Shown piece after piece: positions 1 through 64,000 of a DNA stretch of 64,000 nt; position 1 is the first letter of the stretch, and each line of letters starts with the position of its first letter. Made by a program: the position numbers and the translations under genes. The stretch is from NCBI RefSeq assembly GCF_029945885.1, contig NZ_JAQSDK010000002.1:248001-312000 (forward strand). The letters are read 5' to 3'. The notes beneath the pieces were generated by a model. It searched no databases and had not been told where the DNA came from. It worked only from the letters and a program-made list of their open reading frames with translations. This stretch comes from Brevundimonas sp. (GTDB lineage Bacteria > Pseudomonadota > Alphaproteobacteria > Caulobacterales > Caulobacteraceae).

Positions 1-2
1 TG

Positions 3-296
3 ACGCCGAAGGCGGCAGCCTTCCTGAACGCCTGGGCCCAGGCTCACGACCCGTTCGCCGAGGTCGGGCGCGAGGCGGTCAATGTCGAGATTCTGAACGT
101 GGTGCGCCGCACGGATCGCACGTTCGACCTGCAATGGCGCGAAACCCGCTTCGTCAATGGCCAGTCGGCGGGGACCGAGCGCTGGCGAGCCCTGATCACC
201 ACGACCGTCCAGCCGCCCCGCACGGAGGCCGAGCTGATGAAGAACCCCCTTGGACTGAAAATCGAGGATGTATCATGGACCCCCGACGCCTCTTGA
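3..296 (+). CDS. trbF: TrbF/VirB8-like conjugal transfer protein, C-terminal part (truncated by window start)
   Basis: Open frame from window start: ...FLNAWAQAHDPFAEVGREAVNVEILNVVRRTDRTFDLQWRETRF..; followed directly by trbG and trbI. Confidence 0.75.
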   Translation, partial: TPKAAAFLNAWAQAHDPFAEVGREAVNVEILNVVRRTDRTFDLQWRETRFVNGQSAGTERWRALITTTVQPPRTEAELMKNPLGLKIEDVSWTPDAS

Positions 297-1345
297 TCCT
301 GACCGCTCTGGGCCTGTCGCTGTCAGGCTGCGCGGTTTTCCGCCACGACCCGGCACCCGCGGTGCCCTGGTCGGCCCAATTGGCCGCCACTGTTCCAATA
401 GAGGTGTCGACGTCGACGTCGACATCGACCGACGGCGCCGAACCGGCCGCCGCAGGCGTCGAGGGTCCTCATGCGCTCTCGCCGACGGAACAGTCCTACG
501 AGGCGGCGCCGGCTCGCGCGACGACCGTCACGTCGTCGGTGCCGCTGCGGGCCGGGGACACACCGACCGCGGACGCGCCGGCCGGCGCAACCGGGCGGCG
601 GGCCATCGCCGCGGCCAATGCGACGGCGCGGGCCCCGTCGCGGGAGGACGCCTTCGTCGGCGGGGTCCAGGTCTTCACCTGGTCGCCGGGCCGGGTCTTC
701 GAGGTCTGGACCGCCCCGCTTCGGGTCACCACCCTGACCCTGGCCCCGGGCGAGACCCTGGTGGCCAAGGCGGCGGGCGACACCGTGCGCTGGCAGATCG
801 GCGAGGCGGTGTCCGGCGAAGGCGCGGGTCAGCGGACCCATGTGCTCCTCAAACCTCTTGAGCGAGGTCTGGAAACCAACCTCATCCTGACAACGAACAG
901 GCGGGTGTATCTCATTGATCTGAAAAGCGGCGGGGTCGACGCCTTCAACGCCGCCGTGGCCTGGGACGCGGACTCGATCCTGGCCGTTGGCGCGCCGGTG
1001 GACGCCGGTGCGGCTGCGCCCGTCCGCGAGTCCGTTGTGATGCCGCAGGGCGAGCTCGACGCCCGCTACCGGATCGAGTCCCGGGGCCGGCGTCCGCGCT
1101 GGACCCCGACCTCGGTGTTCAATGACGGCCGGCGGACCTTCATCACCTTCGATGCGGACCTGCAGGTCGATGAGGCGCCGGTCCTGTTCGTCATCGCCCC
1201 GGACGGGGAGGCCCAGATGGTCAACTATCGGCAGGTCGGCGGCCTGTACGTCGTCGACCGGGTGTTCGACCGGGCCGAACTGCGTCTGGGCGACCGGCGG
1301 CCCCAGGTCGTCCGTATCCGTCGCCTTGCAGGAGCCCGTTCATGA
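275..1345 (+). CDS. trbG: TrbG/VirB9-like P-type conjugative transfer protein (lipoprotein signal)
   Basis: Start MDPRRLLILTALGLSLSGC; VirB9-like C-terminal region (RPRWTPTSVFNDGRRTFITFDADLQVDEAPVLFVI); position between trbF and trbI. Confidence 0.85.
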   Translation: MDPRRLLILTALGLSLSGCAVFRHDPAPAVPWSAQLAATVPIEVSTSTSTSTDGAEPAAAGVEGPHALSPTEQSYEAAPARATTVTSSVPLRAGDTPTADAPAGATGRRAIAAANATARAPSREDAFVGGVQVFTWSPGRVFEVWTAPLRVTTLTLAPGETLVAKAAGDTVRWQIGEAVSGEGAGQRTHVLLKPLERGLETNLILTTNRRVYLIDLKSGGVDAFNAAVAWDADSILAVGAPVDAGAAAPVRESVVMPQGELDARYRIESRGRRPRWTPTSVFNDGRRTFITFDADLQVDEAPVLFVIAPDGEAQMVNYRQVGGLYVVDRVFDRAELRLGDRRPQVVRIRRLAGARS

Positions 1346-2505
1346 CCGACGTCGATCCCCTTCAGTCCGCCCCGGGGTCTCTCCCGCCCAAGGAGCCCGC
1401 GCCGGGCCTGACCGCCCGGGCGGCGCCGCCTCATGCCGTGCGCCTGCGTAAATCCGTGGTCCAGGTTCTGGTCATCGGCGGCGCCGTCCTGGTCTCGGGC
1501 TCCCTGGCCTGGGCCTTCGTGGTCCAGCCGGAGCTGCGCGACAGCGCCCGGGCGCGGCAGGCCGAAGCGCGCGAGGAGCAGACGCGCGGTGTCGTCCGGC
1601 CCACCGAGGCGGTCACCGACCAGCCGGCCAGTTATGATCGTCTGCCTGATCCGCGCATCGCGGACAGACAGACTGAACCGGCCGGGGCGAACGAGCCGAC
1701 TGTGCGGACCGCAGGGTCCTATCAGCCCGCCTATCGGCCGGCGGCGGCCGCGCGCGATCAGGGACCGAGCCCGCGTGAACAGGCGGCCCGCTCCGGCCTG
1801 TTTTTCGCAGACACGGGAGCTTCGCCCGCGGGCTCAAGGGCGGGCCCGCAAGTGTCCGGCGCGGGTCGATCGCCCGTCGTCAGTCCGGATCATGACGCGA
1901 TGTACAATGGCCATGTGCTGGTGGCGCCGCTGTCGCCGTTCGAGCTGAAGGCCGGCGCGATCGTTCCCGCAGCGCTTCTGACGGCCGTGGACACCTCGCG
2001 CGCGGGCCCCGTGATCGCGACCGTCACCCAGAATGTCTATGACTCCGTGAGCGGTCGCCATCTGCTGTTGCCGCAGGGCACGCGGCTGATCGGGTCGTCG
2101 GAGGGACGGAGCGCCTATGGCGACCGCCGGGCCTTCCTCACCTGGGAACGGCTGATCCTGCCCAATGGCAAGAGTCTGATCCTGACCAGTGAGCCGGGCG
2201 TGGACGCGCAGGGCGCGGTCGGCGTCCGCGGCCAGGTGGATCGCCGGCTGTGGCCCTTGCTGGTGGGGACGCTGTTCGCCGGTGCCATCACCACCCTGGG
2301 ACAGATCGCCCGGGATGACGACGGCGGTGGATCCGGAGGCCTGTTGGGCGACGCCGGGGACGCGGCGGCGATCGAGGGGTCCCAGGTCGGCGGGCGACTG
2401 GTGGACCGCGAACTGGAGGTCCGGCCTTCGATCCGGCTCCGGGCAGGGGCACTCGTCCGGGTCATGATCACCCGGGACCTGATCCTGGAGCCCTATCGGC
2501 CATGA
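1342..2505 (+). CDS. trbI: TrbI/VirB10-like conjugal transfer protein
   Basis: N-terminal TM, Pro/Ala-rich linker, C-terminal VirB10 domain (VIATVTQNVYDSVSGRHLLLPQGTRLIG..). Confidence 0.9.
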   Translation: MTDVDPLQSAPGSLPPKEPAPGLTARAAPPHAVRLRKSVVQVLVIGGAVLVSGSLAWAFVVQPELRDSARARQAEAREEQTRGVVRPTEAVTDQPASYDRLPDPRIADRQTEPAGANEPTVRTAGSYQPAYRPAAAARDQGPSPREQAARSGLFFADTGASPAGSRAGPQVSGAGRSPVVSPDHDAMYNGHVLVAPLSPFELKAGAIVPAALLTAVDTSRAGPVIATVTQNVYDSVSGRHLLLPQGTRLIGSSEGRSAYGDRRAFLTWERLILPNGKSLILTSEPGVDAQGAVGVRGQVDRRLWPLLVGTLFAGAITTLGQIARDDDGGGSGGLLGDAGDAAAIEGSQVGGRLVDRELEVRPSIRLRAGALVRVMITRDLILEPYRP

Positions 2506-3014
2506 CCGCCTCCCGGACCAACAGCAAGCACTGGATCGCGCCGGGGTTGGCGTTGGTCGCCCTGACCGGTTTGGCTCTGGTTGCGGATCACAGACCGGCG
2601 CCGGTGCTGATCAATGAAAGCGCCAGCCTGCCGCGGGGCGTCTACGTTCGCCTGCCGGGAGCCGCTCCCGGGCACGGCGCGGTCGTCGCCGTCCCGCAAC
2701 CGTCAGCCGTCCGCGCCTATCTGGAGCGGCTCGGCATGCCCGACGACCTGCTGCTGATCAAACGGGTCGCCGCCGTCGGCGGCGACACCGTCTGCCGGCG
2801 GGACGACCAGCTGGTCACGCCTGGGCGCACACTGGTCGTCCAGGACCGGGACCGGGGCGGCGTCGCCCTGCCGACATGGCGCGGGTGCCGCCGGCTCGGC
2901 GAGGAAGAACTGTTCCTGCTCGGCGACACGCCGTCGAGCTTCGACAGCCGCTATTTTGGTCCGGTCGCTCGCTCGCGGGTGACCGGCGTCTATCGGGAGA
3001 TGCTGACATGGTGA
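2502..3014 (+). CDS. traF: TraF-like S26 signal peptidase of conjugation system
   Basis: N-terminal TM, SLPRGVYVRLPG and LLIKRVAAVGGDTVC plus LLGDTPSSFDSRYFGPV motifs of S26 peptidases. Confidence 0.85.
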   Translation: MTASRTNSKHWIAPGLALVALTGLALVADHRPAPVLINESASLPRGVYVRLPGAAPGHGAVVAVPQPSAVRAYLERLGMPDDLLLIKRVAAVGGDTVCRRDDQLVTPGRTLVVQDRDRGGVALPTWRGCRRLGEEELFLLGDTPSSFDSRYFGPVARSRVTGVYREMLTW

Positions 3015-3619
3015 GAAGGCTCTGGATCGCGACAGCCGCCCTGGCGATCACTGCGCCGGCTTCGGCTACGGCCCAGCAGGTGGACTGGGCCGGGGCCGGA
3101 GGAAGTCTGTTCGGGACGCCGGCGGTCGAGCCCGCCGTCACGGACGCCCTGGACAGTCTGGAGGTTCCCCGGCTGGCGGTTCTGGACCAACCCTTTCGCG
3201 ACGCCATCGAGGCCGCCGCCCTGGCGCACGGACTGGACCCCAAGCTGCTTCACGCCCTGGTCATCACGGAAAGTGGCTACAGGGTGGATGCGCGCTCCCC
3301 CGTCGGGGCGGGCGGCCTGACCCAGCTGATGCCGGACACAGCCCGGGAGCTGGGCGTGGTCGACCGGTTCGACCCCGTCGAAAACCTCAGGGGAGGGGCC
3401 GACTATCTGGCGCGACAGATCCTGCGCTTCGGCGATCTGAGGCTGGCGCTGGCGGCGTACAACGCCGGCCCGGCGCGCGTGGCGAGACTGGGTCGGGTTC
3501 CGGACATAGCCGAGACCCAGGCCTATGTTGCGACTGTGGTGGATTGTTATCTGGCGCTGACGGCGGGCCAGGGCGTCGTCAATGCCCGGCAGTGCCGTCC
3601 CCGCGGAGCCGGGCAATGA
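3008..3619 (+). CDS. Lytic transglycosylase (SLT domain), conjugation-associated (VirB1/TrbN-like)
   Basis: ESGYRVDARSPVGAGGLTQLMPDTARELGV..NLRGGADYLARQI..ALAAYNAGPARV SLT motifs; signal peptide. Confidence 0.9.
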   Translation: MVRRLWIATAALAITAPASATAQQVDWAGAGGSLFGTPAVEPAVTDALDSLEVPRLAVLDQPFRDAIEAAALAHGLDPKLLHALVITESGYRVDARSPVGAGGLTQLMPDTARELGVVDRFDPVENLRGGADYLARQILRFGDLRLALAAYNAGPARVARLGRVPDIAETQAYVATVVDCYLALTAGQGVVNARQCRPRGAGQ

Positions 3620-3897
3620 CCGGGGAGGCGGAGGATGGGGTGGAGATCGCTCCGGCGATCGACGAGCCGCTGCTGACGCGGGCGGAGGCCTCGATCTTCC
3701 TGGGCTCGTTCGGGATTCGACTGAAACCGGCCACCCTGGCGCGGCTGTGGTCCACGGGCGGGAATGGTCCCCCGTGCCGTCACATCCGGTCCAGGCCCTT
3801 CTATCCGCAAGACCTGTTGCGGGACTGGGCGCGGTCGCAGATTTCGGACATCCGCACCGCCGCGCCGCCCGCGGCGAGGGGGCGCCGTCGTGGCTGA
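3616..3897 (+). CDS. Small putative DNA-binding protein
   Basis: 4-nt overlap with the preceding CDS; 'LLTRAEASIFLGSFGIRLKPATLARLWSTGGNGPPCRHIRSRPFYPQDLLRDWA' resembles an excisionase/AlpA-like wHTH. Confidence 0.6.
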   Translation: MTGEAEDGVEIAPAIDEPLLTRAEASIFLGSFGIRLKPATLARLWSTGGNGPPCRHIRSRPFYPQDLLRDWARSQISDIRTAAPPAARGRRRG

Positions 3898-4090
3898 CCG
3901 GTTGAGCCGGGATGCCGCGACGGCCCCGACGATCGCGGCTCTGTTGGCGGACCCTGCCGCCAGTTTCACGGTCAAGGCGGTGGCCCGGCGATGGGCGAGG
4001 CGCGATTGCGTCGATGCCGCGGTCGACGCTCGAACGCTTTGCACCGTCTTCGAAGCGGTTGCTGACCAGATGTTTGGAGGCGTGTCATGA
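3890..4090 (+). CDS. Small hypothetical protein
   Basis: GTG start overlapping the previous CDS; 4-nt overlap with the following CDS. Confidence 0.5.
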   Translation: MADRLSRDAATAPTIAALLADPAASFTVKAVARRWARRDCVDAAVDARTLCTVFEAVADQMFGGVS

Positions 4091-4512
4091 CGTTCGAACC
4101 CGAAGGCGAACCAATCGAGACGGGCGGGCCGGAGGACCGGCTGTTGCCGTGGGATCGGGTCCGGGATGTCACCGGCCTCAGCCGGTCGACCGCATGGCGC
4201 CTGCAGCAGGTCGGGGATTTTCCCGAACCCGTGCGGATTTCCCCCAACCGGGTGGGCTGGTGGGAAAGCGAGCTGACGGCGTGGAAGGCGACCCGGACGG
4301 TCCGGGGCCTGCCGCATCCCAAGCCGTTGGCCCGACCCCGGGAGCCGAAGTTGATCCAGACCCCGCGTTCGCCGCGTCGCAAGCCCGAGAAGCCGGCGGT
4401 CGTGGCGACGGGCGGGGTCTCGCCGGAGCCTGCTGGGCCGGCCGCGCCGGCGTCGGCGCCCCGGCGACGCAAGCGACCGGCCTGCGCCGACCAGATCGAT
4501 TTCGGGTTCTAG
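4087..4512 (+). CDS. AlpA-family transcriptional regulator
   Basis: LLPWDRVRDVTGLSRSTAWRLQQVGDFPEPVRISPNRVGWWESELTAWKATR AlpA signature; basic C-terminal tail. Confidence 0.85.
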   Translation: MTFEPEGEPIETGGPEDRLLPWDRVRDVTGLSRSTAWRLQQVGDFPEPVRISPNRVGWWESELTAWKATRTVRGLPHPKPLARPREPKLIQTPRSPRRKPEKPAVVATGGVSPEPAGPAAPASAPRRRKRPACADQIDFGF

Positions 4513-4570
4513 CGTGGCACGGCCAGGTGCGATGCCACGGAGCCAGGCCGGGTAGGTCGACAATCCCCGT

Positions 4571-6064
4571 CTAGAAGGTCTGGGGCAGGCGTAGTCTTAT
4601 GCCGCGTTCGTCGGCCTCGGCCGGGTCCATGAAGGCGTTGCAGCTGTCCAGGACGTCCTGCGTGGCGCTGATTTCGGTCCAGGGAACTGCCGCCACCCAT
4701 TTCTGAGCAAAATCCAGGCTGCGGATCAGGGTGTTTGGATTGTCGCTGTTTGAAAGCACCTTCAGTCCTGTCAGGTAGTTGCTGCGGAAGATGGTCGGAA
4801 TGATGATGCGCTCTTCGTCGGCGGCGACGAGTTCGGCGTTCATCATGATCCGGCCGATCCGGCCGTTGCCGTCCGTGAAGGGGTGAACCTCCGACACCAG
4901 GAACATCATGTAGACGGCCCGGGCGAAGGGTGTTTCCAGACTGTGATAGAGTTCAAGCCCGCGGGTCAGTGTGCCTTCGACGTGAGCGGGGTCCACGAAT
5001 GTGGTCTGTCCCGCCCGATTGGCCTCCTGCTTGAAGGCTCCCGGATTCTTGTCCGGCCGGCCGGCCATAAGCGCGGCATGCCGACGTTTGAGAATATCGA
5101 AGAACTCGGGAGCGTCGCGCGGCGTCCTGGCCATTTCGACAGGATCTGAAACCAGCCTCCAGGTGCCGAGGATGTCGTGAGCGTCGGAAGGACGGTCACG
5201 GGGGATGACGTTGCGAAACACGATGTCGGCGGCTTCGCTGACCTCGAACTCCGTGCCTTCGATGAAGTTGGAAAAATAGGCCTCAAAAAAGGACAGGCTT
5301 GACCGTCCTTCCGCCGGACGTTCGGCGGCGGGGCGGATGACGGGCGCCGTTGCTCTCAGTTCCCGATGCAGAAGTTCGAAACGCGCGAGCCGTTCAGGAT
5401 CGAAGGGAAAGCCGGAACGGCGCGCCTGGGCTCCGTCCGTGACCAGGGGCTCATCGCGCGTGCCGAGAAGGGCTCCAATCAGTCTTTCCAGGGTTTCGCA
5501 CTCCACGTCGCGCCCGATCATGGGCGCGATCCGGCGCGCCTCGTCCCTGAGCCTGTCGGCCGCTTCATCGCCCCCGCGACGAATGAGGGTGTCGAGATGG
5601 GTTTCGATCTCACTGCGCGTCAGGGTGCGCGGTACGTCTCCACCGCGCCGACGGGAGGGGGCCATGTTGTCGAGATAGGCCCTCGCGGTCGAGGAGAGGA
5701 AGAGATTGCCGACGAACGGAAGGTCGGTGGGCTGAGGGGGCGCCCCTCGGCGGGTCCGGATCGTCACGCCCGGCAATTCGATGTCGCGCTTGCGATCGGA
5801 AACGACGAAGACCGAGCCGTCGGCCGCCGGCTTGTTCTCGATCGCGGTTCGGTCGGCGATCAGCGCGCCGGGGATATAGGCGCCGACAAGGGTCCATAGA
5901 TGCCGCCCGACAATTTGCTCGGGCGGGTCCACGAGATTGCGGGTATACAGCTTGGACCCGATCTGCCGGAGCTCGCCCTGGCTGACCGCGCGCGACACCG
6001 CGGTCGCCGTCTCACTGGTGGAGACGAAGATTTCCGGAAAGTCTTGCACGGGGGACTTGGGCAT
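4571..6064 (-). CDS. Fic-family protein with N-terminal AbiEi-like region
   Basis: Canonical Fic motif HPFTDGNGRIGR; N-terminal region (GELRQIGSKLYTRNLVDPPEQIVGRHLWTLVGAYIPGALIADRTAIE) resembles AbiEi-type antitoxin/regulator domains. Confidence 0.9.
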   Translation of the reverse strand: MPKSPVQDFPEIFVSTSETATAVSRAVSQGELRQIGSKLYTRNLVDPPEQIVGRHLWTLVGAYIPGALIADRTAIENKPAADGSVFVVSDRKRDIELPGVTIRTRRGAPPQPTDLPFVGNLFLSSTARAYLDNMAPSRRRGGDVPRTLTRSEIETHLDTLIRRGGDEAADRLRDEARRIAPMIGRDVECETLERLIGALLGTRDEPLVTDGAQARRSGFPFDPERLARFELLHRELRATAPVIRPAAERPAEGRSSLSFFEAYFSNFIEGTEFEVSEAADIVFRNVIPRDRPSDAHDILGTWRLVSDPVEMARTPRDAPEFFDILKRRHAALMAGRPDKNPGAFKQEANRAGQTTFVDPAHVEGTLTRGLELYHSLETPFARAVYMMFLVSEVHPFTDGNGRIGRIMMNAELVAADEERIIIPTIFRSNYLTGLKVLSNSDNPNTLIRSLDFAQKWVAAVPWTEISATQDVLDSCNAFMDPAEADERGIRLRLPQTF

Positions 6065-6228
6065 TAAGCGGCTCCTCCATCCCTGTTTAGCAAGAAAATG
6101 GGACTTAGGCGCGCAATTATGAAAGCTTTCGGGGTTTAAGGGCTGCGTCTAGGCGAGGACAGGGCCGAGGGTTCCCGGAGGTCCATGCCACTGAGCGTGC
6201 TACTGACTCGGCCGACGGCCATCAGCTG

Positions 6229-6616
<388 letters not shown>

Positions 6617-6883
6617 TTTTATCCCGGCCGGCTCCTTGCGAGATCACCTTCAGACAGTTTCACGCAAGCTCACCGGTCCGCGCTCCCATGGCGGAACCGG
6701 TCCTCCATTTTCGTAAGTCACCCGAATTCCGCCCACCTATGAGCGAGGCCCGCTCGGAGGAAACAGTGGGCGCGGTCATCACGATCTTGGCGCGCGCTTA
6801 TGCCCTCTGCGAGAGTCCGCGCCAACGGCAGGCGGGGGATAAATGGCAGAGACCGATCGTCTGCCGGACGCTCGCGACGCGGT

Positions 6884-7072
6884 CTAGATTGACCCCATGG
6901 CGCTGCAGGTCGCCAGCCCGGTCAGGACCATGACGACCAGCAGCGCGCCGATCAACACCGTTTCCTTGAGGTCGGGTCCACGAGCCCATTCCTCGCGGGG
7001 CTTTCCATCATTGCGCGACCACGCCGTTCGCAACCGGGACCACCCTCGCTGCAAGGGACCCGGATCGAGCAT
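6884..7072 (-). CDS. Small single-TM hypothetical protein
   Basis: MLDPGPLQRGW..LKETVLIGALLVVMVLTGLATC; ATG overlaps the upstream gene stop (TGATG). Confidence 0.5.
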   Translation of the reverse strand: MLDPGPLQRGWSRLRTAWSRNDGKPREEWARGPDLKETVLIGALLVVMVLTGLATCSAMGSI

Positions 7073-7965
7073 CAGCGAAGGCTCAGGGTGGCCGAAATCG
7101 CGCAATGATCGCTCAGAGCCTGGCCACCGAACGTCCGTTCCTCAAAGCTTCTCAGGTTGGCGGTTGCCCGCCGATCAAGGACGATGAAGTCGATAAAGTC
7201 CCGGTAGCGAGGATTGCATCCTGCGGACTCGTCGCCCGACGCAAGGGCGAGGTCCGAGTTCGGCGGAGATGAATCGTCCCATTCGGCCCAGACGGCGTCA
7301 TTGGCCATGCCCATGCGCCGGTTGAAATCCCCCAGCACTGCGAAACGCACCCCCTCCACGGCTCTGTCATCGATCCAGCGTTCCATGGCCGGAACCTGCT
7401 CGAACAGGACCGGACAGGCGTCGTTCCGGTCTCCGGACGAACACCCCGACTTCAGATGCACCGAAAGCACCCGGATAGGCGCACCGCCCCGGGGCCGAAC
7501 CATAAGGTCGACGCCTGAGCGAAGGTCGGGATTGCTCACCTGAATGTTGGTGACGTCGGGATGTCGTTCGAATGCCAGACCGTTGCGAACCGCGAACCCG
7601 GTGCGCTGGGCATTGATCGTCAGCCCGTCGCGTCCTCGACACGCTCCGCCGCGATCCGTGCCGATCCGGTCCTCGATCACCACAGTATAGATCGCAGGGT
7701 TGAACACCCGTTCCGCGGCGGCTTTTGTCTCGACCTCCTGAATGGCAATGACGTCGGCGCCGAGGTCGTCCACATAGGCCCGCATCGCCGCATAATCGGC
7801 GTCGGTGCGAGGGCGGCATCCGGAGTTATTCCGCTCCGCGAGATGCTCCATATTCCAACTGGCCAGCTTGATGACCGGACCGGAATGGGGGCTGTTGCTC
7901 GAGCCGGTCGCCGTGCAGGCGGCGGCGAACAGCCCCAGGGCGACGAAGATGGTTGCGGGCTTCAT
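7072..7965 (-). CDS. Endonuclease/exonuclease/phosphatase family lipoprotein
   Basis: MKPATIFVALGLFAAACTATG lipobox; ASWNMEHLAE, DVIAIQEVE, VLSVHLKSGC, FAVLGDFNRRM, ALSDHCAISATL motifs. Confidence 0.88.
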   Translation of the reverse strand: MKPATIFVALGLFAAACTATGSSNSPHSGPVIKLASWNMEHLAERNNSGCRPRTDADYAAMRAYVDDLGADVIAIQEVETKAAAERVFNPAIYTVVIEDRIGTDRGGACRGRDGLTINAQRTGFAVRNGLAFERHPDVTNIQVSNPDLRSGVDLMVRPRGGAPIRVLSVHLKSGCSSGDRNDACPVLFEQVPAMERWIDDRAVEGVRFAVLGDFNRRMGMANDAVWAEWDDSSPPNSDLALASGDESAGCNPRYRDFIDFIVLDRRATANLRSFEERTFGGQALSDHCAISATLSLR

Positions 7966-8088
7966 GCGGCGAATAGAGCAGAAGGCGTCGGCGATGCCTA
8001 TCGCCCGCCACAGACATGACCTCGACACCGGTTCGGGTGATGCTGAAGGCCCCGCCCGGGGGGCGGCGCGCAAGTGCGTGGCGTTCCC

Positions 8089-8316
8089 TTACGAGATGAC
8101 GCCGTCCGCGTCGGAGACGCCGGCGAGGTCGTTGAAGCGAGCGCGCGCCGTGGCTTCGTCATAGAGAATTTCGCTCTGACGAGGCGGTGCGACGACATAG
8201 TACATCGTCACGGGAGCCAGTTCCTGGCGCTCGCGGCGCCACAGGGCGAACCCCTCGCGGCCTTCCAGGCGCGTCCAGGCTCCAGCATCGTTGGGGTGGT
8301 CCGGAATGGATGCCAT
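8089..8316 (-). CDS. Hypothetical protein (75 aa)
   Basis: Intact ORF MASIPDHPNDAGAWTRLEGREGFALWRRERQELAPVTMYYVVAPP.. Confidence 0.5.
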   Translation of the reverse strand: MASIPDHPNDAGAWTRLEGREGFALWRRERQELAPVTMYYVVAPPRQSEILYDEATARARFNDLAGVSDADGVIS

Positions 8317-8588
8317 CGGGTTTCCTTAAAATGAGCGATCGCGACGGATCCGGAGAGGTCGGGCCTGCCCCGATGAAACGCCCTGCAAAAAGCTGGCGCG
8401 GCGGTGAGGTCGAATCAGGCCGCAAACAGGCCCGCATCAACGCATTTCAGGGGATGTTGTCACGTCCCGCGCAAGGATCTTACGCATCGACTGCCCCACT
8501 ACTGCCCCACAAACGCGAATATTCACGAAAAACCCTCCGTGGACGGAGAGAGTGGGTCTGGTAAGTTGCTGCTTTTAAATGGTAAAAG

Positions 8589-8663
8589 TGGTGGATGCGA
8601 CAGGGATTGAACCTGTGACCCCCTCGGTGTGAACGAGGTGCTCTCCCGCTGAGCTACGCATCC
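8589..8663 (-). tRNA. tRNA-Val (anticodon CAC), encoded CCA
   Basis: Minus strand GGATGCGTAGCTCAGCGGGAGAGCACCTCGTTCACACCGAGGGGGTCACAGGTTCAATCCCTGTCGCATCCACCA; acceptor 8657-8663 pairs with 8593-8599; loop TTCACAC. Confidence 0.95.
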
Positions 8664-8730
8664 ATCAATCGGGCCCCGTCAGGACGGGGGAGGCGGCGAC
8701 ATAGCCCGGGCGTCCCGTGCTGGCAAGATG

Positions 8731-9444
8731 TCAGATGGCCTGACGCCCGCGCGCATCGCCGATCAGGCCGTTGATTGCCGCCTCGACCTGGTCGAAATGG
8801 TCGACCAGCACATCCCCGCCCAGATCCTTCGCCGGGATGGGGGTGTAGCCGAAGCTGACGACCACACTGGGCACGCCGGCGCTCCTGGCCGCCTGCACAT
8901 CCGGCGCGCCGTCGCCGATCATGATGGTGCGGGCCGGGTCGCCGCCCGACATCTGTACCGCCTCGCGGATATGGGCTCCGTCGGGCTTGCGCGCCGAGAC
9001 CAGGTCGGGGCCACAGATGACGGCGAAATGCCGGGTCATGTCCAGCGCCGCGATCAGGGCCACGGACAGGTCGGTGCGTTTGTTGGTGGCCACGCACAGG
9101 ATCGCGCCGCGCGCCGCCAGCCGCTCCAGCGTCGCAATCACCCCGTCATAGGGCCGGCTGAACTCGGCGATGTTCTGGATATAGTCGGCGAGGAATTCCT
9201 CGAGCAGGGTCTGGGCCTCGGCCTCATCCCACGGCGCGCCCGCCTCCAGAAAGCCGTGCCGCAGCAGGGCCAGCGCCCCGTGGCCGACCAGGTGCTGGGC
9301 CGCCGCGACCGGCATCAGCGGGATGTCGCGCGCCGCCAGCATCCGGTTCAGGGTGCCGATCAGGTCCGGCGCGGTCTCGACCAGGGTGCCGTCCAGATCG
9401 AAGGCCACGGTCCAGCCCTCGAGGTCGCGTGCCGGATCGTTCAT
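8731..9444 (-). CDS. gph: Phosphoglycolate phosphatase (HAD superfamily)
   Basis: TVAFDLDGTLVETAPDLIGTLN, SARKPDGAHIREA, MIGDGAPDVQAARSAGV. Confidence 0.88.
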   Translation of the reverse strand: MNDPARDLEGWTVAFDLDGTLVETAPDLIGTLNRMLAARDIPLMPVAAAQHLVGHGALALLRHGFLEAGAPWDEAEAQTLLEEFLADYIQNIAEFSRPYDGVIATLERLAARGAILCVATNKRTDLSVALIAALDMTRHFAVICGPDLVSARKPDGAHIREAVQMSGGDPARTIMIGDGAPDVQAARSAGVPSVVVSFGYTPIPAKDLGGDVLVDHFDQVEAAINGLIGDARGRQAI

Positions 9445-9511
9445 GCCGCCGTCTCCCGTTTGTCCGCCCGATGGGCTAGACCCCGGGGACGACTAAGGAC
9501 TGGACCGATTC

Positions 9512-10876
9512 ATGACCAGAGCACACCGGCCCCGGGCCGCCATCATCCTCGCCGCCGGCCAGGGCACGCGCATGAAGTCGCCCCTGCCCAAGGTGCTGCA
9601 CCCGGTCGGCGGCCGCGCCATGCTGGACCACGCCATTGACGCGGCCGAGGCCCTGGGCTGCGAGCGGATCGTGGTGGTGGTCGGCGACCATTCCCCGTCG
9701 GTCCGTGCCCATGTGGTCAAACGGCTGGGTGAGGCGGCCATCGCCGTCCAGGACCCGCCGATCGGCACCGGCCATGCGGTGCGGGCGGCCGAGGCGGCGC
9801 TGGCCGGGTTCGAGGGCGATGTCGTCGTCACCTATGGCGACGTGCCCCTGCTGACCGCCGCCGACATCGAGCCGGTGTTCGGTGGCCCCGATGCGGGAGA
9901 GGACGGAATCACCGTGATTGGCTTCGAGGCCCGCGATCCCGGGGCCTATGGCCGGCTTGTCATGAAGGGTGACACCCTGGCCGCGATCACCGAGGCCAAG
10001 GAGGCCTCGGCCGAGGTCCTGGCCCTGACCCTGTGCAATTCCGGCGTGATGGCCGCCCCCGCCGCCCTGCTGTTTGAGCTGCTGGCCGAGGTCAGGAACG
10101 ACAATGCCAAGGGGGAATACTATCTGACCGACGTCGTCGAACTGGCCCGCCGGCGTGGTGCCGCGACCCGGGTGGTCCATGCGCCCGAGGACGCGGTCAT
10201 GGGCGTCAATGCCCAGGCCGAACTGGCCGTGGCCGAGGCCCTGTTCCAGACCGTCCAGCGCGAGACCTTCCTCGCCGCCGGGGTGACGATGAGCGCGCCG
10301 GACACCGTGCATTTCTCGTACGACACCCAGATCGGCGGCGGCACGACGATCGAGCCCTATGTGGTGTTCGGCCCCGGGGCGAAGATCGCGGGCGGGGCCC
10401 GCATCCGCGCCTTCAGCCACATCGAGGGGGCCACCGTTGCCGCCGGGGCCGAGGTCGGCCCCTATGCCCGGCTGCGCCCCGGCGCGGATCTCGGTGAGAA
10501 CGCCAAGGTCGGCAATTTCGTCGAAGTGAAGAACGTCAAGATGGGGGCCGGGGCCAAGGCCAACCACCTGGCCTATCTCGGCGACGGCGAGGTCGGGGCC
10601 GGGGCCAATATCGGGGCCGGGACCATCTTCTGTAACTATGACGGCTTCTTCAAACACCGCACCACGGTGGGCGAGGGGGCCTTCATCGGCTCCAACAGCG
10701 CCCTGGTGGCCCCGGTCACCATCGGGGCCGGTGCCATGGTCGGCTCGGGCTCGGTCATCACGAAGAACGTCGACGCCGGCGACCTGGCCCTGGGGCGCGG
10801 CGAACAGACGGCCAAGCCGGGCTGGGCCCGGCGGTTCATGGACTCCATGCGAGCCAAGAAGGCGGCGAAACAATGA
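9512..10876 (+). CDS. glmU: Bifunctional UDP-GlcNAc pyrophosphorylase/GlcN-1-P acetyltransferase
   Basis: [30 protein letters not shown] plus left-handed beta-helix hexapeptides; [28 protein letters not shown]. Confidence 0.97.
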
Positions 10877-11559
10877 GTGCTGACGACCAGAAACGCCGCG
10901 CCGGCGAAGCCGCCGCCGCCCATGTCGAACCCGGCATGGTCGTCGGCCTCGGCACCGGCTCCACCGCCGCCTGGTTCGTCAAGGCGCTGGCGGCCCGCAA
11001 CCTGACCGGTCTGCGCTGCGTGCCGACGTCCGAGGCCACCGCCGATCTGGCGCGTGAGCTGGGCCTGACCCTGTCGACGCTGGAGGACACACCGCGTCTG
11101 GACCTGACCGTCGACGGCGCCGACGAGGTCGGACCCGGCCTGGCCCTGATCAAGGGCGGCGGCGCGGCCCTGCTGCGCGAGAAACTGGTGTGGGAGGCCT
11201 CGAACCGCTGCCTCGTCATCGCCGACGCGGCCAAGGTGGTGAAGACCCTGGGCAGGTTCGCCCTGCCGATCGAGGTCGTCGCCTTCGGCCACAAGACCAC
11301 GGCCAACCGCATCGCCGACGTCCTCGCCGACCACGACATCGCCATGCCGGCCCGGCTGCGTCAGGCCGAGCGCGGCGTGGTCCGCACCGACGGCGGCAAT
11401 GTCATCTATGACGCCGCCTGCGGGGTGATCCACGACCCGGCCCGTCTGGCCTCGGACCTGAAGCTGATCACCGGCGTGGTCGAACACGGCCTGTTCCTCG
11501 ACCTCGCCGACCTGGCCCTCATCGGCCGCGACGACGGGGTGGAGACCCTGACGCCCTGA
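10873..11559 (+). CDS. rpiA: Ribose-5-phosphate isomerase A
   Basis: [56 protein letters not shown]. Confidence 0.97.
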
Positions 11560-11572
11560 CCGGATGGCGGGG

Positions 11573-12529
11573 TCAGTCCGGAGCGGTGGCGTCTTCGCGC
11601 GCCTGAACGCGGCGGATCGAGTCCGACAGCTCAGGCAGGCCCGAGCCGATGTTGCGCGTGCGGTTGGCCCGGTACAGGCCCTGGAGATAGGTCTGGTCCC
11701 ACTCGGTCAGGCCGTCCGCCGAGGCCGGATTTTCGAACACATTCAGCACGGACTGAAAGGCATGCGTGTCCGCGTCGGGGTCGATCTGCGCCAGGGTGAC
11801 CATGGCCAGATAGTCCGCCAGTTGCTGGACGGTGACGCCGCGCACCTGTTCCAGGTCCACGATGATCACTGTGCGGATCAGGCTGTCGACGATCGGGCTG
11901 CTCAGACGCGTGCTGGTGGGGAGTCGGACCTTTGGTCCGAAATCCGCCCCCCCGGTGCAGGACCCGCCACACTCTCCCGGAAGTCTGATGGCGGCCGCGC
12001 CGGTCTGACTGTCGATCGGCATGCTGATCTGCCACCAGCGCACCGGCCGGTCCGAACTGGCGAAGGCGTTCAGCGCAGCGCGGCCCTGGTCCATGCCCGA
12101 ACCGCCCATGATGAGGACGTTCAGCCGTTCGTTCACCAGTTCCTCGGCCACACGGTCCGGAGCGTCCGAGGCGATGACGATGACATTGGCTTCGCAGCCG
12201 GGTTCGCCCGGGGTCAGGCCGATCTCCAGGGCCACGGTCGACATCCGGTCGACGATATACTGGGCGGCGGCACCGCGCAGGTTGGCGACCCCGATGCAGA
12301 CATCCTTCTCCCAGCGGGCGATGCCCCGGTTCCGGTTGGGGGCCGCGACCTCATTCACAAACTCGCGGACCATGGCCCCCTGCGGGCGCGCGATAATTTC
12401 GACGTCCCCGATGGTTACCGCCGGGGCGTCTTCGGGCACCTGCCGGGTGACATCGCTCGCAGGACTGGAGGCGGGTACGGACTGGGGGAGGGAGGACCCG
12501 AGCAGGGCGGCAACAACGAACGCGAGCAT
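11573..12529 (-). CDS. Secreted hypothetical protein
   Basis: Signal peptide; long intact ORF on the minus strand in an interval with no alternative gene. Confidence 0.65.
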   Translation of the reverse strand: MLAFVVAALLGSSLPQSVPASSPASDVTRQVPEDAPAVTIGDVEIIARPQGAMVREFVNEVAAPNRNRGIARWEKDVCIGVANLRGAAAQYIVDRMSTVALEIGLTPGEPGCEANVIVIASDAPDRVAEELVNERLNVLIMGGSGMDQGRAALNAFASSDRPVRWWQISMPIDSQTGAAAIRLPGECGGSCTGGADFGPKVRLPTSTRLSSPIVDSLIRTVIIVDLEQVRGVTVQQLADYLAMVTLAQIDPDADTHAFQSVLNVFENPASADGLTEWDQTYLQGLYRANRTRNIGSGLPELSDSIRRVQAREDATAPD

Positions 12530-12744
12530 TTTCGGGGACCTCAGGGTTGTCGGGGATGCTAATCACCTGCCTCCCCGGGGCGTCAATGAGTATCTGCCGG
12601 GTGGCCGGGCCACGGCAAGGGTGCGATCAACGCCGACAGCCGGGTCGAGACGCCGGTGCCGTGATCCGGTCCGGACATCGTGTCCCCGCCTTGCTCCCAC
12701 GGCCCTCGCTCCCTAAGTCCCGCACGTCCCCGGACGTCCGGTCC

Positions 12745-12768
12745 GGACTCAGTGGACTCAGTGGACTC
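12745..12768. repeat. 9-bp tandem repeat (GGACTCAGT x2.7)
   Basis: GGACTCAGT GGACTCAGT GGACTC; related to the repeat at 44087-44120 on the opposite strand. Confidence 0.8.
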
Positions 12769-12789
12769 TAATTTTTGACCGGATCCCCG

Positions 12790-14187
12790 ATGACCACCTA
12801 CGACTACGACCTCTTCGTCATCGGTGCCGGTTCGGGCGGGGTCCGCGCCGCCCGGCTGACGGCCCTGGGCGGCAAGAAGGTGGCCATCGCGGAAGAGCAT
12901 CGCGTCGGCGGCACCTGCGTCATCCGCGGCTGCGTGCCCAAGAAATTCATGGTCATGGCCTCCGAGGTCAGCCACGCGCTGGAGATCGCCGAGGGCTATG
13001 GCTGGACCATCGACAAGGCCACGTTCGACTGGCCGAAATTCCTGGAGTCCAAGGATGTCGAGATCGCCCGGCTGTCGGGCATCTATGTTGCCAACCTCGG
13101 CAAGGCCGGGGTCGACCTGGTCCACGGCCGCGCCGTGCTGAAAGACGCCCATACGGTGGCCATCCTCGGCAAGGGCGACGGTGGCGGCGACCGCATCATC
13201 ACCGCCGAACGCATCCTGGTCGCCCCCGGTGGCCGGCCGTGGAAGCCCGACACCATTCCGGGCATCGAACACGCCATCACCTCGGAAGAGGCCTTCCACC
13301 TGCCCGAGCTGCCGAAACGCATCCTGATCGCCGGCGGCGGCTATATCGCGGTCGAGTTCGCCGGCATCTTCGCCGGCCTCGGGGTCGAGACGACCCTGAT
13401 CTATCGCGGGCCCAACATATTGCGCGGCTTCGACGATGACGTGCGCTCTCACCTCGCGGGCGAGATCGAGAAACGCGGCATCAAGGTCATCCTCGGCTGC
13501 CAGCATTCGGCGATCGAAAAGACCGGAACCGGCCTGCTGAACAAGCTCGAGAACGGCCACGAGATCGAGACCGATGTGGTGATGTTCGCCACGGGCCGGG
13601 TGCCGCACGTCAAGGGTCTGGGGCTGGAGACCGCCGGCGTCGAACTGACCGACGGCGGCGCGATCAGGGTCGATGAATTCTCCAAGACCACGGCCGACAA
13701 CATCTGGGCCGTCGGCGACGTCACCGACCGCATCAACCTGACCCCGGTGGCCATTCGCGAGGCGGTGGCCTTCCACCAGACCGTCTATGGCGACAATCCG
13801 CAAAGCTTCGACCATGAGGGCGTCGCCAGCGCCGTGTTCAGCCAGCCCCCGGTCGGGGTGGTGGGTCTGACCGAGCATGACGCCCGCCAGGCCCTCGGCG
13901 AGGTCGATGTCTATCTGTCGCGCTTCCGGCCGATGAAATACGCCTTCACCGGCTCGGACGAGCGGGTGCTGATGAAGCTGGTGGTCGAGGCGAAGAGCCA
14001 GAAGGTCGTCGGCGTTCACATCGTCGGCCCCGAGGCCCCCGAGATGATCCAGCTGGCCGCCATCGCCGTGAAGGCCGGCCTGACCAAGGCCCAGTGGGAC
14101 GCCACCTGCGCCGTCCACCCGACCATGGCCGAGGAACTGGTGACGATGAAGGACAAACAGACGCCGGGCAGTATGGCGGTGGGGTAG
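12790..14187 (+). CDS. gor: Glutathione-disulfide reductase
   Basis: DLFVIGAGSGGVRAARLTALGGKKVAIAEEHRVGGTCVIRGCVPKKFMV (redox CxxxxC), C-terminal CAVHPTMAEELVTMK. Confidence 0.94.
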   Translation: MTTYDYDLFVIGAGSGGVRAARLTALGGKKVAIAEEHRVGGTCVIRGCVPKKFMVMASEVSHALEIAEGYGWTIDKATFDWPKFLESKDVEIARLSGIYVANLGKAGVDLVHGRAVLKDAHTVAILGKGDGGGDRIITAERILVAPGGRPWKPDTIPGIEHAITSEEAFHLPELPKRILIAGGGYIAVEFAGIFAGLGVETTLIYRGPNILRGFDDDVRSHLAGEIEKRGIKVILGCQHSAIEKTGTGLLNKLENGHEIETDVVMFATGRVPHVKGLGLETAGVELTDGGAIRVDEFSKTTADNIWAVGDVTDRINLTPVAIREAVAFHQTVYGDNPQSFDHEGVASAVFSQPPVGVVGLTEHDARQALGEVDVYLSRFRPMKYAFTGSDERVLMKLVVEAKSQKVVGVHIVGPEAPEMIQLAAIAVKAGLTKAQWDATCAVHPTMAEELVTMKDKQTPGSMAVG

Positions 14188-14218
14188 GGGGAAACTCTCC
14201 GGTCATCCCGCGCCCCAA

Positions 14219-14396
14219 CTGTCGTCATTCTGCGGCAAGCCGCTTGCGGCGCAGACCGGAGAACCCAGCGGCGCGCGGAGCGCGATCTGTTCAGGCACGA
14301 TTGGTGCGGCACTTTCGCCCTCGCTACGCTCGCGCGCCGCTGGGTCCTCCGGTCCCGCCCCCGCTGACGCGGGCGCTCGCCGGAGGATGACGACAG
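14219..14396. repeat. Large imperfect palindromic intergenic element
   Basis: Outer arms CTGTCGTCAT (14219) / ATGACGACAG (14387); inner arms ACCCAGCGGCGCGCG (14263) / CGCGCGCCGCTGGGT (14331), perfect complements. Confidence 0.75.
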
Positions 14397-14892
14397 CGGT
14401 AGGATGCGAGGTGTTTGCCAACAACCCCCCTATCGGCGCTGCCCAAAACCACGCCCCATCAACACCTTACCGCTCACCGCCCCCCAGTCTTCCCGCCCGG
14501 GTCCCAACCTGCCCCACACTCCCCCCGTCCCGTCGCAAGGAAGGGCCGCCTGGCCTGCGACCCGGTGTGCGGCGGGAGTGGTGAAGCGGGGTCAGGGATG
14601 CGGGGGATACGCATCCGGTCCGGGGACCGTGTCGCAAGAACGGCCCGCCCGTCAGGGGCGCTGCGGTAAGGCGATAAGACCGCCACCCGACGCAAGCTCC
14701 TGAAAACTCGCCACGCGGAGCGTCAGCCTTCGTCGAAACGGTATTTTTCAGAGTTCAACCGGGCGAAGGCCCGGCGCTCCGCCGCCCTTCCATCACCGTC
14801 GCCACATCGGCGCGGCGATCGGTCACGACTCAATTCGTCTCCGGGCCAACGGCTTTATTGTCCCGCAACCCTCTCGCGCCTATCTTGAGCCC

Positions 14893-16263
14893 ATGACCAC
14901 ACGCTGGACCCCCGAGAGCTGGAGAACAAAGCCCGTCGTGCAGATGCCGACGGACTATCCGGACATGGCCGCCCTTCACCGGGTGGAGGACGAGCTTCGG
15001 GCGATGCCGCCGCTGGTCTTCGCCGGGGAGGCGCGCCGCCTGACGTCGAAACTGGCCCAGGTCGAGGCCGGCGAGGCCTTCCTGCTGCAGGGCGGTGACT
15101 GCGCCGAGAGCTTCAAGGAATTCTCGACCGACAACATCCGCGACACCTTCCGCCTGATCCTGCAGATGGCGGTGGTCCTGACCTTCGCCGGGCGCAAGCC
15201 GGTGGTGAAGGTCGGTCGCATCGCCGGCCAGTTCGCCAAGCCGCGCTCGTCGGGCGTGGAACAGATCGGCGACGTCGAACTGCCCAGCTATCGCGGCGAC
15301 ATCATCAACGGCATGGGCTTCACCCCGGAAGAGCGGATCCCCGACCCGCAGCGGTTGATGAAGGCCTACAACCAGTCGGCCTCGACCCTGAACCTGCTGC
15401 GCGCCTTCGCCGGCGGCGGCTATGCCGACCTGTACAACATCCATCGCTGGACCCTGGGCTTTGCCGACAACGGGGCCGGGGACAAATACCGCGAACTGGC
15501 CGAGAAGATCACCGAGGCCCTGGCCTTCATGGAGGCCGTCGGCGTCACGCCCGAAAGCCATCCGGACCTGAGCCGGGTCGAGGTCTTCACCAGCCACGAA
15601 TCCCTGCTGCTCAATGTCGAGAGCGCCCTGACCCGTCTGGACGGCGGTTCCGGCGAATGGTTCGATACCTCGGCCCATATGCTGTGGATCGGCGAACGCA
15701 CCCGTCAGCTGGACGGGGCCCATGTCGAATTCATGCGCGGCATCAAGAATCCGATCGGCGTCAAATGCGGGCCGACGATGGAGGCCGACGATCTTCTGGC
15801 CCTGATCGACGTGCTCAATCCCGACAATATCCCGGGCCGCCTGACCCTGATCGGCCGTTTCGGCCACGACAAGGTCGGCCTGCGCCTGCCGGGCCTGATG
15901 CGGGCGGTAAAGGCTGCCGGCAAGCGGGTGGTCTGGTCGATCGATCCGATGCACGGCAATACGCTGAAGGCCGCCAACGGCTTCAAGACCCGGCCGTTTG
16001 ATCGCATCCTCGGCGAGGTTCGCACCTTCATCGATGTGGCCGAGTCCGAGGGGGTCCATCCCGGCGGCGTCCATCTGGAGATGACCGGCCAGAACGTCAC
16101 CGAATGTCTGGGCGGGGCCCAGGCCGTGACCGAGGACGAACTGTCCAGCCGCTACCACACCCATTGCGACCCGCGTCTGAACGCCGACCAGGCGCTGGAG
16201 CTGGCCTTCCTGGTGGCCGAACGGCTGAAGTCCGGGCGTCAGTCCCGCTCGGCGGCCGCCTGA
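14893..16263 (+). CDS. Class II 3-deoxy-7-phosphoheptulonate synthase
   Basis: [55 protein letters not shown] typical of class II (plant-type) DAHPS. Confidence 0.96.
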
Positions 16264-16265
16264 CC

Positions 16266-16847
16266 ATGGCCGGCGACGGCCTTGCCGGAACCGGTACCGT
16301 TCCGGGCCGGGTCGCCTATCAGGGCGCGCCGGGAGCCTTCAGCCATGAAGCCTGTCTCGATCTGCGCCCGTGGGACGAGGCCGTGGCCTTCGACACCTTC
16401 GCCCAGGCCCTGGATGCGGTCCGGTCGGGCGACTGTGGCTGTGCCCTGATCCCGGTCGAGAATTCCATCATCGGCGTGGTCGAGCCCGCTGCCACCCTGG
16501 TCGCCGAGGCCGATATGGATGTGGTGGCCGAGGTCTGGCGGCCGATCCGGCTGGCCCTGATGGCGGTGCCCGGGGCCCGGCTGTCGGATATTCGCACGGT
16601 TGAAAGCCATCCGATCGCCCTGCGCCAGTGCACCGGGACCCTGGCGAGCCTGGGCCTGCGCGCGGTCGAGGGATTCGACACCGCCGGCTCGGCCCGGACC
16701 GTGGCCGAGGCCGGCGACCCCACCCGCGCCGCAGCCGCCCCTGCCCGGGCGGCTGAAGTCTACGGACTGTCGATTTTGCGCAACGATCTGCAGGATAGCG
16801 AAGATAATCGCACGCGTTTTGTCCTGTTGAGCCTCCAGACCGGTTGA
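16266..16847 (+). CDS. Prephenate dehydratase catalytic domain (no ACT domain)
   Basis: VAYQGAPGAFSHEA, ALIPVENSIIGVV, VESHPIALRQC, NRTRFVLLS; stop immediately after the PDT domain. Confidence 0.88.
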   Translation: MAGDGLAGTGTVPGRVAYQGAPGAFSHEACLDLRPWDEAVAFDTFAQALDAVRSGDCGCALIPVENSIIGVVEPAATLVAEADMDVVAEVWRPIRLALMAVPGARLSDIRTVESHPIALRQCTGTLASLGLRAVEGFDTAGSARTVAEAGDPTRAAAAPARAAEVYGLSILRNDLQDSEDNRTRFVLLSLQTG

Positions 16848-16879
16848 CGGCGCACGGATCTTGCGCGCTTGATGGGCGC

Positions 16880-16978
16880 ATGGCCCCCTCGCACGACATC
16901 GCTGCGACCTTTCTCGACCGCGTTCTCGCGGCCGACGGCCTGTATTTTGGCTTTTATGGCTTTCGATACGCCGGCTGA
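16880..16978 (+). CDS. Candidate aromatic-rich leader peptide MAPSHDIAATFLDRVLAADGLYFGFYGFRYAG
   Basis: Complete 32-codon ORF between the PDT and chorismate mutase genes; Y F G F Y G F R Y run encoded with TTT/TAT codons. Confidence 0.5.
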   Translation: MAPSHDIAATFLDRVLAADGLYFGFYGFRYAG

Positions 16979-17018
16979 GGCGTCGGGCTCCTTGCAGTCC
17001 TGACCTCCTCGCCGGCGA

Positions 17019-17036
17019 CCGTCCCTGAAGGGGCGG
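17019..17036 (+). promoter_or_regulatory. Putative attenuator hairpin upstream of chorismate mutase
   Basis: CCGTCCC-TGAA-GGGGCGG, 7-bp stem (one G-T) with tetraloop, downstream of the leader ORF; no strong U-tract. Confidence 0.35.
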
Positions 17037-17083
17037 CGGTTCCACTCGCAACCTGTCGAATCCGTCCGTTTGAAAGTCTCCCA

Positions 17084-17854
17084 GTGCCCCAGTCCACACT
17101 TCAGAAACCCCGCCCGGCCGCCCCGTCGGCCACACCGATCTCGCCCGAGCAGATGGCGCTGGCCGCCCTGCGTCACGAAATCGATCATCTCGACGACGAT
17201 ATCCTGGCCCTGTTCGAACGCCGCCTGGCCCTGGCCTCCCGCGTCGGCGCGGCCAAGGACGCCCCGACCGGCCCGCACACCAAATTGCGCCCCGACCGCG
17301 AACAGGCGGTGATGGCCCGCATGCTGGAAGCTGCCCGGCCCGAAAGCCGCGAGGCCGTCGCCGGCCTGTGGCGCGAGATCGTCGGCTGGGGTCTGGCCCG
17401 TCAGGGTCGCCTCCAGGTCCAGGTCTGGTCGCCCAGCGAGCCGGCCCGGGCCTTCGACGGGGCCCGGCTGCGTTTCGGCCGTGCCGCCGACCTGCGCATG
17501 GTGCGTGAGCCCGAGGCCGCCCTGGCCTTCGCCGCCTCCGGGGGCGGGGTCGCCGTCCTGGCCATCAATAACGACAACCCCTGGTGGGTCGGCCTGCGTC
17601 GGGAATGGGCCGAACTCAGCGTGTTCGACGGCTTCGGCAGCCCGCTGACCCCCACCGCCCTGGCCGTGGGCAAGGTCGATCCGACCGCCCTGCCGGCCGG
17701 GCGTCGCGTGGTCGTCAGCGTCGGTGGGGATGCCGGCGACGGCGGCGGAGCCCGCCGCTGGGGCCTGCATACCCACCACGGCTGGAGCCTGTCCCTGACC
17801 GAGGCCCTGCTGACGCCGGGCGATGCCGAGGGCTGCGTCGGTGCGATCGGCTGA
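17084..17854 (+). CDS. Chorismate mutase (AroQ) with uncharacterised C-terminal domain
   Basis: LAALRHEIDHLDDDILALFERRLALASRVGAAK..REQAVMARMLEAA; extra C-terminal ~150 aa. Confidence 0.85.
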   Translation: MPQSTLQKPRPAAPSATPISPEQMALAALRHEIDHLDDDILALFERRLALASRVGAAKDAPTGPHTKLRPDREQAVMARMLEAARPESREAVAGLWREIVGWGLARQGRLQVQVWSPSEPARAFDGARLRFGRAADLRMVREPEAALAFAASGGGVAVLAINNDNPWWVGLRREWAELSVFDGFGSPLTPTALAVGKVDPTALPAGRRVVVSVGGDAGDGGGARRWGLHTHHGWSLSLTEALLTPGDAEGCVGAIG

Positions 17855-17955
17855 TGCGCGGTGCGGCAAGCCCCGTCCATGGTTACCGCATTAACCTTCG
17901 GCCTTAAGTCTGTTCGTGAACCGGGTTTCAAATTCCGCCGTGCAAGGGTCGCGGC

Positions 17956-18591
17956 ATGATCCCTGTGCCCCTGTTCCGTTGCGCCCTGGCCGCCGTCCTC
18001 GTGTCGGGGCTTAGTGCCTGTGGTGCCGTCGAAAGCGATCCCCATCGCTTCGAGAACCTGGCCAATCGTATCGCCGCCATTCCATTGGACGGAGCGCGGA
18101 CCCCGAAGACCGTGGCCTCGGCCCGGGACCTGGGCCTGAGGCCGGCCCAGCCGGCATCCCTGCGGGTCGAGGTCATGGATCCGCATGATCTGTGGGACGC
18201 CCGGGACGGCGGTCTCGACGGCCTCGTTGATCGGGCCGCCCCCGTCGTCGCCCGCGCCATGGTGCAACAGGTCTCGACCCGGGTTGCCGCCACCGCCGCC
18301 GAGGCCGGCCTGCGTCCGGCCCTGAAGCCCGCGCCGGCCGCCCGTCCGGTGCGCACCAGCCTGATCCAGCTGGGAGCCTATTCCAGTGAGGAGTCGGCCC
18401 GCATGGCCTGGGCCCGTCTGACCGCCAAGGCCGATTCCGGTGTCCTGTCCGGCCTGGCCCCGGTGTTCGAAGGGGTCAATATCGACGGCCGTCGTCTGGT
18501 CCGGCTCAAGGTCGCCGCGCCCGCCGGTGCCGCCGCCGCCGTTTGCGCCGCTGCGCGGATCGACGATCCCTGGTGTCGCCGCAACACCTGA
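17956..18591 (+). CDS. SPOR-domain lipoprotein
   Basis: Lipobox LSGLSACG; C-terminal LIQLGAYSSEESARMAWARLTAK SPOR signature. Confidence 0.8.
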   Translation: MIPVPLFRCALAAVLVSGLSACGAVESDPHRFENLANRIAAIPLDGARTPKTVASARDLGLRPAQPASLRVEVMDPHDLWDARDGGLDGLVDRAAPVVARAMVQQVSTRVAATAAEAGLRPALKPAPAARPVRTSLIQLGAYSSEESARMAWARLTAKADSGVLSGLAPVFEGVNIDGRRLVRLKVAAPAGAAAAVCAAARIDDPWCRRNT

Positions 18592-18708
18592 GGGCGGCAA
18601 TCCACAAGCGGTGCTTAACCTTTCGTTGACGCCGACCCCGCCCGCCGCGACTCTGGCCCTGAACCGCCTCATATTGAGTCGGCGATCACAATCGGGATCG
18701 TGAACGCA

Positions 18709-19536
18709 ATGGCTGACCCTCAGGTCATCGTCGTCGGCAATGAAAAGGGCGGGGCGGGCAAGTCCACCCTGGCCATCCATATCGCTACGGGTCTGCTGCA
18801 CGCCGGGCGGCGGGTCGCGATCATCGATCTGGACCTGCGCCAGCGCTCGATGGCGCGCTTTTTCAGCAACCGGGCGGCGTGGATGGCCGCCAATGGTCAG
18901 GTTCTGCCGATGCCGATCGAGCCGGACATGGGCGACGGCAAATTGCTGGCCCGGGCCACCGAGGACGAACAGATAGCCTGTTTCGACCGCGCTTTCGCCG
19001 AGGCCCGGGCCCTGGCCGACGTGATCCTGATCGACACCCCCGGCGGCGATACCGCCCTGTCGCGTGCGGCCCATGCCCGTGCCGACCAGATCGTCACGCC
19101 GATGAATGACAGTTTCGTCGATTTCGACCTGCTGGGTCAGGTCGATCCGGTGACGCTCGAACTGCAGAAGCCGTCGATCTATTCCGAGAGCGTCTGGGAG
19201 GCGCGCAAACAGCGCGCCGTCGAGCGCGGCGGCTCGATCGACTGGATCGTTGTCACCAACCGTCTCGCCGTGGCCGAGGCCCGCAACCGTCGCCGCCTGT
19301 CCGACAAGCTGCAGAAACTGGCCAAACGGGTCGGCTTTCGCATGGGGCCGGGCCTGCGAGACCGGGTCATCTATCGCGAGTTGTTCCCGTTCGGCCTGAC
19401 CGTGGCCGACCTGTCCGCCGAGATCCGGCCCGTGTCCGTGTCCCTGGCCCATATCGCGGCGCGTCAGGAGATGCGCAATCTGATGAAGGCCCTAGGCCTG
19501 GACCAGGTGGTCGCCGCGCTGGACGCGGCGGCGTGA
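18709..19536 (+). CDS. mipZ: Division plane positioning ATPase MipZ
   Basis: VIVVGNEKGGAGKSTLAIHIATGLLHAGRRVAIIDLDLRQRSMARFFSNR, characteristic of MipZ. Confidence 0.95.
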   Translation: MADPQVIVVGNEKGGAGKSTLAIHIATGLLHAGRRVAIIDLDLRQRSMARFFSNRAAWMAANGQVLPMPIEPDMGDGKLLARATEDEQIACFDRAFAEARALADVILIDTPGGDTALSRAAHARADQIVTPMNDSFVDFDLLGQVDPVTLELQKPSIYSESVWEARKQRAVERGGSIDWIVVTNRLAVAEARNRRRLSDKLQKLAKRVGFRMGPGLRDRVIYRELFPFGLTVADLSAEIRPVSVSLAHIAARQEMRNLMKALGLDQVVAALDAAA

Positions 19537-19540
19537 TGCC

Positions 19541-19960
19541 ATGGGCCTGATCTGGCTGGTGCTGGCGGCCATTGCCGTCTGGGCGCTGGCACGACTGGGC
19601 CGACAGACCGAAGGGCCGCGGCGCGGTCACTGGCGTGTCGCGGCGACCCTGCTGAGTGCGGTTCTGCTGGCCGGTGGCGCGCTGGCCGCCTCGCACGGGG
19701 CCTGGCTGGCTGCAGCAGGGCTGCTCGGCTCCGGCCTGTGGCTGGTCCTGAGTTCGCGCATCCGGGCCGTGGCGCGGCGCACTGAAGCCATGAGCGATAC
19801 GGAGGCTCGATCGGTTCTGGGAGTCGGCACCGACGCCACCCCCGAACAGATCCAGGCCGCCTGGCGCCGTCTGATGGCCCGCGCCCACCCTGATCAGGGC
19901 GGGACCGAAGGGCTGGCGTCGCGCCTGAATGCGGCGCGGGACCGGCTGCGGAAGCGCTGA
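19541..19960 (+). CDS. Membrane J-domain (DnaJ-like) protein
   Basis: N-terminal TM; C-terminal ARSVLGVGTDATPEQIQAAWRRLMARAHPDQGGTEGLASRLNAARDRL with HPD. Confidence 0.85.
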   Translation: MGLIWLVLAAIAVWALARLGRQTEGPRRGHWRVAATLLSAVLLAGGALAASHGAWLAAAGLLGSGLWLVLSSRIRAVARRTEAMSDTEARSVLGVGTDATPEQIQAAWRRLMARAHPDQGGTEGLASRLNAARDRLRKR

Positions 19961-19965
19961 GCCGC

Positions 19966-21369
19966 CTATTCCGGCCGCACCACCATACAGGTGACCCGAC
20001 GTTCGGCCAGGGCTGCACAGGCCGCCTGGGCACCGTCCTCGGTCAGACCGGTGAAGCGCGAGCGATACCAGCCCGCGGCCGTCTGCACCGACCGTTCAGC
20101 GGTGGCGAACTGGCTTCGGAAGCGGCGATTGACCTCGACCAGCCAGTCGCGGGCCACCGTCTCGTCCCGGAAGGCCCCGACCTGGACCGCCCAGCGACCG
20201 GCAGGCGGTGCCGCCGGCGTGGCGCGGGGCGGGGTGGATGTCGTCGTGCGACGCGACGGCCGCGCGCCATTGAGGGTGGCGGTCAGATCGGGAGCCGGTG
20301 CCAGTTCAGCCTGGACCACCGGCGCGGCCATGCGCGCGGCCAGGACCGGCGGCGGTGCCAGGGCAGCCGTATAGGCCACGGCGGTGGCTCCATCCTCGTC
20401 GCCGTCATCGTCAGTGGAGGCATAGACGACGGGGGCCGTGGAGTTGTCCGTGCTGACGCCGAAGCCGCGCTGTTCGAAGAAGGCCTGGGCGACCTGGATC
20501 GGCTGGCCACAGCCGCGCAGCCGCTCCAGTTCGAAGCCGGTGTCCATCAGTTCGGCGACGTGGGCGTTGCGCGACGCTGTGGAACGGCCGCCCAGGACGA
20601 TGGTGATCAGCCGTTTGCCGTCGCGCACGGCGGACGCCGCCAGATTGTAGCCCGAGGCGTTGGTATAGCCGGTCTTCATCCCGTCATAGCCCTGACCGGT
20701 CGCCAGCAGCCCGTTGGTGTTGCGGTACTGGCGGCCCTGGTAGCTCCAGTCGTGGAAGCCGAAATAGCGGTAGTATTGCGGATAGTCGCGCATCACCGCC
20801 CGGGCCAGGATCGACAGATCGCGGGCCGAGGTCAGCTGCCGGCTGTCCGGCAGGCCGTTGGCGTTGACGTAGCGGGTCTGGGTCATGCCGAGTTCTTCGG
20901 CCTTCAGGGTCATCAGCGCGGTAAACCGGGCCTCCGAGCCGCCGATATGTTCGGCGATGGCCACAGCCATGTCATTGGCGGAGCGGACGGCCGTGGCATG
21001 CATGGCGTCGTCAAGGGTGATGGTCTGGCCCGCCGCGAGGCCCAGTTTCGACGGGGGCTGGGAGGCGGCGCGCGGCGAGACGGTGATAATGTCGTCCAGC
21101 TTGGCCCGTCCCTCGGACAGCGCCTCGAAGGCCATGTAGAGGGTCATCATCTTGGTGACGGAGGCCGGATAGCGACGGTTGTCCGCATAGCGGGCGAACA
21201 GGACCTCGCCCGTGGCCGCATCGACGACGATGGCGGCATAGCGGGCGTTTTCGGTCGACTGCGCGACCGGCGGTGCACCGGTCACCGGGGACAGCGTCAG
21301 GACGGAGATGCCCAGTACGGCAATCAGGGTACGGCGGAAAACTGCGATCATCGGCAAGCGATGCCTCAT
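19966..21369 (-). CDS. D-alanyl-D-alanine carboxypeptidase (S11) with SPOR domain
   Basis: YPASVTKMMTLYMAFEAL (SxxK), RSANDMAV (SxN), GMKTGYTNASG (KTG); C-terminal WAVQVGAFRDE.. Confidence 0.95.
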   Translation of the reverse strand: MRHRLPMIAVFRRTLIAVLGISVLTLSPVTGAPPVAQSTENARYAAIVVDAATGEVLFARYADNRRYPASVTKMMTLYMAFEALSEGRAKLDDIITVSPRAASQPPSKLGLAAGQTITLDDAMHATAVRSANDMAVAIAEHIGGSEARFTALMTLKAEELGMTQTRYVNANGLPDSRQLTSARDLSILARAVMRDYPQYYRYFGFHDWSYQGRQYRNTNGLLATGQGYDGMKTGYTNASGYNLAASAVRDGKRLITIVLGGRSTASRNAHVAELMDTGFELERLRGCGQPIQVAQAFFEQRGFGVSTDNSTAPVVYASTDDDGDEDGATAVAYTAALAPPPVLAARMAAPVVQAELAPAPDLTATLNGARPSRRTTTSTPPRATPAAPPAGRWAVQVGAFRDETVARDWLVEVNRRFRSQFATAERSVQTAAGWYRSRFTGLTEDGAQAACAALAERRVTCMVVRPE

Positions 21370-21625
21370 TACTATGGCGTGGTCGCGACCGCCGGACGCG
21401 CCGCTGACAGAAGGCTAACATGAGGCCTTCGAGGTTTCATGGCGGTTAACAAGGCGTCAACGCAGATTTGACCGGCGGGGGGCGGCGTCACGAAAATGTT
21501 GCGCTGCACAACGAGCCTTGACGTGCGTTCGCACTTGCACCATATGAGCTCTGTGGTGATCGCGACGACCGGTCACCGAGTCACAACAGGCGGCCCCGCC
21601 GCGATCAGCTTCAGGAGACTTCCCC

Positions 21626-22117
21626 ATGGCCGACAGCGCCGAAACCGTGAAAAAAACCGTCGAAACCGCCACCGCGACCGTCAAGGCCCAGGCCGAGAAG
21701 GTTCAGGCTGGTGCCAAGCAGGCCCAGGCCGCCGGTGCCCAGGCTTTCCGTGAAGGCATCGACAAGTCGGTCGCTTCGCTGACCGAGCTCAACGCCCAGA
21801 GCAAGAAGAACCTGGACGCGGTCGTCGAGTCGGCCACCGTCGCCCAGCGTGGCGTCGAGGCCCTGTCCTCGCAGTCTCTGGCCTATGGCAAGAAGTCCTG
21901 GGAAACCGGCGTCGCCGCCGCCCAGAGCCTCTCCAAGGCCCGTTCGGTCCAGGAACTGGTCGAGCTGCAGACGTCCTTCGCCAAAACGGCGATGGAGACC
22001 TATATGGCTGAAATGACCAAGATGACGGACGTTCTTACCGCCTCGGTCAAGGACAGCTTCAAGCCGATCAACGAGCGCGTCAGCGCTTCGGTCGAGAAGT
22101 TCCAGGCTGCCCGCTAA
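21626..22117 (+). CDS. Phasin family protein
   Basis: LNAQSKKNLDAVVESATVAQRGVEALSSQSLAYGKKSWE..SVQELVELQTSFAKTAMETYMAEMTKMTDVL. Confidence 0.92.
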   Translation: MADSAETVKKTVETATATVKAQAEKVQAGAKQAQAAGAQAFREGIDKSVASLTELNAQSKKNLDAVVESATVAQRGVEALSSQSLAYGKKSWETGVAAAQSLSKARSVQELVELQTSFAKTAMETYMAEMTKMTDVLTASVKDSFKPINERVSASVEKFQAAR

Positions 22118-22149
22118 GGCGACCTGCGCTTCACGTCAGCGTTTCGAGA

Positions 22150-22180
22150 GGCCCTCCGGAGAAATCCGGGGGGCCTTTTC
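22150..22180 (+). terminator. Rho-independent terminator after phasin gene
   Basis: GGCCCTCCGG-AGAAAT-CCGGGGGGCC followed by TTTT. Confidence 0.85.
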
Positions 22181-22181
22181 G

Positions 22182-22691
22182 CTATTCGATGGCGGCGTGA
22201 TCGATGCTGAAGGCCCGCGCCAGACGCCAGTCACCGTCCTCGAGCCGCCACAGCACGGAAAAGCGTGCCCGCCCGACCAGATGTTCCGGTCCGTCCCCCT
22301 GACGTTCGTAGAACAGGTGGCTGCCTTCCTCGACGGCCCCGACGCCCGGGATGGCATAGACCCGGAGCGAATCCGGCACGAGTTCCCGGCGCGAGTGGAA
22401 GGTGTCCGGACCCTGTGGGCCCCCGCACCTCTCGCCATACTCCGTGACGAAGGTCGCCCCCGTCGCCGTCAGCCCGCCCCGGTCGTGATAGAATTCCAGA
22501 TCATCGGTGACGAGATCGGACAGGGCGGCCGGATCGCACAGGTCGAACATGACGTGAAACAATTCAGCATCGCGGGCGGCGATGGCCGCTGTCAGTTCGG
22601 GTCCGTCAAGCAGGTCGACGGGCTGGGTCTGACCCAGCAACAGGGCGGCGAACAGGGCGGTAAAGGGCATGGAAACCTCCGCCGACGACAA
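22182..22691 (-). CDS. NTF2-like / DUF4440 secreted protein
   Basis: AAIAARDAELFHVMFDLCDPAALSDLVTDDLEFYHDRGGL, VLWRLEDGDWRLARAFS. Confidence 0.75.
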   Translation of the reverse strand: MSSAEVSMPFTALFAALLLGQTQPVDLLDGPELTAAIAARDAELFHVMFDLCDPAALSDLVTDDLEFYHDRGGLTATGATFVTEYGERCGGPQGPDTFHSRRELVPDSLRVYAIPGVGAVEEGSHLFYERQGDGPEHLVGRARFSVLWRLEDGDWRLARAFSIDHAAIE

Positions 22692-22842
22692 TGCGGCTGG
22701 GCGGAGCGTATCGGGCCGGAGGTGGCGGAACCCGTGAAACTTCGGTCATGACGCATTTGTCACGCAAGCTGTGACTGGACGCATCTTCAATTCAGGCCAT
22801 CATTGCTTATCTGAGCTATCAACTCCCCGATACGGAACACGA

Positions 22843-23175
22843 ATGCCTTCCAAGCGGCCAGGTGAACGACAGGGCGATGGCTTCGGCTCCGCCACCGTCA
22901 CCGAAACAAAGCCCAAGCTCCAAAAGCCCTCGCTCTACCGGGTGCTGATCCTGAACGACGATTACACGCCGATGGAATTCGTCGTCTATGTGCTGGAACG
23001 GTTCTTCCAGAAGGACCGCGAGGCCGCGACTCGCATCATGCTGCATGTGCATCAGCATGGTGTCGGGGTGTGCGGCGTCTTCACCTACGAGGTGGCCGAA
23101 ACCAAGGTCGCCCAGGTGATCGAGACGGCGCGCCGTCACCAGCACCCGCTGCAATGCACGATGGAAAAAGACTGA
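22843..23175 (+). CDS. clpS: ATP-dependent Clp protease adaptor ClpS
   Basis: [58 protein letters not shown]. Confidence 0.97.
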
Positions 23176-23187
23176 GAGGATACCCTC

Positions 23188-25494
23188 ATGCCCTCATTTT
23201 CGCGTCCTCTCGAAGAAACGCTGCACCGCGCGGTCAGTTACGCCAACGAACGGCGGCATGAGTACGCCACGCTCGAGCATCTGTTGCTGGCCCTGATCGA
23301 CGACCCCGACGCCACCGGGGTGATGACCGCCTGCAACGTTGACCTCGTGGCCCTCAAGACCGCCCTGACCCTGTATGTCGACACTGACCTGGCCGCCCTG
23401 GCGACGTCGGACGGTGAAGAGGCCAAACCCACAGCCGGCTTCCAGCGGGTGATCCAGCGCGCGGTGATCCACGTGCAGAGCTCGGGCCGGGAAGAGGTGA
23501 CCGGGGCCAATGTGCTGGTTGCCATCTTCAGCGAGCGCGAAAGCCACGCCGCCTATTTCCTGCAGGAGCAGGACATGACCCGCTACGATGCCGTGAACTT
23601 CATCGCCCACGGCATTGCCAAGAAGGCCGGGGCCTCGGAAGTCCGCACCGGCAAGGGCGACAGTCCCGAGGACTCCGAGGACGCGGCTACCGTCAAGTCG
23701 GGCGGCGAGGCGCTGGAAGCCTATTGCGTCGACCTCAACGAGAAGTCGCGCCAGGGAAAGGTCGATCCGTTGATCGGCCGTCAGGCCGAGGTCGATCGCT
23801 CGATCCAGATCCTGTGCCGCCGCACCAAGAACAATCCGCTGCTGGTCGGCGAACCGGGCGTCGGCAAGACGGCCATCGCCGAGGGGCTGGCGCGCAAGAT
23901 CGTCAACCACGAGGTCCCGGAGGTGCTGGAAGGCGCGACCATCTATTCGCTCGACATGGGGGCGCTGCTGGCCGGCACCCGCTACCGCGGTGATTTCGAG
24001 GAGCGGCTGAAACAGGTCGTCAAGGAACTCGAGAACCACGAGAACGCCATTCTGTTCATCGACGAGATTCATACGGTGATCGGTGCCGGGGCCACATCGG
24101 GCGGGGCGATGGACGCGTCCAACCTGCTGAAGCCGGCCCTGGCCTCGGGCAGCCTGCGCTGCATGGGCTCGACCACCTATAAGGAATACCGCCAGCATTT
24201 CGAGAAGGACCGGGCCCTGGTCCGGCGCTTCCAGAAGATCGACGTCAACGAGCCGACGGTCGAGGATTCGATCAAGATCCTGCGCGGCCTGAAGAGCTAT
24301 TACGAAGCGCACCACAAGCTGCGCTACACCGAGGCGGCGGTACGTTCGGCGGTCGAACTGTCGGCGCGCTACATGACCGACCGCAAATTGCCGGACAAGG
24401 CGATCGACGTGATCGACGAGGCCGGGGCCAGCCAGATGCTGTTGCCGGAATCCAAGCGCAAGAAGGTCATCGGTCAGAAGGAGGTCGAGGCCGTCATCGC
24501 CAAGATGGCCCGTATCCCCGCCAAGTCGGTGTCCAAGTCCGACACCGAGGGGCTGAAGAAGCTCGAGACCGATCTGAACCGGGCGGTGTTCGGCCAGTCC
24601 GCGGCCATCGAACAGGTGGCGGCGGCGATGAAGCTGGCCCGCGCCGGCCTGCGCGATCCGCAGAAGCCGATCGGCTCCTTCCTGTTCGCCGGACCGACCG
24701 GTGTGGGCAAGACCGAGGTGGCCAAACAGCTGGCCTCGACCCTCGGCATCGAGATGCTGCGCTTCGACATGTCGGAATATATGGAGCGGCACACGGTCAG
24801 CCGGCTCATCGGGGCCCCTCCGGGCTATGTCGGCCATGACCAGGGTGGCCTGCTGACCGATGCCGTCGACCAGCATCCCCACGCCGTGGTCCTGCTGGAC
24901 GAGATCGAGAAGGCCCACCCCGACGTCTACAACATCCTGTTGCAGGTGATGGACAACGGCATGCTGACCGATGCGGTCGGCAAGAAGGTCGATTTCCGCA
25001 ATGTGGTCCTGATCATGACGACCAATGCCGGGGCCGCGGACAACGCCCGGGCCTCGATCGGCTTCGGTCGCGGCAAGGTCGAGGGTGAGGACGACAAGGC
25101 CATCCAGCGTCTGTTCGCGCCGGAGTTCCGCAATCGTCTCGATGCCATCGTCAGCTTCAAGCCTCTGGGGGCCGAGACCATCCGGCTGGTGGTGACCAAA
25201 TTCATCCTGCAGCTGGAAGCCCAGCTGGCGGATCGCAACATCACCATCGAACTGGCCGACGACGCGGCCGACTGGCTGGCCAAGAACGGCTTCGACGAAC
25301 TGTATGGCGCGCGCCCGCTGGCGCGGGTCATCCAGGAACATATCAAGAAGCCGCTGGCCGACGACATCCTGTTCGGTCGCCTGACGCGCGGCGGCCATGT
25401 GAAGGTGGCGCTGAAGGACGGCAAGATCGTCTTCGACGTCAGCGGCCCGTCGGGTGCGCCTGTCAAGGAGCCGGCGGACGAAACGGCGGGCTGA
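23188..25494 (+). CDS. clpA: ATP-dependent Clp protease ATP-binding subunit ClpA
   Basis: Two AAA+ modules ([30 protein letters not shown]), ClpN repeats, adjacent to clpS. Confidence 0.97.
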
Positions 25495-25514
25495 GCCCGC
25501 CATCGGAAACGACA

Positions 25515-25547
25515 AGAGCCCGGACGGCGACGTCCGGGCTCTTTTTT
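25515..25547 (+). terminator. Rho-independent terminator after clpA
   Basis: AGAGCCCGGACG-GCGA-CGTCCGGGCTCT then T-run. Confidence 0.93.
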
Positions 25548-25565
25548 GTGCGGCGCTGAAGCGAC

Positions 25566-25871
25566 CTAGCGGCGGCGACCGGCTCCGGCCAGCAGCAGAC
25601 CCAGACCGGCGACGATGGCCGTGGTGAGCAGGGGCTTGCGGCGGGCGAAGTCCAGGCCGGTTCGGGCCGGGTCCTGCAGGTCGGCCGGGGCCCGTTCAAC
25701 CAGGCGGTCCAGGCTGTCGATGGCCTGGCCGTACAGGTCCTGGGCCTTGCCCTTGGCCTGATTCAGTCGGCCCTTGAGCTCCAGCTTGGGATTGTCAGTC
25801 AGCTTGCCGAGGCCGGTCTGGGCCGTGCCGCCGATTTCGGTGGCGATGCCTTCGATACGTTGGTCGGTCAT
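25566..25871 (-). CDS. CsbD-like stress protein with C-terminal TM
   Basis: RIEGIATEIGGTAQTGLGKLTDNPKLELKGRLNQAKGKAQDLYGQA; C-terminal TM. Confidence 0.8.
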   Translation of the reverse strand: MTDQRIEGIATEIGGTAQTGLGKLTDNPKLELKGRLNQAKGKAQDLYGQAIDSLDRLVERAPADLQDPARTGLDFARRKPLLTTAIVAGLGLLLAGAGRRR

Positions 25872-26024
25872 GGATGTGTCCCTGAATTGGAAGAAGAATG
25901 GAAGACGGCCGGGGAGGCTGACAATTGAGCGCATGAGGGCGGGCCCGGTTCCCCGGTGGCGGCGCATCTGGGCCTTTTGCCGCAGACTGAAACGCGCGAC
26001 AATCCGACCGAACTGGAGAGACCG

Positions 26025-26621
26025 ATGACCGACCCGGCGATGACCGAGCGACAGAAGAAATGGTTCGCCACGGTGCAGGCCAATCTGGAGGACAGGACGG
26101 GTCGACCGCTGGCGGTCTGGGTCGATATTCTGAAGGGCTGTCCCGAGACCCGACCCAGGGCGCAGGCGGCCTGGCTGAACGCGACCCACGGCATCGGTGC
26201 CAACCACGCGGCCTTGATTCTCGACGCGGCCCGTCCGGCGGATTCCCTGGGCTGGAGTGACGCCGAGGGTCTGCGCTCGGCCCTGTGGGCGGAGCCGCGG
26301 TCGCTGGCCGCGCTCGAGGCGGTCGAACGGATCGCCGCCGACCTGGAGGGCGTCATTGTCGCCCAGCGCAAGGGCTATACGGCCTTCTCGCGGGTGGTGC
26401 AGTTTGCGGCGATGCGCCCCTTGAAGGGGGGCGGGGCCCTGCTGGGACTGAAGCTGGATCCCGACGGGGGCGGGCGGCTGCAATCCCCGACCTGGACCGA
26501 GAGCTGGTCCGAACGTCTGACGGCGGTGGTCGACCTGGACGGCCCCGGCGCGGTCAATGCCGAGTTGGCCGGCTGGTTTGCCCGCGCCGCCGAAAATGGC
26601 CGGACGGCAGGCTCAGACTGA
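26025..26621 (+). CDS. DUF4287-type protein
   Basis: KKWFATVQANLEDRTGRPLAVWVDILKG..AWLNATHGIGANHAALIL. Confidence 0.75.
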   Translation: MTDPAMTERQKKWFATVQANLEDRTGRPLAVWVDILKGCPETRPRAQAAWLNATHGIGANHAALILDAARPADSLGWSDAEGLRSALWAEPRSLAALEAVERIAADLEGVIVAQRKGYTAFSRVVQFAAMRPLKGGGALLGLKLDPDGGGRLQSPTWTESWSERLTAVVDLDGPGAVNAELAGWFARAAENGRTAGSD

Positions 26622-27758
26622 ACGATAGGGCGACTGGTCGGCGGTCAGTTCGGCGATGCCGGCGGCCACGGCCGGGCGCTCGCCTTCCAGATAGTGGGCC
26701 ACGGCTTCGCGCAGGCCCGGATGGACGATGTGGTGGGCGGACCAGACGGGGGAGGGCAGGTATCCGCGCGCGATCTTGTGCTCGCCCTGGGCCCCGGCCT
26801 CGACCCGCGCCAGACCGCGGCTGATGGCGAATTCGATGGCCTGATAATAGCAAAGCTCGAAATGCAGGAAGGGCACCTCTTCCAGCGCTCCCCACTGGCG
26901 GCCGTACAGGGCGTCGCGCCCGATCAGGTTCAGGGCCCCGGCAATCGGCTGCCCGTCGCGGAAGGCCATGACCAGGGCAATGCGGTCGGCCATCGTCGAC
27001 CCGATCCGGCTGAAGAAGTCCCGGGTCAGATAGGGGCGGCCCCATTTGCGTGAGCCGGTGTCCAGATAGAAGGCGAAAAAGGCATCCCAGTGCGCCTCGG
27101 TCAGGTCCGCGCCGGTCAGGACACGGATGTCGAGCCCGGCCGCAGCCTCGCGTCGCTCTCGACGGATGGTCTTGCGCCGGTTGGACGACAGGGCGGCGAG
27201 GAAGTCGTCAAAGGTCGCATAGCCGGCATTGCGCCAGATGAACTGCATATCCTGCCGCTGCAGCAGGCCGGCCGCGCCCATGGCCCGCCAGTCCGCCCCG
27301 GTCGGAAAATTGACGTGCAGCGACGACACCCCCAGCCGCTCGACCAGGGCCAGGGCTCCCTGCAGTAGCGCCTCACGCACCGTGGTGGCGTCGGCGTCGG
27401 AGTGGCTGAGGAAGCGCGGGCCCGTGGCGGGGGTGAAGGGCACAGCGCCCAGCAGTTTGGGATAGTAGCGGCCGCCGGCGCGTTCGAAGGCGTCGGCCCA
27501 GCTGTGGTCGAAGACATATTCGCCCTGGCTGTCGCCCTTCAGATAGAGGGGCATGACGCCGAGGACTGTCCCCGTTTCATTCCGTAAGGCCAGATGGCGC
27601 GGGGCCCAGCCCGTGGCCGGGGTCGCGCTGCCTGACGCCTCGCAGGCGTGCAGGAAGTCGTAGGAGACGAAGGGATCGCCGGTCGGGCCCGCACAGGCGT
27701 CCCAGGCGGCCGCGCCGATATCGGCGATCCCGTCGTGAACCGTTAGCGTGACGCTCAC
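26613..27758 (-). CDS. FemAB/GNAT-like N-acyltransferase (peptidogalycan biosynthesis family)
   Basis: WDACAGPTGDPFVSYDFLHACEASGSATPATGWAPRHL..ELCYYQAIEFAISRGLARVEAGAQGEHKIARGYLPSPVWSAHHI. Confidence 0.88.
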   Translation of the reverse strand: MSVTLTVHDGIADIGAAAWDACAGPTGDPFVSYDFLHACEASGSATPATGWAPRHLALRNETGTVLGVMPLYLKGDSQGEYVFDHSWADAFERAGGRYYPKLLGAVPFTPATGPRFLSHSDADATTVREALLQGALALVERLGVSSLHVNFPTGADWRAMGAAGLLQRQDMQFIWRNAGYATFDDFLAALSSNRRKTIRRERREAAAGLDIRVLTGADLTEAHWDAFFAFYLDTGSRKWGRPYLTRDFFSRIGSTMADRIALVMAFRDGQPIAGALNLIGRDALYGRQWGALEEVPFLHFELCYYQAIEFAISRGLARVEAGAQGEHKIARGYLPSPVWSAHHIVHPGLREAVAHYLEGERPAVAAGIAELTADQSPYRSV

Positions 27759-28213
27759 TTCACCTCGACGATGGCGTCCACCTCGACGGCGAAGCCGAGC
27801 GGCAGGCGATAGACGCCGACGGCCGACCGGGCGTGGCGACCCTTGTCGGCGAACACCTCGACCATCAGGTCGGAACAGCCGTTAATGACGGCGGGAATGG
27901 CGGTGAAATCCCCGGCAGCCTGGACGAAGCCGCCCAGTTTGACGATGCGGACGACGCGTTCCAGATCGCCGTCCAGGGCGGCCGAGATCTGGGCCAGAAG
28001 ATTGACGCCGCACATGCGGGCGGCTGCCTGGGCCTGTTCGGGCGAGACGTCGTCGCCGACCGTGCCCTTGATGCCGCCCGAGGCGTCGTTCGACAGCTGG
28101 CCGGAGATGTGCACCAGATTGCCGGTCTGGACATAGGGGACGTAGTTGGCGACCGCCTTGGCGGGTTCCGGCAGGCTGATACCGAGGTCGGCGAGGCGGG
28201 TGGCGACGGTCAT
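27755..28213 (-). CDS. RidA family protein
   Basis: NYVPYVQTGNLVHISGQLSNDASGGIKGTVGDDVSPEQAQAAARMCGVNLLAQI..RSAVGVYRLPLGFAVEVDAIVEV. Confidence 0.92.
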   Translation of the reverse strand: MTVATRLADLGISLPEPAKAVANYVPYVQTGNLVHISGQLSNDASGGIKGTVGDDVSPEQAQAAARMCGVNLLAQISAALDGDLERVVRIVKLGGFVQAAGDFTAIPAVINGCSDLMVEVFADKGRHARSAVGVYRLPLGFAVEVDAIVEVK

Positions 28214-28342
28214 GGCAGGGCTCCGTGTCTGTGGGCCCGACTTAGCCCTTCGGACGGAGCGAGGGAAGGTGCGCTTCCGGTCTGGTATCCCGAAATAGCC
28301 AGGTTGTGTGCCGGGCTGATTTCTTGTCACCAAGAGACGGCC

Positions 28343-28701
28343 ATGCGTCACTGGTTCTTGGTATCTGGCGTGTTCACGGCTTCGCTGATCCCGGCGGCGC
28401 AGGGCAGTCCAGCTGTCGCCGCCCGGGTTCAGGATCCCGGTACGGCGGTCGCGGCTGCCGCCGCCCCCCAGGCGACCGAGCCGGCGGCCGTTCCTGAAAC
28501 GGCCGAGGAGACGGCATTTCTGGATCGGGTCGTCTGTCGGGCAGCGCCACGGGCCGCCAGTCGCCTGCGGAGCCGGGCGCGAGTATGCGACCCCGACGCG
28601 CCTGGCGTGACCTTGACGAAGCAGCAGCCGCTGAGACGAGGCGATTGCAGAACATGGGCCAGGATGGTCCGCGCGAGGATCCGCTTGGCCGGCCGGAGTG
28701 A
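28343..28701 (+). pseudogene. Small secreted protein paralogue 1, apparently frameshifted near 28586
   Basis: ETAFLDRVVCRAAPRAASRLRSRARVCD in one frame, continuing RRAWRDLDEAAAAETRRLQNM in another; compare 28901 and 29356 ORFs. Confidence 0.65.
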
Positions 28702-28900
28702 GGGACGCGGCGGAATCGACCCTGAGACACCAGGTTCCAGCCAGTCCGGCGGTCGTTCCTGAGGGGGGCGTTCGCTGGCGACGCCGCAATTGGATCCGAA
28801 CGGGGAAATCACACCGTACAAATACGGACAGGTGCGGGTCATGCGCAGTTGTCGATCCGGAATTCGCTGTTAGGGTTGCGGGGACTTTTGGAGATCATGA

Positions 28901-29242
28901 ATGCGTGTTTTTCGTCTTGCCGCCGCCGTCGTGGCTGTGCCGCTGTTCCTTGCCGCCGCCGCCCAGGCGCAGACAGCGGACCAGCCTCAGGTGCAGGGCG
29001 CTGCGACCGCTGTAACGGAATCCGTCGAGGTCGCCGAGACGGCGGAGCAGACGGCCACCCTCGACGAGGTTGTCTGCCGGGCCCAGGGGCGGGCCGCGAG
29101 CCGTCTCCAGTCCCGCGCCCGTGTCTGCAAGACGCGTCGCGAATGGCGTGTCGTGGATGACGAGCAGGCGGCAGCCGCCGCTCGCACCCAGAACCGCGAC
29201 CGATTCAACCCGCCCTGTCCCTCAGCGAATCGGCCCCAGTAG
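28901..29242 (+). CDS. Small secreted protein paralogue 2
   Basis: Signal peptide MRVFRLAAAVVAVPLFLAAAAQAQ; TATLDEVVCRAQGRAASRLQSRARVCKTRREWRVVDDEQAAAA. Confidence 0.75.
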   Translation: MRVFRLAAAVVAVPLFLAAAAQAQTADQPQVQGAATAVTESVEVAETAEQTATLDEVVCRAQGRAASRLQSRARVCKTRREWRVVDDEQAAAAARTQNRDRFNPPCPSANRPQ

Positions 29243-29355
29243 TCACCGGCACCGACGCGTGGATCGGGCCCGAGCTGGCTTGTAGCGTTGGCGGATTCGG
29301 AGGAACGGTGGTGTTCTGACTGCTCATGCCGGAGTGGATGGGTGGCTCGTGACTG

Positions 29356-29691
29356 GTGTTTGGCCGCCATGATGCGGCATCATTCTCTTGGACCGGTGGT
29401 GTCCTGGCGGCACCGCAGCTGACGCCGCAGGCACCAGCAGGACCATCGACTGGCGCGGCGACCGCATCTGATGTCGGGGGCGCGTCTGCCAACGCTGAGT
29501 CTCCGGAGGAGAAGGCCTGTCTGGACCAGGTCGTTTTCCGGCCCGTGGGGCGAGCGGCCAGTCGCCTGCCGACGAGTCGTCAGGTGTGTGACACCCGTCG
29601 TGCCTGGCGCGATATGGAGGAGGAGGCTGTCCGAGAGACCCGGCGGCTGCTGATTTCGAATGCCTGCAATAACAGGTTGCCGGGCCATTAG
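29356..29691 (+). CDS. Small protein paralogue 3 (no clear signal peptide from this start)
   Basis: KACLDQVVFRPVGRAASRLPTSRQVCDTRRAWRDMEEEAVRETRRLL. Confidence 0.6.
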   Translation: MFGRHDAASFSWTGGVLAAPQLTPQAPAGPSTGAATASDVGGASANAESPEEKACLDQVVFRPVGRAASRLPTSRQVCDTRRAWRDMEEEAVRETRRLLISNACNNRLPGH

Positions 29692-29713
29692 GCCGCGGCG
29701 CTGGACGACAGGC

Positions 29714-30967
29714 TCAGCGCTTCAGGGACCGGCCCGCGACCACGGCATTCTTGCCGAATTTGGCCCGCAGGAGGTCGATCGCCGTTTCGGTCTTCAGCAT
29801 CCGCGACTCGGCGCTTTCGAACAGGACTGACGGCACCTCGGCCGCCTCGACCAGGTCGCCCAGGCCGATGCCGATCAGCCGGTACGGGATGCCCAGTTCC
29901 GGGGTCAGCAGGGCGCGACCGGCGGCGAACAGGGCCCGGGCCGTCTGCACCGGCTCGGCCAGGCTGAGCCGACGGGTGACAATGCGGAAATCGGTGCGGC
30001 GCAGCTTGAGCACGATGACCCGGCTGGCCACGCCGTCGCGACGGGCCTTGGACGCCAGCTTCTCGCACAGTGGCCAGAGTTCGGTCTCCAGGCCCGCAGC
30101 GGTGATCAGGTCCTCGTTGAAGGTGGTCTCGGCGCTCATGCCCTTGCGGTCGTGGACCGGATTGACGGCGCGCGCGTCGCGACCGTGGGCGAGCTCATAC
30201 AGACGCAGGCCGCCTTCGCCATAGCGTTTGATCAGGTCCCGCGGATCGGCGGCGGCCAGATCGCCGATCGTGGCATAGCCGTCACTGCGCAGTGTCTTCG
30301 AAAAGACAGGCCCCACGCCCGGGAGGATGCTGACCGGCTTCGGGGCCAGCAGGGCCGGGGCCTCGGTGCCGAGGACGGAAAACCCGCGCGGCTTGTCCAG
30401 TTCGGAGGCGATCTTGGCCAGGAAACGATTGGAGGCGAGGCCGATCGACACGGACAGGCCGATCTCGTCCTCGATCCATTTTTGCAGACGGATCAACTGC
30501 AGCGCCGGCGGACCGCCATTCAATCGTTCCGTGCCCGACAGATCGATCCAGGCCTCGTCCAGCGACAGCGTCTGGACCAGGGGCGTCAGTCGGCCGATGG
30601 CGTCGAAGATGCGTTGGCTCTCGAAGACGTATTTGCTGAAGTCGGGCTTGATCACCACGGCCTCGGGGCAGGCCTTCAGCGCCTTGAACATGGGCATGGC
30701 GGAATGGACGCCGTACTGGCGGGCGATATAGCAGCAGGTCGAGGCCACGCCGCGCCGCCCCCCGCCGATGATTACCGGCCGGTCGCGCAGTTCGGGACGA
30801 TCCCGCTTCTCGACCGAGGCGTAGAAGGCGTCGCAGTCGAGGTGGGCGATGGTCAGGTCGGCCAGCTGGTCGTGGCTGATGACGCGCCGGGAATCGCACG
30901 CCGGGCAGCGCACGGTGTGCCGGTCCCCGGTCCACAGGCAGTCGCGGCAGATGGCCCGCAGGGTCAC
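29714..30967 (-). CDS. dinB: DNA polymerase IV with N-terminal zinc-ribbon-like extension
   Basis: IAHLDCDAFYASVEKRDRPELRDRPVIIGG, SLDEAWIDLSG; N-terminal CRDC..CPAC. Confidence 0.95.
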   Translation of the reverse strand: MTLRAICRDCLWTGDRHTVRCPACDSRRVISHDQLADLTIAHLDCDAFYASVEKRDRPELRDRPVIIGGGRRGVASTCCYIARQYGVHSAMPMFKALKACPEAVVIKPDFSKYVFESQRIFDAIGRLTPLVQTLSLDEAWIDLSGTERLNGGPPALQLIRLQKWIEDEIGLSVSIGLASNRFLAKIASELDKPRGFSVLGTEAPALLAPKPVSILPGVGPVFSKTLRSDGYATIGDLAAADPRDLIKRYGEGGLRLYELAHGRDARAVNPVHDRKGMSAETTFNEDLITAAGLETELWPLCEKLASKARRDGVASRVIVLKLRRTDFRIVTRRLSLAEPVQTARALFAAGRALLTPELGIPYRLIGIGLGDLVEAAEVPSVLFESAESRMLKTETAIDLLRAKFGKNAVVAGRSLKR

Positions 30968-30990
30968 GACGGCGGATCTCCGGTCCAGCT

Positions 30991-31005
30991 TTCACGTCAA
31001 CTTAA
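30991..31005 (+). promoter_or_regulatory. CtrA-box-like site TTCA-N7-TTAA upstream of divK
   Basis: TTCACGTCAACTTAA, one mismatch to TTAA-N7-TTAA. Confidence 0.35.
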
Positions 31006-31089
31006 GACTGGACGGATCAGAGTGCACGCGAAGAAGGCGCAAAGCCTCAGCGCAACCGCGCAGGCGATGAGGCAACAGACCGGGTGAAG

Positions 31090-31479
31090 ATGTCCAAGAA
31101 AGTCCTCATCGTCGAGGATAACGAGCTGAACATGAAACTCTTTCATGATCTGCTTGATTCCCAGGGCTACGAAACGCTGCAGACCCGCGAGGGCCTGTCG
31201 GCCCTGGCGCTCGCGCGCGAACACCATCCAGACCTGATCCTGATGGATATCCAGCTGCCCGAAATTTCAGGGCTGGAAGTCACCAAATGGCTGAAGGACG
31301 ACGAGGAACTGGCGCACATCCCCGTCATTGCCGTCACCGCCTTCGCCATGAAGGGCGATGAGGAGCGCATTCGCCAAGGGGGCTGTGAGGCCTATATTTC
31401 CAAGCCGATCTCGGTGATGCATTTCCTCGACGTGATCCGGCTGCATCTTGGTGACGCCAAGCCGGCTGTGCCCGTATGA
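31090..31479 (+). CDS. divK: Cell-cycle response regulator DivK
   Basis: [72 protein letters not shown]. Confidence 0.96.
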
Positions 31480-32840
31480 CCGCGAGGATCCTGGTCGTCG
31501 ACGACGTTGACATCAACGTCAGGCTCCTCGAGGCCAAGCTTACGCTCGAATACTATGACGTCATGAGCTGCAACGACGGGGCCACGGCCCTGGAGATCGC
31601 CGCCAGCGAACGGCCCGACATCATCCTGCTGGACGTAATGATGCCGGGGATGGACGGGTTCGAGACCTGCCGACGACTGAAGGCCGATCCGGTCACCCGC
31701 CACATTCCCGTTGTGCTGGTTACGGCGCTGGACGGGCGCGAGGACAAGATCCGGGGCCTCGATGCCGGGGCTGATGATTTCGTCACCAAGCCGATCGACG
31801 ATGTTGTGCTGTTTGCCCGCGTCCGGTCGCTGGTGCGGCTCAAGGCCGTGATGGACGAGTTGCGCGAACGCGAGGAAAGCGGTCGGCGCATGGGGGTCGA
31901 CACCGACGGGGCCGGACGGCTGCGCGGCTCCGGTGGCCGGGTGCTGATCGTTGACGACAACCAGGCCCAGGCTAAACGAATCGCCGACCAGCTGGCCGCC
32001 GACCATCGTCCGGTGATCGAGCAGGATCCTGACAATGCCCTGATCGCCGCCCAGGGGCCGATCGACCTGATCATCGTCAATGTCTCGAGCGCCGGCTTCG
32101 ACGGTCTGCGGCTGGTCGCCCAGATCCGGTCGAAGGAGGTGTCGCGCCGCGCGCCGATCCTGGCCGTGGTCGACCCCGCCGACCGGCCGCGCCTGGTCAA
32201 GGCGCTGGAGCTGGGGGTGAACGACATTCTGGCCAAGCCGGTCGATCCCGAGGAACTGGCCGCGCGGGCGCGAACCCAGATCCGACGCAAACGCTACACG
32301 GACTTCCTGCGTCAGAAGCTCGACTACAGCCTGGAAATGGCGGTAACCGACTCCCTGACCGGCCTGCACAACCGCCGCTACATGGCGGGCCAGCTCCAGG
32401 CGATGGTCAACCGGGCCGGGCAGGGGGGCGACACCGTTGCGGTCCTGGTGCTCGACATCGACCACTTCAAGGCCGTCAACGACGGGTTCGGCCACGACGC
32501 CGGGGATGAGGTGCTGCGCGAGTTCGCGGTGCGTCTGGCCACCAACGTCCGGGCCATCGACCTGCCGTGCCGTTACGGCGGCGAGGAGTTCGTCGTGGTG
32601 ATGCCGGGAACCAGCCTGGAAGATGCGGTGATGATCGCCGAGCGAATCCGGCGCGATGTGGCGACCGCTCCGTTTCGCATCATGGACGGCGAGGAACATC
32701 TGACCATCACCATCTCCGTCGGCGTGGCTGCGACCCTCGGGGCCGGCGACACACCCGAGGCCCTGATCAAGAGGGCCGACGAGGGGGTCTATGAGGCCAA
32801 GGCCCGCGGCCGCAACCGGGTCATTGCCCGCGCCGCCTGA
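31476..32840 (+). CDS. pleD: Response regulator diguanylate cyclase PleD (REC-REC-GGDEF)
   Basis: [21 protein letters not shown]-terminal GGEEF in [20 protein letters not shown]; follows divK with a 4-nt overlap. Confidence 0.96.
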
Positions 32841-32864
32841 CCGCTATGATCGCGCACAAACAGA

Positions 32865-32894
32865 AAAACGCCCGGTCCTGCGACCGGGCGTTTT
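32865..32894. terminator. Bidirectional terminator between pleD and rpmG
   Basis: AAAAACGCCCGGTC-CTGC-GACCGGGCGTTTT. Confidence 0.9.
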
Positions 32895-32948
32895 CGTGTG
32901 ACTGCAGATCTTGGGACCGGGCGACGCGACGGCCGCCCTGGCGTGGTC

Positions 32949-33116
32949 CTACTTGATCTTGCCTTCCTTGAACTCGACGTGCTTGCGCACGACGGGGTCG
33001 TATTTCTTGACGACCATTTTCTCGGTCATGGTCCGGGCGTTCTTCTTGGTGACATAGAAGAAGCCGGTGTCGGCCGAGGAGTTCAGGCGGATCTTGATTG
33101 AAGCCGGTTTGGCCAT
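32949..33116 (-). CDS. rpmG: 50S ribosomal protein L33
   Basis: [55 protein letters not shown]. Confidence 0.97.
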
Positions 33117-33241
33117 CGTAATTACCTTTGCGACGGCGAAAGCCGCTGAAATGAGAGGCGCGGAACATACTCGGGAAGGCCGCGAAGTCAACCGTGCGGT
33201 TGGTGGTTTGAGTGGGCTCCGGCAAAGGCTAGGGTAGCGAC

Positions 33242-33808
33242 ATGACCCATGCCCCCGCAATCGCTGTGACAGCCATCGCCCTGATCCTGTCGTCCTGTGC
33301 CGGCCTGCCCCCCGCCGCCGAGCCCCAGGACGCCTTCTTTGCCCGTCTGACGGACCTGTGCGGCCAGAGTTTCGCCGGTCATCTGGTAACGACCGACGCC
33401 GCCGACGCCGATCTGGCCGGTCAGCCGATGCGGATGCAGGTTCAGGATTGTTCGGCCCGGGAGATTCGCATTCCATTCCGGATTGGCGACGACCGGTCGC
33501 GCACCTGGGTCATCACCCGCACGGGCCAGGGTCTGACGCTGAAGCATGACCATCGCGATCCGCAGGGGCAGCCGGACGGGCTGCACTGGTACGGTGGGGA
33601 CACGGTGAATGCCGGCACGGCCGGACGTCAGGAGTTCCCGGTCGACCAGTTTTCGATCGACCTGTTCAACGCCGGCGATGCGTCGGTTTCGACGACCAAT
33701 GTCTGGGCCATGGAGATCGAGCCGGGCCAGGCGTTCGCCTATGAGCTGCGCCGGGCCAACCGGCATTTCCGGGTCGAATTCGACCTGACAGTCCCGCTCA
33801 CGGACTGA
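33242..33808 (+). CDS. Putative lipoprotein, hypothetical
   Basis: Signal/lipobox [11 protein letters not shown]; intact ORF. Confidence 0.7.
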
Positions 33809-33817
33809 GGCGGCGGC

Positions 33818-34528
33818 TCAGTCGTGGCTGACGACGTGGCGGCCACGCACCATGCGCACGAACGGGCGAGGCCGATCGGCACCGCCGCGGCGTTCGGCGA
33901 TCTCGTCCAGCACGAACCGGGTGATGGCGGGCAGGTCCAGCGTCCGTGCCGCGGCCAGCGGCAGCCAGGCGATCTCGTCCAGCTCGCCTGATCCTGCCGT
34001 CGGCTCCGGGTGCAGCAGGGCCTCCACCGGGGCGAGGAAGAAGCGGGCGTCAAACCGCCGTGTCCGGCCGGGCGGGGTGATGGCCCGGGCCACATAGGTC
34101 AGGACCGACAGGTCGGGCAGGGCCCCGGCCGCCCGGTACTCGCGCCACGGGCCGGCCACCGAGGCCGACGGGGCCGGGTGCCCCAGGATCAGCCCCGTCT
34201 CCTCGAAGGTCTCGCGGACGGCCGCCATGGCCAGGGCCCGGGCCCGGCGGGCGTCGGTTTCGCGGGTCAACAGGCGCAGGGCGTCAGGGGCCAGGTCGCC
34301 CGCGTCGGCGGCCGTGAAATCCGACCGCTCGATCCGGCCGCCGGGAAACACCCATTTGGAGGCCATGAAGACATGACCGGGCGCGCGCCGGCCCATCAGC
34401 ACCTCCGGATGCCGGTCGCCGCGCAGCAGGATCAGGGTCGCGGCGTCCTTGGGCTTCTGGCGATGACCCGTGCGGGGCGCGTCGGCGAGATCCTGGGCGG
34501 CGTCGAAGGGTTTAGTCGGAACGGTCAC
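33818..34528 (-). CDS. NUDIX hydrolase
   Basis: MAAVRETFEETGLILG NUDIX box; GRRAPGHVFMASKWVFPGG. Confidence 0.88.
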   Translation of the reverse strand: MTVPTKPFDAAQDLADAPRTGHRQKPKDAATLILLRGDRHPEVLMGRRAPGHVFMASKWVFPGGRIERSDFTAADAGDLAPDALRLLTRETDARRARALAMAAVRETFEETGLILGHPAPSASVAGPWREYRAAGALPDLSVLTYVARAITPPGRTRRFDARFFLAPVEALLHPEPTAGSGELDEIAWLPLAAARTLDLPAITRFVLDEIAERRGGADRPRPFVRMVRGRHVVSHD

Positions 34529-35498
34529 CCTGCAGGATTAGCACGTTGAGATCGCGCGTGGGGGTGTAGTTGGCATGCCGCACCTCGAACGTGGTGGGGC
34601 CGATCCGACGTACGCCGTCGCCGCAGAAGCTGACCAGATTGTCGGTCGAACCCTTGTCCACCACCAGGCGGAAATCACCGATCGGGCCTGACCAGTTGGC
34701 CCCGGTCGTCAGGATATAGTCCAGCCAGGTTTCGCTGAAGGCCCGGCCGTTGGCCTGGGCGCGTCTGGCGGCGTCAATCACGGTCTCGTCCAGGCAATAG
34801 GTCTCGCGATACTCGTCCATCGGGCTATCGGCACGACCGACCATGGTCATCACCGTGCCGCCGATCGCCGGCGCGTACAGGTGGGTGATCTCGATCGGCT
34901 CGCCCGGCGGGAACCACTGGGTCCAGTAGTGGGTCGTCTTCAGGGTCCAGTTCGGCATGCTCCAGTCCAGCGTACCGTCCGGCTTGCGACCGGAATCGAG
35001 GATGCCCTCGTCGGTCAGGGTCCGGCGGACGGAGTCGGGCAGGGCATTGACCGCGTCCCAGCTGTCCTGGCCATGGGGAGGCAGCGGCAGGTTCAGGGCG
35101 CGCAGGCGGTCGGTGATGTCGACCCCGTCAACCACGGCCCGATATTCGACGTCGGTCCAGACGGCGCGATCGTCGACCCAGGTGATGAAGGGGACGATGT
35201 GGGCCGGATCGTCCAGTCGTCCACCCACGTCGCCGGTATAGCCGGGCGCGATGTCCGGCATCGGGAAGGCGACGATGGTCGAGATCCCCTCAGTCGTGTG
35301 GTTCAGGAATCGATAGGTGACCCGGACCTCCCGGGCGGACACGAACAGGTCCTCGGACACCATGGTGATGCCCTCGGTGCGCTGCAGGACCAGTCCCCCC
35401 GCCCCCATCGAGGCCACGCTGTCGTTGGCCGAGGCGGGCAAGGACATCAGCAGGACGGCGGCGCAGGCCAGCACGGTGGTGAGACGTTTCATCGGCAT
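34512..35498 (-). CDS. DUF4424-like secreted protein
   Basis: Signal peptide; NDSVASMGAGGLVLQRTEGITMVSEDLFVSAREVRVTYRFLN. Confidence 0.78.
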   Translation of the reverse strand: MPMKRLTTVLACAAVLLMSLPASANDSVASMGAGGLVLQRTEGITMVSEDLFVSAREVRVTYRFLNHTTEGISTIVAFPMPDIAPGYTGDVGGRLDDPAHIVPFITWVDDRAVWTDVEYRAVVDGVDITDRLRALNLPLPPHGQDSWDAVNALPDSVRRTLTDEGILDSGRKPDGTLDWSMPNWTLKTTHYWTQWFPPGEPIEITHLYAPAIGGTVMTMVGRADSPMDEYRETYCLDETVIDAARRAQANGRAFSETWLDYILTTGANWSGPIGDFRLVVDKGSTDNLVSFCGDGVRRIGPTTFEVRHANYTPTRDLNVLILQGDRSD

Positions 35499-35579
35499 CC
35501 TCCCGGTGGAGAACCGATGATAGCCGAGGTGTGGCCCCGACCAAAACCTGTCAGTTCATGGCGCTGTCTGGCGTTGGTC

Positions 35580-37925
35580 TCAACGTCGCTTGCCCTTGCG
35601 TACGCCCTTCAGACCGCCGGACGGCGGCTTGGGACCGCCGGGACGCTTGCTGCCGCGCTTGGGCGGACCGTTGCCCCCGGGGCCGCGATCGCGGGCCCGC
35701 ACGCCATAGCGCGGTGCCGGGGCATCGGGGTCGCGCGCGGCCGGATCGCTGAGCATCTCGAACAGCAGGCCGCCGGTGATCGGCGTGGCTTCGCGCAGCC
35801 TGACCTCGACCTGCCGGCCCAGGGTCCAGCGCTGGCCGCTGCGTTCGCCGACCAGGGCGTGGGCGCGGTCGTCGTGGTGGAAATACTCATTGCCCAGCGA
35901 CGAGACCGGGCACAGGCCGTCGGCCCCGGTCTCGTCCAGCCGCACGAACAGGCCGAAACGGGTGACGCCGGTGATTCGGCCGGGGAAGGTGGCACCGACG
36001 CGGTCCTCGAGGAAGGCGGCGATATAGCGGTCCATGGCGTCGCGCTCGGCGGCCATCGAGCGACGCTCGGTCGTGGTCACCTGTTCGGCGATGGCGGGCA
36101 GTTCGGCCACCTCGCGGTCGGTCAGCCCGTCCTTGCCCAGTCCCAGGGCGCGGATCAGGCCCCGGTGCACGATCAGGTCGGAATAGCGCCGGATCGGCGA
36201 GGTGAAATGGGCGTAGCGATCAAGGTTCAGGCCGAAATGGCCGATATTGTCGGGGCTGTAGATGGCCTGCATCTGGCTGCGCAGCACCACCTCGTTGACC
36301 ACCTCGGCGTGCGGCGTGTCGCGGGTCTCGTCCAGCAGCTTGTTCAGCCGTTTGGTGGTCGGGGCCTCGCCCTTGTTCCACGGCTTGCCGATGGTCTGCA
36401 GGAAGTCGGCCAGGTTGAAGGTCTTCTCCTGGCTGGGCGTGTCGTGGATGCGGTAGATCAGCGGTGTCCGCTTCTGCTCCAGCGTCTCGGCGGCGCAGAC
36501 ATTGGCCTGGATCATCATCTCCTCGATCAGCCGATGGGCCTCCAGTGATTTGCGCGGCTCGATGGCGGCGATGTTGCCGTCCGGGGCCATGATGATGCGC
36601 CGCTCCGGGCTCTGGATCGCCAGCGGGCTGCGCTTAAGCCGGCCCTTGAGCATGGTGTGATAGGCGTTCCACAGCGGATACAGGATCGCGTCCATGATCG
36701 GGCCGGTGGCGTCGCCGGGATGGCCGTCAATGGCCTCCTGCGCCTGTTCGTAGGACAATTTGGCGTGGGACCGCATCAGGCCGCGCACGAAGCGGTGGCC
36801 GGTCTTGCGGCCGTCCTTGTCGAAGGTCATCCGCACGGCCAGGCAGGCGCGGTTCTCGCCCTCCTTGAGGGAGCACAGGCCGTTGGACAGGGTCTCGGGC
36901 AGCATCGGCTCGACCCGGTCGGGGAAATAGGTCGAATTGCCCTTGGCCCGGGCCTCGCGGTCCAGCGAGGTGTCGGGCCGCACATAGGCGGCGACGTCGG
37001 CGATGGCGACCCAGACGATCCAGCCGCCGGGATTCTTCGCGTCCTCATCCTTATGCGCATAGACCGCGTCATCGTGGTCCCGGGCGTCGGCCGGGTCGAT
37101 GGTGATGAACGGGATCTCGCGCAGGTCCTCGCGCCCCTTGAGGGTCGGCAGGGCCTGATCGAGAGCCTCCTGTTCCACCGCGTCGGAGAAACCGGTCGGC
37201 ACGCCGTGGGCGTGGATGGCGATCAGGGAGGCGGCCCGGGGGTCGTCCTCGCGGCCGATGGTCTCCAGGATCTTGCCGCGCTTGGGTCCGTAGCGTTGCT
37301 CGCCCTTTTCGATCGAGGCCAACACCAGGTCGCCGTCACGCAGGTCGGCGGCCTGCAGCGGCGGGATGACCAGCACGTCCTTGGAACGGCGGTCCACCGG
37401 CTCGACCCGGGTTTCCTTGTTGGATTTGCGGATCACGCCGAGGACGCGGTTGGTGCCGGCGTCCAGCGCCTTGATCAGCCGGGCTTCCCAGCCGTCCTCA
37501 CCCTTGACAAATTTGACCAGCAGCCGGTCACCCATGCCCGGTGCGGGGGCGGTTCGGGGGCCGCTCTCGGGCACCAGCACGGCGCGCGGCGCGTCGGGTG
37601 AGGCGTCGACCAGGCGGACATACATGTCGCCGTCCACGTCACGTTCGACCACATCGGCGACGCCGACGGGCGGCAGGTCACCGGCAGGCGAGAAGGTCTT
37701 GCGACCGCGCTTGCCCAGCAGGCCGTCGGCCTCGAGCTCGCGGATCATCTCGCGCAGGCGGCGGCGATCCTCGCCCTTCAGGCCGAAATGGCGGGCGATA
37801 TCGGTTTTTTCGGCTCCACCGGCTTCCGTCAGGAAGGCGAGGAGGGTGGCTTTGTCGGGGAGGCCCGATGCGGGCCTGCGGGGTGTTTGTGTCATTATGT
37901 ACCTATGTAGTGTGCTTCGCCCCAA
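35580..37925 (-). CDS. rnr: Ribonuclease R
   Basis: ITIDPADARDHDDAVYA RNB catalytic motif; HFTSPIRRYSDLIVHR; S1 and basic C-terminal tail. Confidence 0.96.
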   Translation of the reverse strand: MGRSTLHRYIMTQTPRRPASGLPDKATLLAFLTEAGGAEKTDIARHFGLKGEDRRRLREMIRELEADGLLGKRGRKTFSPAGDLPPVGVADVVERDVDGDMYVRLVDASPDAPRAVLVPESGPRTAPAPGMGDRLLVKFVKGEDGWEARLIKALDAGTNRVLGVIRKSNKETRVEPVDRRSKDVLVIPPLQAADLRDGDLVLASIEKGEQRYGPKRGKILETIGREDDPRAASLIAIHAHGVPTGFSDAVEQEALDQALPTLKGREDLREIPFITIDPADARDHDDAVYAHKDEDAKNPGGWIVWVAIADVAAYVRPDTSLDREARAKGNSTYFPDRVEPMLPETLSNGLCSLKEGENRACLAVRMTFDKDGRKTGHRFVRGLMRSHAKLSYEQAQEAIDGHPGDATGPIMDAILYPLWNAYHTMLKGRLKRSPLAIQSPERRIIMAPDGNIAAIEPRKSLEAHRLIEEMMIQANVCAAETLEQKRTPLIYRIHDTPSQEKTFNLADFLQTIGKPWNKGEAPTTKRLNKLLDETRDTPHAEVVNEVVLRSQMQAIYSPDNIGHFGLNLDRYAHFTSPIRRYSDLIVHRGLIRALGLGKDGLTDREVAELPAIAEQVTTTERRSMAAERDAMDRYIAAFLEDRVGATFPGRITGVTRFGLFVRLDETGADGLCPVSSLGNEYFHHDDRAHALVGERSGQRWTLGRQVEVRLREATPITGGLLFEMLSDPAARDPDAPAPRYGVRARDRGPGGNGPPKRGSKRPGGPKPPSGGLKGVRKGKRR

Positions 37926-38002
37926 AGGGCTAAATCTTGCGTGGGTTGACCTTGTCGGGTCTGACGATCAGCTTCCGCCGCGAACGCTCACGGAGTCGAT
38001 GA

Positions 38003-39406
38003 ATGTCCCTGTCCGCCAAACCTGTCCTCAGCGCCCCGGCCGGATCCCTGCTGGACCTGATCGGGCTGACGCCGATGGTGGAGGTCAAAAATATCGACAC
38101 GGGTCCGTGCCGGCTGTTCCTGAAGCTGGAGGCCCAGAACCCGGGCGGATCGATCAAGGACCGGATCGCCCTGTCGATGATCGCCGCGGCGGAGAAGGAA
38201 GGCTTCCTCAAGCCCGGCGGCACTATCGTCGAGGCGACGGCGGGCAATACGGGCCTGGCCCTGACCCTGGTTGGTCAGGCCAAGGGATATAAGGTGCTGC
38301 TGGTCATCCCGGACAAGATGTCCAAGGAAAAGATCCAGCATTTGCGGGCCATGGGGGCGGATGTTCGCCTGACGCGATCGGACGTGCCGCACGGTCATCC
38401 CGAATATTACACCGACATGGCCGAGCGTCTGGCCCAGCAGCTGCCGGGGGCCTTCTACGTCAACCAGTTTGCCAATGACGCCAATACCGCCGCCCATTTC
38501 CGGACCACCGGTCCCGAGATCTGGGACCAGATGGACCATGACGTCGATGCCTTCGTCGCCGGCATCGGCTCGGGCGGGACAATCACCGGCATTGCCCAGT
38601 ATCTGAAGAGCGTCGGTTCGAACGCCGAGATCATCCTCGCCGACCCGACCGGTTCCGTGCTGGGCGGCATCGTCAACGACGGCGTGCCCGGTCCCGAGGG
38701 CAGCTATACGGTCGAGGGGATCGGCCAGAATTTCGTGCCTGACACCGCCGATATGAGCCTGATCGACAAGGCCTATTCGATCCCGGACGCCGAGGCGATC
38801 GCCACCGTCCGCGAGCTGTTGCTGAAGGAAGGCATCCTGGCCGGCTCGTCCTCGGGCACGCTGATCGCCACTGCCCTGCGCTGGTGTCGCGAACAGGCCG
38901 AGCCGAAGCGCTGCGTCACCTTCGTCTGCGATACCGGGGCCAAATATCTGTCCAAGGTCTACAATGACGCCTGGCTGGCCGATCAGGGCCTCGGTGAGCA
39001 GGACATCCAGGGCAATCTGTCTGACCTGATCCATCGCAAATATGCCCGGGGCGATGTGGTCGTGGCCGGTCCCGACGACACCCTGGACACAGTGTTCAAA
39101 CGCATGCGCGGGGCCGATGTCTCGCAGCTGCCGATCATCCAGGACGGCCGGCTGGTCGGGATCGTCGACGAGAGCGACATCATCCATGTGATGAACACCG
39201 ACGAGATCACCCGCCAGGAACGCTTCAAAAAGCCGGTCGGCACGGTCATGACCCGGGATCTGGACACGGTTCAGGTGACCGAGCCGCTGGACGCCCTGAT
39301 CCCCGTGTTCGACCGCGACCGCGTGGCCCTGGTGCTGGATGGCGAGAATTTCGTCGGCCTCATCACCCGCACCGACCTTATCAACCACCTCAGCCTGAAC
39401 CGGTAA
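38003..39406 (+). CDS. Cystathionine beta-synthase (PLP domain plus CBS pair)
   Basis: LLDLIGLTPMVEV, KLEAQNPGGSIKDRIAL, EATAGNTGLALTLV; C-terminal CBS domains. Confidence 0.92.
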   Translation: MSLSAKPVLSAPAGSLLDLIGLTPMVEVKNIDTGPCRLFLKLEAQNPGGSIKDRIALSMIAAAEKEGFLKPGGTIVEATAGNTGLALTLVGQAKGYKVLLVIPDKMSKEKIQHLRAMGADVRLTRSDVPHGHPEYYTDMAERLAQQLPGAFYVNQFANDANTAAHFRTTGPEIWDQMDHDVDAFVAGIGSGGTITGIAQYLKSVGSNAEIILADPTGSVLGGIVNDGVPGPEGSYTVEGIGQNFVPDTADMSLIDKAYSIPDAEAIATVRELLLKEGILAGSSSGTLIATALRWCREQAEPKRCVTFVCDTGAKYLSKVYNDAWLADQGLGEQDIQGNLSDLIHRKYARGDVVVAGPDDTLDTVFKRMRGADVSQLPIIQDGRLVGIVDESDIIHVMNTDEITRQERFKKPVGTVMTRDLDTVQVTEPLDALIPVFDRDRVALVLDGENFVGLITRTDLINHLSLNR

Positions 39407-39410
39407 GCGC

Positions 39411-40571
39411 ATGGCCATGATCAAGAACCATCAGGGTTTTTCGACGCGGGCCATTCATGCCGGCCAGCGTCCCGACCCGACGACGGGGGCGGTGATGACG
39501 CCGATCTACGCGACCTCGACCTATGCCCAGGAAAGCCCGGGCGTGAACAAGGGCTATGAATATGCCCGCGGCAAGAACCCGACGCGCGAGGCGTTCGAGG
39601 CCTGTATCGCCGACCTCGAGGGCGGGGTTCAGGGCTTCGGTTTTGCCTCGGGCATGGCCGCGACCTCGACGGCGCTGGAACTGCTCGATGCCGGATCGCA
39701 CGTCGTGACCGGCGATGACCTGTATGGCGGCTCCTGGCGGCTGTTCGAGCGGGTGCGCCGTCGCTCGATGGGTCTGGACTTCGCCTATGTTGATCTCAGC
39801 GACATCGCCGCCGTCGAGGCCGCGATCACGCCGAAGACGAAGATGCTGTGGGTCGAGACCCCGACCAATCCGATGATGAAGATCGCTGACATCGCCGCCC
39901 TGTCAAAGGTCGCGAAAGCCCATGGTCTTCTCCTGGTTGTCGATAACACCTTCGCCACGCCCTGGTGCCAGCAGCCGCTCAGCCTCGGGGCCGATGTCGT
40001 CATGCATTCGGCGACCAAATATCTGAACGGTCACTCCGACATTATCGGCGGCGTGCTGGTCGCCGGGAATCCCGAGGTCGCGGCCGAGATCAAATTCCTG
40101 CAGAATTCGGTCGGCGGCGTGATGGGGCCGTTCGATGCCTTCCTCGCAAACCGGGGACTGAAGACCCTCGGTCTGCGCATGAAGGCCCATTGCGAGAACG
40201 CCCTGATCATCGCCCGCTGGCTGGAAGAGCGTAAGGGCGTGGCCCGGGTCATCTATCCCGGCCTGATCAGCCACCCGCAGCATGACCTGGCCAGCCGCCA
40301 GATGCGCGGCTATGGCGGCATGGTCTCGGTGGTCATCGACGGCGATCTGGCGCGCACGCGTCAGGTGCTGGAGCGGGTCGCGGTCTTCACCCTGGCCGAG
40401 TCGCTGGGCGGGGTTGAAAGCCTGGTCAACCACCCGGCCATCATGACCCATGCCTCGGTGCCCAAGGCTCTGCGGGACGCTGGCGGCGTAACCGAAAACC
40501 TGATCCGCCTGTCGGTCGGTGTCGAGGACGTTGAAGACCTGATCGCTGACCTGGACCAGGCCCTGGCCTAG
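39411..40571 (+). CDS. Cystathionine gamma-lyase / gamma-synthase family PLP enzyme
   Basis: TRAIHAGQRPDPTTGAVMTPIYATSTYAQ, SATKYLNGHSDIIGG. Confidence 0.93.
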   Translation: MAMIKNHQGFSTRAIHAGQRPDPTTGAVMTPIYATSTYAQESPGVNKGYEYARGKNPTREAFEACIADLEGGVQGFGFASGMAATSTALELLDAGSHVVTGDDLYGGSWRLFERVRRRSMGLDFAYVDLSDIAAVEAAITPKTKMLWVETPTNPMMKIADIAALSKVAKAHGLLLVVDNTFATPWCQQPLSLGADVVMHSATKYLNGHSDIIGGVLVAGNPEVAAEIKFLQNSVGGVMGPFDAFLANRGLKTLGLRMKAHCENALIIARWLEERKGVARVIYPGLISHPQHDLASRQMRGYGGMVSVVIDGDLARTRQVLERVAVFTLAESLGGVESLVNHPAIMTHASVPKALRDAGGVTENLIRLSVGVEDVEDLIADLDQALA

Positions 40572-40767
40572 CAGACAGGAACGGGGAGGGGCCGCGCGCG
40601 TCGGCCGGTCCGCGGGCGGGCGCGCCGGGCCCGGGACGCCTGATCCTGACGACTGAAACCGGCGCGCGGTCAGCGCCGGATCGTGCTCACGCTGGATGAA
40701 AGGGTGTTCGGACCGGGCGGCGGGGCGGATGGCCCACGCCGTCTACCGGTGCTGTCTAAGGAGGGGG

Positions 40768-40798
40768 AGGACCTGATCGCGGTTCGGGATCAGGTCCT
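40768..40798. terminator. Hairpin terminator candidate
   Basis: AGGACCTGATC-N9-GATCAGGTCCT perfect 11-bp stem at the 3' end of the minus-strand CDS. Confidence 0.65.
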
Positions 40799-40804
40799 GA
40801 ATCC

Positions 40805-41116
40805 TCAGCTCGCGGTCGTTTCAGCGTCCGCGGCAATCTTCTTCTTGGCCGGGGCGCGCTTCTTGGGCGCAGCCTTGACCACGGGCTCGGCACCATCGAC
40901 GGCGGCGACAACCTTCTTCTTGGCGGGGGCGCGCTTCTTGGCGGGCGGCTTGGCGGCGATACGGGCCGCGAATTCGGCTTCGATCATCGGCAGGATGTCA
41001 GTGGCGGAAGCGATCTGGCCTGCCGTGCCGCGGACCAGCAGACGTTCCGCATTGGCGCGGAGGGTCTTCAGGTCGGCGTCGGGCATCGCCGGTATCATCT
41101 CGGACAGAGGCGTCAT
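40805..41116 (-). CDS. Small protein with Lys/Ala/Pro-rich C-terminal tail
   Basis: Two copies of KKRAPAKKK in the tail; predicted helical N-terminus. Confidence 0.65.
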   Translation of the reverse strand: MTPLSEMIPAMPDADLKTLRANAERLLVRGTAGQIASATDILPMIEAEFAARIAAKPPAKKRAPAKKKVVAAVDGAEPVVKAAPKKRAPAKKKIAADAETTAS

Positions 41117-41207
41117 CGGCGTACTCCATGGAAAAACAGCTTCAGGGCCGGCGCGTGAAGCACCGGCCCGTCAGCCCGGATGGCGGCCTGGGCCGCCGAT
41201 ACCTGAT

Positions 41208-41420
41208 CTACTCAGCAGCCTTGAGCTGCGTAGCCGATTCCTTGCCCGTCTTGCGGTCGCGCTCGACTTCGAAGGAGATCTTCTGGCCTTCGTCGAGGCT
41301 GTTCAGCTCGGAGACCTCGACAGCGGTGACGTGCACGAAAACGTCCTTGCCGCCGTCATCCGGCTGGATGAAGCCGTAGCCTTTAGTGGAATTGTACCAT
41401 TTTACAGTGCCGGTAGCCAT
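41208..41420 (-). CDS. Cold-shock protein (CspA family)
   Basis: [35 protein letters not shown]. Confidence 0.96.
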
Positions 41421-41688
41421 TTTCAGGACCTCCGCTAGCGTTGACCGCAGGAAATAGCTCCTGTGCGGCCTGTCGGGTCTGAATGGGATCGGCTTTTTGA
41501 CCTCGGTGCGCGATGCAAAGGGCAGCAGCGTTACGCAGAGAGATCGACAGCTTCTATGTGGGCGCTGTCCGCATCAATAGCAAGGACGACCCGAATTCTT
41601 ATGGATGACGGTGCCTGGATCGGCGCGCGTCATCCGGACGCAAAAATGGCGGCTGCGTCCGTGACACAGCCGCCATTCATAGGTTTAT

Positions 41689-41901
41689 CTAGCCGACAGT
41701 CTTGAGTTGACCGGCCGATTCCTTGCCCGTGCGACGGTCGCTTTCGATCTCGTAGGAGATCTGCTGACCTTCGTTCAGGCCGTTCAGGCCAGCGGCCTCG
41801 ACGGCCGAGATGTGGACGAATACGTCCTTGCCACCGTCATCGGGTTGGACAAAGCCATAGCCCTTGGTGGAGTTGAACCATTTTACAGTGCCGGTAGCCA
41901 T
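41689..41901 (-). CDS. Cold-shock protein (CspA family)
   Basis: [35 protein letters not shown]. Confidence 0.96.
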
Positions 41902-42076
41902 TTTCAGGACCTCCGTTAGAATTGGCCGCAGGAAATAGCTCCTGATCGGCCTGTCGGGTCTGAATGGATCGGCTTTAGACCTCGGTGCGGATGCAAAGGG
42001 GTGCAAGAGCGTGACGCAGTGAGATCGACGTTTAGCCTTGTGACGCGCCTTTGGGTCGAATGCAAGGCTCTGGCTG

Positions 42077-42325
42077 TCAGTCCTCGTCGCCGTCCTCATC
42101 GTCGTCATCCGAGGGACCTGCGGCGGCGGTGTCCTCTTCGGAGGGCACATAGTGTTTCTGGCACAGCTTGCGCAGGGCACCGGTCAGGGAGGCCCCGTAC
42201 AGGTTCTCCTGCACGCGCTCGTGACCTTCGGCCTGCAGTTTCTGCTTGATGTCGCCGACGGTACGGCAGTCGCCACCCTCGGCCAGCTGATAGGCGCGTT
42301 CGATTGTCGTCGGTCTGAAGCTCAT
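42077..42325 (-). CDS. Conserved hypothetical protein with acidic C-terminus
   Basis: [65 protein letters not shown]. Confidence 0.7.
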
Positions 42326-42366
42326 GCCCCTAGGGTGGGGGCACAAGCTTCATTTGACCAGCACTA

Positions 42367-43059
42367 TCAGAAGGAGAAGGTGACCTCGCCCACGAGGGCC
42401 GACGCATATTGCGGCCCGGGGACGTTGGCGTCGGTGTCATAGTAGCGAAGGTCGAAGTCCAGATCGCGGGTGACTGCATAGGTCATGCCGGCGTTCCAGC
42501 CCGTGTAGTCGACGCTGTTTTCCTGTTCGCGGCGGCCGATGGCGGCGGTGCCCGACAGTTTGTTGGTGAAATCCCAGCCGACCCGGCCCTCGACCCAGGT
42601 CCAGGCCTTGGACGAGCCGGTGCTGTCGGGCGAATACTGCACCGTCAGACGGGCCTTGGCCGGACCGATCGAGCGCGAGATCTTGCCGGTGAACTCCCAG
42701 GAATCGGCGTCATAGCCGTCGATCGCGTCGACCTGCCATTTGTATTTGGCGTTCAGGTCGACGTCGAAGCCGGCGATCTCGGGGCGGATGCCGGCGTCGA
42801 CCGCGGCTTCCAGGTCTGATCCGCTGGAGCTGCGGATCGTCTGGAACGAGGGGCCGGCGTAGAAAAAGCCGCTGGCATTGGTCCAGCGGGCCTCGCCGAA
42901 GGCATAGGCATCGCCGTCAGACTTGGAGGCGTCCTTGGAGCGGTTGTCCGTTCCCGCGCCGACCGCGAAGGACCAGGAACCCGCGGCGGGGGCCTCCTGG
43001 GCATGGGCGACAGCGGGCAGGGCCAGGGCAGCGACGGCAGCGATCATCAGGGCACGCAT
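42367..43059 (-). CDS. Putative outer-membrane beta-barrel (TorF-like) protein
   Basis: Signal peptide; alternating beta-strand pattern; C-terminal phenylalanine (..LVGEVTFSF). Confidence 0.78.
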   Translation of the reverse strand: MRALMIAAVAALALPAVAHAQEAPAAGSWSFAVGAGTDNRSKDASKSDGDAYAFGEARWTNASGFFYAGPSFQTIRSSSGSDLEAAVDAGIRPEIAGFDVDLNAKYKWQVDAIDGYDADSWEFTGKISRSIGPAKARLTVQYSPDSTGSSKAWTWVEGRVGWDFTNKLSGTAAIGRREQENSVDYTGWNAGMTYAVTRDLDFDLRYYDTDANVPGPQYASALVGEVTFSF

Positions 43060-43091
43060 AATTATTCACCTCGTTGTCAACGAGGCGCCGT

Positions 43092-44018
43092 CTAACCCCA
43101 GTTCTTGACGAATTTATCACGGGCGGACGACATTTCGTCCGCCGTCCGACGAACAAGCTCTGCCGTCGGCATGATGTCATGCACCGCGGCCGAGCCCTGG
43201 CCCGCCGACCAGACGGTCTTCCAGGCCTTGGCCTCGTCGGCCATGTCCAGCTTGTGCTCGGGCAGGGATTTGGGGTCGATGCCGTTGGCGATCAGGGACG
43301 GCGTCAGGAAATTGGCCGGGATGCCGGACACGGCGGCCGTGTAGGTGATGTCGGACGCCCCGGCGTCGACGATCATCTGCTTGTACTCGGCCTGGGCCAT
43401 CGATTCGGTCGTCGAGATGAAGCGGGTGCCCATATAGGCGAAGTCGGCCCCCATCATCAGGGCGGCAGCGACGTCGGAGCCCGTCGACAGGCAGCCCGAC
43501 AGGATGATGGTGCCGTCGAAGAAGGACCGCACCTCGTTGACCAGGGCGAACGGATTGACCACGCCGGCATGGCCGCCGGCCCCGTTGGCGACGAGGATCA
43601 GGCCGTCCACGCCGGCCTGGGCCGCCTTGCGGGCGTGGCGGACATTGGCGATGTCGTGGAAGACCACCCCGCCATAGCCGTGCACCGCCTCGACCACGTC
43701 GCGCACCGCCCCGAGGGAGGTGATGATCAGCGGCACCTTCTCCTCGACCGAGACCATCATGTCGGCCATCAGCCGCGGATTGGTCGGGTGGACGATGTGG
43801 TTGACGCCGAAGGCCGCGGCGTCGGGGTTCAGCCGCCCCTTGATCTCCTGGACCCAGTCCCGATAGCCCTCGGTGGTGCGCTGGTTCAGCGACGGGAAGG
43901 TGCCGATGACCCCGGCGTTGCACGCCGCGACCACCAGGTCGGGCCCGGACACCAGGAACATCGGCGCGGCGATGACCGGCAGTTTCAGACCGGTTTGCAG
44001 TGATGCCGGAATAGCCAT
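43092..44018 (-). CDS. Nitronate monooxygenase (2-nitropropane dioxygenase family)
   Basis: LPVIAAPMFLVSGPDLVVAACNAGVIGTFPSLN, ANGAGGHAG, GADFAYMGTRFI. Confidence 0.92.
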   Translation of the reverse strand: MAIPASLQTGLKLPVIAAPMFLVSGPDLVVAACNAGVIGTFPSLNQRTTEGYRDWVQEIKGRLNPDAAAFGVNHIVHPTNPRLMADMMVSVEEKVPLIITSLGAVRDVVEAVHGYGGVVFHDIANVRHARKAAQAGVDGLILVANGAGGHAGVVNPFALVNEVRSFFDGTIILSGCLSTGSDVAAALMMGADFAYMGTRFISTTESMAQAEYKQMIVDAGASDITYTAAVSGIPANFLTPSLIANGIDPKSLPEHKLDMADEAKAWKTVWSAGQGSAAVHDIMPTAELVRRTADEMSSARDKFVKNWG

Positions 44019-44086
44019 GATGTTTCCCCGTTTTGTTTCACAACGGATAGCGGGCTGTCGCGGCGGAAGGCAAATCCGAAAAACAC

Positions 44087-44120
44087 AGTCCACTGGGTCC
44101 ACTGGGTCCACTGAGTCCGC
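44087..44120. repeat. 9-bp tandem repeat (AGTCCACTG/GGTCCACTG)
   Basis: AGTCCACTG GGTCCACTG GGTCCACTG AGTCCGC. Confidence 0.8.
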
Positions 44121-44234
44121 TTCCCGTCGGTTCCATGAGGCGGATCATGGCACCGATACACGGCAAGCGCGGTCGCAGGGGCGGGGATAGGACCGGCTAT
44201 TTCCCCGGCGCGGGACGGCGGAATCGTCATGGAT

Positions 44235-44272
44235 TTACCCGGGTAATAATGCCGTGTATATGACCCGGGTAA
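44235..44272. promoter_or_regulatory. Pair of ACCCGGGT palindromes upstream of GIY-YIG gene
   Basis: TTACCCGGGTAA (44235-44246) and TGACCCGGGTAA (44261-44272), 26 bp centre to centre. Confidence 0.6.
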
Positions 44273-44285
44273 AATGGAGAGCGCC

Positions 44286-44621
44286 ATGACGGCCCCGGAC
44301 CGCAAAGCCCTGATTGCCGCCTACAAGCGGTGCCCGACCATCGCCGGAGTCTATGCGGTGATCTGGACCGCGACCGGGGACACCTGGGTCGGCAGGAGCC
44401 GTCATATCGACACCCAGAAGAACGGCCTGTGGTTCGCCCTGCGGCACGGCACATCGCCGCACCGGTCCCTGCAGGAGGCGTGGAATTCGGGGACGGAAGC
44501 GGATTTCCGCTTTGAGCAGCTGGACCGGTTGCCGGAGGATACCTCGCCCTCGCTGCGCGATCTTGAGCTCAGGGAGCGGGCGGGGCGCTGGATCGCGAGA
44601 CTTGCGGCCCGGTCACTCTAG
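44286..44621 (+). CDS. GIY-YIG-like nuclease family protein
   Basis: CPTIAGVYAVIWTATGDTWVGRSRHIDTQKNGLWFALRHG. Confidence 0.75.
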   Translation: MTAPDRKALIAAYKRCPTIAGVYAVIWTATGDTWVGRSRHIDTQKNGLWFALRHGTSPHRSLQEAWNSGTEADFRFEQLDRLPEDTSPSLRDLELRERAGRWIARLAARSL

Positions 44622-44727
44622 CGGATCGTGGTCAAGCACCGGCCTTTGAGAATTTCCGTCAGCGCCGTATGTCCCCTCCCACGATCCCTTCGATGGCCCG
44701 ACGCGGCCGATGTTCCAGACTGAAATC

Positions 44728-45189
44728 ATGACCACTGACACCTCGGGCCTGTCCCAACTGGGCCAGCACACCGTCCAGCCCGTCAGCCCCGAGACGGCCC
44801 AGCTGGAAAGGGTGCCCAATCCGCATCCGGACACCCTGTACCTGGCGCGGTTCACCGTGCCGGAGTTCACCAGCCTGTGCCCGGTGACCGGCCAGCCGGA
44901 CTTCGCCCACCTGGTCATCGACTATGCGCCGGGCGACTGGCTGGTCGAGAGCAAGAGCCTGAAACTGTATCTGACCAGTTTCCGCAACCACGGGGCCTTC
45001 CACGAGGACTGCACCGTGGCCATCGGCAAACGGGTCGCTGACCTGTTGCAACCGAAATGGCTGCGCATCGGCGGCTACTGGTATCCGCGCGGCGGCATCC
45101 CGATCGACGTCTTCTGGCAGACCGGCGTCGCCCCCGAGGGCCTGTGGCTGCCGGATCAGGGCGTGCCGACCTATCGCGGGCGGGGGTGA
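44728..45189 (+). CDS. queF: NADPH-dependent 7-cyano-7-deazaguanine reductase
   Basis: [50 protein letters not shown]. Confidence 0.96.
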
Positions 45190-45250
45190 GGGCGGGCACT
45201 CACCAAAATCGCCGATGCCACCGGTTGATCCCACCACCCATAGCGGACAT

Positions 45251-45643
45251 TCAGCGCTCGATCGGCTGGTAGGTGACCTTGACCCCTGCGATGTCGGACT
45301 GCCCGGTGAACACGCGTGCCTGGGCATCGTATCTGACGATCAAGTTTTCATCGTCGATCCAAGCGACCTCAACCCATGGTCCGCCGCCCACACTCTCCTC
45401 AGCGGCCCCATGATTGGCGTCGGCCACGAACGTGTTCCCAGCGGTGGCTGGGCGGACGCCCGACCCCAGCACCGAAACCTGGGTCGAGTGCCCTGTGGTG
45501 GCTCCACAACTCCGATCGAACAAGATTGCGCTGAGGCGGCCATTCGGGGAGCCGGCCTCGGACAAAATGGTGTTCTCACAGCCGCCTGAACAGCCGCTCA
45601 TCGCGATGGCGGCTCCGGCGAAGAGGACCTGTTGCCACATCAT
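45251..45643 (-). CDS. Putative lipoprotein, hypothetical
   Basis: MMWQQVLFAGAAIAMSGCSGGCENTILSEAGSPNGRLSAILFDRSCGATTG. Confidence 0.65.
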   Translation of the reverse strand: MMWQQVLFAGAAIAMSGCSGGCENTILSEAGSPNGRLSAILFDRSCGATTGHSTQVSVLGSGVRPATAGNTFVADANHGAAEESVGGGPWVEVAWIDDENLIVRYDAQARVFTGQSDIAGVKVTYQPIER

Positions 45644-45934
45644 GCCAGCGTGAGCGGCACCGCTGATCGCGTCAATGTCCGCTCGCCTCCCGTAAGCGAC
45701 GGTCGGCTCCCGACCCGAGGCGGACGTCTGCGTGGACGGGTCGAACGATCGCTTCTGACTCCACCAGGTCTTCCGGAATGTCCGCTCTTGGGCGATCAGA
45801 GCCGGCACCCGTTTGGTGATGTTGGGGCCTCCAGGATCGTGACGCCGTGTAAGGTGACGAGGTTGTGCACGTCACTGGCTCGGCAACAGACGTGGGTGCT
45901 ACCCGAAGGCAGGATGTCGTCGAGCAGGTCGTTG

Positions 45935-48439
45935 TCAGGCGGCCACTGGAAAAGACGGCGTTAGGGCGGTTGCCCCGGCCACGGCCTTCAGCAGCGCATC
46001 GGGGCGGATCGGTTTGCAGAGATGCCCGTCAGCTCCAGAAACCCGTCCGGCTTCGATGTGTTCGCTCTGGGCATTGGCGGTGAGCATCAGCACCGGTGTG
46101 CGCGACCCGTCTATCTCGCGCTCGCGCAAAGCGCGCGTGGCCGCCAGCCCGTCGAGCACCGGCATCTGCATATCCATCAACACGAGGTCGTACTGTCCGG
46201 CCGCAAGGCATTCCAATGCCTTCGCTCCATCGTCCACGACGGTCAGCATGATGCCAGCAGGCTCCAAAATCAGCCGGACGATCTGCTGGTTCACCGGGTG
46301 GTCTTCCGCCAGCAGCACGCGCACGCCCTTGAGGTCGCGCATGATGGGCTCCGCCGCCGGTCGCTCGTGATGCTCTTCTGCCTCGCCGCGCAGCAGCGGA
46401 AGGTCGAGAGCAAACCTGCTGCCTACCCCAGGCGCGGATGTGGCCTCTGCGACGCCGCCCATCAGATCGGCGAATGCCGCGACGATCGAGAGCCCCAGGC
46501 CCGTGCCACCGAATTGGCGGGTGATGGATTCGTCCGCCTGTTCAAAGCGGCGGAAAAGTCTGGCGGCTGTATCCTCGTTAAAGCCCAGCCCGGTGTCCGT
46601 GACTTCAATTCTGAGCCCGAGATGAGACGAACGCGCCGAGATCGTTATCTCGCCGGCGGATGTGAACTTAACGGCGTTGCCGAGGAGATTGGACAACATC
46701 TGACTTAGCCGAACGCTATCGCCGATCCACGAGCCTCGCACATCCATCTCAACCGTCGCCCGCAGTCCAAGCCCCTTGGCCTCCGCAGCCGCCCTGAAGA
46801 GCTCCGTCACGTCATCGACCACAGTCTCCAGATCGAACGAAGCCGCTTCGAGGACCATGCCTCCGGCTTCCAGCTTGGATACATCGAGAACATCACTGAC
46901 GACGCGTTCAAGCACACGGCCCGAGGACACAATCAGGCGCGCCAGTTCATTCGCAACGCGCCCGCGCTGCCGCGCGAGTAGAAGGTCTGCGGTGGCGATG
47001 ATGCCGTTCAGCGGCGTCCGCAACTCGTGGCTCATGTTCGCCAGAAACCGTGACTTGGCCTCATTGGCTGCTTCGAGTTCAGCGGTGCGGACGCGGACCT
47101 TGTCCTCCAGGGATGTCACCAGATCCTCCGCTCTCGCGTCGGCGGCGACCAGGGCGCGAGCGACCACGCCGAATTCATCGGTCCTTTCAGACATGCGGGT
47201 CAGGGCTGCGGCCTGGCGTCTGCCTTGAAGGGGCGCGCTGGAATGAGAAGCGATGACTTCGAGTGGCGAGACCACCCACCGACAGGCGAACCAGTACAAC
47301 AGGCCGCCCTGCAAAACGGCGACCAAGGTGCCAATGAGCAATATCCAAGACGCGGATTTGGCGGCCGCCGCCTCGATGGTTGCTGTTGGCACAATGGACA
47401 ACAGGTGCCAATTCGGCGCGGATACTCGGCCATATGCCACATAGGCCTTGCCGTTCGGCGAGCGGACGACCCCGCTGGCCTGGCCGGCGGCGGTGACGAG
47501 GCTAGCCAGTCCGGTCAAGCCGTACTCCTGCTCGTAGCGGGCGACCACGTCGGGCGATGCGGTCCCGGGCGTCTCAGAGCCGGGGAACGCGACAAGCTCG
47601 CCCCGCGCGTCAACGATCAGATTGATGCCGCCGGTCGGCGCTTGTCCGACGCTTTTCAGCAGTCTCCCGCCCATCTGAAGGGTCGTTCCAAAAGCACCAA
47701 CGTGGCGGCCGTCTATATCTACCGGCGTGTGGCAGCCGGTGGTCAGAGCTGCGCCCGATTGAACATATAAAAGGCGCCTCAACCCGGTGCACAGGGTCCG
47801 GCGCCCGGGGTTCAAGCTCGGCAAGGTCACCCGAACGAGGTCATCGTTCGCGAACGAAAAACTGGCAGGTGCGGTCTCCCGATAGAAGATCAGACGGTCC
47901 GGGCGTGATGGGGCAAATATGAGCAACCGGTCGTCGGGCGTGTAAAAGTAGAAGTTGTCGTTAAAGCCGAGCTGCGCTTCGCCAAATCGCCCCACGACTT
48001 GCCAGGCTGCGATCAACAGTCGTCGCTCGTCCGCGGTGACCTGCTCGCCCCGAGCGACGAATGCTCCCAGACCAAAAACCGGCTCTCCAGTCGCGGACTT
48101 GCTGCCTTCGAAATCCTGCGGACGGCTGCGACGCGTCCCGTCGGCTTGCAAGGGGAATGCCTGCTCAAACGAACGGTCTACTTCGGCCTGAGTGAGGGCT
48201 TGCATTCGGCGGACGAGCGCCGCGCTGGCCTGGTTCTGCAAGCGGGCGGCGTCTTCAAATAGCTGGTTCTCAGTGTTCGCCCGCTCGGCTGCATAGTCGC
48301 TCAGATGGGTCAGTTTCTCGTTGGTCAGTCCCTTGCTGACGATCTGAAAGGTTACGAGAGCAGCGACGATGGTGAAGCCGGCACTCAAGGCGAGCGTGAC
48401 CATCAACAGCTTGCGCGCCAAGGACCAATCTACCCGCAT
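45935..48439 (-). CDS. Membrane hybrid sensor histidine kinase (HisKA-HATPase-REC)
   Basis: SRFLANMSHELRTPLNGIIA; FGGTGLGLSI; RVLLAEDHPVNQQIV..DLVLMDMQMPVLDG. Confidence 0.93.
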   Translation of the reverse strand: MRVDWSLARKLLMVTLALSAGFTIVAALVTFQIVSKGLTNEKLTHLSDYAAERANTENQLFEDAARLQNQASAALVRRMQALTQAEVDRSFEQAFPLQADGTRRSRPQDFEGSKSATGEPVFGLGAFVARGEQVTADERRLLIAAWQVVGRFGEAQLGFNDNFYFYTPDDRLLIFAPSRPDRLIFYRETAPASFSFANDDLVRVTLPSLNPGRRTLCTGLRRLLYVQSGAALTTGCHTPVDIDGRHVGAFGTTLQMGGRLLKSVGQAPTGGINLIVDARGELVAFPGSETPGTASPDVVARYEQEYGLTGLASLVTAAGQASGVVRSPNGKAYVAYGRVSAPNWHLLSIVPTATIEAAAAKSASWILLIGTLVAVLQGGLLYWFACRWVVSPLEVIASHSSAPLQGRRQAAALTRMSERTDEFGVVARALVAADARAEDLVTSLEDKVRVRTAELEAANEAKSRFLANMSHELRTPLNGIIATADLLLARQRGRVANELARLIVSSGRVLERVVSDVLDVSKLEAGGMVLEAASFDLETVVDDVTELFRAAAEAKGLGLRATVEMDVRGSWIGDSVRLSQMLSNLLGNAVKFTSAGEITISARSSHLGLRIEVTDTGLGFNEDTAARLFRRFEQADESITRQFGGTGLGLSIVAAFADLMGGVAEATSAPGVGSRFALDLPLLRGEAEEHHERPAAEPIMRDLKGVRVLLAEDHPVNQQIVRLILEPAGIMLTVVDDGAKALECLAAGQYDLVLMDMQMPVLDGLAATRALREREIDGSRTPVLMLTANAQSEHIEAGRVSGADGHLCKPIRPDALLKAVAGATALTPSFPVAA

Positions 48440-48653
48440 CCAGCTCTCCAGGAACGATCAGGTACCGCCCGCAAGCCCTCAGAATTGCATCAACTAGAGA
48501 ATATTTGATGAGCGCCATCGCCTCGGGTTCGGCCCTCCCGGTGTTGGCAGTGAGCGAACTCCCGGTCCCATTCCAGGGAAGGGCGGTTATGTGCAAGGCG
48601 CACGAAGGGTGATGTTTCGGACGTCTGCTGTTCGGCAGGTCGCTCTGCCTAAT

Positions 48654-50264
48654 TCATCGGGGCATGACCTGGTCGGGCTGGATCCGGGCCGCCAGCGGCA
48701 GGACCAGTTCGAAGACCGCCCCGGCGTCTGACGGCACCAGATCCAGCGTCGCCCCGTTCGCGGCCAGCAGGGCGCGGGCGATCGACAGGCCCAGACCGGC
48801 ACCGCCTTCGCCGCGCCGGGTCGTGAAAAAGGGTTCGAAGATGCGCCGCGCGTCCGCCGGAGCCAGCCCGGGCCCGTCGTCGGTGACGGTCAGGACCCAT
48901 GCATCGGCGGTCGGGCGTGCCTCGATCGTCACCGTCGTGGCCCCGGCCTGAAGACTGTTCTCCAGCAGGGTCGACAGCACCATCTCCAGCGTGGAGGCGG
49001 GCACGGCGACGCGCGGTTCGTGCGCGTCCAGCCGGTTGAGGATGGTCAGCCGGTCCGCTCGCGCGTCCACGGCCCTCATCATCGGCGGCCCGACATCCAC
49101 CGATAGGCCGGCTTCGGGTCGCGCCATGTCCGCCCTCGCGAGATCGAGCAGGCGGGTGACCAGGGACGCCAGGCGGCGGCCGTCGGCGGCGATGTTGGCG
49201 AGGAAGCGGCGACGCTGGTCCGGTTCCATGTCGTCATGGTCCTGCAGCAGTTCGACCGCCCCCTGGATGCCGGCGAGCGGGGTCTTGAATTCATGGCTGA
49301 CGGCGGCGGCGAAATCGCGCAGATAGCGCGACCGGCGGTCGACCGCCCGGGCCATCCGGCCGAAATCCTCATACAGGTCGCGAATCTCCACGGCGGCGGT
49401 GGCCGGGGCGGGCGGCACCTCGCCGCCGCCGCCGGTGGCGACGTCGCGGGCGGCCCGGCTCAGGGCCTCGATCGGGCGGGCGATGCCGCGCGACACCAGC
49501 ACGGCCAGGAAGCCGATCAGGCCCAGGGTGCCGACGATGCCGAGCGCGATCTTGATCCGGTCCTGATAGATGCCGCGGAACAGGGCCCGGGGTGAGCGGG
49601 AGGTCAGGATCACGCCTTCGACCCGGCTGTTCACGACCACCGGCCGGGCGTGGTGGATGCGCAGGGCCGAGGCGCGGCTGAGCCATTCCATCGAATAGCG
49701 CGGGTGGTAGGAATCGTTGCGACGCAGGACCGTGTGCGGCTGCCCCGACAGGGCGGCTCGGACCTCTTCCAGATCGCGCCAGTTGCCGCCTTCCCCGAAG
49801 CCGCGCACCACCGTGCCGTTGCGATCGAGGACGATGATCGAGGCCAGGGTGGTGCGGCTGGTCTCCTCGATCACCGGTCCCAGCCGGGCGGCGACGGCGA
49901 CGGCCGCCGGATCGGGCGGTCGGGACGGCATGACGGTGGCGGGGCGGGCCGGCAGAACCGGATCCGACCCGAGGTCGATGGTCGCCGGCTCCGGCCGGTA
50001 GTAGCCCGGCACGCGGCGACGGGCGGGGTCGAACGGGACCTGCGGGGCTCCGGGCCAGTCGGCCTCGGCCACGGCCGACAGGACCGCCGTCTGGGCGATC
50101 AGCTCCGCCTCGGTCTGGCGTACGAGGGTATTCTCATAGACCCGCAGAAAGATGGCGCTCAGCCCGGGCAGGATGGCCGCGAACATCAGCACCGACAGCA
50201 GGATGGTCCGCAGCCTCAGCGCGGGCCAATGCGCGCGAACGAAGGCACGGGCCCGTGCGATCAC
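48654..50264 (-). CDS. Sensor histidine kinase
   Basis: HAMP-like region; DFAAAVSHEFKTPLAGIQGAVELL; GGAGLGLSIARALL. Confidence 0.92.
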   Translation of the reverse strand: MIARARAFVRAHWPALRLRTILLSVLMFAAILPGLSAIFLRVYENTLVRQTEAELIAQTAVLSAVAEADWPGAPQVPFDPARRRVPGYYRPEPATIDLGSDPVLPARPATVMPSRPPDPAAVAVAARLGPVIEETSRTTLASIIVLDRNGTVVRGFGEGGNWRDLEEVRAALSGQPHTVLRRNDSYHPRYSMEWLSRASALRIHHARPVVVNSRVEGVILTSRSPRALFRGIYQDRIKIALGIVGTLGLIGFLAVLVSRGIARPIEALSRAARDVATGGGGEVPPAPATAAVEIRDLYEDFGRMARAVDRRSRYLRDFAAAVSHEFKTPLAGIQGAVELLQDHDDMEPDQRRRFLANIAADGRRLASLVTRLLDLARADMARPEAGLSVDVGPPMMRAVDARADRLTILNRLDAHEPRVAVPASTLEMVLSTLLENSLQAGATTVTIEARPTADAWVLTVTDDGPGLAPADARRIFEPFFTTRRGEGGAGLGLSIARALLAANGATLDLVPSDAGAVFELVLPLAARIQPDQVMPR

Positions 50265-50971
50265 CCGGCGCTGCCGAGGCAGGGGCCCAGTTGATAGCCG
50301 ACGCCGGGCCGGGTCTCGATCACATCGGCCCCGCCGACCGAGGCGAATTTGGCGCGCAGATTACGGACGTGGCTGTCGATGGTGCGGTCGGTCATGGCGA
50401 AGCCGGGGCCGTGGACGCGGTCGATGATGGCGTCGCGGGTGAAGACCCGGCGCGGGGCGTCGGCCAGGGTGCGGACGATGCTGAACTCCGTCACCGTCAG
50501 GGGCACCTCGACCTCCTGCCAGCGGGCGCGCCAGCCGTCGGCGTCGAGGCTCAGCCCGCCCAGGGCGAAATGACCGGGGGTGGGGGGCGGCGCGGTGCGG
50601 TTGACGCGGCGCAGGATGGCCGCGACCCGGGCCACGACCTCGCGCGGGCTGAACGGCTTGGTCACATAGTCGTCGGCCCCCAGTTCCATGCCCAGGATGC
50701 GGTCGATCTCGTCATCGCGCGACGACAGGAACAGGATGGGCAGGTCGCCCCCGGCGCGGATGCGGCGGCAGGCCTCGATCCCGTCCATGCGCGGCATATT
50801 GATGTCCAGCACCACCAGGTCGGGCCGGTGCCGGGCGATGTCGGCCAGGGCCGCCTCGCCGTCGGCGGCCTCGCGCGTGGCCAGACCGGCCTTCTGCAGG
50901 GCGAAGGTCAGCAGATCGCGAATATGCGGGTCGTCGTCGACCACCAGGACCGTGCATTGCATGATCGCCAT
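50261..50971 (-). CDS. OmpR-family response regulator
   Basis: VLVVDDDPHIRDLLTFALQKAG..LVVLDINMPRMDGIEACRRI..GADDYVTKPFSPREVVARV; C-terminal winged helix. Confidence 0.94.
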   Translation of the reverse strand: MAIMQCTVLVVDDDPHIRDLLTFALQKAGLATREAADGEAALADIARHRPDLVVLDINMPRMDGIEACRRIRAGGDLPILFLSSRDDEIDRILGMELGADDYVTKPFSPREVVARVAAILRRVNRTAPPPTPGHFALGGLSLDADGWRARWQEVEVPLTVTEFSIVRTLADAPRRVFTRDAIIDRVHGPGFAMTDRTIDSHVRNLRAKFASVGGADVIETRPGVGYQLGPCLGSAG

Positions 50972-50973
50972 GT

Positions 50974-52566
50974 TCAGCCTCCGGCCGGCAAGGTCAACGG
51001 GGCGTATGCGGGTTCCGGTCGGGGCAGGGTGACCGGCGGTGCCGGTGGTGGCGGCGGCGGCTTCAGGCGACCGGCCCAGTCCCGCTCTCCCGGCAGCGGT
51101 ACCGCCAGGGGCCGGTCCCGGGACAGGACCTGAATCCGCTCCATCCGCCGGGCCGTCCGCCAGCGCCAGCTGTGCCAGTCGTTCTGCCGCCAATCGATGT
51201 CGGTGACGATTTGCCGACGCACGGCGGCGGCGCGGTCCCGCAGACCGGCCGGGGTGTGGGGGGCCCGTTCCAGTTCGACCAGGGACACCAGCGCCGGTTC
51301 GCCGAGGCTGTGAAGATAGCCCAGGTCCAGGTCGACTCCGCGGCCGCCGACCTCGCGGGCATGACGCACGTTCCAGGCGGCGGCGACGGCACCGAGATCG
51401 ACCACACTGATGACCGCGAGCACACCGAGGGTGATGGCGACATTGGCATTGATCAGCCAGTGCGCCGAGCGGTCACGCAGCATCCGCCAGCCGATCAGCA
51501 GCAGGCCGGCACCGACCAGAATCATCCAGACCATGGCCGCGATCCGGAACCGGGTCAGGGCATAGGCCTCGATATAGTCAGCGGTACGCAGCAGGCTGGA
51601 CGCGACCAGCAGCATGTTCTGGGCAACCCAGACGATGACCAGAAGGCGGACGCCGGGCCGCCGCGCCGTATCGGAGCCCGGCTGCAGGGCGACGAGGACG
51701 AACAGTCCGGCCAGCAGGGTGGTGACGATCAGGGGCCAGGCCCCGCGATGGGCATAGTCGGCCAGACCCATGTCGCCGGGCAGGGGCGCGCCGCTCCACA
51801 GGAAGGCGATGTCGAGCCCGTTCTGCAGGGCGAAGACGACGTTGAAGACGATCAGGGACCAGGTGATCGAGGTGGTCAGGGCCGGGGAGGGGCGGTTGGA
51901 TTTTCGCGCCGGCAGGGCCAGCAGCGGGCGCTTCCAGTGCGGCCGCAGCACGCCCCAGACACCGGTCGCGATCATCAGCCAGAACAGCACCCGCAAGACC
52001 ATCTCCGGCGACAGCGGCGGCAGGGTGATGCGGTCGAGGGCGTCTGAAATCAGTGGATTGGCTGCCGAGAACAGGGCCAGGAAGATCGCGCCGCCGACCA
52101 CCGGCATGGCCAGCAGACCCAGCAGGGCCAGCAGCGACCGGCCCTTTCGGCGACGTTTGAGCCGGGCCAGTTTCAGCAGGTCGAACAGCGGGCCGATCAG
52201 GCCGAACAGCCCGTGGATGCCCAGTCGCTGGCTCCAGCCCCAGGCCGTCTCGCCCGCCCTGACCCGGGCCGACAGGACGGCGACGGCGATGACCAGGCCG
52301 AACAGGGCCAGGGCCAGCAGGCCGGGCCGGTCGACCAGCACCAGGCCGAAGGCGATAGCGGCGACGAGGGCGACCAGGGCGCGCCGGTCACGGGCCAGAC
52401 CGGGACGCACGATGATCACGGCCGCGACCATGGTCAGGGCGAACAGGCCCAGGCTGGTGCCGGGCAGGTGCAGGAACAGCAGCAGGTCAGCGACGGCGAC
52501 CACGGCCAGGTCGAGGCCGAATTTCAGCCAGAAGGATGAGCGGAATGGTCTGGGGGTGTGAAGCAT
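50974..52566 (-). CDS. DUF4173-like polytopic membrane protein
   Basis: About 11-13 hydrophobic segments; ..GVWGVLRPHWKRPLLALPARK..TRFRIAAMVWMILVGAGLLLIGWRML. Confidence 0.78.
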   Translation of the reverse strand: MLHTPRPFRSSFWLKFGLDLAVVAVADLLLFLHLPGTSLGLFALTMVAAVIIVRPGLARDRRALVALVAAIAFGLVLVDRPGLLALALFGLVIAVAVLSARVRAGETAWGWSQRLGIHGLFGLIGPLFDLLKLARLKRRRKGRSLLALLGLLAMPVVGGAIFLALFSAANPLISDALDRITLPPLSPEMVLRVLFWLMIATGVWGVLRPHWKRPLLALPARKSNRPSPALTTSITWSLIVFNVVFALQNGLDIAFLWSGAPLPGDMGLADYAHRGAWPLIVTTLLAGLFVLVALQPGSDTARRPGVRLLVIVWVAQNMLLVASSLLRTADYIEAYALTRFRIAAMVWMILVGAGLLLIGWRMLRDRSAHWLINANVAITLGVLAVISVVDLGAVAAAWNVRHAREVGGRGVDLDLGYLHSLGEPALVSLVELERAPHTPAGLRDRAAAVRRQIVTDIDWRQNDWHSWRWRTARRMERIQVLSRDRPLAVPLPGERDWAGRLKPPPPPPAPPVTLPRPEPAYAPLTLPAGG

Positions 52567-52682
52567 GCGCGCCTCCCTTTCGGGAGCGGTTGTCGGCGCG
52601 CGGTGTCCAGCGGGGTTGGGGCGGTCGGGGAATATCGGCGCAGGAACCGTGCAGCTTCGGTGCAGGCTTCCGCCTGGACCCG

Positions 52683-53285
52683 TCAGGGCAGGCGGGTGAC
52701 CTTGTCGGCCATGACCGGTCGCGGCCGTTCCAGCGGGGCCTCTGCCAGACTGCCGATATGGATGAAGCCGGCGATCCGTTCGGCCGGGCCGACCCCGAAC
52801 AGGGCAACGGCCTCGGGGTCATAGCTGTACCAGTCGGTGATCCAGCTGCCGGCGAAGCCCAGGGCACCGGCGGCGTGTTCCAGGTTCATGCACACGGCCC
52901 CGGCCGACAGTTCCTGTTCCCAGACCGGCACCTTGTGGTCGGGGATCGGGGTCGAGATCACCAGGATCGACAGGGGCGGATTGACCAGTTTGGCCAGGAC
53001 CGAGCGGGCCTTGTCCGCCGGGGTCTGCCGCGCGGCCATGGGCAGCAGGCGTTCGGCGATGTCCGCGCGGCTTTTCGGGCCCAGCACGACGAACCGCCAC
53101 GGGAACAGTTTGCCGTGATCGGGGGTGCGGGCCCCCAGCGACAGGATGGCGTCGATCTGTTCGGGCGATGGTCCGGGGGCGATCAGGCTCTGGGCCGGGC
53201 CGGAACGGCGCGTGGCCAGACGCGCGCGCAGTTCGGAAGAGGGCCGGGGCAGGGGCAGGGCGGTGCCAAGATCGGTATCGGTCAT
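52683..53285 (-). CDS. Nitroreductase family protein
   Basis: RRSGPAQSLIAPGPSPEQIDAILSLGARTPDHGKLFPWRFVVLG. Confidence 0.92.
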   Translation of the reverse strand: MTDTDLGTALPLPRPSSELRARLATRRSGPAQSLIAPGPSPEQIDAILSLGARTPDHGKLFPWRFVVLGPKSRADIAERLLPMAARQTPADKARSVLAKLVNPPLSILVISTPIPDHKVPVWEQELSAGAVCMNLEHAAGALGFAGSWITDWYSYDPEAVALFGVGPAERIAGFIHIGSLAEAPLERPRPVMADKVTRLP

Positions 53286-53330
53286 GCCGTCTAGCTAGTC
53301 GTGACGCGGCTCCGGCGCCATACCCGGACC

Positions 53331-53981
53331 ATGGCTGACTCCCGCGATGTTTTTGATGCCGACCGGCCGCTGCCCGCCTGGGACGACGGCAGCGACCGGC
53401 CGCCGCCGTGGCGCGATGCCGGGGCGACGACCGTTTTTGACACGCCCTGGCTGCGGCTGACGCGCCATGACGCGACCGCCCCGACCGGAATGAAGGTCGA
53501 CTATGTGGTCATGCGGCCGCACAATCTGTCGGTCGGGGTCCTGCCGCTGCACGACGACGGCACGGTGACCCTCGTCGGCCAGCAGCGGTTCGCCCTGATG
53601 AACTATTCCTGGGAGATGCCCGAGGGCGGTGCCCCCTATGCCGAGGACCCTTTGGCCGGCGTCCAGCGCGAACTGGCTGAGGAGGCGGGACTGGCGGCCG
53701 GCCACTGGTGCGAGGCGCTGCGGCTGGAGATGAGCAACTCCGTCACCGACGAACGGGCCATCGCCTGGCTGGCCTGGGACCTGACGCCGGTGCCGGTCGA
53801 TCCGGATCCCACCGAAATCATCCGGTCGGTGCGGGTGCCCTTCACCGGATTGCTGGCCGAAATCGGTCGGGGATCGATCCGCGACGCCTTTACGGTGGCG
53901 ACCACGCTGCGGGCCTACCATATGGCTCGGGAAGGCCAACTGCCGGACCGGCTGGCGCAAACCATGCTCGGCCGGGTATGA
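53331..53981 (+). CDS. NUDIX hydrolase (ADP-ribose pyrophosphatase-like)
   Basis: WEMPEGGAPYAEDPLAGVQRELAEEAGLAAG. Confidence 0.88.
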   Translation: MADSRDVFDADRPLPAWDDGSDRPPPWRDAGATTVFDTPWLRLTRHDATAPTGMKVDYVVMRPHNLSVGVLPLHDDGTVTLVGQQRFALMNYSWEMPEGGAPYAEDPLAGVQRELAEEAGLAAGHWCEALRLEMSNSVTDERAIAWLAWDLTPVPVDPDPTEIIRSVRVPFTGLLAEIGRGSIRDAFTVATTLRAYHMAREGQLPDRLAQTMLGRV

Positions 53982-54003
53982 TCAACCGTCGCAAGGAAGC
54001 CTG

Positions 54004-54825
54004 ATGCCCGTACTCGAAGTCGTCGCCAAACAGCCCGAAATCTGGACGCAGCTGCGCGCGGCGGCCGAGGCGGCGGCGCGTGACGAGCCGCAGCTGGGGT
54101 CGCAGCTGAATGCGGTGATCCTGTCCCATGCCGATCTCGCCGGTGCCCTCAGCTTCCAGATCGCCCGCAAGCTGGGCGACGAGGAACTGCGGGCGATGAC
54201 CGTGCGTGAGGTCTGCCTGGCCGCCTATGCCGCCGACCCGACGATGGTCACCGCCGCCGAGGCCGACCTCCAGGCTGTGGCCGAGCGCGACCCGGCCATC
54301 CATTCGCTGCTGCAGCCCTTCCTCTATTTCAAGGGCTTCCAGGCCCTGCAGGCCTGGCGCGTGGCGCACTGGTTGTGGACCGAGAAGCGCGAGACCCTGG
54401 CCTTCCATTTCCAGAGCCGCATCTCCGAACTGTTCCAGGTCGACATCCATCCGGCCGCGACCCTGGGGTCGGGGCTGTTCCTCGACCACGGCACCGGCAT
54501 TGTCATCGGCGAGACGGCGGTGGTCGGCGACGAGGTGTCGATGCTGCACGGGGTGACCCTGGGCGGCACCGGGGCCGAGCGCGGCGATCGTCATCCGAAG
54601 ATCGGCAAGGGCGTGCTGCTGGGAGCCGGGGCCAAGGTGCTCGGCAACATTTCTGTGGGCGACTACGCCAAGGTGGCTTCGGGTTCGGTGGTGCTGAAGC
54701 CGGTTCCCGCCGGCTGCACCGTGGCCGGAGTCCCGGCCCGGCTGGTCAACTGTCCGACCGATGCGACGCCGGCCCGGACCATGGACCATACCCTGGCCGA
54801 TATCGCCCATGACTTCGTGATCTGA
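54004..54825 (+). CDS. cysE: Serine O-acetyltransferase
   Basis: VDIHPAATLGSGLFLDHGTGIVIGETAVVGDEVSMLHGVTLGGTG hexapeptide repeats. Confidence 0.95.
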   Translation: MPVLEVVAKQPEIWTQLRAAAEAAARDEPQLGSQLNAVILSHADLAGALSFQIARKLGDEELRAMTVREVCLAAYAADPTMVTAAEADLQAVAERDPAIHSLLQPFLYFKGFQALQAWRVAHWLWTEKRETLAFHFQSRISELFQVDIHPAATLGSGLFLDHGTGIVIGETAVVGDEVSMLHGVTLGGTGAERGDRHPKIGKGVLLGAGAKVLGNISVGDYAKVASGSVVLKPVPAGCTVAGVPARLVNCPTDATPARTMDHTLADIAHDFVI

Positions 54826-54899
54826 GGCTTTCCCTCTCCGGTGCCAGTCTCTAGGGTCCGGGGCGTCTGACATCACTGAACTGACTGCCGAGGCCCGCC

Positions 54900-55112
54900 G
54901 TGAACGAATCCGACATCAAGCGCATCGAGAGCCATCTGAAGCGCACCTTCAATGCCGGTGGCATCAAGCTGAAGGCCCGTCCCAAACCCAATGATTCCGC
55001 CGAGGTCTATGTCGGTGACGAGTTCATCGGCATCGTCTTTGCGGACGAGGACGGCGACGGTTCCTTCATGTTCGAAATGGCTATCCTCGCCGAGGATCTG
55101 CCCGAGGACTGA
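54900..55112 (+). CDS. DUF3126 family protein
   Basis: SDIKRIESHLKRTFNAGGIKLKARPKPNDSAEVYVGDEFIGIVFADEDGDGSFMFEMAIL. Confidence 0.85.
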   Translation: MNESDIKRIESHLKRTFNAGGIKLKARPKPNDSAEVYVGDEFIGIVFADEDGDGSFMFEMAILAEDLPED

Positions 55113-55141
55113 GCCCGCCGCCCGAGGCTCCCGAACAAAAA

Positions 55142-55176
55142 AGCGCCGGAGGGGACAGCCCCTCCGGCGCTTTTTC
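55142..55176. terminator. Rho-independent terminator
   Basis: AGCGCCGGAGGGG-ACAG-CCCCTCCGGCGCT then TTTT. Confidence 0.92.
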
Positions 55177-55195
55177 CATTCAGAAGCCGAGACGA

Positions 55196-55753
55196 TCAGC
55201 GCTTGCCGAAGATCACATCCATCAGACCGGCGATGAAGCCCTTGCTCTGGGGCTTGGCGGCGGGCCGGGGCGCAGCGGCTGCGGGGGCCGCAGCGGGACG
55301 CGGCGCGGGGGCCGGTGCAGCGACGGGCTTGGCGACGGCCGGTGCGGGACGGGCGGCGGCCGGCTTGGCAGCAGCGGGCTTCTTCGGTGCAGCCTTGGCT
55401 GCCGGTTTGGCGACGGCCTTGGCAGCCGGCTTCATGGCGACCGGCTTGGTAGCCGGTTTGGCGACGGCCTTGGTTGCGGGCTTGGTCGCGGCCTTGGCGG
55501 CCGGCTTGGCAGCGGGTTTCGCGGCCGGTTTTGCAGCAGCCTTGGTCACCGGCCTGGCCGCAGTCCTGGCGACCGGCTTGGCCGTGGTCTTCACCGGCGG
55601 CTTGGCGGCGGCCCGGACAACCGGGGCCTTTGCGGGAGCGGCGGGCCGGGCCGCCTTGGCAGCTGATTTCGGCGCAGCGCTCGACTTTGCTGCCGGTTTC
55701 GGCTTGGAAGCGCTTGCGGACGCATTAGGCGACTTAGACGGTGACTTGGCCAT
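55196..55753 (-). CDS. Histone H1-like Ala/Lys/Pro-rich protein
   Basis: Low-complexity KPAAKPAAKAATKPATKAVAKPATKPV repeats. Confidence 0.8.
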   Translation of the reverse strand: MAKSPSKSPNASASASKPKPAAKSSAAPKSAAKAARPAAPAKAPVVRAAAKPPVKTTAKPVARTAARPVTKAAAKPAAKPAAKPAAKAATKPATKAVAKPATKPVAMKPAAKAVAKPAAKAAPKKPAAAKPAAARPAPAVAKPVAAPAPAPRPAAAPAAAAPRPAAKPQSKGFIAGLMDVIFGKR

Positions 55754-55838
55754 GAACTCCCCGACCCCTCGGTTTGCGCCGACACGCAAATGCGTGAAGG
55801 CATGTGTTTCGATTCGGCATGATAGCGGCGTTTGAGAA

Positions 55839-56708
55839 ATGTCCGAGTCCGCAATTCAAATTATCGCGCGCGGTCTTCGCGCTCCCGCTGAAGCCGCTGC
55901 CGTCGCGATCGATTCCGATCCGATGCTGGAAGGCGTCACCTATTCCATTCTGGAAGAAGACGAGGACGCCGGCCTCTGGCGGATCGACGCCTTCCCGACC
56001 ACCGATGAAGAGGTCGAGGCGCTGAAGCAATTGCTGTCCGGCCGTGACGGCCTGACGTTGATCGTCGAGAAGCTGGCCGACGCCGACTGGCTGGCCATGT
56101 CCCTGTCCGGCCTGCCGCCGGTCGAGGCCGGACGCTTTTTCGTCTATGGCGCGCACGACCAGGGACGGGTGCCGCCGAACCGGATCAATCTCAAGATCGA
56201 TGCGGGCGCCGCCTTCGGTACCGGCCACCACGGCACGACGGTCGGCTGCCTCGAGGCGTTCGACGACCTGCTGAAGCGCGAGAAGTTCGAACGGGTGCTG
56301 GACGTCGGCTGCGGCACCGGGGTGCTGGCGATTGCCGCCGCCCGAACCGGCAGCCGCATCGCCGTCGGCACTGACATCGATGGACCGTCGGTGCGGATTG
56401 CCAATGAAAACGCCGAGCTGAACGGAGCCGACGCGCGCTTCGTCCATGCCTCGGGCCTGAATGATCGTCGGGTGCGCGAGCACGGTCCCTATGATCTGGT
56501 CTTCGCCAACATCCTGGCCCCGCCGCTGGTGGCCCTGTCGCAGGACATCAAGGAGGCCCTGAAACTGGGTGGGGTCGCCATCCTGTCAGGTCTGTTGCGG
56601 ACCCAGGAGCGTCGCGTCAGCGCCGCCTATCTGTCGCGCGGATTCATCCTCGAGCGTCGGATCCATCACGACGCCTGGAGCGCGCTGGTTCTTCGTCGGG
56701 TGGGCTAG
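55839..56708 (+). CDS. prmA: 50S ribosomal protein L11 methyltransferase
   Basis: [58 protein letters not shown]. Confidence 0.94.
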
Positions 56709-56763
56709 GGGCGGAACCGGCGCGGGGCCCGGCGGTTACGGCAGTTCAACCGAGGACACGCCA

Positions 56764-57225
56764 ATGACGCCGATCAATCCCAACACCGAGATCAACCCCG
56801 TTCCGCCGTCGGGCACGGTCTATACCGAGACGGTCGAGACCGTGGTCGTTCGTGAATCCAACACCGGATGGTGGATCGCCGGGGTGCTCGGCGGTCTCGT
56901 GCTGATTGCCGTGCTGTGGATCCTGTTCGCCGGGCGCGGCCCGGGTGATGCCGATGCCCGTATGCTCGAGGCGCAGGCCGCCGCGACCCAGGCCCAGGCG
57001 GCCTCGGACGCGGCCATGGTCCAGGGCCAGATCACCGGGGCCCAGGCCAGTATCGAAATCGCTCGCGCCGACGTGGCCCGTGCCCAGGCCGAGGCCGTGC
57101 GGTCCTCCAGCGACGCCCGCGCCGCCGAGGCCCGCGCCATGACTCCGCCGGCCACCGTGGTCGTCACCACGCCCGCGCCGTCGACCGGCCAGGCCGTGGT
57201 CACGCCGAACGCCCCGCAAAACTGA
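56764..57225 (+). CDS. Single-TM protein with Ala/Gln-rich coiled-coil-like domain
   Basis: TM GWWIAGVLGGLVLIAVLWILF then AQAAATQAQAASDAAMVQGQITGAQASIEIARADVARAQAEA. Confidence 0.7.
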   Translation: MTPINPNTEINPVPPSGTVYTETVETVVVRESNTGWWIAGVLGGLVLIAVLWILFAGRGPGDADARMLEAQAAATQAQAASDAAMVQGQITGAQASIEIARADVARAQAEAVRSSSDARAAEARAMTPPATVVVTTPAPSTGQAVVTPNAPQN

Positions 57226-57274
57226 TCCGGTGCCTCCCTCCCCAAGACGGGGAGGGAGGTGCTATGTCGACGCC

Positions 57275-59080
57275 ATGCGCCAGACATTCGACGAAACCAC
57301 CGATCCGTCCTTCGGGGCCAAACACCTGCCGCTCGTCCGGGCGAAGATGGCCGAACAGGACCTCGACGGCCTGCTGGTCCCGCATGAGGACGAGCACCAG
57401 AACGAGTATCTGCCCCCCGCCAACGACCGGCTGGCCTGGGTCAGCGGCTTCACCGGCTCGGCCGGAGCCGGGGTGGTGATGACCGATCGCGCCGCCGTCT
57501 TCGCCGACGGTCGCTACACCGTTCAGGTCAAGGCCCAGGTCGATCCCGACCAGTTTGAAATCCTGTCGCTGGAGGACGGCGTCGCCGCCTGGCTGGCCCG
57601 CGCGCCGAAAGGGTCGGTGATCGGCTATGATCCGCGGCTGCACAGCCCCGACGCCCTGGCGTCGCTGAAGGCCGCCGCCGAAAAGGCCGGGGCCAGTCTG
57701 AAGCCGGTCGATCCCAACCCCATCGATGTCGCCTGGGCCGACCGCCCGGCCCAGCCGATGGCCCCGGTGGTCCCGCACGAGGACAGATATTCGGGCGAGA
57801 GCAGTGCCTCCAAGCGCGCCCGCATCGGCGCGGCCCTGACCGGGGCCGGGGCCGAGGCCACCGTCCTGACTGCCCCGACCTCGATCGCCTGGCTGTTCAA
57901 TGTGCGCGGGGGTGACGTGATCCGTTCGCCGCTGCCGCTGGGTCAGGCCATCGTAAACGCGGACGGGACGGCGCAGCTGTTCCTCGACCCGCGCAAGGTC
58001 ACCAATGAACTGCCCGGCTGGCTGGGCGACGATGTGACGCTGGGGACCGAAGACGCCCTGCCGGCGGCGCTGGACGCCCTGTCGGGGCGCAAGGTGATGA
58101 TCGATCCGGCCCAGTCCTCGGCCTGGTATTTCGACCGGCTGGAGGCTGCGGGGGCGACGGTGGTGCGGGCCATGGACCCCTGCGCCGTGCCGCGTGCCGC
58201 CAAGAATCCGGTCGAGGTCGAGGGCAGTCGCCAGGCCCATATCCGCGACGGTGCCGCCCTGACCCGTTTCCTGCACTGGGTCGATACGGTGGCCCGCGAA
58301 ACCCTGCCCAGCGAGCGTGAAATCGTCGAGGCGCTGGAAGGCTTCCGCGAAGAGACCGGCCAGCTGCAGGACCTGTCGTTCGACACCATCGCCGGGGCCG
58401 GTCCCAACGGGGCCCTGCCGCACTACAAGCCGGTGACCCGCACCATCCGCCATATCGAGAAGGGCTCGTTGCTGCTGGTTGACGGCGGTGGCCAGTATCT
58501 GGACGGCACCACCGACGTGACCCGCACCATGGCCATCGGTGAGCCGACCCAGGAACAGCGCGATCGCTACACCCGCGTGCTGAAGGGCCATATCGCCCTG
58601 GCCGTGGTGCGCTTCCCGGCCGGGACCACCGGCCACCAGCTGGACGCCCTGGCACGGCTGCCGATGTGGATGGCGGGCCTCGACTATGATCACGGCACCG
58701 GCCACGGCGTCGGCAGCTATCTGGGCGTCCACGAAGGCCCGCAGCGCATCTCCAAGGCCGCCAACAGCCAGCCGCTGCTGACCGGGATGATCCTGTCCAA
58801 CGAACCCGGCTACTACAAGGAAGGCCACTGGGGCATTCGCATCGAGACCCTGCAGGTCGTCACCCCGCCCGAGCCCATCCCGGGCGGTGAGCGGCCGATG
58901 CATGGCTTCCGCCAGCTGACCCTCGCCCCGCTGGACCGGCGGCTGATCGACGTCGATCTGCTGAGCCCGGCCGAACGCGCCTATGTCGACGCCTATCACG
59001 GCGAAATCCTCGCCACGGTCGGGCCGCTGCTGCCGGGCGCGGTGCAGGACTGGCTGAAAGTGCAGGCCGCGCCCCTCTAG
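57275..59080 (+). CDS. Aminopeptidase P family protein (M24)
   Basis: [64 protein letters not shown]. Confidence 0.95.
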
Positions 59081-59141
59081 GGGCTTGCGGCGGGGCGGGC
59101 TGACACCGACCTGTGGGGCTGGCCCCCACAGGAGTTCGCCC

Positions 59142-60131
<990 letters not shown>

Positions 60132-60139
60132 TCTGTCTT

Positions 60140-60263
60140 CTCCCTGTCGCGAAGCGACGGGGAGGGGGACCGCGAAGCGGTGGAGGGGTAGCCTGCCCCT
60201 CCGTCATGGCGCGAAGCCGCGCCATGCCACCTCCCCATTCGCTTCGCGAACCGGGAGGAGACG
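60140..60263. repeat. Multi-hairpin palindromic element between convergent genes
   Basis: CTCCCTGTCGC-GAA-GCGACGGGGAG; CCGCGAAGCGG; GGAGGGG-N7-CCCCTCC; ATGGCGCG-AAGC-CGCGCCAT. Confidence 0.75.
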
Positions 60264-62636
<2,373 letters not shown>

Positions 62637-62764
62637 CTAGCACCCTGACGCCGGGGCGCGAGACCAGCACTCAGTCATCGGCAGCGATTGCGGTCATGAC
62701 AGGAAGTTAATCTGACGCGGGTGCCCGGGCTCGCTAGCGTGACGGACGATCTTCCGGAGCCGTC

Positions 62765-63736
62765 ATGCGTCTGTCCCGCCTTTCCCGTCCGCTGGTGCCG
62801 TTCGCGGCCGCCGCCCTGTTGTCCGCCTGTTCGCTGATGGGCGGCACCGGGGAGGGGGCTCCGGCTTCGGTCGCGGCTCCGTCTGCCGACCAGGTCCAGT
62901 TGCTGGAGGACGTCCGCATCCTGTCGGCTGACGACATGGAGGGTCGCGACACCGGCGCGCCGGGGGGTGAGCGGGCCCGCGCCTATATCGTGTCGCGTCT
63001 GGAGGCCCTCGGTGTCGCCGCGCCCGGCATGGGCCGGCTGCAGCCGTTCGAGGCTCGGGGCCGCACGCGCGAGGGGATCAAGACCTTCAACGGCACCAAC
63101 ATCATCGGCCAGATTCCCGGTACCCGGGTTGGCGGTCGCTATATCGTGGTCACCGCCCATTATGACCATGTCGGGGTCAATGACGGACAGGTCTTCAACG
63201 GGGCCGACGACAATGCCTCGGGCGTCGCCACCATGCTGGCCCTGGCGGCCGAGCTGAAGCGGCGGCCCCCTGAACACAGTGTGTTGTTCGTGGCCCTCGA
63301 CGGTGAGGAGCGCGGCCTGCTGGGGGCCACCCATTTCGTCGAGGCCCCGCCCGTGCCGCTGGAGTCGATCAGCCTGAACCTGAATTTCGACATGACCGCC
63401 CGGGCCGAGACCGACGGCAAGCTGTGGGTCACAGGCACCTGGCAGAACCCGACCCTGCGGCCGGTTCTGGAACCGATTCCCGCCGACGGCGCGGTGGCCC
63501 TGGCCTTCGGCAAGGACACGCCGCAGGACACCGGCGAGGACAATTGGGTCGAGGCCTCGGACCATGCGGCCTTCTATCGCGCCGGCATCCCGTTCCTGTA
63601 TCTCGGGGTCAACTACCACCCCGACTATCACCGGCCCACGGACGACTTCGAGCGCATCACCCCCTCGGTTTTCATCAGCGCCACCGACCTGTCGATCGCC
63701 GCCTTCCATGCGCTGGATCACGCCCTGGATCGGTAA
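62765..63736 (+). CDS. M28 family metallopeptidase (lipoprotein)
   Basis: Lipobox LLSACSLMG; VVTAHYDHVGVNDGQVFNGADDNASGVATMLALA, VALDGEERGLLGA. Confidence 0.92.
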   Translation: MRLSRLSRPLVPFAAAALLSACSLMGGTGEGAPASVAAPSADQVQLLEDVRILSADDMEGRDTGAPGGERARAYIVSRLEALGVAAPGMGRLQPFEARGRTREGIKTFNGTNIIGQIPGTRVGGRYIVVTAHYDHVGVNDGQVFNGADDNASGVATMLALAAELKRRPPEHSVLFVALDGEERGLLGATHFVEAPPVPLESISLNLNFDMTARAETDGKLWVTGTWQNPTLRPVLEPIPADGAVALAFGKDTPQDTGEDNWVEASDHAAFYRAGIPFLYLGVNYHPDYHRPTDDFERITPSVFISATDLSIAAFHALDHALDR

Positions 63737-63799
63737 TTGCCCTGTTGCACATGTGGCCATTCCGGTTCATCCGGGGGGCAGTGTGGCGGGGAAGTATCG

Positions 63800-64000
63800 A
63801 TGATGGCGACGAAGGGTCTGGACCTGCGAAAGGTTCAGTTGATTCGCAAGGCGGTTCTGCTGGTCGGGATTGTCGGCCTGCTGGGACTGGCGGCCGTAAC
63901 CGGCTCGATCGGCGGCGACACCCTCGCGCACGAAGGGCTGGAAGCCTTCGGCCTGCTGTTGATCGTGGTCTGCATCGTCGGCCGGGCCTGGTGCTCCCTC
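63800..64000 (+). CDS. Partial membrane protein, possibly isoprenylcysteine carboxyl methyltransferase family (truncated by window end)
   Basis: KAVLLVGIVGLLGLAAVTGSIGGDTLAHEGLEAFGLLLIVVCIVGRAWCSL. Confidence 0.5.
   Translation, partial: MMATKGLDLRKVQLIRKAVLLVGIVGLLGLAAVTGSIGGDTLAHEGLEAFGLLLIVVCIVGRAWCSL

Follow-up and report, generated by a model that had tools for sequence, protein, structure and literature searches.

Results

Gene arrangement and the leader reading frame

The analysed window is a 64,000-nucleotide stretch of a Brevundimonas sp. contig that contains a class-II DAHP synthase gene, a prephenate dehydratase (PDT) gene, a short leader reading frame, a chorismate mutase (CM) gene, an FtsN-like open reading frame (ORF) and MipZ, in that order. 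The features on which the analysis of the leader depends are the following.

14893-16263: class-II DAHP synthase, the first gene of the order leading to CM
16266-16847, + strand: prephenate dehydratase, the upstream gene, 193 amino acids, matching PF00800 only
16880-16978, + strand: leader peptide ORF of 32 codons, MAPSHDIAATFLDRVLAADGLYFGFYGFRYAG and a stop, from ATG at 16880 to TGA at 16976-16978
16943-16969, + strand: aromatic cluster Y F G F Y G F R Y, the proposed sensing codons, from codon reading
16961-16975, + strand: invariant core TTTCGATACGCCGGC, codons F R Y A G
17084-17854, + strand: chorismate mutase type II (AroQ class), the putatively regulated gene (PF01817, E=1.9e-14, residues 29-107)

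The CM gene begins with GTG in the window. Its product carries a C-terminal extension of about 150 residues past CM_2 that lacks any Pfam match and is partly covered by NCBIfam PRK06034 at a score below the cut-off; the extension is also found in genera that lack the leader. The ORF at 17956-18591, between CM and mipZ, gives a weak match to FtsN of the Caulobacter type (E=4.7e-6, below the curated cut-off).

A 32-codon ORF between the PDT and CM genes, with three Phe and three Tyr residues packed into nine codons, had been proposed in a sequence-only reading, and both were found at 16880-16978 and 16943-16969, where the codons read TAT TTT GGC TTT TAT GGC TTT CGA TAC. Six Phe or Tyr residues in nine codons occur in just one of 109,542 stop-free nine-codon stretches counted over the whole window, on both strands and in all frames, and that one is the leader. 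The accompanying claim that the cluster uses TTT and TAT against the prevailing TTC and TAC stands for Phe, all of whose codons in the cluster are TTT while the five long window genes used for codon usage give a TTC:TTT ratio of 49:5. It does not stand for Tyr, since one of the three Tyr codons is TAC and the TAC:TAT ratio in those genes is 8:12.

Conservation and distribution of the leader

Conservation in relatives had been set beforehand as the test of the leader. All 30 loci of the same genus that were fetched first hold a short ORF between PDT and CM ending in FYGFRYAG or a near variant, with the aromatic run kept, and the ORF and its run were then found in 65 of 65 distinct loci from Brevundimonas and three other Caulobacteraceae genera (g13, g19 and g20), which are kin, so that these counts are not independent. 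Such conservation rules out a chance ORF. In every case the leader stands before CM, even with PDT elsewhere; in g19 and g20 it precedes CM while PDT is not upstream, and the leader thus belongs to CM.

The 65 leaders are 26-39 residues long, with Phe and Tyr making up 22.7% of residues, compared with 1.0% in the first 100 CM codons, and Trp is absent from all of them. This richness in Phe and Tyr without Trp matches the position of CM on the Phe/Tyr branch. The Phe and Tyr codons upstream of the core vary freely (TTC 76, TTT 49; TAC 86, TAT 102), and length differences in this part are multiples of three. Synonymous drift combined with such length changes gives the upstream part of the leader what appears to be the pattern of a translated peptide.

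The core behaves differently at the nucleotide level, TTTCGATACGCCGGC being identical in 61 of the 62 loci that encode FRYAG, though the CM genes of these loci use TTT for only about 3% of Phe and CGA for about 3% of Arg. When a fully degenerate FRYAG-stop pattern was run against 199 genomes of the family, all 40 matches were the same 18-mer. Three genomes encode FRHAG or FRRAG leaders, in which the core Tyr is replaced by His or Arg and most neighbouring nucleotides are unchanged; peptide arrest by FRYAG alone was set aside as unlikely on these grounds. Two g13 loci (L105 and L106) have leaders that pass the usual stop, ending FRYAGEAVVRG or FRYAGAAIVRG, with the RNA core retained. Genus g13 keeps the core but has lost both the in-frame stop at its usual position and the predicted pairing with the Shine-Dalgarno (SD) region of CM.

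A covariance model of the element found one site per genome in g13, g19, g20 and the sampled Brevundimonas genomes except G148, which indicates that the element is specific to the CM gene. G148 (L134, L288, L290), a Brevundimonas-like genome that is an outlier of the genus, lacks the leader motif and matches CM only weakly. The model found nothing in the sampled families elsewhere in the order and, among 289 genomes across the class, nothing outside Brevundimonas; the fast filters of both searches may miss weak relatives. A single model match in G175 (g32, E=0.0014) was discarded as chance, because it lacks the core sequence and neither CM nor PDT lies close to it. A pattern scan of GTDB genomes returned mostly Brevundimonas, plus scattered single matches in unrelated taxa. 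Judged by these searches, the family appears limited to Brevundimonas and a few neighbouring genera. Two genomes of g27 (L137 and L138) carry a divergent Tyr-rich leader, MRDALNLPSVSIPTTRxYYGYRSSAQFSGRQG, between a PDT without an ACT domain and a short CM, with CGAAAGCC again before the CM start; both have a second, long CM elsewhere.

RNA structure downstream of the aromatic codons

Structural alignment of the leader loci places the end of the leader and the following nucleotides in a three-part fold, with these elements.

16969-16980, + strand: helix P1, 5' strand, including the leader stop codon, from structural alignments of the leader loci
16982-17004, + strand: hairpin H2, GTCGGG...CCTGAC, within P1, with compensatory changes in 3-4 pairs
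17007-17017, + strand: helix P1, 3' strand, CCTCGCCGGCG, about 96% of cells paired and almost invariant
17019-17036, + strand: hairpin H3, CCGTCCC-TGAA-GGGGCGG, with compensatory changes in 4-5 pairs

In P1 the GC-rich end of the core and the stop codon pair with CCTCGCCGGCG 30-40 nt downstream, enclosing H2, and H3 follows. The alignment of 60 distinct sequences has 92% of its cells paired, and 10 of 25 pairs changed on both sides; the covariation score was unmatched in any of 500 shuffles, and slid controls were only 33-56% paired. Covariation support stems from H2 and H3. P1 is supported mainly by complementarity, because it hardly varies.

Of the two hairpins proposed earlier, the one at 17019-17036 lies exactly where it was placed and is real by covariation. 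The other, CCGACG (16932-16937) with CGTCGG (16981-16986), does have both strands at those places, but their pairing is not conserved among the loci, owing to variation in the upstream part of the leader, and its 3' strand falls in the conserved hairpin at 16982-17004 instead; it was dropped as a leader hairpin. The gap between PDT and CM was also considered as a remnant of a PDT ACT domain. This was rejected: across the genus PDT ends directly past its TRF motif, and leader and RNA structure occupy the gap.

The layout of a leader ORF with regulatory codons followed by hairpins is the classical one for ribosome-mediated transcription attenuation, intrinsic or Rho-dependent, in which P1, H2 and H3 together with the leader would gate the RNA polymerase that reaches CM. 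A ribosome at the leader stop would block P1, whose 5' strand contains that stop, and Rho-dependent ends carry no clear signature. Several results weigh against this reading. The remark that a clear U-tract is missing proved valid family-wide, with TTTT within 15 nt past H3 in 1 of 65 loci and no U-tract after H3 in the other 64, and a terminator scan found no intrinsic terminator on the + strand of 16880-17083. No conserved, mutually exclusive terminator/antiterminator pair was found, because H3 and P1 can form simultaneously; P1, H2 and H3 are all compatible within one fold, and a terminator/antiterminator switch was set aside as unlikely, although Rho-dependent alternatives may still apply. 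Transcription attenuation also leaves unexplained the complementarity between the leader and the CM SD described below, and it is regarded as unlikely.

The invariance of the core invites a further explanation, namely that it is an aptamer or a protein-binding site, of riboswitch or regulator type, to which the leader ORF would be secondary. The sequences TTTCGAYRCGCCGG and CCGGCGACCG are almost invariant in four genera, beyond pairing needs, and the FRHAG and FRRAG leaders lose the core Tyr codon and keep most nucleotides around it. The near-absolute invariance of TTTCGAYRCGCCGG and P1 seems to exceed what pairing and coding together need, and contact with a ligand, a protein or the ribosome may contribute to it. 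The aromatic run ahead of the core is nevertheless kept as a peptide, for which an aptamer would have no need, and a search of Rfam 15 over 16700-17300 at a permissive E-value returned no family at the gathering cut-off, with one chance-level match on the opposite strand (13.3 bits, where the cut-off is 50). A ligand or protein site as the primary function is accordingly rated as improbable.

Predicted pairing of leader codons with the chorismate mutase start region

Folding of the window predicts a second, longer-range helix, P0, between the aromatic codons and the region before CM.

16949-16968, + strand: helix P0, 5' strands GGCTTTT (16949-16955) and TTCGATA (16962-16968), from predicted pair probabilities
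17054-17078, + strand: helix P0, 3' strands TGTCGAA (17054-17060) and the CM SD region GAAAG (17072-17076), from predicted folding and a conserved element

GGCTTTT pairs with 17072-17078 at predicted probabilities of 0.80-0.86, and TTCGATA pairs with 17054-17060 at 0.72-0.90, the latter site corresponding to the ATCGAAA site of relatives. The GTG start of CM is also paired in the predicted window fold. Ahead of the CM start, most loci carry (T)CGAAAG(C/T)C, an element complementary to GGCTTTCGA of the leader and to the earlier GGC-TTT codons, and the GAAAG element is missing from the CM genes of leader-less genera.

Between the core and the 35 nt before CM, a mean of 7.9 pairs was predicted, compared with 1.8 when the downstream segment was dinucleotide-shuffled, and at least six predicted pairs between the leader end and the CM upstream region occurred in 89% of cases as against 8% in shuffles. 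Ensemble calculations gave a mean probability of 0.75 for pairing of the CM SD bases with leader codons, with values above 0.5 in 55 of 61 loci; a few mis-called CM starts (e.g. L019) lower rather than raise these figures. Predicted pairing at the CM start is absent in g13 and in the Brevundimonas locus L099, where the core is present.

When a ribosome was modelled with codons -3 to +2 around the final TTT in its A site, the tested pairing disappeared and SD openness rose from 0.22 to 0.38-0.46, about twofold. On the first aromatic codons (position -7) the modelled ribosome left the pairing largely intact, which we interpret as the second GGCTTT copy being able to take over. Since masks on early codons leave the pairing in place, only late stalls would induce CM. 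A ribosome modelled at the leader stop codon opened the pairing too, so the switch would depend on dwell time.

This last result also fits plain translational coupling, in which the CM start would open whenever the leader is translated, with no sensing of Phe or Tyr, and the aromatic residues would exist because GGC-TTT pairs with GAAAGCC. It is the GGC TTT codons that form the predicted anti-SD strand, and modelled ribosomes anywhere on the last codons, including the stop, open the pairing. Against this stand the several aromatic codons that lie outside the paired strands, the Tyr codons that are as common as those for Phe, and the upstream Phe and Tyr codons that drift synonymously with the residues staying aromatic and Trp never used. 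Coupling without sensing is considered quite unlikely.

Predicted promoter and leader translation

A candidate leader promoter, read from the sequence, overlaps the end of the PDT gene.

16844-16872, + strand: predicted leader promoter, -35 TTGACG (16844-16849) and -10-like GCTTGA (16867-16872)

Its spacer is 17 nt, its -35 element overlaps the PDT stop codon, and transcription is predicted to start at about 16879-16880. All 65 loci have TTGAC ahead of the leader, and in most Brevundimonas it sits at the stop codon of PDT. The site at 16844-16872 was not listed by a generic sigma-70 scan. The distance from TTGAC to the leader ATG is 34-36 nt in the sub-class to which the window belongs, so the leader mRNA would be leaderless there, and mostly about 70-76 nt in the other class and in g13, g19 and g20. 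We agree with the earlier remark that the SD of the leader is weak; its mRNA may be leaderless. The related Caulobacter crescentus has 375 leaderless mRNAs, and 75.4% of its genes have no SD (PMC4117421); weakness of the SD therefore does not speak against translation of the leader.

Prephenate dehydratase without an ACT domain

The PDT at 16266-16847 is the sole PDT of its genome and consists of the catalytic domain (PF00800) without an ACT domain; a single PDT was likewise found in each of the 14 genomes searched first. Across genera, ACT presence or absence was judged from sequence rather than by domain search. On that basis, complete PDT sequences of the leader genera g1, g13, g19, g20 and g27 stop directly after the TRF motif, and in 16 of 16 leader-less genera PDT runs on into an ACT-like domain. 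The PDT tree puts the ACT-less and ACT-bearing groups on opposite sides of one branch (96/88), which possibly reflects a single event, so that the correlation need not be causal. G148 has two PDT-like genes, one of them clearly ACT-less, with no leader motif and no normal CM; loss of the ACT domain without a leader therefore exists.

Discussion

The computed basis of the analysis is a translated-looking ORF, a structure with compensatory changes, SD complementarity, the lack of a terminator and the loss of pairing under a modelled ribosome. On this basis, the leader probably acts as a Phe/Tyr-responsive translational attenuator of CM, a reading to which we assign a probability of roughly two in three. 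The proposal that a leader attenuator controls CM in response to Phe and Tyr thus gains computational support, and of the mechanisms first left open, a translation-based one is favoured by the evidence. From the same results we infer leader translation, stalling that depends on Phe/Tyr charging, and the direction of control.

In the proposed mechanism, a short mRNA from the promoter at the end of the PDT gene would begin with the leader ORF. In the free RNA, the Gly-Phe/Tyr codons of the leader (GGC TTT and those that follow) would pair with the CM SD GAAAG and, in the window, with the start codon as well, while the leader end, the stop codon and the next 60 nt would fold as P1, H2 and H3 and join the two distant strands. 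CM translation would be low in this paired state. Under a shortage of charged tRNA-Phe or tRNA-Tyr, a ribosome would stall on the last aromatic codons and cover the anti-SD strand; the CM ribosome-binding site would then be freed and more prephenate made. The readout would be the dwell time of the ribosome on the last aromatic codons.

Leader peptides that respond to amino acids are mostly known as transcription attenuators with terminators, and pheL/pheM and trpL of enteric bacteria are of this kind. The CM leader resembles them in having a short ORF rich in end-product codons before a pathway gene, with hairpins after it. It differs in lacking an intrinsic terminator or U-tract, in codons that are predicted to pair with a downstream SD, and in a nucleotide-invariant core. 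The CM element is not classed with pheL and trpL because a terminator was sought and not found and because its sensing codons are predicted to hide the CM ribosome-binding site.

Translational attenuators such as ermC and cat consist of a leader ORF and a sequestered SD that is released by a stalled ribosome. A translational attenuator of the erm/cat type has also been described for ermB (PMC8274638). The CM leader shares with ermC, ermB and cat the leader ORF, the sequestered downstream SD, here computed, and possibly the release by a stalled ribosome, here modelled for the late codons. Unlike them, it serves a biosynthetic target, its presumed signal is the charging of Phe and Tyr tRNA and not an antibiotic, and its sequestering strand would be the run of sensing codons itself.

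Among conserved upstream ORFs (uORFs), uORFC-13-1 precedes aroF in Acholeplasma, where a Phe uORF of the aromatic pathway lies before an apparent intrinsic terminator, and uORFC-8-2 precedes cysS in Rhodobacterales (PMC8632094). The CM leader is likewise a conserved uORF with regulatory codons inside structured RNA; the genes, taxa and structure are different, and uORFC-13-1 has a terminator. The ilvB-II uORF of Corynebacterium is a proposed case of transcription attenuation by branched-chain amino acids, with a terminator stem and U-tract (PMC10272879). Here too a conserved uORF overlaps a conserved helix and responds to amino acids of its pathway, as the CM leader presumably does, with Phe and Tyr in place of branched-chain amino acids and neither U-tract nor terminator. 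In working principle, the CM leader appears closest to the translational attenuators of resistance genes, and in biology it is closest to pheL, the Phe uORF before aroF and ilvB-II. In the open-access literature, no description was found of a leader peptide in connection with Caulobacter, Brevundimonas, chorismate mutase or an ACT-less PDT.

An ACT-less PDT is presumably not inhibited by Phe, and we infer that the leader replaces the feedback that went with the missing ACT domain. More fully stated, one branch of the Caulobacteraceae would have lost protein feedback through the Phe-binding ACT domain of PDT and replaced it with codon sensing in the transcript of the enzyme one step earlier, by means of a translational attenuator whose sensing codons are the anti-SD strand. 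This scenario is put forward tentatively and is somewhat doubtful as a whole. In the RNA itself, the sensing codons seem to have a second role, that of masking the ribosome-binding site of the next gene. The coincidence of the leader family with loss of the ACT domain offers a concrete and testable case in which allosteric control may have been exchanged for RNA-level control at the Phe/Tyr branch point.
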